A stretch of 36,292 bases of DNA from a virus. The stretch is from positions 1 to 36,292 of IMG/VR virus record IMGVR_UViG_3300044630_005472, one strand, 5' to 3'. The position numbers were made by a program, and so were the translations under genes. A model generated the notes under the pieces. The model saw only the letters and a list, made by a program, of their open reading frames with translations. It was not told the origin of the DNA and made no database searches. Every line of letters begins with the position of its first letter. The first letter of the stretch is position 1. Positions 1-36,292 of this stretch are shown here, piece after piece.

Positions 1-24
1 TCCTTTGGAGGACTCCCCTACTCT

Positions 25-30
25 ATTATA
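25..30 (-). promoter_or_regulatory. Candidate -10 box for a gene beyond the left edge
   Basis: Read on the minus strand there is a perfect TATAAT at 25-30, followed by a short leader ending in AAAGGA at positions 1-6, which would suit a ribosome-binding site for a gene starting just outside the window. No convincing -35 hexamer lies 16-18 bases upstream. TATAAT is frequent by chance in DNA this AT-rich, so this is a weak call resting on its position at the end of the last gene. Confidence 0.3.
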
Positions 31-39
31 TCCTATATA

Positions 40-351
40 CTATTCTGCTTTTTTGTCTACTGAACTAAATGCTGAGTTGATTTCACTAGCACTTAACTTG
101 CCATCATCGAGGAATGCTCTTGCGAGTTTTTCAACAACTGTAGCAACACCAAGCGTACCTGCCATAATAACAGCAGTTAGTGTATCAATTCCAACTAAGG
201 AACCTGCACCAATAATTGATAGACCAGATGCTGCAAATACTGCAACAATTCTGAAGAATATATTCCATACATTTGTTACTGCCTTGGAACCAATTACTTC
301 TTCTCCAGTCTCTTTATCAACTACTGTTATATCTACATTACTTTTTGCCAT
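40..351 (-). CDS. Small membrane protein, possible holin
   Basis: A 103-residue protein with two hydrophobic stretches, roughly residues 28-50 and 53-72, joined by a short Gly-rich turn, and polar ends. The last part carries LARAFLDDGKLSASEI, a pseudo-EF-hand-like DG motif also present in the secreted 525-residue protein two genes upstream. It starts at ATG 351 after an excellent AGGAGG site and overlaps the upstream membrane-protein gene by 14 bases. Two adjacent small two-helix membrane proteins are typical of phage lysis modules, so holin is a reasonable guess, but no endolysin lies in the window to confirm it. Confidence 0.6.
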   Translation of the reverse strand: MAKSNVDITVVDKETGEEVIGSKAVTNVWNIFFRIVAVFAASGLSIIGAGSLVGIDTLTAVIMAGTLGVATVVEKLARAFLDDGKLSASEINSAFSSVDKKAE

Positions 352-538
352 TTTCTTCTTCCTCCTTTTCTTCTCTAAATTTCATTGAAAACAACCATAC
401 AACTACGCATAGCATAATTGCCCAACCAACTACTGTTTTAGCAGACCCGTCTAGGACTGCCCATGCTACGAACATGCCAAGAAGGGTAAATGTTTGGTTT
501 AATGTTTCACGAAACTTATCTTTCAACCATTTCTTCAT
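338..538 (-). CDS. Small two-helix membrane protein, possible holin or antiholin
   Basis: A 66-residue protein with a basic amphipathic N-terminus (MKKWLKDKFRETL), two hydrophobic segments at about residues 16-31 and 35-51, and a highly charged Glu/Lys C-terminal tail. This charge pattern and size are those of small phage holins. Its ATG follows GGAGG and shares one base with the TAA of the secreted-protein gene upstream (TAATG), so translation is probably coupled. It then overlaps the next membrane-protein gene by 14 bases. The lysis role is inferred from topology and pairing; no family was recognised. Confidence 0.6.
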   Translation of the reverse strand: MKKWLKDKFRETLNQTFTLLGMFVAWAVLDGSAKTVVGWAIMLCVVVWLFSMKFREEKEEEENGKK

Positions 539-2115
539 TATCTTATCCTCCCTGTTATTAAATTAGTTGATGCTATTACCTGTCCAACAATAATGGACGC
601 AACAACCACTGTTTGTGATTCTTCACGTTGTTCTGGTGTCATGTCTGCACCAATGTTAGCTACAGCAGTAAGAGCCTTACCAGGATCTGTAAACACTGCA
701 CTTAAAATTTCTGATGGATTTTCAAATATTTCCAAAGCGTCTGCCACTTCTGCAAAAAGTATTACGCCATTTTCTAACATAACTGGTTGATCATCTGGCA
801 AGTCTTCATAATCAAGTCCAAGTTCGTCAATTAATTCAGTTGAAATAGCATTACCATCTGCTTGTTCTAAGATAACATCTACAAGCAATTCTTTTTCATC
901 TTCCGTCAAAATACCATCTTCAGTCAAAGATTCTGAAAGACCAGATACTTCATCTTGAGAGATAAATCCATCATTCAAAAAGTTATCAATTAACTGTTCT
1001 GTCTCAGCATCTGAAATACTTCCACTCTCAGTAAAGTCTTCAACAAGTGTATTTATTTCTTCACCTGTTGTTTCTGTGATATTATTATCAGATGGAAGAT
1101 CAGTGGATGAAAGATCTGGATCAGGAGATGGACTCTCGTCTGGAATTGGAGTTAATGATTCTGGAAATGAAATCTCTGGCTCAGGAGTTGGGTCTTGAGT
1201 TGGCTCAGGTTCTACTGGGGGCAACGGAGATTCTGAGGGAATTAAAGAAGGAGTTGGACTAGGTGAAGAAGTTTCTGAAGGTTGCACAACAGGTTCTGAC
1301 GGCTGTGGGCTTGGCTCTGATGGCTGGGGTGACGGTTCTATTGTTGGCTCTGGTGATACTGACGGCTGTGGTTCAGGGCTGGCAGTAGGACTTGGCTCAG
1401 GGGTAGGGGTAGGACTTGGCTCAGGGGTAGGGGTAGGACTTGGCTCAACAGGACATGTGGCAGGAGCATAAACTGTACTGCCATCCCAACATTGAGTAGG
1501 AATTGCAGGAGGCTCTGTAAAGCTTGTAGGGGCTGGAGCAGGTTCAACTTCAACTGGAACTCCACCATTTACATCAAAGGCTGCCTCGATTGATAATGGT
1601 GTTCCGTTCTGTTCCCATACAATTCCACGCCTAATGTCTGGGGGAATCCATCCAAGAGTTGTAATCTCACCATGCCATCCACCATTAGGAAATACATTTA
1701 CAACTAATCTAATTTGTGTTAGAGGACCGCTTGATTGTGGGAATGGACGAACTGACCACTCAATACAAAATGAGTTTTCGTTATATCCATATGAAGTATA
1801 AGCACCTGGACCAAATGAAACCCAGTCCCTACCTGCAAGAGTTACAGATGGGGTTGATGGATAGCTCCAAAAATTACCATCTGGCTGCCCAAATGACATA
1901 AGACCATTTGTGCTGTAATATATTTGATTGTAGTTAGTGTTACCTAACTGAAGACTAAATGGAAGGGTCATCGGAAAAGACCCATCATCATCTCCAGTAA
2001 CTGTAGACATGTTACAAACAAGTGGAGTATTTGCCTGTGTTACTGGAGATATTAAAAACATTGTTCCAAACAAAAACATTGGAATTAATAGTAGGTAGGA
2101 AAAGAATTTTTTCAA
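538..2115 (-). CDS. Large secreted surface protein with Pro-rich stalk
   Basis: A 525-residue protein. Residues 1-28 form a signal peptide with a cleavage-like VTQA end. Residues about 30-195 are rich in Gly, Tyr, Trp and Asn and read as a beta-sandwich (STNGLMSFG resembles nidogen-like extracellular domains; weak). About 205-345 is a Pro/Ser/Thr/Glu stalk with PSPTPTPE repeats. About 355-440 holds repeated DG-x-(I/L)-(S/T)-x-x-E units like degenerate EF-hands, followed by a mildly hydrophobic tail. The start is TTG: an upstream ATG at 2125 next to GAGGAG runs only ATG-CAA-TAA in another frame. A promoter and an inverted repeat lie just upstream. Export from the infected cell, or a virion surface role, is inferred. 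Function unknown. Confidence 0.75.
   Translation of the reverse strand: MKKFFSYLLLIPMFLFGTMFLISPVTQANTPLVCNMSTVTGDDDGSFPMTLPFSLQLGNTNYNQIYYSTNGLMSFGQPDGNFWSYPSTPSVTLAGRDWVSFGPGAYTSYGYNENSFCIEWSVRPFPQSSGPLTQIRLVVNVFPNGGWHGEITTLGWIPPDIRRGIVWEQNGTPLSIEAAFDVNGGVPVEVEPAPAPTSFTEPPAIPTQCWDGSTVYAPATCPVEPSPTPTPEPSPTPTPEPSPTASPEPQPSVSPEPTIEPSPQPSEPSPQPSEPVVQPSETSSPSPTPSLIPSESPLPPVEPEPTQDPTPEPEISFPESLTPIPDESPSPDPDLSSTDLPSDNNITETTGEEINTLVEDFTESGSISDAETEQLIDNFLNDGFISQDEVSGLSESLTEDGILTEDEKELLVDVILEQADGNAISTELIDELGLDYEDLPDDQPVMLENGVILFAEVADALEIFENPSEILSAVFTDPGKALTAVANIGADMTPEQREESQTVVVASIIVGQVIASTNLITGRIR
1387..1447 (-). repeat. 24-bp tandem repeat in the Pro-rich stalk
   Basis: A 24-base unit is present twice in full (1387-1410 and 1411-1434) and then about half again (1435-1447), with no mismatches visible. 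Each unit encodes one PSPTPTPE-type octapeptide, so gain or loss of units by slippage keeps the reading frame and changes only the stalk length. Confidence 0.85.
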
Positions 2116-2134
2116 TTTATTGCATAGACTCCTC

Positions 2135-2150
2135 GTTAGACGTATCTAAC
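2135..2150. promoter_or_regulatory. Perfect inverted repeat at the predicted transcript start
   Basis: GTTAGA-CGTA-TCTAAC on the plus strand is a 6-bp perfect inverted repeat with a 4-base centre. It lies between the extended -10 box (2157-2165) and the GAGGAG ribosome site of the 525-residue secreted protein. Counting 7 bases down from the -10 places the transcript start near 2150, so the repeat would either form a hairpin at the extreme 5' end of the mRNA or be an operator at +1. Confidence 0.5.
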
Positions 2151-2156
2151 AAATCT

Positions 2157-2165
2157 ATTATATCA
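2157..2165 (-). promoter_or_regulatory. Extended -10 promoter of the secreted protein gene
   Basis: On the minus strand the sequence reads TGATATAAT, an exact match to the extended -10 consensus TGnTATAAT, in the 61-base gap between two secreted-protein genes. No good -35 is visible, which is usual for extended -10 promoters. The gap also holds the inverted repeat at 2135-2150 and a GAGGAG site. Confidence 0.55.
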
Positions 2166-2176
2166 TTACTAATAAA

Positions 2177-2683
2177 CTAATTAATAGTTGTTTCAGGAAT
2201 AAAGTCAGAGAAGTCTTGTGGATAATCTCCATTTGGGGTCCACATTTTAAATTGTCTTATATCAGAGTTGTATGTCTTGCTTCCACCAGTAATTCTAATT
2301 TGAACCACAACGGGATGCTTTGTTACAATATTCCAACAATTAGATGCAACAAATTCTTTTCCTGGCTTTCCAGAAAAGAAATATGTATTTGTTGCACTAG
2401 TATCATTTGGACCTGGAACTATTCTAGTAATTCTTAGTTTAACGTAGGATGGCTTTTTCTTTCCCTTTGTAATAATACCTGCTTGATAGCAGAATAAGGA
2501 TCTTTTTCCATTACCTTGGATTTCTGTCTTTCCACCCTTAAATTTAAGAGTTGTCCACTTTCCTTTTGGAATTGTTTGAATTTCTGTTGACTTATATCGT
2601 ATAGAATCTGATGCGTTTGCTGGTGTAGCTTGAGCAAAAACTAATAATACCGAAAATATAGAGGCTAAAAACTTTTTGTGCAT
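2177..2683 (-). CDS. Secreted protein of unknown function
   Basis: A 168-residue protein with a clear signal peptide: basic start (MHKKF), hydrophobic core, and cleavage after ATPANA around residue 24. The mature part is rich in Lys, Thr and Gly with alternating hydrophobic residues, suggesting a small beta-sandwich. Two Cys residues in the middle could form a disulfide outside the cell. The gene stands alone between a terminator upstream and the extended -10 promoter downstream. No clear ribosome site precedes its ATG; TAAACT sits 6 bases before ATG, which hints at a leaderless start. No family was recognised. Confidence 0.7.
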   Translation of the reverse strand: MHKKFLASIFSVLLVFAQATPANASDSIRYKSTEIQTIPKGKWTTLKFKGGKTEIQGNGKRSLFCYQAGIITKGKKKPSYVKLRITRIVPGPNDTSATNTYFFSGKPGKEFVASNCWNIVTKHPVVVQIRITGGSKTYNSDIRQFKMWTPNGDYPQDFSDFIPETTIN

Positions 2684-2697
2684 CTAACTAGTTTATC

Positions 2698-2731
2698 ATA
2701 AATAAAAATAGACAGTTTTACGACTTGTCTA
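2698..2731 (-). terminator. Rho-independent terminator after the glycosyltransferase gene
   Basis: Read on the minus strand, TAGACA and TGTCTA form a 6-bp stem around an 11-base loop (2709-2731), followed at once by TTTTTATTTAT (2698-2708). It lies just downstream of the glycosyltransferase stop codon and would end the ftsZ-FkbM-glycosyl gene run. Confidence 0.6.
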
Positions 2732-2755
2732 GGTCGTTTCCCATCCTAAGGAAAT

Positions 2756-3520
2756 CTAGATTTCTCTAAGAGGAATTCTTCTATTTTCTACTGGAATTAA
2801 TTGACCCATATGTTTTGCACTTATATCTTTTCTTACCCAAGTTTGTCCATATCCTAACTGAACTGCATGGTATTGGAATGTTGGATCATCACTTAAATTC
2901 ATTATTGCATTATATCCCCATGGCAAGTCGTAGAATGCTGGTGAATTTACTAATAGCATACCAGCAGTAGTCCAATGCTCTTGTATTTTAGGATCCCTGC
3001 TTATAGTTTTACCAGATAATCCATATCCTGGCACGTTAACTCCAACGAGTGGGTGATCAATCTCAAACATTTTTTCAATCATTTCTGAATCAAGATAAGT
3101 ATCTGAATCAACATACAGTATTGCATCATAGTTAATAGATCCAGAATTTTCTAATGAGGCATCTTCTCCCCAGTGATGACCAGACATTTTTCTAACTCTT
3201 TGAGCAAATTCCCTAATTAAATTTCTACCTGTTTCAATTCTTATCCATCTATTTTTAGAAGTAACCTGCCTTTCTCCATCATTAATTGAATATGTCCAGT
3301 AATCTCCGTTAACATCTCTTAATGAATCTATTACATCTTTAAAAACATCAACCCCTCTATGATCTAATTCAAAGGCTGCAAAAAATCTGGCATTTGGAAA
3401 TTTTTTAAGAATCTCATCTTTATTTTTTATCCAAGCCATGTGCTCATTTCTGTCAACTTTCCATCCTACTAGCGGTGTACCAATAACAAAGTGCTTGTTA
3501 TAATCTATCTCTTTAAACAT
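2756..3520 (-). CDS. GT-A fold glycosyltransferase-like protein
   Basis: A 254-residue protein with a GT-A style nucleotide-sugar site: YVDSDTYLD at residues 136-144 supplies the DxD motif for the metal and sugar nucleotide, preceded by a GRNLIREFA helix (98-106) as in Anp1-like mannosyltransferases. The C-terminal part has the Trp/His-rich acceptor region expected of small transferases. The ATG follows a GGAG site and overlaps the upstream propeller gene by 8 bases, so the two are probably made together. Likely transfers a sugar to a phage or host glycan; donor and acceptor cannot be read from the sequence. It is the last gene before a terminator. Confidence 0.7.
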   Translation of the reverse strand: MFKEIDYNKHFVIGTPLVGWKVDRNEHMAWIKNKDEILKKFPNARFFAAFELDHRGVDVFKDVIDSLRDVNGDYWTYSINDGERQVTSKNRWIRIETGRNLIREFAQRVRKMSGHHWGEDASLENSGSINYDAILYVDSDTYLDSEMIEKMFEIDHPLVGVNVPGYGLSGKTISRDPKIQEHWTTAGMLLVNSPAFYDLPWGYNAIMNLSDDPTFQYHAVQLGYGQTWVRKDISAKHMGQLIPVENRRIPLREI

Positions 3521-4415
3521 TTCTACTCCATATCTTACTATTTAAAAAATCTTTTAACTTTAAGTTACACAAAACAACTCCATCGTCATCTTCTGAATAT
3601 GTAAAGTATACCTTATTATTATGAACTTCATATCCCACACTAAATTCTGTCCCCATCTTGTTAAAATAAAATGGATCAGATATTTTTAAATTCCAGTCTT
3701 TGTCCCATTGGGCTACTGAGTGCCAATACATTCCAGGAACTTTCCCATGAACGATTGCTGTTTTGTATCCATCAATTTCAATAATAGGTCCTCCACCAGA
3801 TACTAGTATTTTTGTAGTGATATCGTTATACTTTTTTACTTGTTTTGTTCTTGCTTCTAACAAGGTAGTTGGAAGTACATCTGTAATAAAATATAGCTTA
3901 TTTTTTTCAACATATGGCATCCAATTTTTGCTCAATGTTCTACCAATATGGTCTTCAAGAACTTTATGACTTCTATTGTTTATATTAACAAAAACATTTT
4001 TTTGTTTTTTATGTATTAAGTTAAATGGAATGTCTCCAGAAAAGTAAAGCTCTTTGTTCCATTCAAATATTCTAGGATCTTCTAGCCCAAGTCTGCCATT
4101 TTTTATATCATCAAAACTGACATTTATTTCCTTGTGATCTTCTAATTTCTTACCAATTGTTCCAACAAATACTTGGCTAGTAAAATTAGGATCAAAGTAT
4201 CTTTTTCCAATTTCTTTATCTCCAGCTCTAACAGCATAGTGCAATTCATTGTTAAAAGATTTTAAGCTCATATTAAAATAAACTAATTTTTTATCATGCT
4301 TTAAAAAAGTTTTTTCACTATATTTTATATAGCTATTAAGAGGCTTTATATTTTTTATAATGTATCTCCTGTTTACATTATTTATATTATTACCATTAGT
4401 ATTATCAAATAACAT
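3513..4415 (-). CDS. GH130/GH43-like five-bladed propeller protein
   Basis: A 300-residue protein with the recurring signatures of glycoside phosphorylase or hydrolase propellers: GLEDPRIF at 110-117, KNWMPY at 163-168, SGGGPIIEI at 206-214 and EFSVGYE at 257-263, each at a plausible blade start. In GH130 enzymes these positions form the mannoside and phosphate pocket. The Asp of EDPR is retained, but other active-site residues could not be checked. It sits between an FkbM methyltransferase and a glycosyltransferase and overlaps the latter by 8 bases, so it is likely part of a glycan pathway. It may be a carbohydrate-binding or processing protein rather than a working phosphorylase. Confidence 0.6.
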   Translation of the reverse strand: MLFDNTNGNNINNVNRRYIIKNIKPLNSYIKYSEKTFLKHDKKLVYFNMSLKSFNNELHYAVRAGDKEIGKRYFDPNFTSQVFVGTIGKKLEDHKEINVSFDDIKNGRLGLEDPRIFEWNKELYFSGDIPFNLIHKKQKNVFVNINNRSHKVLEDHIGRTLSKNWMPYVEKNKLYFITDVLPTTLLEARTKQVKKYNDITTKILVSGGGPIIEIDGYKTAIVHGKVPGMYWHSVAQWDKDWNLKISDPFYFNKMGTEFSVGYEVHNNKVYFTYSEDDDGVVLCNLKLKDFLNSKIWSRNV

Positions 4416-4422
4416 TCAATTC

Positions 4423-5160
4423 CTAAAATGTCGCTAAGTAATTCCAGAGGTTGTCAATTAGTTTTATTTCTTTATACCCATAGGATTTTAAGATATCAAA
4501 TGATGAATCTACTGGATATGATAGTCCAAATTTTTCAGCCATCTCTTTTGAAATAACTTTATGATTTGATTCAAACAAAATTACTGGCTTAAACTTTTTA
4601 ATGGTTTGCTCTGCACCCATAAGTACAAGTGGTTCAAATCCTTCTACATCTATTTTAATATAATCGCAGGACTGCAAATTTAAACTATCAACTGTCACGG
4701 TTTCAATCTCTTCTCCACCATTTCCAATTTGAAGACCACCAAGGTTAAATCTTTTACCAGTTCCATACTCTATGTTTCTTCCAGCATTATCTCCATCTGA
4801 AACAGACTTGCTCATGCTTGATTTCATAGCAACATTTGCAACACCTTTATTAAATGTTTTAACATTATTAAAAGAATTTTTAGAAACATTGTGCTCAAGA
4901 AGGTTAAACATTTCTGACTGTGGCTCAAAACAATATATTTCGCAATCTGGATTTATATGTTTATATAATACTGTGTGGGATCCAGCATGTGACCCAATAT
5001 CTAAAATAGTTTTACTAGACCTTACAGTATCTTGTAAAAATTCCATTACAAAATCTTCTTCATAAATTTTTTCGTGAAACAATGTATCAGCAAAAGCCAT
5101 GTCGTTTTTGAAGTATGCCATGTATCCATACTTAGTGTTTTTTTCTATTAAATTATTCAC
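4423..5160 (-). CDS. FkbM family methyltransferase
   Basis: A 245-residue SAM-dependent O-methyltransferase of the FkbM type. The SAM-binding loop is LDIGSHAGSHT at 53-63, the acidic strand end is CFEP at 77-80, and the family hallmark KIDVEGFEPLVL lies at 169-180. FkbM enzymes methylate hydroxyls on sugars and natural products, which fits the adjacent glycosyltransferase and propeller genes. It starts at GTG behind an AGGA site and overlaps the end of ftsZ by 8 bases, so it is likely translated from the ftsZ message. The substrate is unknown. Confidence 0.85.
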   Translation of the reverse strand: MNNLIEKNTKYGYMAYFKNDMAFADTLFHEKIYEEDFVMEFLQDTVRSSKTILDIGSHAGSHTVLYKHINPDCEIYCFEPQSEMFNLLEHNVSKNSFNNVKTFNKGVANVAMKSSMSKSVSDGDNAGRNIEYGTGKRFNLGGLQIGNGGEEIETVTVDSLNLQSCDYIKIDVEGFEPLVLMGAEQTIKKFKPVILFESNHKVISKEMAEKFGLSYPVDSSFDILKSYGYKEIKLIDNLWNYLATF

Positions 5161-6091
5161 TTTTATTAAATCCTGTGGCTACTACTGTAACTAAAATTCC
5201 ATTTTCAAGATTCTCATCAATAGTTGTTCCAAAAATAATATCTGCATCCTCATGAGCTTTTTCAGAAACAAGTGAGGCTATCATGTTAACTTCAGACATT
5301 TTTATATCTCCAGATGATGCGATTGAAATAAGAACTCCAGTTGCACCATTTAAATCTATATCAAGAATTGGACTTGTAATTGCTTCGTTACCAGCAACTT
5401 CTGCACGGTTTTCTCCATCAGCGTATCCAATTCCCATAAATGCAGATCCAGCATCTTTCATTACTCTTTTAATATCTGCAAAGTCAATGTTAATTTGACC
5501 AGGAGTTGTGACTAAATCCGATATTGCTGCTATAGCCTTTAGCAGAATATTGTCTGCTTCTTTAAAGGCATCTTCCATTGATATATCTGAATCAAGCATA
5601 GAGATAAGGTTTTCATTAGGAACAACAATTAAAGTATCTACTTCCTTACTAAAATTATTAATTCCTTCTAAGGCATTTACCATACGCTTCTTGCCTTCAA
5701 ATGCAAAAGGTGTAGTAACAACGCCCACAGTCAACGCACCAGCTTTTTTGGCACAGTTAGCAACAATTGGTGCAGAGCCAGTTCCAGTTCCTCCACCCAT
5801 TCCAGCAGTTACAAAAACCACATCTGCTTCTGAAACTACTTCATTAATTTCATTTACACTGTCTTTTGCAGAAAGTCTTCCAATTTCAGGATTTGCTCCA
5901 GCTCCAAGACCTTTTGTTCTATCTCTGCCAATATCCACCTTTACATCTGCCAAACTTGGCAACAATGCTTGGGCATCAGTATTAATTGCAATAAATTCTA
6001 CTCCAGATAGTCCTGATCTAATCATTCCATCTACAGCGTTAACTCCACCACCACCGCAGCCAATTACTTTTATATCTATTAAATTACTCAT
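5153..6091 (-). CDS. ftsZ: FtsZ-like GTPase, bacterial type, lacking the C-terminal tail
   Basis: A 312-residue tubulin-superfamily GTPase close to bacterial FtsZ. The nucleotide site is complete: GCGGGGVNAV at 11-20, the signature GMGGGTGTGSAP at 97-108, and the P-site region VTTPFAFEGKKR at 125-136. The T7 loop NIDFADIKRVM at 201-211 keeps the two Asp residues (203, 206) that trigger GTP hydrolysis in the neighbouring subunit. The protein ends at VATGFNKSE, where cellular FtsZ begins its variable linker and conserved C-terminal peptide, so the tether to SepF or FtsA is missing. It is not PhuZ or TubZ, which are far more divergent. TATAAT sits six bases before the ATG. Host division control or phage filament formation is inferred. 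Confidence 0.95.
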   Translation of the reverse strand: MSNLIDIKVIGCGGGGVNAVDGMIRSGLSGVEFIAINTDAQALLPSLADVKVDIGRDRTKGLGAGANPEIGRLSAKDSVNEINEVVSEADVVFVTAGMGGGTGTGSAPIVANCAKKAGALTVGVVTTPFAFEGKKRMVNALEGINNFSKEVDTLIVVPNENLISMLDSDISMEDAFKEADNILLKAIAAISDLVTTPGQINIDFADIKRVMKDAGSAFMGIGYADGENRAEVAGNEAITSPILDIDLNGATGVLISIASSGDIKMSEVNMIASLVSEKAHEDADIIFGTTIDENLENGILVTVVATGFNKSE

Positions 6092-6097
6092 TCTTTA

Positions 6098-6103
6098 ATT
6101 ATA
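6098..6103 (-). promoter_or_regulatory. -10 box, possible leaderless promoter of ftsZ
   Basis: TATAAT on the minus strand lies in the 22-base gap before ftsZ, separated from its ATG by only six bases (TAAAGA). Transcription from this box would start at or next to the A of the ATG. No good -35 is seen. The same spacing recurs at 14415-14420 and 19876-19881. Confidence 0.45.
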
Positions 6104-6113
6104 CCCTATCTAC

Positions 6114-6848
6114 TTATTTATAAGACTTTTTAGACCATTGAGTCTTTATGTAATTTCCAAAAGAATTAATTCTTAGCCATTTTTCCTGCTTCATTGGATG
6201 CTTTCCATCTGGATAATAGTCAAAAGATGCCTTCCAGCTATCTCTTTTAAATGGTGTTACTTGAATCAATGGAGTTCCATGCTCAATGAGTCCCTCAAAT
6301 CCATCCTTGAGCCACATAGGTATTGGCAAGGCTGCATCATATCTGTCTGTATCTACAACAGCATCAACTACTTTGAATGGAAGATCGTTGTAGCCAACTG
6401 GGGAAGATATCTTTACAGAATATCCTGGAGGAGTTCTGATGCACCATAAATTTACATACTTATAAAGATTGGAATACCCTTCTGGTGCTTCCATATGATG
6501 AGATCCATCTATATCTGATTCAAAAACTTCTTTTGTAGTCTTCCAAGAGATGTTAGGGCGATATCCTGGGTTATCAACATCTTCATAGCTTTTAATAAAA
6601 GTGTCTGCCCATAAAGGAATAATATACCCAGAAGTTACTGCATCTAGCATTGGCATACATTTTTTAGGAGAGAGATTATTTCTTAAATCTCTTAACAAAA
6701 AGTTCTTTCCTTCTGGATTTTCAAAGTCAACAATGTAAGGTGGCATGTCTTTCCACCATTTTGGAATATTATTTTTTGCAGGGTAGGGCTTTTCTGCCAC
6801 TTCCCAGGCGTATTCATGAACTGCTATAAATTTAATATCTTTATCCAT
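6114..6848 (-). CDS. Phage protein of unknown function, paralogue of the next gene upstream
   Basis: A 244-residue soluble protein without signal peptide or membrane segments. It shares a clear pattern with the 242-residue gene immediately upstream: YPAKN-x-(I/L)-PKW near the start, a CxPM-D(A/S)-x-T(S/T)GYIIPLWAD block, an IRTPxGYS block, VVD-(T/S)-D, GFEG(L/I)-x-E(H/R)GTP-(L/M)-(I/V)QV-x-PFKR(D/E)SW. These conserved aromatic and His/Asp positions suggest a beta-barrel or cupin-like fold. Similar proteins in phages may be catalogued as DUF6065, though I cannot verify that. The ATG overlaps the upstream stop as TAATG. It directly precedes ftsZ. Confidence 0.75.
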   Translation of the reverse strand: MDKDIKFIAVHEYAWEVAEKPYPAKNNIPKWWKDMPPYIVDFENPEGKNFLLRDLRNNLSPKKCMPMLDAVTSGYIIPLWADTFIKSYEDVDNPGYRPNISWKTTKEVFESDIDGSHHMEAPEGYSNLYKYVNLWCIRTPPGYSVKISSPVGYNDLPFKVVDAVVDTDRYDAALPIPMWLKDGFEGLIEHGTPLIQVTPFKRDSWKASFDYYPDGKHPMKQEKWLRINSFGNYIKTQWSKKSYK

Positions 6849-7576
6849 TACTTAAAATCCTTTTTTGTCCAAGCAAACCTTTTATAATGATTTCTAATGT
6901 TTGCATTAAATCCAGCCTCTTCCATTAAATTATACTCTCCTTCTTTCAAAGAAGTATATTTTGAATTCCAGCTTTCTCTTTTAAAAGGTATTACTTGAAC
7001 CATTGGAGTTCCTCTTTCAACAATTCCTTCAAAACCTTTTTTAATCCAGACTGGTGGTAGTATAGATAGTTTTAATTTATCTGAATCTACCACTGCACCA
7101 ATTGCTTTGAATGGGCTGTTTTCATTTGCGTATGGGTCAGTAATTAAGCAAGAATATCCTTTTGGAGTTCTAATGTCCCAACCATTAAGCCACTTAACCA
7201 CATACTCGCTGTATCCATCTGGAGTTGTAACGCCAGTCACTCCATTATTTCCACCATTACCAAATCCACCATGCATTTCAAATTGTTTTCCAGATGTTCT
7301 CCAAAAAAGATTTGGTTCATCATCAACCTGTCTTATCTCTACATCTGCCCATAAAGGAATTATATATCCAGTTGTAAAACTATCATACATTGGTGTACAC
7401 ATTTTTGGAGTAACGCTACTAGCACCATACTTAACTGTTAGTCTTCTTACGCCATCGTGGTCTTCATTGTATGAAGGCATTTCTTTATACCACTTTGGCA
7501 AATAGTTTTTTGCTGGGTATGGTCTTGGTGCTACTTTTTCAAAGTATGGGCTTCTGGCGACAAACTCAATTTCCAT
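6848..7576 (-). CDS. Phage protein of unknown function, paralogue of the next gene downstream
   Basis: A 242-residue paralogue of the 244-residue gene that follows, with the same order of motifs (PAKNYLPKWYKEMP, TTGYIIPLWAD, DIRTPKGYSC, GFEGIVERGTPMVQVIPFKR) and a Gly/Asn-rich insertion in the middle. A longer reading from GTG 7606 is possible, but ATG 7576 forms a TAATG junction with the 47-residue gene upstream, matching the habit of this genome, so I place the start there. The tandem copy suggests duplication and divergence within phages of this type. Function unknown. Confidence 0.75.
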   Translation of the reverse strand: MEIEFVARSPYFEKVAPRPYPAKNYLPKWYKEMPSYNEDHDGVRRLTVKYGASSVTPKMCTPMYDSFTTGYIIPLWADVEIRQVDDEPNLFWRTSGKQFEMHGGFGNGGNNGVTGVTTPDGYSEYVVKWLNGWDIRTPKGYSCLITDPYANENSPFKAIGAVVDSDKLKLSILPPVWIKKGFEGIVERGTPMVQVIPFKRESWNSKYTSLKEGEYNLMEEAGFNANIRNHYKRFAWTKKDFK

Positions 7577-7719
7577 TAACCTATATCTTTTCTTAAATCT
7601 GCCCACATACTTCTAGTTTCTTCTATTTTCATTATGGCATCAAGTACTGTCATTTCCATGAGTTCATCTACATCCATACCAATTTTTTCAGCAAACTTAA
7701 TCATTTTTGTAAGAAACAT
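7576..7719 (-). CDS. 47-residue small protein
   Basis: A short reading frame fills the gap between two genes exactly, with TAATG overlaps at both ends (stop shared at 7576-7578, start at 7717-7719). It encodes MFLTKMIKFAEKIGMDVDEL and continues acidic and helical with four further Met residues, ending KDIG. It is predicted all-helical and soluble. The perfect double coupling is the main reason to believe it is translated. No family recognised. Confidence 0.6.
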   Translation of the reverse strand: MFLTKMIKFAEKIGMDVDELMEMTVLDAIMKIEETRSMWADLRKDIG

Positions 7720-7940
7720 TATCTAAAGCTATCTACTGAAATATAAAGAGACTCTGCAAACGATGCATTCTCTACTGCAAGATCAACTATGTGAGACTTC
7801 TTGCTTTTATCTCCAAGCTGCCTAGTTAATAAATACGACTTTAATGCATTAGAATATTTATTAACAAACTCATCTACTGTATATAGATTGTTTTCATAAA
7901 TGATTGTTCTTTCATCTTTTACTTCTTTTTTACTTTTCAT
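7719..7940 (-). CDS. 73-residue hypothetical protein
   Basis: A small, charged, mostly helical protein (MKSKKEVKDERTIIYENNLY at the start), with no membrane segment or metal motif. It starts at ATG 7940 after AGGA, overlapping the upstream gene by 11 bases, and its stop is part of a TAATG junction with the 47-residue gene. It belongs to a chain of very small coupled genes. Function unknown. Confidence 0.6.
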   Translation of the reverse strand: MKSKKEVKDERTIIYENNLYTVDEFVNKYSNALKSYLLTRQLGDKSKKSHIVDLAVENASFAESLYISVDSFR

Positions 7941-8127
7941 TCAACATTGTCCTAACTATTTCAAGAGCCATTTCTATACCGCTTAATGGCAGACCTAATT
8001 TTTCTCGTTCATCTTTAACATATTGTATCCTATTTTGGACAGAAAGTAAAGTATTGTTTTTAACAAAACTATTAATAGCTTGAAGTTCTCTTACTTGATC
8101 TTTATAATAATAAATATCATCACACAT
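7930..8127 (-). CDS. 65-residue hypothetical protein, helical
   Basis: A small protein predicted to be mainly two helices, with a heptad-like stretch around residues 10-40 that could be a short coiled coil. The C-terminal half has a REKLGLPLSGIEMALEIVR helix. Its ATG at 8127 overlaps the upstream stop as TAATG and its end overlaps the next gene by 11 bases. Function unknown. Confidence 0.6.
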   Translation of the reverse strand: MCDDIYYYKDQVRELQAINSFVKNNTLLSVQNRIQYVKDEREKLGLPLSGIEMALEIVRTMLNEK

Positions 8128-8366
8128 TAAATTAAATCTTCTGTTAGTCGTTCAAACTGTGGAAGAGTTTCAAGGTTATCAAATAAACCCATTTGATTAT
8201 GAGGGGTAGACAAATTATCTTCTTCATAATCGTCCCACACTGCTGTATACATGTCTGCGTAGTTATACAAAGGCTTTTCAACCTTATGCAATAGACTTAA
8301 CATTTTATTTGCAAACCAACGAACTATTGGTCCAGCATCTTTTTCATGATGTAATTCAAATTCCAT
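8127..8366 (-). CDS. 79-residue hypothetical protein
   Basis: A small protein with an amphipathic helix near its start (WFANKMLSLLHK) followed by an acidic, Tyr-rich half (WDDYEEDN). It starts at ATG 8366, directly abutting the stop of the previous gene, behind a GGGAG site, and ends in a TAATG junction with the next gene. There is no membrane segment. Function unknown. Confidence 0.6.
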   Translation of the reverse strand: MEFELHHEKDAGPIVRWFANKMLSLLHKVEKPLYNYADMYTAVWDDYEEDNLSTPHNQMGLFDNLETLPQFERLTEDLI

Positions 8367-8648
8367 TTAAACTGCTCCCTTGATTTCTTTGACAATATCA
8401 TTTAAAGAAGTTCTTGTTAAAAACATCTTAAACTTATCAAAGACACTAGGACTAATGATATCATAATGCAAAATTACTTTTGGTTTAGCAAATCCCATAG
8501 GGCAGCCAGGACTAACCTCTGCAATTGGTTCTCCAACAATCATTGGGTCTGTCTTTAAAATCTTTATGGCGAGGTCTGCTGCAAGAGCTATGTCAGCATC
8601 CTTATCAATATCCTTAGATAACTTTTGCTTGTCTATTCTAACTTTCAT
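8367..8648 (-). CDS. 93-residue hypothetical protein
   Basis: A small alpha/beta protein with a basic N-terminus (MKVRIDKQKL), an Ala/Asp-rich helix around residues 15-30, a Gly/Pro loop with CPMGFAKPK, and a C-terminal helix (LNDIVKEIKGAV). Its ATG is coupled as TAATG to a 45-residue Cys-rich gene upstream, and the next gene starts immediately after its stop. No family was recognised. Confidence 0.6.
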   Translation of the reverse strand: MKVRIDKQKLSKDIDKDADIALAADLAIKILKTDPMIVGEPIAEVSPGCPMGFAKPKVILHYDIISPSVFDKFKMFLTRTSLNDIVKEIKGAV

Positions 8649-8785
8649 TATTTATTTTCATCCAATACTTTAAGAATAAGTTCAGCAATTTCTTGCCTAC
8701 CTTGTTTACGGGCTAGAGTACATCTGTTGCATGGGCAGTAATCAGACTTAGATTCTGGAATATCTTGTGCACTACCTGCTGCCAT
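8648..8785 (-). CDS. 45-residue protein with CPCNRC cluster
   Basis: A small frame between two genes, ending in a TAATG junction at 8648. It encodes a disordered start, then YCPCNRC (three Cys within six residues), then a helix QEIAELILKVLDENK. The Cys cluster suggests binding of zinc or another metal, perhaps through a dimer. ATG 8785 is chosen because GTAGGA lies at good spacing; ATG 8806 in the same frame would add seven residues. It overlaps the end of the upstream gene by 14 bases. Function unknown. Confidence 0.55.
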   Translation of the reverse strand: MAAGSAQDIPESKSDYCPCNRCTLARKQGRQEIAELILKVLDENK

Positions 8786-8960
8786 ATCTAATCCTACTTT
8801 TTCCATCAGACCTATTGGAAGAAACTTTTTGCTTTAAGTATTCATCTTCATGCTGTAAATAAAAATGTACAAATAGCTTTTCATATTCTTTGTCATCAAG
8901 AACCCCGTGCTCATCCTGATAATCTTTTAAGGCATCTTTAACCTTTTTAACTAATGACAT
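8772..8960 (-). CDS. 62-residue hypothetical protein
   Basis: A small, strongly charged helical protein (MSLVKKVKDALKDYQDEHGV at the start) with a basic Ser/Arg-rich tail that may contact nucleic acid. Its ATG overlaps the stop of the 39-residue zinc-finger gene as TAATG, and its 3' end overlaps the Cys-cluster gene. No family recognised. Confidence 0.55.
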   Translation of the reverse strand: MSLVKKVKDALKDYQDEHGVLDDKEYEKLFVHFYLQHEDEYLKQKVSSNRSDGKSRIRYGSR

Positions 8961-9079
8961 TAAAAATTACCTGTTTCATCTTTATGACTTGTCTTAATGT
9001 GATTAATTAAATCTAGTATATCCTTAAACATTGCTTCACACATATAACATTCATTAAATATTTCTTTTTTATCAGACAT
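8960..9079 (-). CDS. 39-residue mini-protein with classical C2H2 zinc-finger spacing
   Basis: A very short frame sits exactly between two TAATG junctions (start ATG 9079, stop at 8960-8962), with a GGAG site before the start. It contains CYMC at residues 11-14 and H27-x4-H32, giving C-x2-C-x12-H-x4-H, the spacing of a classical C2H2 finger, with Phe18 and Leu24 at the core hydrophobic positions. It would be a single-finger protein that binds DNA, RNA or a partner. The motif and double coupling are seen; the function is inferred. Confidence 0.6.
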   Translation of the reverse strand: MSDKKEIFNECYMCEAMFKDILDLINHIKTSHKDETGNF

Positions 9080-9345
9080 TAAAACTCCAATGGTAGCACT
9101 ATAGATGGAGTAAGTTCGCCCATCCAAGCACCAAGACAATTATAAGAAATATATTCTACAGCTTCTTCGTATTCCATTCCATCCCTATCCATTAAAACAT
9201 CTACCATTTTTTGCCAGGAATATGTAGCAAGTGTTGGTTGACCACATCTTAAAGACAGTCCAATAAAAGCCTCTTCAAAACCATCCATGACCATAATCTC
9301 TTCATCTATTTGAGATAATGCCTCTTCTAGCTCTTCTTTATTCAT
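9079..9345 (-). CDS. 88-residue acidic hypothetical protein
   Basis: A helical acidic protein starting MNKEELEEAL, with a conserved-looking core GLSLRCGQPTLATYSWQK and a DGMEYEEAVEYI segment, of a type that recurs in phages as a small protein of unknown role. A GTG at 9354 is possible, but AGGTGA lies five bases before ATG 9345, so I use that ATG. It overlaps the upstream gene by 8 bases and is coupled by TAATG to the zinc-finger gene downstream. Confidence 0.65.
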   Translation of the reverse strand: MNKEELEEALSQIDEEIMVMDGFEEAFIGLSLRCGQPTLATYSWQKMVDVLMDRDGMEYEEAVEYISYNCLGAWMGELTPSIVLPLEF

Positions 9346-9598
9346 TTCCCTCACCTAGAAAACTTTCTGGTAAATATATAGCAGACTTAACTAAGCTAAT
9401 AGGAAGCCAGATGTGTGCTCCACTAACAAGCAACATATCAAACATTGAGTTTGAATCAAAACATTCTTTATATTTAGATAATATTTCAAATGCATTTTCA
9501 TATCTCATCAAAGGACCATCATAAAACATTTCATTTCCATCAACAGAAACTTGATTTAAAATAATTCTAACAAAACCTTTTTCAAGTCTTTTAGCCAT
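9338..9598 (-). CDS. 86-residue hypothetical protein
   Basis: A small mixed alpha/beta protein beginning MAKRLEKGFVRIILNQVSVD, with YDGPLMRYENAFEIL in the middle and a hydrophobic stretch before the end. ATG 9598 is preferred to upstream starts because it has a strong GGAGG site and forms a TAATG junction with the previous gene. It overlaps the next gene by 8 bases. Function unknown. Confidence 0.6.
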   Translation of the reverse strand: MAKRLEKGFVRIILNQVSVDGNEMFYDGPLMRYENAFEILSKYKECFDSNSMFDMLLVSGAHIWLPISLVKSAIYLPESFLGEGNE

Positions 9599-9786
9599 TA
9601 CCAACCTCCAAGGCAATCATCTGAGTGTGTGTGTAGCCAGAAATTGCCTTCCATATGTTTTTTAGTTGGAGCATACAATTCTGTTCCACAAGCACGACAT
9701 TCATGATACCACTCTTCAGCAAAAAAGTCAAACTTAAATCCTTTATTTTTACTTAGGGTAGATAACATATGATTCATCTCTATCAT
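9598..9786 (-). CDS. Small zinc-finger-like protein
   Basis: About 62 residues from ATG 9786; ATGs at 9777 and 9768 are also possible and no ribosome site decides. It holds a CRACG knuckle and a later HTHSDDC, so Cys-x2-Cys and His/Cys ligands are about 25 residues apart, consistent with one zinc ion. It overlaps the upstream gene by 38 bases and ends in a TAATG junction. Likely a small nucleic-acid or protein adaptor; function unknown. Confidence 0.55.
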   Translation of the reverse strand: MIEMNHMLSTLSKNKGFKFDFFAEEWYHECRACGTELYAPTKKHMEGNFWLHTHSDDCLGGW

Positions 9787-10003
9787 TCTTATCAAGACTA
9801 ATCTGTTCTTTCATTTTAAGTCTTGCTACATTTTCAGCATTACCATTTGATGGAAAAACAAGTCCTTTCAAGCCACACTGAACTTTTTTCCACTCATTAA
9901 TTCCAAGTCTAACTTGAACAGATGCTTTCCAGCCACCTTTAACTTTTGTTATAACTGCACGATATTGTTTTTCATTAACTAACATTTCATTTTTATTAGA
10001 CAT
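9749..10003 (-). CDS. 84-residue hypothetical protein, beta-rich
   Basis: A small protein with alternating hydrophobic residues (QYRAVITKVKGGWKASVQVR) followed by a basic Gly-rich loop and a helix (AENVARLKMKEQI), reminiscent of a small beta-sheet plus helix fold. It starts at ATG 10003 behind AGGAG. No metal motif or membrane segment. Function unknown. Confidence 0.6.
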   Translation of the reverse strand: MSNKNEMLVNEKQYRAVITKVKGGWKASVQVRLGINEWKKVQCGLKGLVFPSNGNAENVARLKMKEQISLDKNDRDESYVIYPK

Positions 10004-10014
10004 TTTTTCTCCTA

Positions 10015-10188
10015 CTAGCCACCTGTGCTATAAAATCCTTTACCTTTAAATTGAATTCCACCCACACCAAAAACTCTTTTAATTGCACTTTCACAATCTG
10101 GACAAGTTTCTGGGTCAGGTTCGTTCATTCCCTTAACTAATTCTTTATTGTCTTCACATTTTTCACATGCATATACATATACTGGCAT
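10015..10188 (-). CDS. FmdB-like zinc-ribbon protein
   Basis: A 57-residue protein beginning MPVYVYACEKCEDNKEL, then ETCPDCES and a conserved-style end (RVFGVGGIQFKGKGFYSTGG). Two CxxC knuckles, with the VGGIQFKGKGFY tail, match the FmdB family of putative regulatory zinc ribbons found in bacteria and phages. It starts two bases after the HNH gene ends. It may regulate transcription or translation; no target is known. The family assignment is from motif memory, not from a search. Confidence 0.75.
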   Translation of the reverse strand: MPVYVYACEKCEDNKELVKGMNEPDPETCPDCESAIKRVFGVGGIQFKGKGFYSTGG

Positions 10189-10190
10189 AT

Positions 10191-10697
10191 TTATACTTTA
10201 CCAGATTTATTTAAAAAAGTCAAATCTCTTTTCCATTCAATTAAAAATTTTGTATGCTTGCTTCCATTGCAAGAGGAACAAGCTGAAACTAGGTTTCCTA
10301 TGCCATGAGTTCCCCCACGGCTTATTGGAATAATATGATCTATAGTAATTTTATCTAAAGATCCACAATAAAAACATGGAGAATTATACAACTTTATCAA
10401 TTCTTTTCTAAGTACTTTAAAGACTCCATTTTTATTCTTTTTAGCTCTACGACCATGATCCCTATTTCTATGTAATTCATGATTATTTAAATAATAAAGA
10501 TCTTTAACCTTTTTAATTTTTTGCCTGTTTTTTATACGATAATAGTAGTCATATTCTCTTTTTTTATCTGCTCTTGTGGCATTGTAAGAATTTACGCACT
10601 CTTTGCATTGACTTCTATATCCAGACTTGTTATGGCTATTTTTATAAAAAAAATCAATATGTTTTTCATTTTTACATTTAGGGCAAGTTTTATTCAC
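10191..10697 (-). CDS. HNH endonuclease
   Basis: A 168-residue nuclease. Residues 5-8 (CPKC) and CKEC at 36-39 form an N-terminal zinc finger; a basic helical linker follows; the C-terminal HNH domain has CFYCG at about 109-113, TIDHIIPISRGGTHGIGNL as the first His and beta-hairpin, and SACSSCNGSK with the second Cys pair. HNH enzymes nick or cut DNA through one metal ion. It starts at GTG behind AAAGGA and sits immediately after the terminator of the SSB transcription unit, the kind of place where free-standing homing endonucleases are found. Homing is inferred; a packaging role is less likely because the terminase genes are 6 kb away. Confidence 0.85.
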   Translation of the reverse strand: MNKTCPKCKNEKHIDFFYKNSHNKSGYRSQCKECVNSYNATRADKKREYDYYYRIKNRQKIKKVKDLYYLNNHELHRNRDHGRRAKKNKNGVFKVLRKELIKLYNSPCFYCGSLDKITIDHIIPISRGGTHGIGNLVSACSSCNGSKHTKFLIEWKRDLTFLNKSGKV

Positions 10698-10710
10698 AGC
10701 GTTATCATCC

Positions 10711-10748
10711 TTTATAAAAGATACTCCCCCATGTTTTATGAGGGAGTA
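10711..10748 (-). terminator. Rho-independent terminator after ssb
   Basis: Minus-strand TACTCCC (10742-10748) pairs with GGGAGTA (10722-10728); an inner CAT/ATG pairing (10730-10732 with 10738-10740) extends the stem across one mismatch to a 5-base loop. TCTTTTAT follows on the minus strand. It lies 10 bases past the ssb stop and closes the WhiB-SSB unit. Confidence 0.7.
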
Positions 10749-10757
10749 CCAATTAAA

Positions 10758-11165
10758 CTAAGCCCAGGGATCAGGCTCTTCTGATACTGAAACTGTTGAG
10801 TTAGCAATGTTACTTGACTTGCTAAAGCTACCAGTTTTAATAGACATAGACTGACCAACATCAGTAGCATCAATCTCAAAGGCATTACCCTTTGTTCCAT
10901 CCTTGCGAACAAATTCACGATACTTTAACTTGCCATGAACAATAACCTTATTGCCCTTTGACAAAGTTCCAGCAACATTTTCTGCAAGTGTTCGCCAACA
11001 TACTACATCATAAAATGCAGTATCTCCATCTTTCCAAGATCCATCAGAATCCTGGAATCTTTCAGTACTTGCAACTCTTAGTTTTGCAAGAACTTTTCCA
11101 GCACCAAGATCCTTTACTTCTGGATCTTTTACTAGATTACCAACTACTGTAATTAGTGTAGCCAT
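10758..11165 (-). CDS. ssb: Single-stranded DNA-binding protein (OB fold)
   Basis: A 135-residue bacterial-type SSB. The OB domain covers residues 1-105, with the usual start (MATLITVVGNLVKDPEVK), the FYDVVCWRTLAENV strand-helix, the GNKVIVHGKLKYREF strand and a final EIDATDVGQS strand. A short Ser-rich linker leads to an acidic EEPDPWA end, which stands in for the DDDIPF tip that recruits partner proteins. It coats ssDNA during replication and recombination. A perfect AAGGAG site precedes the ATG. It is the last gene before a terminator in the unit led by the promoter at 12545-12573. Confidence 0.92.
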   Translation of the reverse strand: MATLITVVGNLVKDPEVKDLGAGKVLAKLRVASTERFQDSDGSWKDGDTAFYDVVCWRTLAENVAGTLSKGNKVIVHGKLKYREFVRKDGTKGNAFEIDATDVGQSMSIKTGSFSKSSNIANSTVSVSEEPDPWA

Positions 11166-11173
11166 TTTTCTCC

Positions 11174-11422
11174 TTAACCCTTTTCTGGGTGTGTTATGTC
11201 AAGAATTGGATCCAGGGCTACCTGTGCTCCAAGACTCTCCAGCATTGTTTTTACTTTCGTCATATACTTTATACAACGAAGTCTTTCTGAGTCAGTCATA
11301 TGTCTCCAATGACTCTCATAAAATTGTATCGTAAGGAAGTGGTTGTAGTCAAGTATATCTATATGAAAATCTGCAGGTGGTTTTATTGAATGTACCGCCT
11401 TCTTCATTTGCATGGTATACAT
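11174..11422 (-). CDS. 82-residue hypothetical protein between whiB and ssb
   Basis: A small alpha/beta protein starting MYTMQMKKAVHSIKPPADFH, with aromatic-rich strands (FLTIQFYESHW) and a long helix (SERLRCIKYMTKVKTMLESL). A longer frame from 11452 exists, but ATG 11422 has a GGAG site and a TAATG junction with whiB, so I use it. Unknown function. It lies inside the WhiB-SSB transcription unit and may be co-regulated with them. Confidence 0.65.
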   Translation of the reverse strand: MYTMQMKKAVHSIKPPADFHIDILDYNHFLTIQFYESHWRHMTDSERLRCIKYMTKVKTMLESLGAQVALDPILDITHPEKG

Positions 11423-11703
11423 TAATTTTTCTCCATAGTTATTCCAGACCACACATCAAACCAATCAGTTTTTTCCTTGTGGCTATTAAATTCTTTAGAA
11501 ATTTTTCCACCTTCTAAATATACTCCACCCCAGACACCCCATTCAGAATTGCTAACACCATAAGCTAGGCACTGTCTTTGTGCTGGACACTTTATACATA
11601 AAAGATCTACTCTTCTTGAAACTTCTCTATCTTCTTCATATTGATCAAAGAAAAGATTTGTATCCATATTAAGACATAAAGCTTTTTCATCAAACTTGTA
11701 CAT
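11422..11703 (-). CDS. WhiB-like iron-sulfur transcription regulator
   Basis: A 93-residue Wbl protein. The four cluster ligands are Cys10, Cys36, Cys39 and Cys45 (spacing C-x25-C-x2-C-x5-C), and the turn after them is GVWGG at 56-60, the family signature that contacts the sigma factor in host WhiB proteins. A basic tail that could touch DNA is short here. WhiB proteins occur only in Actinobacteria and their phages; phage copies such as TM4 WhiBTM4 alter host gene expression and block superinfection. It starts at ATG behind AAGGAAGGG and sits mid-operon with ssb. The target is not known. Confidence 0.93.
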   Translation of the reverse strand: MYKFDEKALCLNMDTNLFFDQYEEDREVSRRVDLLCIKCPAQRQCLAYGVSNSEWGVWGGVYLEGGKISKEFNSHKEKTDWFDVWSGITMEKN

Positions 11704-11917
11704 TTCCCTTCCTTAATATAGAGTCTGGAATATTCCATTCTCCACCATTATTTTCAAACACAATTTTCTTGTGCCACTTAGAATCAACAAAGGCTGCATT
11801 CTTTTTTAAGTTAGCATCTCCATCTTCCTCAAGAAAGACTACATTCCATCCTTCCCAGGTTAATGATGGATTGTTTTTTACTATTGATTCCATTTTATTT
11901 AAATCAGATACTTTCAT
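11690..11917 (-). CDS. 75-residue hypothetical protein
   Basis: A small Trp-rich protein (LTWEGWNVVFLEEDGD, SKWHKKIVF, GGEWNIP) with alternating hydrophobic residues that suggest a small beta-barrel, preceded by a short helix. It overlaps the membrane-protein gene upstream and whiB downstream, each by 14 bases, so it is co-translated with both. Function unknown. Confidence 0.6.
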   Translation of the reverse strand: MKVSDLNKMESIVKNNPSLTWEGWNVVFLEEDGDANLKKNAAFVDSKWHKKIVFENNGGEWNIPDSILRKGNVQV

Positions 11918-12167
11918 TTATAGATCTTTCTGTACTAATAATTACTGTTAAAATTGTAACAATAAATTGAAGAATAAACATTAATATAAACCCTATTTGA
12001 TTAGTTGCAATACCATACCAAAGTGTTACTACCTGATTTATCATCCAAAAGAAAATCATGGTTACTATTTTTGCAACACTTGGTTTTAGTGTTACTGCAA
12101 CAAACATTGATAAATAAAACAATGCATATGATAAAAAAACTACTAAAGACCAATTTGTTAGACTCAT
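11904..12167 (-). CDS. Small three-helix membrane protein
   Basis: An 87-residue, very hydrophobic protein with three probable membrane helices at about 6-26, 30-50 and 56-78, short loops and a charged C-terminus (STERSINESI). It starts one base before the stop of the upstream gene and overlaps the next by 14 bases. Located in the WhiB-SSB early-type unit, it could change the host envelope (for example superinfection exclusion), but that is only a guess. Confidence 0.65.
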   Translation of the reverse strand: MSLTNWSLVVFLSYALFYLSMFVAVTLKPSVAKIVTMIFFWMINQVVTLWYGIATNQIGFILMFILQFIVTILTVIISTERSINESI

Positions 12168-12518
12168 TTAATACCTAAAAATTCCCATCTCAACGCCTTC
12201 TTGATGCTCCATGTATGTTGCAAACTTTGACAAAGGCTCTTTTGGTAAACTAAAGTATGCATAGTATGTTACATGCTCAACATTTTCTCTAACCCATTGC
12301 TGATTTATTTTAGAAAAAGAAACTTTAAAACCTTTTTGCTTTAAATAGTTTTCTGCTGAATTGCAGAACGCTGCAGTAAAGTTGTTAATCTTATGAGGTC
12401 CAAGACTCCAAACCTGTATTTGACTATTATCATTTGGAATTGACAGAGCAACTGACATAGCCCTCATAAATATTTCATAATCAGAGAACTCCTTAGTTCC
12501 CTCAACTACAATAACCAT
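12168..12518 (-). CDS. Hypothetical phage protein, first gene of the WhiB-SSB unit
   Basis: A 116-residue alpha/beta protein. The start MVIVVEGTKEFSDYEIFMRA, then SLGPHKINNFTAAFCN, looks like a small Rossmann-type nucleotide-binding fold; SLOG-like proteins begin in a similar way, but the match is too weak to assign. It follows a consensus promoter by about 25 bases and an AAAGGA site, so it is probably well expressed. The C-terminal half is aromatic and basic. Function unknown. Confidence 0.65.
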   Translation of the reverse strand: MVIVVEGTKEFSDYEIFMRAMSVALSIPNDNSQIQVWSLGPHKINNFTAAFCNSAENYLKQKGFKVSFSKINQQWVRENVEHVTYYAYFSLPKEPLSKFATYMEHQEGVEMGIFRY

Positions 12519-12544
12519 AAAAAATCCTTTTCTATTGAAATACT

Positions 12545-12573
12545 ATTATACATTTTTATAAGATAAATGTCAA
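12545..12573 (-). promoter_or_regulatory. Perfect sigma-70-type consensus promoter
   Basis: On the minus strand TTGACA (12568-12573) and TATAAT (12545-12550) are both exact consensus hexamers, separated by exactly 17 bases (12551-12567). It lies in the 61-base gap before the 116-residue gene and drives the unit that includes whiB and ssb. A match of this quality is very unlikely by chance even in AT-rich DNA and suggests strong early transcription by the host housekeeping sigma factor. Confidence 0.88.
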
Positions 12574-12579
12574 CTTATA

Positions 12580-12942
12580 TTAGCTATTTATGTTATCAAT
12601 TATTGAAATAAGATTATTCACTTCTTTTTCTGAAAGGTCAAAAACATCAACTCTTTCAGCATTTTCATTTAAAATCTTTCCATCTTCACTAATACTAGCT
12701 TTATAAAGAATATTATCTATTACCCAGTATGCACTGTTATCTTGAATGGCTACCCTTACAGTACCTTCGTCTAGAATTTTTGATAGTTGACTTTTTCTAG
12801 AAAATGGATTAAAGCTTATAGAAAAATCTTCAGATCTTTTATTTTCAAACAGTGTAAAGATTAATACAAAAAGATTTATTGCAAATGAGTTTATTGCAAT
12901 AATGCATCCTGATAACCTTTTTAAGGGAGATAAATTTTGCAT
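12580..12942 (-). CDS. Single-pass membrane protein
   Basis: A 120-residue protein with one hydrophobic segment at about residues 10-32 near the N-terminus, then a soluble domain. The domain has a beta-like core (GTVRVAIQDNSAYWVIDNILYKA) and a C-terminal acidic helix (FDLSEKEVNNLISIIDNINS). The N-terminus is basic, so the soluble domain is probably outside the cytoplasm. It starts at ATG behind GGAGG 11 bases after the 484-residue protein gene. Similar small membrane proteins occur in actinophages without known function. Confidence 0.65.
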   Translation of the reverse strand: MQNLSPLKRLSGCIIAINSFAINLFVLIFTLFENKRSEDFSISFNPFSRKSQLSKILDEGTVRVAIQDNSAYWVIDNILYKASISEDGKILNENAERVDVFDLSEKEVNNLISIIDNINS

Positions 12943-12953
12943 ATAGCCTCCAA

Positions 12954-14408
12954 TTATTTATAAAAAGAAAATGGCGAGTCTTTCCAAGTGTCATCTGATT
13001 TAGATGCTCTTGCATTTTGAATAGCCTTCCACTTTTGTGTTGACCAAGCAAATCCAGAATCTCCACCCCAGAGTAGCCAAGCAATTTTTCCATTAGATGG
13101 ACGTTCTGCATTGTCCCAGTCTTTACCCTGCTTGTCTACTTCATGTCTTGAAAAGAATGAGTACATTCTTGCAACAGTTTCTGGACTTAGGTTTGTACGA
13201 TTACTTAAGTCACGGGCACGAGCAACTCCAACTGCAGTTCCACCTCTACCAAACTTAGCCCTTAGCTCTAAACCTCTTTTTGCATTATTTGCCATAGACT
13301 CTGTTGGCTTTAGATCAATATCCGATACGTCTCTTTTTTCCATAGAGAAAGCTTTTTGTGCTTTCTTTGGCTTCCACTCTTCTGGAAGTAGGTCAGTTCT
13401 ATTCAGTGCCTCAGCTCTTCTAATAATATGATTACGAGCCTTTGAATAATTTGAAGCACGACCAACTGATTGAATTGCATTACGCAAGTCTCCTACAGTT
13501 ACAATTGGAAAAGAGCCATCTGGTAAAGCCATATCTCTACGAGCTAACATTTGTCTTTCTTTATCAGAATAATCTTTTTTACCCATATGATGTTCTGGAC
13601 AATTTTTGTCATTGCAATCTTCCATTGAATGAGGTCTAGAATTTGGAACATCATCATTTCCAATAACACCATCTTCTGATTTTGAAGTCGATACCCTTAG
13701 AGTGTCTACCCTATGACCAACCAAAGTTTCTGTTGGCTTTCCATCTCTGTAAATTCTAATAAGTGCTGCTGGATTATCTGGGGTTCCTGTAATTGTAAAA
13801 TCAGAATTAGGAACATTGATAGAACCATTTCTAACAACTCTTACAACTTTTCCTCTTGCAGTTCCACCACTAGAATTCCAAGATACCATTTGACCAACTC
13901 TAACTGAATCAGCCTTTGACATTTCAGGAATCATTTCCATAAACTCTTCTCCAGAATTTTTCATATCAGCATTTACATAGCCATCTGGAATTACTGCAAG
14001 TCTGCAAGCACCTTCTTCTTCAATCTGTTGCGAAATAATTGCACAAGCTACAGAAGATTTGTGCAATGCACAGTTTCCACACTTAACACCAATTGAAGCG
14101 TTCTCATTAGTTGAACCATCTTCATATCCAATCCAAATACCTTCAGACTGATCTAGTGGTCCAAGCTCTTCTGCTAGTTTTAGTAATGAGTCTGCAAAAG
14201 CTTTCTCATCTTCTGAAAGCATGTTATAAAGAGGCTCTCCCTCCCACTCATCTGCTTTAATTGTTTTACTATCATTTTCAGCTGCATATAAAGCTCTTTG
14301 CTGTTGTATTGCAGAGGCTCTAGTCATATGGCATCCATGAGTTCCAGAAGGACCAACTACAGCGTATCCTCTACAACCACCATAATTTCTTCTAATATCA
14401 TAAGGCAT
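12954..14408 (-). CDS. 484-residue multidomain phage protein, Tudor-like and Cys-cluster domains
   Basis: A modular protein without signal peptide. Residues 1-45 are a Gly/Arg/Cys-rich start (PYDIRRNYGGCRGYAV). Residues 105-145 hold four Cys (110, 113, 122, 135) that could bind zinc or an iron-sulfur cluster. Residues 168-240 (VGQMVSWNSSGGTARGKVVR) resemble the hypervirulence-associated Tudor fold. About 275-350 has GDLRNAIQSVG and HIIRRAEALN, a module seen in phage head-maturation type proteins (possibly DUF6582). The C-terminus (FGRGGTAVGVARARDLSNR, VARMYSFFSRHEVDKQGKDW) ends in a Trp-rich WLLWGGDSGFAW. Possibly virion-associated; unassigned. TATAAT sits six bases before the ATG and no ribosome site is seen. 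Confidence 0.7.
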   Translation of the reverse strand: MPYDIRRNYGGCRGYAVVGPSGTHGCHMTRASAIQQQRALYAAENDSKTIKADEWEGEPLYNMLSEDEKAFADSLLKLAEELGPLDQSEGIWIGYEDGSTNENASIGVKCGNCALHKSSVACAIISQQIEEEGACRLAVIPDGYVNADMKNSGEEFMEMIPEMSKADSVRVGQMVSWNSSGGTARGKVVRVVRNGSINVPNSDFTITGTPDNPAALIRIYRDGKPTETLVGHRVDTLRVSTSKSEDGVIGNDDVPNSRPHSMEDCNDKNCPEHHMGKKDYSDKERQMLARRDMALPDGSFPIVTVGDLRNAIQSVGRASNYSKARNHIIRRAEALNRTDLLPEEWKPKKAQKAFSMEKRDVSDIDLKPTESMANNAKRGLELRAKFGRGGTAVGVARARDLSNRTNLSPETVARMYSFFSRHEVDKQGKDWDNAERPSNGKIAWLLWGGDSGFAWSTQKWKAIQNARASKSDDTWKDSPFSFYK

Positions 14409-14414
14409 AGTACT

Positions 14415-14420
14415 ATTATA
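14415..14420 (-). promoter_or_regulatory. -10 box, possible leaderless promoter
   Basis: A minus-strand TATAAT sits exactly six bases (AGTACT) before the ATG of the 484-residue protein gene, in a 14-base gap that has no ribosome-binding site. The arrangement is the same as before ftsZ. No strong -35 is found, only a partial AGCACA 18 bases away. Confidence 0.4.
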
Positions 14421-14422
14421 TC

Positions 14423-14782
14423 TTATCTTTGGTCATAATGTGCTAACAATGTTTCAAGAAAAAATCTTTCATCATCAGTAAAAGTGTTAATATTTTCTTT
14501 TATAGACTCTACTTGTTCTGGAGTAACTCCAACAATTGTTTGTCCTTCAGTAAAAACTATGTCTATAACATCTTTCATCCACAACTGACTAGCCATTTCT
14601 CCAACGGCTTCGTAATGTGCATAATATAGTTCTGGATATATTTCTTTACATTTTGGAGTTACTTTGTATGTAAACTGATCTGATATAGAATCATACCCCA
14701 TAATTTCCATAGCACCTAATTCAATAAGGTACTCAATTATTTCCGAAAGTTCTTGTTCAGATACATCTTCATTATCTTCCAT
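14423..14782 (-). CDS. 119-residue acidic protein, winged-helix-like
   Basis: An acidic protein beginning [20 protein letters not shown]; the first 60 residues (helix, helix, then GYDSISDQFTYKVTPKCKEI as a beta-wing) resemble a winged-helix domain of the type that ends with a TYKVTPKG wing. The C-terminal half is helical with a DDERFFLETLLAHYDQR tail. It overlaps the end of the IMPDH-like gene by 11 bases. A DNA-binding or adaptor role is possible but unproven. Confidence 0.6.
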   Translation of the reverse strand: MEDNEDVSEQELSEIIEYLIELGAMEIMGYDSISDQFTYKVTPKCKEIYPELYYAHYEAVGEMASQLWMKDVIDIVFTEGQTIVGVTPEQVESIKENINTFTDDERFFLETLLAHYDQR

Positions 14783-15803
14783 GTGGCATAGACTCCTTTA
14801 CTGAAAGTGGGGAAACTCTTGTATACATAGATTCTTGATATAAATTGCAAAGAAAGTCAACTCCACTATAAGAGCATCCGCTACCAAGACCACCCTTTAT
14901 GTCTTTAATAATATCTTTTACAGATCCCTTATATGGAATCATTGTAGATATTCCTTCTGCAACTGCAATATCTTTATCTTTATTAGCTTCTTTACTAGCC
15001 ATACCTCTAAATGTTTTAAACTTCTTATCTCCATTAAAATATAAAGATCCTGGAGACTCATCAGTACCAGCTAGCATTGATCCAAGCATTACAGAATCTG
15101 CCCCTGCTGCAAATGCTTTAACCATGTCCCCAGTATTTCTAATTCCACCATCTGCTACAATTCCAGCATTTAAGTTAAACTTATCTTTTGCTTCTCGCAC
15201 GTTTATAATTGAAGATAGTGTTGGAATACCGTGACCAGATACAATCCTTGTTGTACACATGCTGCCACCTCCAATGCCAACTCTGACTGAATCAGCACCT
15301 GCAATATCTAAGGCAATGTAGCCTTCTACGGTAGCAACATTTCCTGCCATAACGTGTACATTATCACCAACTAGTTTCTTTAATCTTATTGTTGCATCAA
15401 TTGCCATTTTACTATGACCATTTGCAGTGTCAATTAGTAGCATTGAAGCCCCTGCAGAAATAAGTTTTTCTACATGCTCTTCAATAAATGTGCTTGATAA
15501 TGCTGCACCAACATTTAAACCAAGACTATTATGACTATGAACTTCTTCAACCATTCTTATTTGATTTTTTGCAGACATAAATCTATGAATAATTCCAATG
15601 CCACCAGATTCAGCAATAGCAATTGCCATATCTTTTTCACAAACTGTATCCATTGGGGATGCAATTATTGGTAGATCTAGCCAGGTATGCCCACCTATAT
15701 TCATCTTAAAATCAACAGATGATCTGCTTACAACTTCTGAATATTGTGGAACCATTAAAATATCATCAAAGCAAATATCATTTTTTGCTAAGTATTCTTT
15801 CAT
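14772..15803 (-). CDS. IMP dehydrogenase / GMP reductase family enzyme without CBS domains
   Basis: About 343 residues, an (alpha/beta)8-barrel of the IMPDH/GMPR family. Counting from the upstream ATG 15815, the loop [15 protein letters not shown] (183-197) carries the catalytic Cys187; [10 protein letters not shown] (221-230) binds the phosphate; FRGMAS (269-274) and PYKG (294-297) follow. CBS domains are absent, and the flap between FRGMAS and AEG is only about 12 residues, with no Arg-Tyr pair as in IMPDH. That favours GMP reductase (GMP to IMP with NADPH) over IMPDH. I prefer ATG 15803, which gives an ATGA overlap with the dehydratase gene. It would shift host purine pools. Confidence 0.85.
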
Positions 15804-16813
15804 AAGCTTAGCCATTCTGGATGTCTAAGAGTCCACTCAACCGTCTTTCTAATAGATTCTTCTAATGGCATTGGGGCAATCCATCCCGTATCAGATATCT
15901 TTTTACCATCTAGTGCATATCTTAAGTCATGTCCTGGACGTGAGGAATGGAAATCTTCTAGTTCGTACTTCAAAGGCTTTCCAACTGCAGAAGCAATCAT
16001 TTGAGCCATTTCTAAGTTGTCAACTTCTCTCTCACCAACAATGTGAAACTTTGCTGGAACTTCAGATTCTCCATACGCTGGAAAATTTTGCTTAAGGACA
16101 TGAAGAAGTCCATCTGCTTGGTTACGAGCATGAAGGTAAAAACGACTTCCAAGTTCTCCTTCTGGAGATGCATGAATCTTCATTGTCTCACCATTAAGAA
16201 CTTTCTTAATTACCATTGGCATAAATTTTTCAGGATCTTGAGTTTCACCAATAATATTCATTGTGTTAGTAATTGCAACTGGAACCCCATAGGTTCTCCA
16301 GTATGAGAATGCAATACTTTCTTGTGCTGCTTTAGAAGCAGAGTATGGGTTGCTTGGAAAATATTGATCTACCCACTCCTTATGAGCATGTCCTTTTGGA
16401 GCTGGACCATAAACTTCATCAGTAGAAATATGCAAAAACTTTTCTGGCTTTGCAACTCTTGCCCAGTCAAGTAAGTTACAAATTAAAGACACGTTGTTCA
16501 AGATAAAAGGAGTTGGCTCTTCTATGCTTCTATCAACATGGCTTTCACTTGCAACATTAATAACATAATCAATTTTTCCAAATGCATGAGATGTTACTGA
16601 AGAAATTGGAGCAGTTAGATCTGTCTTGATAACCTTGATACGACTATATGAGTCTGGCAAGTCATCACATGCTACATTTATTCTGTCTGTCAAACCTTTG
16701 TGTGTAAATGTTGTTGGACAAACTAAAAACCAATCTGTGTTTACCAACAAGTGCCTAAGCACATGACTACCAACAAAACCACTTGCACCAGTTAAAAGAA
16801 CTCTCTTACTCAT
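15800..16813 (-). CDS. Extended SDR, RmlB-like dTDP-glucose 4,6-dehydratase
   Basis: A 337-residue extended short-chain dehydrogenase. The NAD site is TGASGFVGSH at 8-17; SHVDRSI (91-97), the catalytic STDEVYG (130-136) and NPYSASKAA (155-163, Tyr157 and Lys161) are all in the order and spacing of RmlB, including the Thr-Asp-Glu triad that removes water from the 4-keto sugar. RmlB makes dTDP-4-keto-6-deoxyglucose, the precursor of rhamnose and other deoxysugars. It may feed glycan decoration together with the glycosyl genes at 2.7-5.2 kb, although a different nucleotide-sugar cannot be excluded. ATGA overlap with the next gene indicates coupling. Confidence 0.85.
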   Translation of the reverse strand: MSKRVLLTGASGFVGSHVLRHLLVNTDWFLVCPTTFTHKGLTDRINVACDDLPDSYSRIKVIKTDLTAPISSVTSHAFGKIDYVINVASESHVDRSIEEPTPFILNNVSLICNLLDWARVAKPEKFLHISTDEVYGPAPKGHAHKEWVDQYFPSNPYSASKAAQESIAFSYWRTYGVPVAITNTMNIIGETQDPEKFMPMVIKKVLNGETMKIHASPEGELGSRFYLHARNQADGLLHVLKQNFPAYGESEVPAKFHIVGEREVDNLEMAQMIASAVGKPLKYELEDFHSSRPGHDLRYALDGKKISDTGWIAPMPLEESIRKTVEWTLRHPEWLSL

Positions 16814-16828
16814 TATTTTCCATTTCTA

Positions 16829-18613
16829 CTAAATTAAATTAAAGTTCATAAGATATTCTTTAATATCTTCTGTCATCTCAGGTTTAGATTGTACCACTTT
16901 ATCATCTTCCTTGTCAACCTTTGGACGGGAATTGTATGTATGAATCTCAACCTCTTGAATTTTTTCTCTTCTTGTATGACTTATTGCATTATATACAGAG
17001 CCACACATAGCATCTGCAAGGTCCTTAGATTTCTTTCTAGGGTGATCTACCCTATTGTTATTCATAATTCTAAGTTCTTGCATTTCCTCAAGTAATAAAT
17101 CTATTTGAGGTAAAACTATTCTTTCTTCATATACAAGCATAGACAAATCTTCATAATGCTTTTTGGCTACAGAAAGAGTTTCTGTTTTAATTCCAACACT
17201 TGTTAAATCTCTTTGAATATCAAAAGAGTTCCAGCGGTCAAATGTAACAAGACCTAAATTAAATCCTAGCCTTCTTAAATTAATAATCCAATTTTTTACT
17301 TCTGATAAATCTACTGGACCTTCTTTTTTAGGCTCCCAATAAACAATGGCATCAACTACAATAAATGGAACTACTTGTTCATACCCATTAAAGGATTGAA
17401 CGCTTACCCACTTATCAACATGTGCAATTGAAACAGCACACTTATCATGTTTCTGTGCAAGGTCAGCATGAACATAGTAAGTTGTTTCTGGGTCTGGAGC
17501 AAATGACTCTTCAATTCTTTTTGCAACATCAATAGGATTATTCTTTTTAAAAGCCATCCCTAGCTTTTCCCTATTTTTAAAGAATGCATCTGAAGAGGTT
17601 GTTGGCATACAGGCAAAACGCATAAGTGCATCAGCCATGTCTGTAAAAAATGCTAACTTAAAATCTTCAATTTTTCTTGTAGGATTAATTTCCCAAGTTG
17701 GTCTTTTAAGTGCAAAGATTCCAGGTAGCTTGTAGGAATTTATATGATCTTCATCCCACTCTACAGTAAATTTATTTTGAGGATCATCTTCAGATAGTGC
17801 TGGATTAACAATAAACTCATGAGTTCTTACAATAGTTTCTTTTTCTGCAATTACATCTTCATACCTTGTTGAAATAAAGTCTCCCTTAAAACGAGGAAAT
17901 GAAAGAAGAACTACCTTTCCAAAGTCTGGGAAGCGTGAGTCAACAGATCCACGGAATGCTTTATAAATATTATCAGCCGTCTTTGCTTGATCATTTCCAC
18001 TTGCAGACTCCATAGCAAAGCCAGATATCTCATCAAGGATTGCCAACATCAAGTTTAATCCTTCTGCAGACTCTCTTTCAGAGTGACCAGAGTATACGGT
18101 TATTGCTTTATCAAATTCTATACTATCAATCTTTGGCGGAGAAAACTTTCCAGCAAACCAAGGAGATCCTTCGATCTTGCTTCTAAACCCTTTAAAGAAA
18201 ACATTCTTAGCCTGTTGAGCATTGATAGCAACATTCATAATATCAATAGCATCATTTGATGGTTTACCAAAATATCTAGATGGATCTTTTAAGCACAATA
18301 ATTTATATACTAAGTATGAACATCCAACTGTTGAAGTATAGTCTTTTCCACTACCTTTTCCAAGCTGCATAATGATTTCACTTTTAGTATATTTTTTATA
18401 ATGCTCTTTGCCAGCTTCTTCACCCATATATCTAATGATATCTTTTTCTTTATAAATTTGGCTCATACATTCAACAAGAGTATATTGGTACTCTGATAAA
18501 TCTGGTTGATTCAAATACTTTTCACCTGTAACAAAAGTTACAACATCAACTGGAGTTTCTGAAAATGGTGACTCGTCAAGAGCCTCCATAAAATCACTAA
18601 TATCAATTGTCAA
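16829..18613 (-). CDS. terL: Terminase large subunit
   Basis: A 594-residue DNA-packaging motor. The ATPase domain has a Walker A loop LGKGSGKDYTS starting at 84 and Walker B NLMLAILDE at 187-195 with the catalytic Glu195. The RNase-H-like nuclease has its acidic residues in VHADLAQ (Asp383), VTFDRWNS (Asp459) and KSKDLADAM (Asp531, Asp534). The Walker A Lys is followed by Asp rather than Ser/Thr, a variant seen in other phage terminases. It starts at TTG behind GGTGGGG, overlapping the small-subunit gene by 11 bases; the next in-frame ATG would cut nine residues. It cuts concatemers and pumps DNA into proheads. Confidence 0.93.
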   Translation of the reverse strand: MTIDISDFMEALDESPFSETPVDVVTFVTGEKYLNQPDLSEYQYTLVECMSQIYKEKDIIRYMGEEAGKEHYKKYTKSEIIMQLGKGSGKDYTSTVGCSYLVYKLLCLKDPSRYFGKPSNDAIDIMNVAINAQQAKNVFFKGFRSKIEGSPWFAGKFSPPKIDSIEFDKAITVYSGHSERESAEGLNLMLAILDEISGFAMESASGNDQAKTADNIYKAFRGSVDSRFPDFGKVVLLSFPRFKGDFISTRYEDVIAEKETIVRTHEFIVNPALSEDDPQNKFTVEWDEDHINSYKLPGIFALKRPTWEINPTRKIEDFKLAFFTDMADALMRFACMPTTSSDAFFKNREKLGMAFKKNNPIDVAKRIEESFAPDPETTYYVHADLAQKHDKCAVSIAHVDKWVSVQSFNGYEQVVPFIVVDAIVYWEPKKEGPVDLSEVKNWIINLRRLGFNLGLVTFDRWNSFDIQRDLTSVGIKTETLSVAKKHYEDLSMLVYEERIVLPQIDLLLEEMQELRIMNNNRVDHPRKKSKDLADAMCGSVYNAISHTRREKIQEVEIHTYNSRPKVDKEDDKVVQSKPEMTEDIKEYLMNFNLI

Positions 18614-19127
18614 TTATAACTACCCCACCCTCATTAACTTGAGAAAGTTTTGTTAAAACTTTTGGTCTACAAGATTCACAGGATGAAGTTACTTCTTTAA
18701 GAATAGTTATAAGTATTTCTTGCTTTCTTTCTGTTTCTAAAAGTTCATCTGCTAATTCTTGGTTATCTAATAGTCCAGCTTTTTGCAACATCTCAAGTCT
18801 CTTGCTTTCAATATCAGCAATTAATTTAATAGATGTTGTTTTCGCTGTTAGGTTTGCAGTTTGATCTGCAGAATCAATAACTTCATAAGCTTTTTTAATT
18901 AGTGAAGAGTAGTGCTGATCTGCACCAGCAAGAGCTTCCTTTGCACGAGCATGAATTGCCTGGTTGTTTGCAGCCATGACTCTCCAGTCAGTAAGTAGCT
19001 CTGTTACCTTAGCTCTTGGAAGACTTAAAATTTTGGCAATCTCTGAAGCATCTGAACCTTTTAGGTATTCTGATGCAACCTTATTAACAAGGTCTAAATG
19101 ATTAACTAACGCTGCTTCGCTTGACAC
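18603..19127 (-). CDS. Probable terminase small subunit
   Basis: A 174-residue, mainly helical protein directly upstream of terL and overlapping it by 11 bases. The N-terminal region (SEYLKGSDASEIAKILSLPRAKVTELLTDWRV) is a helix-turn-helix, the middle is a long helical segment able to oligomerise, and the end has CESC followed by a short hydrophobic tail. Small terminases have exactly this order: DNA-binding HTH, helical ring-forming core, C-terminal contact to TerL. It starts at GTG after AGAGAGG. Assignment rests on position and architecture rather than sequence identity. Confidence 0.75.
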   Translation of the reverse strand: MSSEAALVNHLDLVNKVASEYLKGSDASEIAKILSLPRAKVTELLTDWRVMAANNQAIHARAKEALAGADQHYSSLIKKAYEVIDSADQTANLTAKTTSIKLIADIESKRLEMLQKAGLLDNQELADELLETERKQEILITILKEVTSSCESCRPKVLTKLSQVNEGGVVIIDN

Positions 19128-19389
19128 GCTTACCTCTCTTCTTTACTGCCTTAACTCTATCAGGATAAAAAGACCTTGTTGGTCCAGACATATCCTTTAG
19201 CATTTGAAAGCAGTCTATCCATTCTACACCATTTTCGGGATTTTTGACCAAGCATTGAAACTTAAAGGTAGCACCGTGCTCTCCAATAATCTTAATCAGG
19301 TCTCCCTTATTTACTTCATGACCAGTTTCAGTAACCATTGAAAACTTTCTTTCAAAACGATCTAAGTAAACTATCTTTCTCTTAGCCAC
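19102..19389 (-). CDS. 95-residue protein, SH3/KOW-like
   Basis: A basic protein with alternating hydrophobic residues (KIVYLDRFERKFSMVTETGH, GDLIKIIGEHGATFKFQCLV) typical of a small SH3-like beta-barrel, ending in a Lys/Arg-rich tail (VKAVKKRGKRVKRSS) that may bind nucleic acid. It starts at GTG, overlaps the upstream gene by 8 bases and the small terminase by 26. Similar small proteins sit next to terminase genes in actinophages. Function unknown. Confidence 0.6.
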   Translation of the reverse strand: MAKRKIVYLDRFERKFSMVTETGHEVNKGDLIKIIGEHGATFKFQCLVKNPENGVEWIDCFQMLKDMSGPTRSFYPDRVKAVKKRGKRVKRSSVS

Positions 19390-19717
19390 GTTTTTTAGCC
19401 TTCTTTAGTAGTAGGTATCCAATTAGATCATCTTCATCGTTATCCCCTGCATACAATTTTTTATTCTTAATTCTGTTTAGCTTATCATCAATACGAACAT
19501 TAAGTTGCTCAAAGTCATCTGCATCACTAAAAATACGAATAGGATTAAGAGCAGAGTTACCATAAGCCACATTCTTTTCAAGTAGCATTTCTGTAATTTC
19601 TAAACAGGCAGCAAGGATACTGTATCCAGCTGGTGCAGTTTTAGAAAGTTCAAGAATTTTCTTAATCTTTTCTTCATTCTTATTTGCAAAGAATGCTTCT
19701 GATGGATATTCAGCCAT
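19382..19717 (-). CDS. 111-residue protein, nucleotide-modification-associated (DUF1599-like)
   Basis: A helical protein whose centre NVAYGNSALNPIRIF, followed by EQLNVRIDDKLNRI and EDDLIGYLLL, follows the conserved pattern of the phage family often annotated as nucleotide-modification-associated domain (DUF1599-like): YGNSALxPxRIF, RIDDKLxRI, EDDLIGYL. These residues are likely metal or nucleotide ligands. Its ATG is coupled by TAATG to a 50-residue HTH gene upstream. The biochemical role in phages is not established. Confidence 0.7.
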   Translation of the reverse strand: MAEYPSEAFFANKNEEKIKKILELSKTAPAGYSILAACLEITEMLLEKNVAYGNSALNPIRIFSDADDFEQLNVRIDDKLNRIKNKKLYAGDNDEDDLIGYLLLKKAKKRG

Positions 19718-19869
19718 TATTTTCTTCTACTCTTTCTCAATCCAAACTTGCCAAGATAAACGTATATGGTTTCAAGTGATACGCCACACTCTTTTGCAAT
19801 TTCTTCTGGAGTTTTTTTATCCATTAAAAATCTTTTTCTTAGCCAATTTTCATTAGTGTACATTTTCAT
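19717..19869 (-). CDS. 50-residue helix-turn-helix mini-protein
   Basis: A short frame in the 168-base gap before the 111-residue gene. It encodes YTNENWLRKRFLMDKKTPEE as the first helices, then IAKECGVSLETIYVYLGKFG, a textbook turn and recognition helix, and a basic LRKSRRK end. It is essentially a lone HTH of the kind found in resolvase or sigma-factor C-termini and probably binds DNA as a dimer. The stop is a TAATG junction with the next gene. The start is ATG 19869, or ATG 19863 two codons later; TATAAT lies six bases before the first. Confidence 0.75.
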   Translation of the reverse strand: MKMYTNENWLRKRFLMDKKTPEEIAKECGVSLETIYVYLGKFGLRKSRRK

Positions 19870-19875
19870 AATATC

Positions 19876-19881
19876 ATTATA
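19876..19881 (-). promoter_or_regulatory. -10 box, possible leaderless promoter
   Basis: TATAAT lies six bases (GATATT) before the ATG of the mini HTH gene. An alternative reading is TTGACT, 17 bases, then TATTAT, which would start transcription around the second ATG at 19863. Either way the transcript would have almost no leader. An AAAGGA farther upstream leaves a conventional ribosome site possible if transcription begins elsewhere. Confidence 0.4.
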
Positions 19882-19885
19882 TCCT

Positions 19886-20473
19886 TTATAAGTCAAGTTT
19901 ACTTATTTTATTCCAGTTATTTGTTGCATACCATCCAATAGCAATTGCATCTGCAACATCGTTGTCATCTACATCAGTCATAAATTCTATATTAACAAGT
20001 CTGATAGTTCTATTCTTTCTAAACTCTCTTTCCTTACCTTTATACCATGATTCTGACTTTCCTGGAGTTTCTTTTTTTAGAGCAGCCTTTTCTTCTTTTG
20101 TTAAAACTTTATTCCCAATCCAGTTTTGCCAAGCAACTGGTACGCATGGATAAATATCTTTTACACCATTTATATATGCTGCACTAACAATAGCACCTTG
20201 TGCAAGAGCCAGCTGCATGGATGTTTTTGGAGAATTTGCAAAAATAGTATTCTCAATAACCATGGCATCTACATTTAAGTCTTTTAATATGGGTGTAAGT
20301 TTTTTACAAGCATCTCCAGCTTTTTTATAATGATCAGCACCAGTAAAATTAATCTTTCCAAACTTAACTAATTTATCATTTTCAAATATTGCAAAGGCTG
20401 CAGAAGTTGAAGATGCATCAACTGATATAAACCTTTTAGGCTTACCAATGTCTTTCCAACTAGCCTTGCTCAT
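19886..20473 (-). CDS. RuvC-like Holliday junction resolvase
   Basis: About 195 residues with an RNase-H fold of the RuvC type. Acidic catalytic residues are in FISVDASSTSAAFAIF near the start (Asp), AMVIENTIF in the middle (Glu) and DVDDNDVADAIAIGWYA near the end (Asp pair), in the RuvC order. The insert after the second strand (KEEKAALKKETPGK) is basic. It resolves four-way junctions from recombination and replication so concatemers can be packaged. TTG 20479 is possible, but ATG 20473 sits in a TGATTATG context behind AAAGGA and is chosen. It overlaps the zinc-finger gene upstream. Confidence 0.85.
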   Translation of the reverse strand: MSKASWKDIGKPKRFISVDASSTSAAFAIFENDKLVKFGKINFTGADHYKKAGDACKKLTPILKDLNVDAMVIENTIFANSPKTSMQLALAQGAIVSAAYINGVKDIYPCVPVAWQNWIGNKVLTKEEKAALKKETPGKSESWYKGKEREFRKNRTIRLVNIEFMTDVDDNDVADAIAIGWYATNNWNKISKLDL

Positions 20474-20753
20474 AATCAAAAAATCCTTTTATATCTTTTA
20501 AAGTTTGGTCAAGCTTTCTTTTACTCATCATACAGCTATTACAAAATCCAATATCATTATAGATACTAATTTCTATTCCACATCCACCAGCACATTTTCT
20601 TGATTTAGTAGCACGAGATTTAACTTTTGAAACTTTATATCTTTGCATAATCTTTTCTTTTGTTGCAGAAGCTCTGCACTCAGGAGAGCAATATATTTGA
20701 TTCTTATTATTGCTTTCAAATTGATTATCACATAGCTTACAAAATTTACTCAA
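20460..20753 (-). CDS. Double zinc-ribbon protein
   Basis: A 97-residue basic protein with two metal sites: CKLCDNQ with CSPECRA (residues 5-8 and about 22-26), and CAGGC with CNSC (about 54-58 and 71-74). The linker is Lys/Arg-rich (RYKVSKVKSRATKSRK), suggesting DNA or RNA contact. It starts at TTG behind AAGGAAAG and overlaps the Cas4-like nuclease gene by 8 bases. It lies among recombination nucleases, so a role in DNA transactions is inferred. Confidence 0.65.
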   Translation of the reverse strand: MSKFCKLCDNQFESNNKNQIYCSPECRASATKEKIMQRYKVSKVKSRATKSRKCAGGCGIEISIYNDIGFCNSCMMSKRKLDQTLKDIKGFFDYEQG

Positions 20754-21525
20754 GGTCTTTCCTTGGTGCTATTTTAATATCACCCTTTGGCTTTGTACGA
20801 CATACTGTTTCGAAATCACAGCCTTTACAAACCTTAGAGTTTGAACGGTATGGGTTTTCTGGAAGAAGACCATCGTCAGATGCTTTCTTTACTTCTCGCA
20901 TCCAGTCAAAGAAGTAGTTAATAAAATTCTTATAATGCTCATTTAGTTTAATTGGAAACATTGATAGTTCATGACTATTCTTTGATTCATAAACAAGGAA
21001 AGCAAAACTCTTTTTAAGAATTTTCATATAAATTAAAAGTTGTTCAACATGGTACTTTCTTGCTTCACCCTTAACATTTAAATAATGAAAAGAGTCTTCA
21101 TTAAGTGTTTTAATTTCAGTAAGAATGTCCATGTCATTCCATTTAATAATTGCATCTGTTCTGCCAGAAATAGGTGGGTCTTGGTATGACAAACGCTCTT
21201 CATTAGTTACCAAAATTCCTGCAGACTCCATAGCTTTTTCAATACGACCATGACGATCAGTACCGCTATCCATGTTTGCAACTGAATACCAGTCTGTCTT
21301 TACGTCTGAATCATTTCCTTCAAACCATAAGTACCAAAATCTTGGACACTTACCTGCACCATATGTGAGTGTTGATGGAGTAAAGCTATCTCTCTTTTTA
21401 AAAGATGCCTTTCTTTGTAAAGCATATCCTTCTTTAATCTTGTCAACAATCTCTTGACTGTTAATCAAATTTTCTTCACTCTTTTTTGGTTTTTCAACCA
21501 ACTTGTTAATAAGGCTTTTAGCCAT
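20746..21525 (-). CDS. Cas4-like PD-(D/E)XK exonuclease
   Basis: About 259 residues of the RecB/Cas4 nuclease superfamily. The catalytic core is SGRTDAIIKWNDMDILTEIK, with Asp in GRTDAI and the E-x-K of LTEIK; a downstream helix carries the HVEQLLIYMK motif (Gln and Tyr). One Cys near the start (GKCPRFWYL) and three at the end (CKGCDFETVC) are spaced as the four ligands of the Cas4/AddB iron-sulfur cluster. Phages use such enzymes for 5' resection during recombination. There is no cas1, cas2 or repeat array here. ATG 21525 is chosen for its AGGA site and an 8-base overlap. Confidence 0.85.
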   Translation of the reverse strand: MAKSLINKLVEKPKKSEENLINSQEIVDKIKEGYALQRKASFKKRDSFTPSTLTYGAGKCPRFWYLWFEGNDSDVKTDWYSVANMDSGTDRHGRIEKAMESAGILVTNEERLSYQDPPISGRTDAIIKWNDMDILTEIKTLNEDSFHYLNVKGEARKYHVEQLLIYMKILKKSFAFLVYESKNSHELSMFPIKLNEHYKNFINYFFDWMREVKKASDDGLLPENPYRSNSKVCKGCDFETVCRTKPKGDIKIAPRKDLE

Positions 21526-21835
21526 TGTTAATCCTAACTGCATATTTTAATGCGTCCACTAGTCTATCCGTTGCTTCTTTAGCTGAATAGTATATATTCT
21601 TTTTTGCTCTTTCATCTTTCTTAACATTAGTATACCAGGAAGCGAGCATTGCAAATTTAGCAGAATATGCTTGTAGCTTTACAATTAGTTCAACTCCAAT
21701 TGATGCTGGAACATCTGGCTTAGAAATAAGCTTTGCAACTAGTGCAAGAGTTTGCGTTAACTCTTCATCCTGCATGTGTTCAGATATTTCATTAAATCCA
21801 TTTACCTGATTTAATAGTTCAACTGTTGTTTCCAT
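21518..21835 (-). CDS. 105-residue hypothetical protein in the recombination cluster
   Basis: An all-helical protein (METTVELLNQVNGFNEISEH; LTQTLALVAKLI; VELIVKLQAYSAKFAMLASW; ATDRLVDALKYAVR). A conserved-looking LQAYSAKFAMLA segment and the Tyr/Lys-rich middle recur in actinophage genomes beside RecA and nucleases. It overlaps the Hjc-like gene upstream by 17 bases and the Cas4-like gene downstream by 8. A structural partner of the recombination enzymes is a reasonable guess, but no activity can be read. Confidence 0.6.
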   Translation of the reverse strand: METTVELLNQVNGFNEISEHMQDEELTQTLALVAKLISKPDVPASIGVELIVKLQAYSAKFAMLASWYTNVKKDERAKKNIYYSAKEATDRLVDALKYAVRINNG

Positions 21836-22118
21836 TATTCCTCAATTCTTCAAAAACTTCCCATTCAATAACAGCAAGTCTAACTTTTTTATTTCCTTCA
21901 CCAATCACCAGCATAAGTGCTGGATTCTTTGCTCTGTCAACCTTTAAAGTATCAGTAACAATCTTAGCCCAATTATCTTGACTAATAGAAAATGATTTGC
22001 TATATTCTTTTACATCAACAACAAATTCATCATCAGAACCGTCAGCTTTTACAGCACCTCTACCAGAATTTTTATGGGCTTTCAAGTTTGCTCTTTTTAG
22101 TTCTCCACGTTCACTCAT
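21819..22118 (-). CDS. Possible Hjc-like PD-(D/E)XK endonuclease
   Basis: A 99-residue protein with a compact core GRGAVKADGSDDEFVVDVKE, where Asp34 and Lys36 (VDVKE) could be the catalytic D-x-K of small Holliday-junction or restriction-fold nucleases, followed by SISQDNWAKIVTD and PALMLVIGEG strands. Its ATG is coupled by TAATG to a 53-residue zinc protein gene and it lies next to recA. The length is near the minimum for this fold. The assignment is suggestive only; a DNA-binding adaptor is the alternative. Confidence 0.5.
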   Translation of the reverse strand: MSERGELKRANLKAHKNSGRGAVKADGSDDEFVVDVKEYSKSFSISQDNWAKIVTDTLKVDRAKNPALMLVIGEGNKKVRLAVIEWEVFEELRNNGNNS

Positions 22119-22279
22119 TAATAACCTTTAACATTTAAGTTTACTTTTGAAAGATGTTTGTTAGAACAGAGCCAAGTTAGATCCATTGTTGTATTTTTAT
22201 AAAATCTTGCAATCAACACTGGCTCCTTACAGGTATGGCAAAAAAACTTTCCTCTATATTCAGAGAAATCTTTATACAT
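22118..22279 (-). CDS. 53-residue zinc-ribbon-like protein
   Basis: A short frame that bridges recA and the Hjc-like gene: it overlaps the recA stop by 8 bases and ends in TAATG with the next start. It begins MYKDFSEYRGKFFCHTCKEP, so C14-x2-C17, and has C38-x3-H42 (CSNKH), giving a plausible single zinc site, with an aromatic-rich middle (ARFYKNTTMDLTWL). Coupling on both sides supports translation. Function unknown. Confidence 0.65.
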   Translation of the reverse strand: MYKDFSEYRGKFFCHTCKEPVLIARFYKNTTMDLTWLCSNKHLSKVNLNVKGY

Positions 22280-23285
22280 CTAATTTTGCCTCTAGGTCTG
22301 AAACTCTTTTTGGATCTTCCTTTAGCCATTCAATTACTTTTGCTCTACCCTGAAGTCTTTCTTCTCCAACAGTGTACCAAGCTCCACCCTTTTGAATAGC
22401 ACCAACAAGCTCTGCAGTATCAACTAAGTCTGCAACCTTGTCTACACCCATAGAACCTTCCCCATCAAAGTAGAAGTCGTATGAACCTGCAACAAATGCT
22501 GGACCAGTTTTATTAAAATCAACATGCCAGTTAACTACACGACCAATTTTAGATTCAATAATTTTATCTCCAGAAACTATCTTTCCCTTGATTGCTTGAT
22601 TGTCAGACTCGCTTGACCATAACTTAACTATTGTGCTGCTAAAGAATTTTACAGCATGACCACCTGTTGGTTGATGACTTGCAAACATTGCACCAATATT
22701 ATTTCTTTGTTGAGAAATTAAAACAAGCAGGGTTGGCTTATCATTGTTGTTAGCGTAATTAAGCATTTTTACAGCGTTAGTCATGTCTCTTGCTTCTGCA
22801 CCAATTTGCTTTGTATTTTCTAACTGCTTGAGTTCTTCTGAATCCTTCTCAAAATAAATTGCAGGAAGTAGTGCAGATATAGAATCAACAATTAGAACAT
22901 CAACTCCAGCCTTCATTAACTGAACGCCAACATCTACCATTTCATTCATACTTCTAGCATTTGAATAGATTAGCTGATCTACATCTACCCCAAGTTTTCT
23001 TGCCCACTCTGGATCAAAGGATGCCTCTGCATCAATCCAAGCACAGACCTTTCCATCCTTTTGAGCATCAGCAATCATCTGCAAACAAAATGAAGATTTT
23101 CCTGCAGACTTATTTCCCCAAATAAGAACTTGACGACCATAACCAAATCCACCCTTTAGAGCATTGTTTAAACTAATGCTTGGTGTTTTTTGCTTAGTTA
23201 TTTCAATAGTATTTCCACTTGTAATCTTTTTACGCAACTTTGGATCTAGTTGAGATAAAAAATCATCTAGGTCTATTTTACTCAT
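22272..23285 (-). CDS. recA: RecA recombinase
   Basis: A 337-residue RecA-type ATPase. Walker A is WGNKSAGKSS (56-65), followed by the WIDAEASFDPEWARKLGVD block (83-101) that matches bacterial RecA, Walker B VDVLIVDS (128-135), and DNA-binding loop regions around residues 160-210 (QQRNNIGAMFASHQPTGG). The long regulatory C-terminal domain of bacterial RecA is trimmed. It pairs homologous strands during phage recombination and repair of forks. Its ATG forms an ATGA overlap with the MazG-like gene. Neighbours are nucleases and the replicase. Confidence 0.92.
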   Translation of the reverse strand: MSKIDLDDFLSQLDPKLRKKITSGNTIEITKQKTPSISLNNALKGGFGYGRQVLIWGNKSAGKSSFCLQMIADAQKDGKVCAWIDAEASFDPEWARKLGVDVDQLIYSNARSMNEMVDVGVQLMKAGVDVLIVDSISALLPAIYFEKDSEELKQLENTKQIGAEARDMTNAVKMLNYANNNDKPTLLVLISQQRNNIGAMFASHQPTGGHAVKFFSSTIVKLWSSESDNQAIKGKIVSGDKIIESKIGRVVNWHVDFNKTGPAFVAGSYDFYFDGEGSMGVDKVADLVDTAELVGAIQKGGAWYTVGEERLQGRAKVIEWLKEDPKRVSDLEAKLDV

Positions 23286-23608
23286 GCTAGGACACCATGC
23301 ATCTTTGGACGTTCTGTATTTACTCTAGCCTTATTTTTTAAAGACTCTTCAAGAGATAATGACGTATATCCATCTCTAACTAAACCAGCATATAAATCTA
23401 AGACTCTAATAATGATGTCAGCTAGTTCTTCTACTACTTGATCATCACCCTTCTCCTTGCGTATTGCCTCAAGCACCTCAGAGACTTCTGAGTGCACCAT
23501 TGCAAGTTGTTTTAGATAAAAGATAGTTCCGTTGTTGTCATCCCAAAATCCCTTGTCTCTTGCATTTGCATGTAATACTGCTGCAAATTCATCAATTACG
23601 ATAGCCAT
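23282..23608 (-). CDS. MazG-like nucleotide pyrophosphohydrolase
   Basis: A 108-residue all-alpha NTP-PPase. The metal-binding motifs EVSEVLEAI (Glu residues near 40-48) and EELADIIIRVLD (Glu/Asp near 62-72) follow the E-x-x-E ... E-x-x-D rule of the MazG/dUTPase superfamily. Phage MazG proteins hydrolyse (d)NTPs or (p)ppGpp-type molecules and may keep the infected cell in a growth state. It lies directly between dnaE and recA, abutting the dnaE stop, with an AAGGAAG site. The substrate is unknown. Confidence 0.85.
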   Translation of the reverse strand: MAIVIDEFAAVLHANARDKGFWDDNNGTIFYLKQLAMVHSEVSEVLEAIRKEKGDDQVVEELADIIIRVLDLYAGLVRDGYTSLSLEESLKNKARVNTERPKMHGVLA

Positions 23609-26600
23609 TTATAATACTTCCTTCAATGTAATAGTTCCTTCTTTTGTTTCACCAAAATTAATCTTTGCTACTTTTCCAGGCTGGCACTTCATGTATCCAG
23701 TAGAGAACATGGTTGGGAACACCATTGCAGCAGTCATCTCTCTTGAACTGTTAGCAACAATCATATTAGCCATTCTCTTTCCAGCTTTAGTAACTCTAGG
23801 GGTAAATGATAGCACAAAGTGTTCATCATTTGCAAACGGTATCTGCTTGTAGTTTAAAAACTTGATAAGCGGATTTTCTTTATGCTCTTTTAATTCATCA
23901 ATTGGAATTGCTTCAGAAATTCTATTTGCACCTGCAAGAATTAAATAAGTTCTTCCTGGCTCAATTTTAGTTTCTTCATCATCAAAGATTCCAATTACTC
24001 CAGTAGAGTCCATAATTTCTACTCTTGACCAGCCTTTACCACGTTTAATATTTTTTGCAATTCCAAGCAGGACAAACACACCCTGTTCATCAAAGTCTTC
24101 TACGAGATCTATATATGCATAGTAGTGCTGTGGAACACTTGTGTTTAGCTCTGGAAGATTAAGATACTCATAAAGGTTATCTCTAACCTTTGCTTCATCT
24201 CTTGGATTATCTTCAAATGTTAGTGCACCAATAAGATCTAATGCTTCTACTGCTCTTGAATTAATTCCACTACCTTTTTGTATAGCAAATTTCTTAAACT
24301 GCTCTTTAGACTCAAAAGGTCTTCCTGCAATAATCTTACCTGCAACTCCTTCAGAAAGCCATTTAATGGCAGCAAGTCCAAACCTAATTCCCTTACCTTC
24401 AATCTTAAAGTCTGAGTCAGATTCATTAATGTGAGGAAGCTTTAGTGACAGCCCCATACGCTTAGATTCAATTAGATACTCAGTACGAGTGTCGCTATCC
24501 TTTTCACTCTTTAGCAATGAAAACATAAACTCAATTGGATAGTGATACTTTAACCAGGCAGTCCAGTAAGATAGTGTTGAGTATGCAACAGCGTGGGACT
24601 TGTTAAAAGAGTATCCAGCATGTGCTTCAAAGTCGTGCCACAAATCTTTTGCTCTAATACCAATATGTTTTTCTGCATTGTTAACAAACTTATCTTTAAA
24701 AATGTCAAACTCTTTAGCATCTTTTTTCTTACCAATAATTTTTCTAACCTTGTCAGCCTCAACCATGGTCATTCCACCAAGAACTACACATGCTTGCATA
24801 ACCTGCTCTTGATACAAAACACATCCATAAGTATCTTTTAAATAATCATTCATAGAGGGGTGAATATATTCAACCATTTCTCTACCATGCTTACGAGCAA
24901 TATAAGACTTTCCAATTGTATTCATTGCACCTGGACGAACAAGTGCATTAGAAGCAACCAGTTCGTCAAAATTACTGACTCTCATTTTTACCAATAGGTT
25001 AGTATATGGAGTTGCTTCACACTGAAATACACCCTTTGTACGACCCTCAGAAAGCATCTCAAAGACTTTCTTATCATTTAGAGGTATCTGCTTAAGATTT
25101 ATTTCTGTGCCGTGACGTTCTTTAATTGTTTTAATAGTCTGATCAATTACCGTCAAAGTTTTAAGACCCAGAACATCAAGCTTAATTAGACCAATCTCTG
25201 CAGCCTCTTCCATATCTACTGCAACAACTGGAATTCTTTCTTTACTTCCTGGTGCAATTCGTGTTTCAAGAGGAGCATATTTAAAAATTGAATCTTTTGC
25301 AGTAACTACACCTGCAGCATGAATACCAGTTCCACGGATTCTTCCACGAAGTTGCTCTCCATACTTAACAATCTCAGGATACTTCATCCTAAACCATTGA
25401 GCATTAGTTGACCTCGTAAAATCATCCCAGCTATCTACTCCCTTAAGAACTTTATTAACATCATTAAGAGGAATGTTAAATGCTCTGGCAACATCTCTTA
25501 CAACACCCTTATCTTTAAATGCAAGGAATGTAGCGATAGATGCAACATTTTTATATTCACGTTCAAGGTATGCTTTTACTTCATCTCTTCTATCATCTGC
25601 AATATCAGAATCAATATCAGGGAAATCATCTCTGTCTGGATTAATAAAACGGAAAAACAAAAGACCATATTCAATTGGATCAATTTCTGTAATGCCCAGG
25701 GCATAGCAAACAAGAGATCCTGCAGCAGAGCCACGACCTGGACCTACCATGATGCCTTGCTCTTTTGCCCAATTTAACATATTATGAACAACTAGAAAAT
25801 AGGGTGAAAAGTTTTTGCTTTTAATAATATCAAGTTCTAGATTTAATCTATCTAGGTATTCTTTGTTTTCAGACAATCCTTTTAAAACTAGACCTCTAGA
25901 GGCAAGTGCAAGAAGTTCTTCATTAGGGTTTTCTACCTTTATTGGAAGAAGATCTAAATTACTTTTAATAGTATATTCTTCTACCTTGTTTGAAATCTCA
26001 ACAGTATTTTCATAAATGTCTTCACGCTTAATACCTTGCTGTTGCATGGCAGATTTTATTTCTTCATATGAAAGCAAATGAATGTCAAAACTTCTAAAAG
26101 ACATCATCCTATCTTCTCCATATAAATAGTCAAGTCTTTTCATAGGGTCTTCAATCTTTGAAGCCTTGTCAAAGGTGGATTCTTTATTAAGCTTTGCATG
26201 TGTATTTAAAAGTAGCATCATTTCCTGAATTACCTTTTGACTCTTATCAGAGTGGTGGCAATCAGGGGTTACTACTGGCTTTACATCATAAATGTCAGCC
26301 ATCTCAAGAAGTTCTTTATTTAATTCAGCAGAGTTGTGTGGCATAACTTCTACATAAAAATCATCACCAAAAGTTTCTTTAAACCATGTCATATGCTTTT
26401 TTGCAACAGCATATTCTTTATGTTCAATTGCCTTTGCAAGAAGCCCACTCATACATGCTGATAAAACTATTACACCTTCTTTATACTTTGATAGTATTTC
26501 AAAGTCAATCCTTGGCTTTCTATAATATCCTTCAGTCCAAGCAAGTTCATTAAGTTTGTTTAGATTTTCCAAACCCTTGTCATTTTTTGCAAGAAGAACG

Positions 26601-26878
26601 ATATGGTTGTACACCATGTCTAATGGATCTGTTCTTTCAGATTTATCTCTATTATCAAATCTATCTGCGGTTATATATCCTTCAATTCCTAAAATTGGCT
26701 TAATGCCATTTGCCTTTGCAGCCCTGTACATAGGTCTGTGACCAGACAGAACGCCATGGTCAGTTATTGCAATTGCGGATAGTCCAATTTCAGAAGCACG
26801 TTTTGCATACTCTTCTGGAGTTGCAACACCATCCATAAGTGAGTAGTGTGTATGAACGTGTAGTGGAACGTAAGTCAT
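23609..26878 (-). CDS. dnaE: DNA polymerase III alpha subunit (DnaE type)
   Basis: A 1089-residue C-family replicase. The PHP domain is at the start: HVHTHYS (7-13), TDHGVLSGH (39-47), GIEGYI (64-69) and TPDCHHS (204-210) keep the metal-site residues of an active proofreading PHP. The polymerase active site is PDIDSD (420-425) with Asp568 in GLIKLDVLG, and the GPGRGSAAGSL nucleotide-binding loop is at 379-389. A tandem HhH and an OB-type C-terminal region follow; the protein is slightly shorter than host DnaE. It follows the gp32-like gene across a strong hairpin. The phage thus carries its own replicase. Confidence 0.95.
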   Translation of the reverse strand: MTYVPLHVHTHYSLMDGVATPEEYAKRASEIGLSAIAITDHGVLSGHRPMYRAAKANGIKPILGIEGYITADRFDNRDKSERTDPLDMVYNHIVLLAKNDKGLENLNKLNELAWTEGYYRKPRIDFEILSKYKEGVIVLSACMSGLLAKAIEHKEYAVAKKHMTWFKETFGDDFYVEVMPHNSAELNKELLEMADIYDVKPVVTPDCHHSDKSQKVIQEMMLLLNTHAKLNKESTFDKASKIEDPMKRLDYLYGEDRMMSFRSFDIHLLSYEEIKSAMQQQGIKREDIYENTVEISNKVEEYTIKSNLDLLPIKVENPNEELLALASRGLVLKGLSENKEYLDRLNLELDIIKSKNFSPYFLVVHNMLNWAKEQGIMVGPGRGSAAGSLVCYALGITEIDPIEYGLLFFRFINPDRDDFPDIDSDIADDRRDEVKAYLEREYKNVASIATFLAFKDKGVVRDVARAFNIPLNDVNKVLKGVDSWDDFTRSTNAQWFRMKYPEIVKYGEQLRGRIRGTGIHAAGVVTAKDSIFKYAPLETRIAPGSKERIPVVAVDMEEAAEIGLIKLDVLGLKTLTVIDQTIKTIKERHGTEINLKQIPLNDKKVFEMLSEGRTKGVFQCEATPYTNLLVKMRVSNFDELVASNALVRPGAMNTIGKSYIARKHGREMVEYIHPSMNDYLKDTYGCVLYQEQVMQACVVLGGMTMVEADKVRKIIGKKKDAKEFDIFKDKFVNNAEKHIGIRAKDLWHDFEAHAGYSFNKSHAVAYSTLSYWTAWLKYHYPIEFMFSLLKSEKDSDTRTEYLIESKRMGLSLKLPHINESDSDFKIEGKGIRFGLAAIKWLSEGVAGKIIAGRPFESKEQFKKFAIQKGSGINSRAVEALDLIGALTFEDNPRDEAKVRDNLYEYLNLPELNTSVPQHYYAYIDLVEDFDEQGVFVLLGIAKNIKRGKGWSRVEIMDSTGVIGIFDDEETKIEPGRTYLILAGANRISEAIPIDELKEHKENPLIKFLNYKQIPFANDEHFVLSFTPRVTKAGKRMANMIVANSSREMTAAMVFPTMFSTGYMKCQPGKVAKINFGETKEGTITLKEVL

Positions 26879-26899
26879 TTTAACCTTTCAGTTGTATAG

Positions 26900-26924
26900 G
26901 GTGGGGGAGTACTTCTCCCCCACC
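26900..26924. other. Ten-base-pair GC-rich hairpin between ssDNA-binding gene and dnaE
   Basis: GGTGGGGGAG (26900-26909) and CTCCCCCACC (26915-26924) pair perfectly around a 5-base loop. It is the strongest stem in the intergenic sequence here and lies 22 bases upstream of the dnaE start. No T-run follows on the minus strand (CTATACAACT), so it is not a classical terminator. It may attenuate transcription or set the 3' end of the upstream message. Confidence 0.75.
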
Positions 26925-26928
26925 GCAT

Positions 26929-27579
26929 TTACCAATCTACAGAAGTAGATACAGACGGATTGTCAAAGCCAAGATAAAAAGACTCTTGCTCAGCGTAAGG
27001 AACTTCTCTTACAACTGCTTCAAGGTCTGGAACCTCATGCTTAGACCAATCAAACTTTTCTTCATCCTGCTTAATTGGAATTAGAATATAGGTTGTCTCA
27101 GTTCCCTTACCATTTCGCTTTAGCTTCCATGTCATGTTAGAAAGACTTTGTGAGTCTTGAACATATTCACGAATTGTATCAAATGTTGCAGACTTTGCTA
27201 CACCCATACTCCATACAGCGATATAAGGATCGTTAACTCCATCATCAACTAGAACATTGATATAGAATCGTAGACGTGCTCTCCAGCCAGCCTTCATATC
27301 TTTTCTGTGCATTTCACAACCAAAGCAACGACCTTCGCTTTCAGCAGAGCAAGCTGCCTTACGCTTATAGTCTTTTGGATTTGTGTGCTCAGAGACGACA
27401 ATGGCAAGACCATTCTTTTCGTCATAGCTTGGGGAGTCTCCATCAAGTTCGTTTACAAAACGAACGGATACACTCTGATTATCTTCTAGCTTTAGCCACG
27501 TTACTCGTGGACCATTATTTTCAAATTTTGGCTTATCTAGCATTGCTTCGATATTCTTTAGCCCTTTTACAATTGCCAT
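26929..27579 (-). CDS. gp32-like single-stranded DNA-binding protein
   Basis: A 216-residue protein resembling T4 gp32-type ssDNA-binding proteins: a basic N-terminus (MAIVKGLKNIEAML), a beta-rich core (RVTWLKLEDNQSVSVRFVNE), and a Cys/His zinc site (CSAESEGRCFGCEMH, Cys residues and His within about 18 residues), then WRARLRFYINVLVDD strands and an acidic C-terminus (DNPSVSTSVDW). It sits between primase and dnaE, where gp32 homologues belong. It starts at ATG after AGGAG behind a leader with a hairpin and a strong promoter. A second ssDNA-binding protein, ssb, lies at 10758-11165. The assignment is inferred from motifs and context. Confidence 0.65.
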   Translation of the reverse strand: MAIVKGLKNIEAMLDKPKFENNGPRVTWLKLEDNQSVSVRFVNELDGDSPSYDEKNGLAIVVSEHTNPKDYKRKAACSAESEGRCFGCEMHRKDMKAGWRARLRFYINVLVDDGVNDPYIAVWSMGVAKSATFDTIREYVQDSQSLSNMTWKLKRNGKGTETTYILIPIKQDEEKFDWSKHEVPDLEAVVREVPYAEQESFYLGFDNPSVSTSVDW

Positions 27580-27598
27580 AATATTTCTCCTAATATTT

Positions 27599-27615
27599 TG
27601 TCCTATATGTGGACA
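27599..27615 (-). promoter_or_regulatory. Leader hairpin of the gp32-like gene
   Basis: TGTCC and GGACA form a 5-bp stem with a 7-base loop in the mRNA leader, near the predicted 5' end and upstream of the AGGAG site; the rest of the leader (AAAATATT) is unstructured. T4 gene 32 has a similar structured element plus an open AU-rich region for self-repression. Autoregulation here is only an inference. Confidence 0.4.
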
Positions 27616-27621
27616 GTTTTA

Positions 27622-28575
27622 CTATTGTAACACATTTGCTACTAGATCGTCAAATTGTGACACAAACTTTTTTAAATCTTCATCCGATAAATCTGATACA
27701 TCTTTTACTGATTCTGGAAGATTTGCGTTGATTGCACTTGACCCAAGAATGTTTGATAGTTTTTTAGCCATCTCTCTTCCAGCATCATCGTTATCTCCTA
27801 AAATAATTACATTATTAAAATACTGTTTTAAAAGTTCTCTCTGTTTACCTGACACAGAGGCTCCCAAAGTGGCTACAGCATGTGCTCCTACCTGCTCTAG
27901 GCGTATTGCATCAAAGGATGACTCTACAACAAAAACCTTATCAAATCTTTTTGCTCTAAATAAGTTAAACATTGTTTTTGCTTTTGGAAGTCCTGGAGTA
28001 TTCTTAAACTCTTTACCTTCTACAGATCTTCCAACGAATCCTAAGCACATTCCGTCTGGGGAGTGAACTGGTATTGTAACCATGTCTTGAGCCTCAGAGT
28101 ATCCAAGTAGATACCTTTCAACGCTTTGCTTTGTTATTCCTCTACCTAGATAGTACTGAGCAGCCCTTTGTGAATTAAGTGCAGAGGTATTTAGTTTTTT
28201 AACTAGTTCAATATCAAATTCAACAAAGTCTGGCTTCTTATTAAGCTTTGCTTCAATGCTTTCAATAAAGTTAACATCCTCTGATTTAGAGTCAATCATT
28301 CTTGCAGATTCAAAATATGATCTTCTTGTAACATGCATAATTACTTCAATAAGTGAATGAGATTCTTGGCATCCAAAGCAGTAAAACAATCCGCTTTCTT
28401 TTGATATTTCTGCAGCAGGAGATCTATAATTATTGTGATATGGACAAAAGATTATAAAGTCAGACTCTACTTCATAGACTACATCAATACCTGCAGCTAG
28501 CAGACTTCTTCTGACTTGATCTTCTGAGTAGAAGTAGCCATCACTGGCTTGTTTTTGTCTATCCCTGATATACAC
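27622..28575 (-). CDS. DnaG-type primase
   Basis: A 317-residue DnaG-like primase. The zinc domain has CPYH (44-47) and CFGC (66-69). The TOPRIM active site has VVESSFDAI (Glu218) and GDNDDAGREMA (Asp261, Asp263-264), the metal-binding acid triad. The N-terminal FYSEDQVRRSLLAAGIDVVYE block is family-typical, so the start must lie upstream of it; GTG 28575 after AGGAAAGAG is the only candidate, giving a 79-base overlap with the upstream gene. The helicase-binding C-terminus of cellular DnaG is mostly absent. It makes RNA primers for the phage DnaE. The promoter of the next gene overlaps its end. Confidence 0.93.
   Translation of the reverse strand: MYIRDRQKQASDGYFYSEDQVRRSLLAAGIDVVYEVESDFIIFCPYHNNYRSPAAEISKESGLFYCFGCQESHSLIEVIMHVTRRSYFESARMIDSKSEDVNFIESIEAKLNKKPDFVEFDIELVKKLNTSALNSQRAAQYYLGRGITKQSVERYLLGYSEAQDMVTIPVHSPDGMCLGFVGRSVEGKEFKNTPGLPKAKTMFNLFRAKRFDKVFVVESSFDAIRLEQVGAHAVATLGASVSGKQRELLKQYFNNVIILGDNDDAGREMAKKLSNILGSSAINANLPESVKDVSDLSDEDLKKFVSQFDDLVANVLQ
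27624..27653 (-). promoter_or_regulatory. Strong promoter of the gp32-like gene
   Basis: The minus strand carries TTGACG (27648-27653) and TACAAT (27624-27629) 18 bases apart. TG before the -10 (TGTTACAAT) adds an extended -10 element. Each hexamer matches consensus at 5 of 6 positions. The site overlaps the end of the primase gene, so it would boost transcription of the ssDNA-binding protein and dnaE independently. Confidence 0.6.
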
Positions 28576-28808
28576 TCTGCCGTTCTCTTTCCTACATATA
28601 CGCCATATATTGATATTTCAAAATTAAATGTCTTACCATTATAACTAATTGTGAAGTCTGTGTCAATATCATATCTTGGAACATACCCATCAGACTTCAT
28701 TCCGTCAACAATCATATTATAATATTGCTCTTTAAGTCTTATGATATGGGAATCATCATAAATTTCACCATCAAGGCTAAATCTTTTTATTGACTTATGA
28801 GCGTACAT
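28497..28808 (-). CDS. 103-residue hypothetical protein between helicase and primase
   Basis: The frame is open up to 28883, but that would overlap the helicase gene by 44 bases, so ATG 28808 (MYAHKSIKRFSLDGEIYDDS) is a better start. TTG 28838, right after the helicase stop, is a third option. TGATATAAT (an extended -10) lies seven bases before ATG 28808, hinting at a leaderless start. The protein is Tyr-rich and beta-like (YVPRYDIDTDFTISYNGKTF) with an acidic tail. It overlaps the primase by 79 bases. Function unknown; position suggests replication. Confidence 0.55.
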   Translation of the reverse strand: MYAHKSIKRFSLDGEIYDDSHIIRLKEQYYNMIVDGMKSDGYVPRYDIDTDFTISYNGKTFNFEISIYGVYVGKRTAECISGIDKNKPVMATSTQKIKSEEVC

Positions 28809-28815
28809 ATCATTA

Positions 28816-28824
28816 ATTATATCA
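28816..28824 (-). promoter_or_regulatory. Extended -10 promoter upstream of the primase pair
   Basis: TGATATAAT on the minus strand, an exact extended -10 match, lies seven bases before ATG 28808 in the short gap after the helicase stop. No -35 is evident. It may drive the small protein and primase as a nearly leaderless transcript. Confidence 0.4.
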
Positions 28825-28839
28825 ATGAAATTAACCAAT

Positions 28840-30054
28840 TTACTCAAAATCTTTGTATATAAAGCGACCTGAGTCAAAATCAATATCTACCATAAATTCT
28901 CCACAGAATCCGTGACGGTTTTTTCTAAAGATACATTCAAGAATTGTGCTTCCAGTAGCACGACCTAAAGCCAAAACCCAGTCAGCATCATAAGCTAACT
29001 GCTTTGACCAGGCTACCTGACCAAGTGAAGGTACGCTGTTCATGTCTGTAGCATCATCAGGGGTAGCAGAGGCAATAGCAACAATTGGAACTTGAGAAGA
29101 AATTGCAAGAACTTTTAATTCTCTAGAAATATTTTTAATCTTTACAACTTCATTATCATTTCCTTGATTTGAATTCATTAACTGAATGTAGTCAACAAAC
29201 ACTACATCTGGGGAATACTGATCAATTTTTCCTCTAATAACAGAAGGGGATACATCTGCAAGACCATCATTAGAAATGATATAAAATGGTGGCTTATCTT
29301 TTAAATTTTGCTTAGCCCAATTTTCAAAGCCTTCAATATCAATCATACCTGCACTCAGTTTTCTATGTGAAAAATATCCTTCAGCCATAATTGTGTAGAC
29401 ACGATTTCTTACTTCTTTCTCTGTCATTTCAAGAGAAACTATTAACGGCTTCTTGCCAGCTTTCCACGCTTGTACAGCCATAAAAATAGCGAGCCAAGAC
29501 TTACCAATGGCAGGATAAGCAAGAAGTATACCAAACTGACCAGGAGCAATACCACCAGGTAAATAGTTATCAAAACCTGCGAGGTTTGTTCTAACTCCAT
29601 GTATGCCTTTTTCACTTAACTCCTTAATGTGTATAAAGTGTGCAGAAGCATCTTCTACATCTGTTGCATCAATATCCCTTACATCAGAACTGATTCTTTT
29701 AAGATCTGATGTTTTTGAAATTATTGAATTAAGAGCTTCAATTGGCTGATGCTCATTTAATTGTTTTGCACTAGTCATTAGTGCATTTCTTAAGTGGTCT
29801 TCAAGAAATTGAGTTCTTAACTCTTCTAGATGATGTTTTGTTGTACCAATTTCTCCTACAGGATGAAAGTCTCTAAACTTTTCTACCAATAACGACTGTG
29901 TTGGAACTGTAGAATTTTGCTCATAGTAATTTTTTACAAAATCCCAAACGTCTTTATGAGTTCTAAACAAAGTATCTGGATTTGCCTGAAACAGCACATG
30001 AATTTGCTTATCATTTAAAACCGCAGATATTACCTTTGCCTCTAAATCAGACAT
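28840..30054 (-). CDS. DnaB-type replicative helicase
   Basis: A 404-residue hexameric helicase. The N-terminal domain (1-110) is helical. The RecA-like C-terminal domain begins with GVRTNLAGFDNYLPGG, then Walker A AYPAIGKSWLAIF at 179-191 (the first Gly of the P-loop is Ala, as in several phage DnaB proteins), an SLEMTEKEV motif (208-216) with the catalytic Glu, Walker B PDVVFVDYIQLM (282-293), and a final beta-finger region. It unwinds forks 5' to 3' and recruits primase, whose gene is close. Its ATG overlaps the upstream 102-residue gene as TAATG, so they are co-translated. Confidence 0.92.
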   Translation of the reverse strand: MSDLEAKVISAVLNDKQIHVLFQANPDTLFRTHKDVWDFVKNYYEQNSTVPTQSLLVEKFRDFHPVGEIGTTKHHLEELRTQFLEDHLRNALMTSAKQLNEHQPIEALNSIISKTSDLKRISSDVRDIDATDVEDASAHFIHIKELSEKGIHGVRTNLAGFDNYLPGGIAPGQFGILLAYPAIGKSWLAIFMAVQAWKAGKKPLIVSLEMTEKEVRNRVYTIMAEGYFSHRKLSAGMIDIEGFENWAKQNLKDKPPFYIISNDGLADVSPSVIRGKIDQYSPDVVFVDYIQLMNSNQGNDNEVVKIKNISRELKVLAISSQVPIVAIASATPDDATDMNSVPSLGQVAWSKQLAYDADWVLALGRATGSTILECIFRKNRHGFCGEFMVDIDFDSGRFIYKDFE

Positions 30055-30362
30055 TATCTATTTAGCCATTCCTTTGCTTGTTCCCTAAGTAGCTTTCTTG
30101 CCACATCATCTTCTTCTTTAATTCTTTTTGCATCGTAAATTTTATCAGCATTATTCACCAACCACTTCCAAGTTGGTGATGCAGAAACGCTAACATAATA
30201 TTCAATTAGATCATAACTTTGCTCTACACCGTATGATTCAATCAACGAGTCTGCAGCCCATTGCTGAATGTGGATATTTATATTTTCTTCTTTTAAGTTT
30301 TTTTCTTTTATTAATTTCTTATATCTAGATATTAGTGCAAAGCGATCTTTCTTATCCGCCAC
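30054..30362 (-). CDS. 102-residue basic protein, possible helicase loader
   Basis: A helical, basic protein (DRFALISRYKKLIKEKNLKE, NINIHIQQWAADSLIESYGV, TWKWLVNNADKIYDAKRIKE) translated coupled to the DnaB-type helicase through a TAATG overlap. Its start is GTG within TAGTG, coupled to the 67-residue gene. Small helical proteins directly in front of DnaB genes often act as helicase loaders or ssDNA anchors (compare T4 gp59). No loader family was recognised, so this is inference from position. Confidence 0.55.
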   Translation of the reverse strand: MADKKDRFALISRYKKLIKEKNLKEENINIHIQQWAADSLIESYGVEQSYDLIEYYVSVSASPTWKWLVNNADKIYDAKRIKEEDDVARKLLREQAKEWLNR

Positions 30363-30565
30363 TAGTCCTCTAGTTCTTTCTTAGCTTCTTCAACCTTTTG
30401 AATTACTTTGTTTTCTACAAACTCATAAACTCTATCAAGAGCCTGATCTGTATTTTCTCCACTACGAACAAAATCTGTAATTCCAATATCAATTCTTAGA
30501 CTTTGAAAATTTCCAAGATTAAGTGTATATCCTAGTGTTACTGAAACATTTGTTGTTTCTGACAT
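30362..30565 (-). CDS. 67-residue hypothetical protein
   Basis: A small alpha/beta protein: a strand-rich start (NVSVTLGYTLNLGNFQSLRI, DIGITDFVRSG) followed by one amphipathic helix (DQALDRVYEFVENKVIQKVE). This GYTLNLGNF pattern recurs in actinophage small proteins near replication genes. It starts at ATG behind AGGAG and couples to the next gene via TAGTG. Function unknown. Confidence 0.6.
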   Translation of the reverse strand: MSETTNVSVTLGYTLNLGNFQSLRIDIGITDFVRSGENTDQALDRVYEFVENKVIQKVEEAKKELED

Positions 30566-30574
30566 TTTGGTCTC

Positions 30575-31087
30575 CTACCATGTCTCTTCTTGCCAAGTCG
30601 GAATGAAACGCCCATCCGATGTCTTCGTATAAAGCATTATAGCATCTCCCATTCTAGAACGCAAGTCTTGTTCAGTTGGAACGTTTGATGGCGTTATATT
30701 ACCATCTTTTCTCGGTCTACCATGGTGTATAGTTGTCATAATTTCTCTAATTTCAAAAAGAGTATCTTCAGAATAATAAGACATAACTCTAAAATCTCTT
30801 TCTCCATTTAGTTTAGCACCAATTGGCTCAGGAATCAAACCGTTTAAATAATATTTTTGCAGGGCTATTCTTGACCTATTTAATATTTTTGCTGAACTTA
30901 TTACTGAATAAGCTCTTTTTCTGTGCTTTTTAAAATCAGAATACAGCATACTTTGCTCTTTACCACTGGTTACGTTATAAAAGTTTACAATGTTACTACT
31001 TTTATTTATATGAAATACTTTTATCAATTCTTTATTTATAAAAAATATTTTTTTACAAGGATTTATTTTATCCTGTGGTTGTGACAT
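30575..31087 (-). CDS. DNA-binding protein with MerR/excisionase-like helix-turn-helix
   Basis: A 170-residue protein. The middle (YSVISSAKILNRSRIALQKY, then YLNGLIPEPIGAKLNG and YYSEDTLFEIREIM) resembles the winged helix of MerR and excisionase families, with a wing ending in HHGRPRKDG, followed by TPSNVPTEQDLRSRMGD and a Trp-rich end. The N-terminal 75 residues are basic and beta-like. It starts at ATG after AGAGGA. It lies between tail and replication genes and could regulate either group. The HTH call is fairly good; the target is not known. Confidence 0.7.
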   Translation of the reverse strand: MSQPQDKINPCKKIFFINKELIKVFHINKSSNIVNFYNVTSGKEQSMLYSDFKKHRKRAYSVISSAKILNRSRIALQKYYLNGLIPEPIGAKLNGERDFRVMSYYSEDTLFEIREIMTTIHHGRPRKDGNITPSNVPTEQDLRSRMGDAIMLYTKTSDGRFIPTWQEETW

Positions 31088-31095
31088 TTTTCCTC

Positions 31096-31530
31096 TTAAG
31101 AGTTGATTCTTTCACCAATTGCTACGATTGATACGTCAGCTTCAATCTTTCCACTAGTAGCAGATGAGTAAACATTTACTTGACAAGAGTTTTGCGTAAC
31201 GCTATTCAATACTGTATAAAGGTTTGACACACCTGAAATAGAGGTTACTGAAGACAGCACTATCGGGGTTGTCTTAAAAATTCCAGAGTAGTCAAAGGTT
31301 GCTGGAGCATTTGGCTGAACAGACAAGTTAGCATCTATAATTTTTTGAGTTTCTGCATAAAATACAAGGTTAGATGTAAGAACTTGAGACTTTGTTGACT
31401 TGTCTCTATATTTTAGTTTTGAAAGACTGTTTCCTATTAAAGATGAAACATTGTTAATTTCATTAACTATTCTATAAAGATAAGATATGTCTAAAGGTTG
31501 ACCTCTATCTGGTAATTCAATTTGTGCCAT
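31096..31530 (-). CDS. Small tail or fibre-associated protein
   Basis: A 144-residue protein with a short helical start (LYRIVNEINNVSSLIGNSLSK) and then a beta-rich domain (PATFDYSGIFKTTPIVLSSV, VNVYSSATSGKIEADVSIVA). The pattern of a helix followed by a small beta-sandwich is common in phage fibre tips and receptor-binding subunits. It is the last gene of the tail run and has its own promoter (31546-31574) and AGGAG site, which may allow strong late expression. Assignment from context only. Confidence 0.6.
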   Translation of the reverse strand: MAQIELPDRGQPLDISYLYRIVNEINNVSSLIGNSLSKLKYRDKSTKSQVLTSNLVFYAETQKIIDANLSVQPNAPATFDYSGIFKTTPIVLSSVTSISGVSNLYTVLNSVTQNSCQVNVYSSATSGKIEADVSIVAIGERINS

Positions 31531-31545
31531 TTTTTCTCCTACTTA

Positions 31546-31574
31546 ATTATATCAGGTAAGTTACCCTTACTCAA
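31546..31574 (-). promoter_or_regulatory. Promoter with extended -10 at the end of the tail genes
   Basis: On the minus strand TTGAGT (31569-31574, four of six matches) is followed by a 17-base spacer and TGATATAAT, an exact extended -10 (hexamer at 31546-31551). It sits in the 36-base gap before the 144-residue gene. A GGTAA-C-TTACC inverted repeat lies inside the spacer and could be an operator. Confidence 0.65.
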
Positions 31575-32184
31575 AAAGTTCTATAGTACCAGTGTCAAAA
31601 ATTTTAAATAGGTCATAAACGCCTTGAACAGAGCCAGATATTCCTAAATAATTATCAATTCTTTCTTGATAACTTTCATCTTCTTCAAAAGTATATCTTT
31701 GTGGAATATCTTTTAAGGAAACTAGCCCAATAACCCTTACTGAAGTAGATCCTGGTGGAATTATAACGCTAGTTGTATCAGCCACAACTCTATCGTGATA
31801 TTCAAAATTTCCATTATCCCATTGAGTAAAAATATCTGTGTCATGCTGTTTAAAATTTTGTGTATGATTATGCTGAACAATTGATGCAGAATTTATTGAA
31901 ACAACACTTCCACTAACTTCATCTATAATTATTGAATCTGAAATTCCGTCATAGTTATAGTATGTTGGAGTATCCCATGTTATAGATATGTCTTCACTTC
32001 CTATGGTAACTGTAACATTTTCTGATTCTAAGGGTCTATACTGTCCAATACTTTTTACTATATATAGCTGCGACCAAGCAGACCACTGGTTCTTGTCAAC
32101 AGATATAATTCTAAATTGAAACGCATGATCTCCATTTTTATCTGGTGGCGATAACTTTTCTACTGGAATTCTTATTTGTGCCAT
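31567..32184 (-). CDS. Tail protein with fibronectin type III-like domain
   Basis: A 205-residue protein. It starts MAQIRIPVEKLSPPDKNGDH and contains FRIISVDKNQWSAWSQLYIV and VTIGSEDISITWDTPTYYN, matching strand patterns of Fn3 domains (WS-x-WS edge and W-D-x-P turn), which are common in phage tail proteins that touch carbohydrates. The rest is beta-rich and acidic. It is coupled to the preceding gene by TAATG and ends at the promoter for the next gene. Likely a minor tail or fibre component. Confidence 0.65.
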   Translation of the reverse strand: MAQIRIPVEKLSPPDKNGDHAFQFRIISVDKNQWSAWSQLYIVKSIGQYRPLESENVTVTIGSEDISITWDTPTYYNYDGISDSIIIDEVSGSVVSINSASIVQHNHTQNFKQHDTDIFTQWDNGNFEYHDRVVADTTSVIIPPGSTSVRVIGLVSLKDIPQRYTFEEDESYQERIDNYLGISGSVQGVYDLFKIFDTGTIELFE

Positions 32185-33344
32185 TAAGAAACTCCTACGC
32201 CAAACCTATACTCCACATAACTTGTTGAGTTCTCTTTCTTTAAAATTGGACTTTGATCCTGTGTTTTCATATACTCTGCTGCTACCAAGGCATACAAAGG
32301 ATTGTAGCTAGAAATATTTTCAAATCTTATTCCGTCATAAATTATATAGTGGTCTGTTGATGGAACATTTGAATCATCATGTATACATGAATAGATTCTT
32401 ATTGAGTTTATTGCACTCCATGAAAAGTTTGCTGAAGTGGTAAAGTCTGAAATATTTTTTGTAATTACGTTATATCTCATTTCTTGCTCTTCAAGTTCTT
32501 CTCCAAATATTGACATATCTACATATGCTTTTGGAGGATCATTGCTGGTGTTATTTAAAAACTCTAGCCTAATTTTAACACTATTTGGGGACACAGATCC
32601 AACTCCAGCTCTTTCTTTACTAATTACTGAAAAAGCAAACTTTATTTGATCAGTTGGTAAATTTTTTCCTAGATTTAAATTTATAGAGTTGTTTTGAACA
32701 TAGTAAGATTCTGGACTTAAAGTATCTACTACTGAAGAGCTTGCAGAAGTATCAGAGACTACTGAAGTGTTTCCAGCAACCAGCATGGACCTACTTAAAT
32801 ACCTTGGTTCCTCTCCTCTACCCAACCTTTCTGCGTATTCAAATATTGGAGAATTGTTATCAATGAATGAAAAGTATTCTGCACTATATGATATTAATTT
32901 TTCAGAGTCTATGGATCCAATATTTACACCATCAATAGGTAGTGGTCCAATATATAGAACAGTTCCTGAATCATTCAAGTTATTTGAATAGGTCCAGGGT
33001 TCTATATTGTTGAAGGATGATATAACTTTGCTATCATAATTTTGTGCTACAGCGTTATTATTTGCTGGGTATAGTCCAATTTCAGTAATCTGATACCTTT
33101 GTTCAATTGGAAGCTCTGCTTTAAAAACAATTTTTTCTTGACCGTCTTCTTTTAAAAGACCTTTTGATAGAATTGGAACTCTTGCTACTTCAAACTCTAA
33201 AGAGTCTGCATCTGAAGCAAATGTTACTGATGAGGATGTAGACAAAGCTCTGCCACCAACACCAATTGCAATATGACTTGCAAATTCAGGAGCTTGGTTT
33301 AAAAGATATTTAGCTACAATGCTTTTTCCATTTGTTGTAATCAT
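32184..33344 (-). CDS. Minor tail or fibre protein
   Basis: A 386-residue protein. The N-terminal part (MITTNGKSIVAKYLLNQAPE, FASHIAIGVGGRAL) resembles the start of phage tail-fibre assembly or base proteins, followed by a long Ser/Asn/Thr-rich beta region (SFNNIEPWTYSNNL, YYVQNNSINLNLGKNLP, SVKIRLEFLNNTS) of jelly-roll type. The C-terminal GLYPANNNAVA-like and YVEYRFGVGVS ends are fibre-like. It overlaps the upstream gene by ATGA and the Fn3 gene by TAATG. Probably part of the adhesion device. Confidence 0.65.
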   Translation of the reverse strand: MITTNGKSIVAKYLLNQAPEFASHIAIGVGGRALSTSSSVTFASDADSLEFEVARVPILSKGLLKEDGQEKIVFKAELPIEQRYQITEIGLYPANNNAVAQNYDSKVISSFNNIEPWTYSNNLNDSGTVLYIGPLPIDGVNIGSIDSEKLISYSAEYFSFIDNNSPIFEYAERLGRGEEPRYLSRSMLVAGNTSVVSDTSASSSVVDTLSPESYYVQNNSINLNLGKNLPTDQIKFAFSVISKERAGVGSVSPNSVKIRLEFLNNTSNDPPKAYVDMSIFGEELEEQEMRYNVITKNISDFTTSANFSWSAINSIRIYSCIHDDSNVPSTDHYIIYDGIRFENISSYNPLYALVAAEYMKTQDQSPILKKENSTSYVEYRFGVGVS

Positions 33345-33910
33345 GATTCCACCTTATATATTGTACCATTTGTGTCTATTAAAATCTCTACCTGTTGATT
33401 TTTTTCTAATCCAACAAGTTCTATAACAAGATCTCCATTTATATCAATGTAGTAATGTCCTTTTTCACGAGTAACAAGGTCGTTGTTTTCATCTAGATAT
33501 TGGTATGTTGAATTTAAATTTTGTAAAACAAGGTAGTCCTCTAATGGAATTTTATCTTGAATATTAATTGTATAAATACCAGTTAGTGGCTTAAATTTTT
33601 GCATAATTGTTAATTGCTTTATTGAGTCATACCTTGTTCTTGTCTCAGATAGGTTAGAAATAATAGAATACTTTTGATCAATTCCTTCAATTGTGTCATG
33701 CCTTTCAATTTTTGACAACTCTATTGCAGAAAGATTTTCAAAAAGAAGTTGCTGAATTTCTTCAACATCATACTGTGGCACTAATGATGATATGTCAGTT
33801 ACATTTCTAGTTGGAGTTTTTACTGCATCAGACTGCGAAGAACTTGATGCTTGGGGAGATGCCATAGGTGGCATTGTAGAATTTGTTGTTCCATCTGAAT
33901 TTGTAGTCAT
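33341..33910 (-). CDS. Small tail-associated protein
   Basis: A 189-residue protein with a disordered Ser/Pro/Thr-rich start (MTTNSDGTTNSTMPPMASPQ), a helical centre (YDVEEIQQLLFENLSAIELS), and a beta-rich end (GHYYIDINGDLVIELVGLEK). Disordered tether plus helices plus a small beta domain suits a connector between tail and fibre. It starts at ATG behind GGAGG one base after the stop of the large tail gene and overlaps the next as ATGA. No family recognised. Confidence 0.6.
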   Translation of the reverse strand: MTTNSDGTTNSTMPPMASPQASSSSQSDAVKTPTRNVTDISSLVPQYDVEEIQQLLFENLSAIELSKIERHDTIEGIDQKYSIISNLSETRTRYDSIKQLTIMQKFKPLTGIYTINIQDKIPLEDYLVLQNLNSTYQYLDENNDLVTREKGHYYIDINGDLVIELVGLEKNQQVEILIDTNGTIYKVES

Positions 33911-33911
33911 A

Positions 33912-36292
33912 CTATACCTCCATCAACCTTAGCTGACTCTTGACATCTGAAGAAGATCTTCCATAGGTTGCAGAGATTACGACAAACTTTTTATTACTGT
34001 CAATCAACTTAACACCTTCTGGTAAATCATAATCAATTTTTACCAAGTCTCCAAGCTGAACATGCTGTGTACCAAACGTGTCTACTTCAAATACCTTTCT
34101 TGGCTTAATTGTTTTATCTAAAACCCATTTCATTACATCTTTTGCAGAATCCTCATTTTGAATATAAATTGAATCAATAGAGAATGCTTTATTTCCATAG
34201 GTAGCTCTACTATTTTTAACATTGTCATAAATTTTTTCAGATCTTTCAGGAGACAATATTGTATTTTCTACAAACACAGGATCAGAAAAGTTTGAAAGCT
34301 CTTTAAAATAGTCATCCACTGTAAGAACATTAGATATATTTTGAGTAAATGTTATACCTTGAATCATTATTCTATTTGTAGAATTTTCACTCAAATCTAT
34401 TGCCTTGTCAGTTGAGTTAAATATTAAAAACTCAGCACCATAGGATCCTGGTAAAAATCCAGAGATGTTATAGGATTTTTCACTACTAAATGGTGGCACT
34501 ATTTTTGCAACTATTGCTGGGTATGCCTGATCATATTTAATGTTAAAGTATGCACACTCTCTTAAAATTGTTCCAAACTCTTCAAAATAGTAATCAATTG
34601 AAGGCGCAGACTCAGTTCCAATTGATGAAATATATGTTGCCTGAATCACTGCTGGTAAAGAATATTTTCTCAATGATTCAGATATAGAAAGATCTGATGT
34701 GAGCTCCGATAAAGATGAACCATTACCAGTTCTTACAGTTAAACTTTGAGTGTTTCCAGCTCTATTTTTTAATGCATAAATGTTTTCAAACATACACTTA
34801 CTAGATGCTCTTGTAAATAGGCATGTTTTAAGACCAGTTGATGGCATTGGGAGTGGGTCGTTATCAGTTACACTTCCTATCAGATTATTATTTAAATAAA
34901 GAAAGAAGTTTATTTTATCATTAAGTATCTCAGCTTCTATTGCTAAATCATATACTGGAGTTTCTTGAGAAGTTAGTCTATCAGATCCTACAAACTTTCC
35001 TTCATCAACAACAATTCTTGCAAGAGATCCCCAAAGTTTTTTAGGAACTGCGATATTTTCTTTACCAGGCTTCTGTATGGAGTATGGTTTATTTTCAACC
35101 TTGTAAAAAATTACATTTTCAATAACTGATTTTGTTTGAATTGAAGAAGCTGATAATGCAGACCCAGCATTAGCTGAGGGAGAGAAATCGGTTACTCCAT
35201 CAAAATATGAAAGTATGTCTGAAGACAATGCTGCAATTTCAAAGTAATAGCCTGAATTTGTATTTTCATCAATCATATATCCTATTCCTCCAGAACCTCC
35301 TGAAAGTTCAGTTAGGTTTGAATTAGAATCACCAACTGATGTACTTAGTCCAGTAAAGTATGTTGATGAATTTAAGGCTGTTTGATTTTGATCATCTTTT
35401 TGTTTTCCAATAATTCTCATTCTTGTTCCAACGTGTGAAAAATTGTTTTCAAGGTTTTTATAAACATAGCTTAATAAATCTCTATCAGAGGATGAAGACA
35501 ACTTTGTTCCAGCAAGAGATGGCACTGGATAAGGTCCTCCAACAATTAGTGCGGATGACTGAATAGTTCCAATTGCCTTTTGATCTGCAGTTGAATAGTT
35601 ATACTCTGACCTAACTGATTGCTTCATAAAGTTAGCAATCTTACTAGATATAGTTACCTTATTTTTTGAATCATTATCATTTCCAAGTGGTAGTGCTGAT
35701 GCAGAAACCACTTCTGCTATTTCATCATAAGAGATAAGTTCTGTTGGAACTAGGCTAAACAAATTTTCAGAGTCCATTCTAAATGATTTAACATAATCTT
35801 TATTTTGCCAGTAGGAACTTAGTCCTTCATAATGTGATGCTATTGGTGTTCCAAACTGCCCTCTTCCATGAACCTTAACTGGACCATTTTTATATCTAAC
35901 ATTTTCTTCTAGCTCTTCAAAGTTTGATCCTGAAGCATTTTCATAATATGGCTCTGAATAAATTCTAACAATTCCTGTTGGGAAGATTTTTCCATTAAAG
36001 ACTAGTTCAGAAAAATATTTTTGATACTCATTATTATTTGTAATCCAAACTAAGCCATTAGTTTCAGAAGCAGATGGGGAATCAACATGATATTCTTGTG
36101 CATCATATCTAATAATTTCTCCATTGGCAAATAAGTATCCTTGAAATCTTGGAAGCCAGATTGCATTTTCTCCAACGTCAAGAGTGTTATTTTTAATTCT
36201 ATGATTTTCTACATAAGGTGGCAAATTTGTTAACGCAGTATTAAGTGGAACTGCTCCAAGTGCATACCCTGTATTACTTGTTGGCTGATTTA
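33912..36292 (-). CDS. Large tail protein with LamG-like region, 5' end outside the window
   Basis: The frame stays open from the stop at 33912 to the right edge, so at least 792 residues are present and the true start is beyond 36292; a TTG at 36224 is only an internal codon. The N-terminal part has WLPRFQGYLFANGEIIRYDA, a tail-protein-like opening. The middle (YYFEIAALSSDILSYFDGVT; DLAIEAEILNDKINFFLYLN) looks like a concanavalin/LamG lectin-type sandwich. The C-terminal 150 residues, with KVFEVDTFGTQHVQLGDLVK, resemble phage baseplate-hub style domains. Likely a major tail or adhesion protein. Confidence 0.7.
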   Translation of the reverse strand, partial: NQPTSNTGYALGAVPLNTALTNLPPYVENHRIKNNTLDVGENAIWLPRFQGYLFANGEIIRYDAQEYHVDSPSASETNGLVWITNNNEYQKYFSELVFNGKIFPTGIVRIYSEPYYENASGSNFEELEENVRYKNGPVKVHGRGQFGTPIASHYEGLSSYWQNKDYVKSFRMDSENLFSLVPTELISYDEIAEVVSASALPLGNDNDSKNKVTISSKIANFMKQSVRSEYNYSTADQKAIGTIQSSALIVGGPYPVPSLAGTKLSSSSDRDLLSYVYKNLENNFSHVGTRMRIIGKQKDDQNQTALNSSTYFTGLSTSVGDSNSNLTELSGGSGGIGYMIDENTNSGYYFEIAALSSDILSYFDGVTDFSPSANAGSALSASSIQTKSVIENVIFYKVENKPYSIQKPGKENIAVPKKLWGSLARIVVDEGKFVGSDRLTSQETPVYDLAIEAEILNDKINFFLYLNNNLIGSVTDNDPLPMPSTGLKTCLFTRASSKCMFENIYALKNRAGNTQSLTVRTGNGSSLSELTSDLSISESLRKYSLPAVIQATYISSIGTESAPSIDYYFEEFGTILRECAYFNIKYDQAYPAIVAKIVPPFSSEKSYNISGFLPGSYGAEFLIFNSTDKAIDLSENSTNRIMIQGITFTQNISNVLTVDDYFKELSNFSDPVFVENTILSPERSEKIYDNVKNSRATYGNKAFSIDSIYIQNEDSAKDVMKWVLDKTIKPRKVFEVDTFGTQHVQLGDLVKIDYDLPEGVKLIDSNKKFVVISATYGRSSSDVKSQLRLMEV

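Follow-up and report, generated by a model that had tools for sequence, protein, structure and literature searches.

An exact TTGACA-N17-TATAAT sequence ahead of six phage genes, whiB and ssb among them, raises the question of whether these genes form a genuine transcription unit, which polymerase would read it and at what stage of infection. The window, by which we mean the whole stretch of DNA analysed, is a 36,292-base IMG/VR virus record classed as linear, and therefore perhaps a fragment, whose minus strand carries nearly all of its genes. The original prediction described here a self-contained unit, running from an exact consensus promoter to a hairpin terminator and acting as an early takeover module driven by the host sigma factor. 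Its coordinates for the promoter, the six open reading frames (ORFs) and the hairpin turned out to be correct, and six co-directional genes including whiB and ssb, all on the minus strand, do lie between the two signals. In the direction of transcription, the features of the locus are:

12580-12942, minus strand: gp120, the upstream gene, outside the unit in the window and inside it in sister phages
12545-12573, minus strand: promoter TTGACA-N17-TATAAT, exact 12/12 match, intergenic
near 12538, minus strand: predicted transcript start, placed from the spacing
12525-12532, minus strand: GAAAAGGA, resembling a ribosome-binding site, before gp116, read from the sequence
12168-12518, minus strand: gp116, first gene, predicted SLOG/YpsA-like Rossmannoid protein (AlphaFold2 and Foldseek)
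11904-12167, minus strand: gp87, small hydrophobic membrane protein by hydropathy
11690-11917, minus strand: gp75, directly before whiB, weakly matching phrog_10869 (E 0.0011)
11422-11703, minus strand: WhiB-like protein of 93 aa (Pfam Whib, 5e-12)
11174-11422, minus strand: gp82, 82 aa, directly after whiB, a conserved neighbour
10758-11165, minus strand: SSB (Pfam SSB, 5e-24; phrog_44, 1.5e-27)
10720-10750, minus strand: intrinsic terminator, with a stem variant common to the HNH-carrying relatives
10191-10697, minus strand: HNH endonuclease gene, inserted between the terminator and the next gene (Pfam HNH, 1e-13)
10195-10223, minus strand: promoter of the next unit, TTGACT-N17-TAAAGT, within the 3' end of the HNH gene, with homologous sites in relatives
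10015-10188, minus strand: gp57, first gene of the next unit, zinc-ribbon-like by eye from its cysteines

The promoter lies in an intergenic stretch of 61 bases (12519-12579), beginning right behind the stop region of gp120, and the end of its -10 hexamer is separated from the first start codon by 26 bases that include GAAAAGGA, whose AAAAGG is retained in most relatives. Neighbouring genes of the unit overlap or nearly touch, which suggests coupled translation. As detailed below, the unit appears to be a real conserved operon that is probably read by the primary sigma factor of the host, and for this explanation as a whole, including a start by host polymerase and an action of WhiB on the host sigma factor, we would put the probability at about three in four.

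The exact consensus was found as announced at 12573-12545 (minus strand), with both hexamers of a sigma-70/sigma-A promoter and a spacing of 17 nt, inside the 16-18 nt range. Two such exact matches occur in the window, versus 0.03 expected from 200 simulations of its dinucleotide make-up, the other being located at 28638-28666 (minus strand) within the ORF 28497-28883. With this second copy, and with at least one exact match in 17 of the 20 records searched of the phage group, the motif does not deserve the description of being rare in any genome. Several exact or near matches follow protein sequence: in sister phages the exact match in a second gp120 copy spells DNKAYWMYN, and in some relatives an 11/12 match before ssb spells LDPILDIKYND of the preceding gene. 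For this reason an exact match alone was rejected as proof, and comparison between relatives was chosen as the basis. A looser scan of the window gave 62 promoter-like sites, which is not enriched over shuffles (61.2 +/- 6.4), so the case for function rests on conservation; terminator-like sites numbered 10 in the same scan versus 6.9 +/- 2.8. Both the unenriched scan and the exact matches inside coding sequence, such as the one in the second gp120 copy, would fit a mere chance match in AT-rich DNA, a reading to which the intergenic placement of the site at 12545-12573 is already opposed.

Relatives were gathered by searching with WhiB, SSB and the first gene, and gene families were mapped on every locus. 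Taking one locus per contig gave 90 contigs including the window, five of which lack gp116 in the piece (L004, L007, L008, L031 and L079), so that 85 were counted; 14 distant loci (L165-L178) stand outside this count. A promoter of at least 11/12, outside gp120 coding sequence and located in the interval from the upstream gene's end to gp116, is present in 82 of the 85 contigs, with 12/12 in 44. It is situated on the gp116 side in 43 of the 82 and before gp120 in the other 39, and nine of the 43 have their site ~187 nt before gp116 plus another before gp120. The exceptions are L069 and L070, with 8/12, and L072, with 10/12; L070 has an exact match farther upstream, in or near the upstream gene. 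By comparison, at least 11/12 was reached by 0.18% of simulated 90-nt stretches (100,000 runs) and by 23 of 701 stretches upstream of other ORFs, 12 of these 23 corresponding to the coding match before ssb. Elsewhere in these phages, too, consensus-like promoters stand ahead of gene blocks.

On the gp116 side, the -35 hexamer is invariant in all 26 distinct sequences and the -10 hexamer nearly so, while the first 13 bases of the spacer vary; the mean frequency of the major base is 1.00 in the -35 and 0.987 in the -10, against 0.725 across spacer positions 1-13 and 0.656 in the upstream sequence. The equivalent values before gp120 (28 distinct sequences) are 0.994, 0.917 and 0.549 for -35, -10 and spacer. 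Our scoring required A and T at two positions of the -10, which favours this hexamer, and the -35 was nonetheless the more constant of the two. Distant relatives (L165-L177) share just 32-51% identity in the first gene, and 12 out of 13 have a promoter of at least 11/12 before it; in five of them an exact or 11/12 promoter stands only 5 bases before the start codon, so that leaderless messages are predicted. A chance match was consequently rejected on the simulation rate, the ORF background and the conservation in relatives, and is hardly credible for hexamers that remain invariant while their spacer changes and for a promoter that recurs at other positions in sister clades. The gene order of the unit is retained across relatives, and in sister phages the promoter sits one gene earlier, ahead of gp120. 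Altogether, these comparisons indicate that promoter and unit are retained by selection across many related actinobacterial phages, and that the borders of the unit are movable between sister phages. No phage record matched the unit in a DNA search, and a host search of genome contigs with the gp116 alignment and the epimerase (15800-16813) found no relative.

The second exact site of the window, 28638-28666, stands ahead of a primase-DnaE block. It was analysed by a wobble test across 46 distinct relatives, at 28 non-Met residues that are fully conserved, using peptide queries with all codons allowed. Of the codons around it, only I (ATT), D (GAC), T (ACA) and N (AAT) show no third-base change; in the window, GAC represents 27% of Asp codons. 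The hexamers contain four wobble positions, three of which are among these invariant codons, for which chance would account with a probability of about 0.005, as calculated by hand and ignoring relatedness. A mere coding-dictated match was set aside after this test, and the site is probably a real promoter hidden in a gene.

An exact consensus site under synonymous constraint before the primase-DnaE block also bears on timing, as it would suit a replication-phase (middle) unit instead of an early takeover module, with WhiB and SSB made together with a primase-DnaE-RecA block and a strong promoter to provide much SSB. SSB is a replication protein, and SSB together with replication domains is found near whiB in several phage clusters, according to PMC8612146. 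On the other hand, a host-type consensus promoter needs no phage activator by itself, and no phage sigma factor exceeded the cut-off in the 10 records searched. We consider such a middle unit possible, although on the unlikely side, and the early timing and takeover role proposed by the original prediction plausible. A literature search on timing or on this operon, with subscription papers mostly outside its coverage, found no description.

At the other end of the unit, the hairpin behind ssb has the G+C-rich stem and following T run of an intrinsic terminator, with 13 pairs, a 5-nt loop, a TTTTAT tail and -18.9 kcal/mol, in agreement with the prediction; weaker T runs (TTTCAATATT) are present in several relatives. 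Of 51 distinct 60-base regions 3' of ssb, 50 contain a hairpin, versus 50 of 1020 shuffles under the same rule. About 47 of these 50 are convincing, those of L045, L073 and L164 being probably not terminators, and L161 has none. The stems are diverse (CCCCC-GAAA-GGGGG, CCCC-UUCG-GGGG or GAGGG...CCCTC), and such wide differences indicate that the structure, not the sequence, is retained. A search of the window against Rfam gave no match.

The window and 4 of 22 relatives examined (L017, L019, L020 and L026) carry an HNH gene at the junction between ssb and the next gene, where the gap amounts to 571-573 bases in HNH carriers versus 61-76 in the others; most close relatives lack the gene at this place. 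HNH carriers have a common stem, GGTACTCCC...GGGGGAGTATC, which is missing from the others, suggesting that the terminator of the window came along with the HNH gene or was exchanged at the same time. In the window, the last HNH codons spell the promoter of the next unit, which in most close relatives lies directly behind the terminator. Before the next gene, exact TTGACA is present in 23 of 26 distinct stretches, TTGACT in one (the window) and neither in two, and the sites follow TTGACA-N17-TAxxxT with and without HNH, their -10 ending 5-6 bases ahead of the start codon. In the Streptomyces phages Lululemon and Daubenski, an HNH gene is annotated between gp75 and whiB.

No promoter of its own was recognised for the HNH gene that follows the terminator, suggesting some terminator read-through, and no terminator-like site was found between gp120 (12580-12942) and the promoter of the unit, so that transcription from upstream may run in. 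The notion of a self-contained transcription unit thus survives as a conserved stretch from promoter to terminator, and is weakened by the upstream side, where no terminator-like site was found, by the start that lies one gene earlier in sister phages and by the HNH gene without a recognised promoter.

The first protein of the unit, gp116, folds like SLOG/YpsA proteins in its AlphaFold2 model (pLDDT 93.9). Foldseek matched it in BFVD to YspA/cpYpsA SLOG and DUF2493 proteins (E about 5e-4 to 1e-3), with nothing under 1e-3 in the PDB, and structural alignment to Bacillus subtilis YpsA (2nx2) gave Z 8.5 over 107 aligned residues with an rmsd of 2.8, the sole chain with Z of at least 8 among 999 aligned, as expected of an SLOG Rossmannoid fold. 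By sequence, gp116 returned chance-level names in Pfam and PDB, a Pfam scan of 35 members gave no SLOG family and just weak unrelated names, and neither the protein of the window nor a distant member matched phage records. Strongly hydrophobic, gp87 (11904-12167) belongs to a family present in 157 loci and matched no known family; it had been described as a three-helix membrane protein, of which the hydrophobic character stands, while three spans were counted by eye from overlapping hydropathy segments and their number is not sharp. The model of gp82 (pLDDT 90) has no fold match under 1e-3 and no family.

The identities given to WhiB and SSB are genuine, both being over their Pfam cut-offs. 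WhiB scores 46.5 bits (cut-off 23.6) and has the four Wbl cysteines C10, C36, C39 and C45 (C-X2-C-X5-C) and the G(V/I)WGG turn, as GVWGG, invariant in 30 of 30 sequences, together with a retained E54 and the W55 that precedes the turn. Its profile matches WhiB1 of Mycobacterium tuberculosis (5oay) at 6e-11, the best solved relatives being WhiB1, WhiB7 and WhiB3. By homology only, the WhiB of the unit would bind a [4Fe-4S] cluster and the primary sigma factor. The SSB has the OB-fold domain (PF00436, 84.8 bits, cut-off 26) and, in the window, an acidic tail ending EEPDPWA; the tails of 18 relatives differ, several of them without acidic residues.

Regarding the polymerase, the 10 group records searched, which reach 101 kb and may all be fragments, gave no Sigma70_r2 or Sigma70_r4 match over the cut-off, a result that makes use of the host sigma factor likely, as had been proposed. 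A search for a single-subunit RNA polymerase was silent, as were its controls, and proves nothing. In the operon model, host RNA polymerase with the primary sigma factor would start at about 12538 and read all six genes as one message, no phage factor being required, so the unit could act as soon as the DNA enters the cell, and transcription would mostly end at the hairpin behind ssb. SSB would serve replication. WhiB would bind the primary sigma factor of the host close to the part that contacts the -35, Wbl proteins being described to bind SigA region 4 with involvement of the GVWGG loop (PMC6282962), and may shift or block WhiB-dependent transcription of the host, for example of septation genes, as reported for the WhiB of phage TM4, which inhibits or represses host whiB2 with a superinfection-exclusion effect (PMC8612146).

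The same contact with the sigma factor would also allow WhiB to activate or repress its own unit, giving a feedback switch and not a constitutive promoter. A full consensus promoter, however, rarely needs an activator. No block of sequence is conserved upstream of the -35 other than the coding part of the upstream gene and a short AAG, and no AT-hook was seen by eye in WhiB. Autoregulation is therefore unlikely in our estimation, even though the DNA upstream of the promoter is AT-rich and PMC6282962 reports that WhiB7 and others bind SigA region 4, describes activation by WhiB7 at AT-rich sequence immediately before the -35 and names an EPW triplet, to which the retained E54 and W55 come close. 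TTGACA varies less than the -10 in each of the three promoter classes compared (unit, next unit and intragenic before the primase), and the -35 is the element that region 4 of sigma A recognises. A far more speculative and improbable idea is that WhiB, bound to host sigma A, would tilt the holoenzyme to full TTGACA promoters over host promoters with a weak -35, and that WhiB, the SLOG-like protein and the group's own FtsZ would together stop host division.

The WhiB of the window matches 139 phage records (127 Streptomyces, 9 Rhodococcus and 3 Mycobacterium), and the DnaE-type polymerase (23609-26878) is about 51% identical to that of Streptomyces phages such as BillNye. Among 13 of these 139 WhiB loci fetched for neighbourhood comparison, gp75 accompanies WhiB in 12 and gp82 in 11 (not in Grayson or Sparky), and the gp75-WhiB-gp82 triad is complete in 11 of the 12 Streptomyces and Rhodococcus phages, Sparky left out. 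Stanwilliamsviridae (Circinus, Comrade, Wofford and others) and the Rhodococcus phages Grayson and Trina share these neighbours, with WhiB 40-48% identical, and differ in that no SSB, SLOG-like or gp120 gene was detected in the stretches fetched; Mycobacterium phage Sparky shares WhiB only. TTGACA-N18-TAxxAT stands ahead of gp75 in all six sampled Loccivirinae; a TTGACA site before gp75 is absent in four sampled Boydwoodruffvirinae-type Streptomyces phages, which have a hairpin there instead, and in Grayson, Trina and Sparky. A core that is shared while the promoter site differs suggests that these genes came together before this promoter arrangement arose.

Phage-encoded Wbl proteins with four cysteines and a GVWGG turn are likewise known from TM4 and other actinophages; TM4 differs in belonging to cluster K, in infecting Mycobacterium and in its gene context. 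Actinophages of freshwater that carry whiB are well documented (PMC10202952; PMC6802176; PMC10914622), and SSB domains often occur within 5 kb of phage whiB (PMC8612146). The SigA-like promoters of mycobacteriophage Adephagia are similar in their hexamers 17-18 bp apart, their intergenic position and one predicted leaderless gene, and differ in carrying an inverted repeat and, within the accessible part of that work, in having none described at the early start region (PMC11373665). Features that this unit has of its own are its movable start and the promoter carried by the HNH gene.

The promoters that phages use in Actinobacteria are poorly characterised, and here comparison alone assigns promoters and terminators to several operons in a phage group that is widespread and uncultured. 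The HNH gene with the promoter of the next operon in its tail illustrates how a mobile gene can settle between two operons and break neither. Finally, as the gp75-WhiB-gp82 core also exists in cultured Streptomyces phages, the function of phage WhiB is testable in laboratory strains.

In the sister phages (for example L037, L039 and L045), gp120, the gene found upstream of the promoter in the window, occurs as a tandem duplicate ahead of gp116, the first gene of the WhiB unit, and the second copy holds an exact promoter match that tracks its protein sequence. Another exact match, this one in the window, also lies within a reading frame:

28638-28666, minus strand: second exact TTGACA-N17-TATAAT, within ORF 28497-28883, ahead of the primase and DnaE genes

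Comparison of 46 distinct relatives revealed that synonymous positions in its hexamers are almost frozen. In the distant relatives L165, L166, L170, L171 and L172, a gap of just 5 bases separates the -10 element of the first gene's promoter from the start codon, and leaderless messages are therefore predicted for their gp116 relative. The same prediction is made from the sequence for gp57, the first gene of the next unit, since in the window group the corresponding gap is 5-6 bases.

The junction between both operons harbours an HNH gene, present in the window and in 4 of the 22 relatives examined. That the WhiB operon draws such genes elsewhere too is indicated by two Streptomyces phages, where an annotated HNH gene separates whiB from gp75, the gene preceding it:

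Window 10191-10697, minus strand: HNH gene at the operon junction, its final codons forming the promoter of the next operon
L283 (Lululemon) 732-1172: annotated HNH gene between gp75 and whiB
L284 (Daubenski) 732-1172: annotated HNH gene between gp75 and whiB

The window has other features:

14772-16813, minus strand: nucleotide-sugar epimerase and dehydrogenase genes, adjoining the large terminase gene
1177-1447: short direct repeats with 24-base spacing, in a more G+C-rich part of ORF 538-2115
5153-6091, minus strand: FtsZ gene (Pfam Tubulin, 1e-45; FtsZ_C, 4e-30)

The epimerase and dehydrogenase perhaps serve to modify glycans carried by the DNA, the virion or the host. A family match was looked for with the 525-residue product of ORF 538-2115 and none was found. 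As judged from its sequence, the product of 5153-6091 is a true FtsZ, whose closest solved structure is FtsZ (4e-107) and which shares ~58% identity across 292 residues with the M. tuberculosis FtsZ core (an approximate value); its PHROGs label was a weak PhuZ only. Of 12 records from the phage group, 8 gave an FtsZ_C score above the cut-off, with open frames of 312-338 residues. The window protein (312 residues) stops where the globular core ends, without a C-terminal tail, and a phage FtsZ of this form could interfere with cell division in the host.
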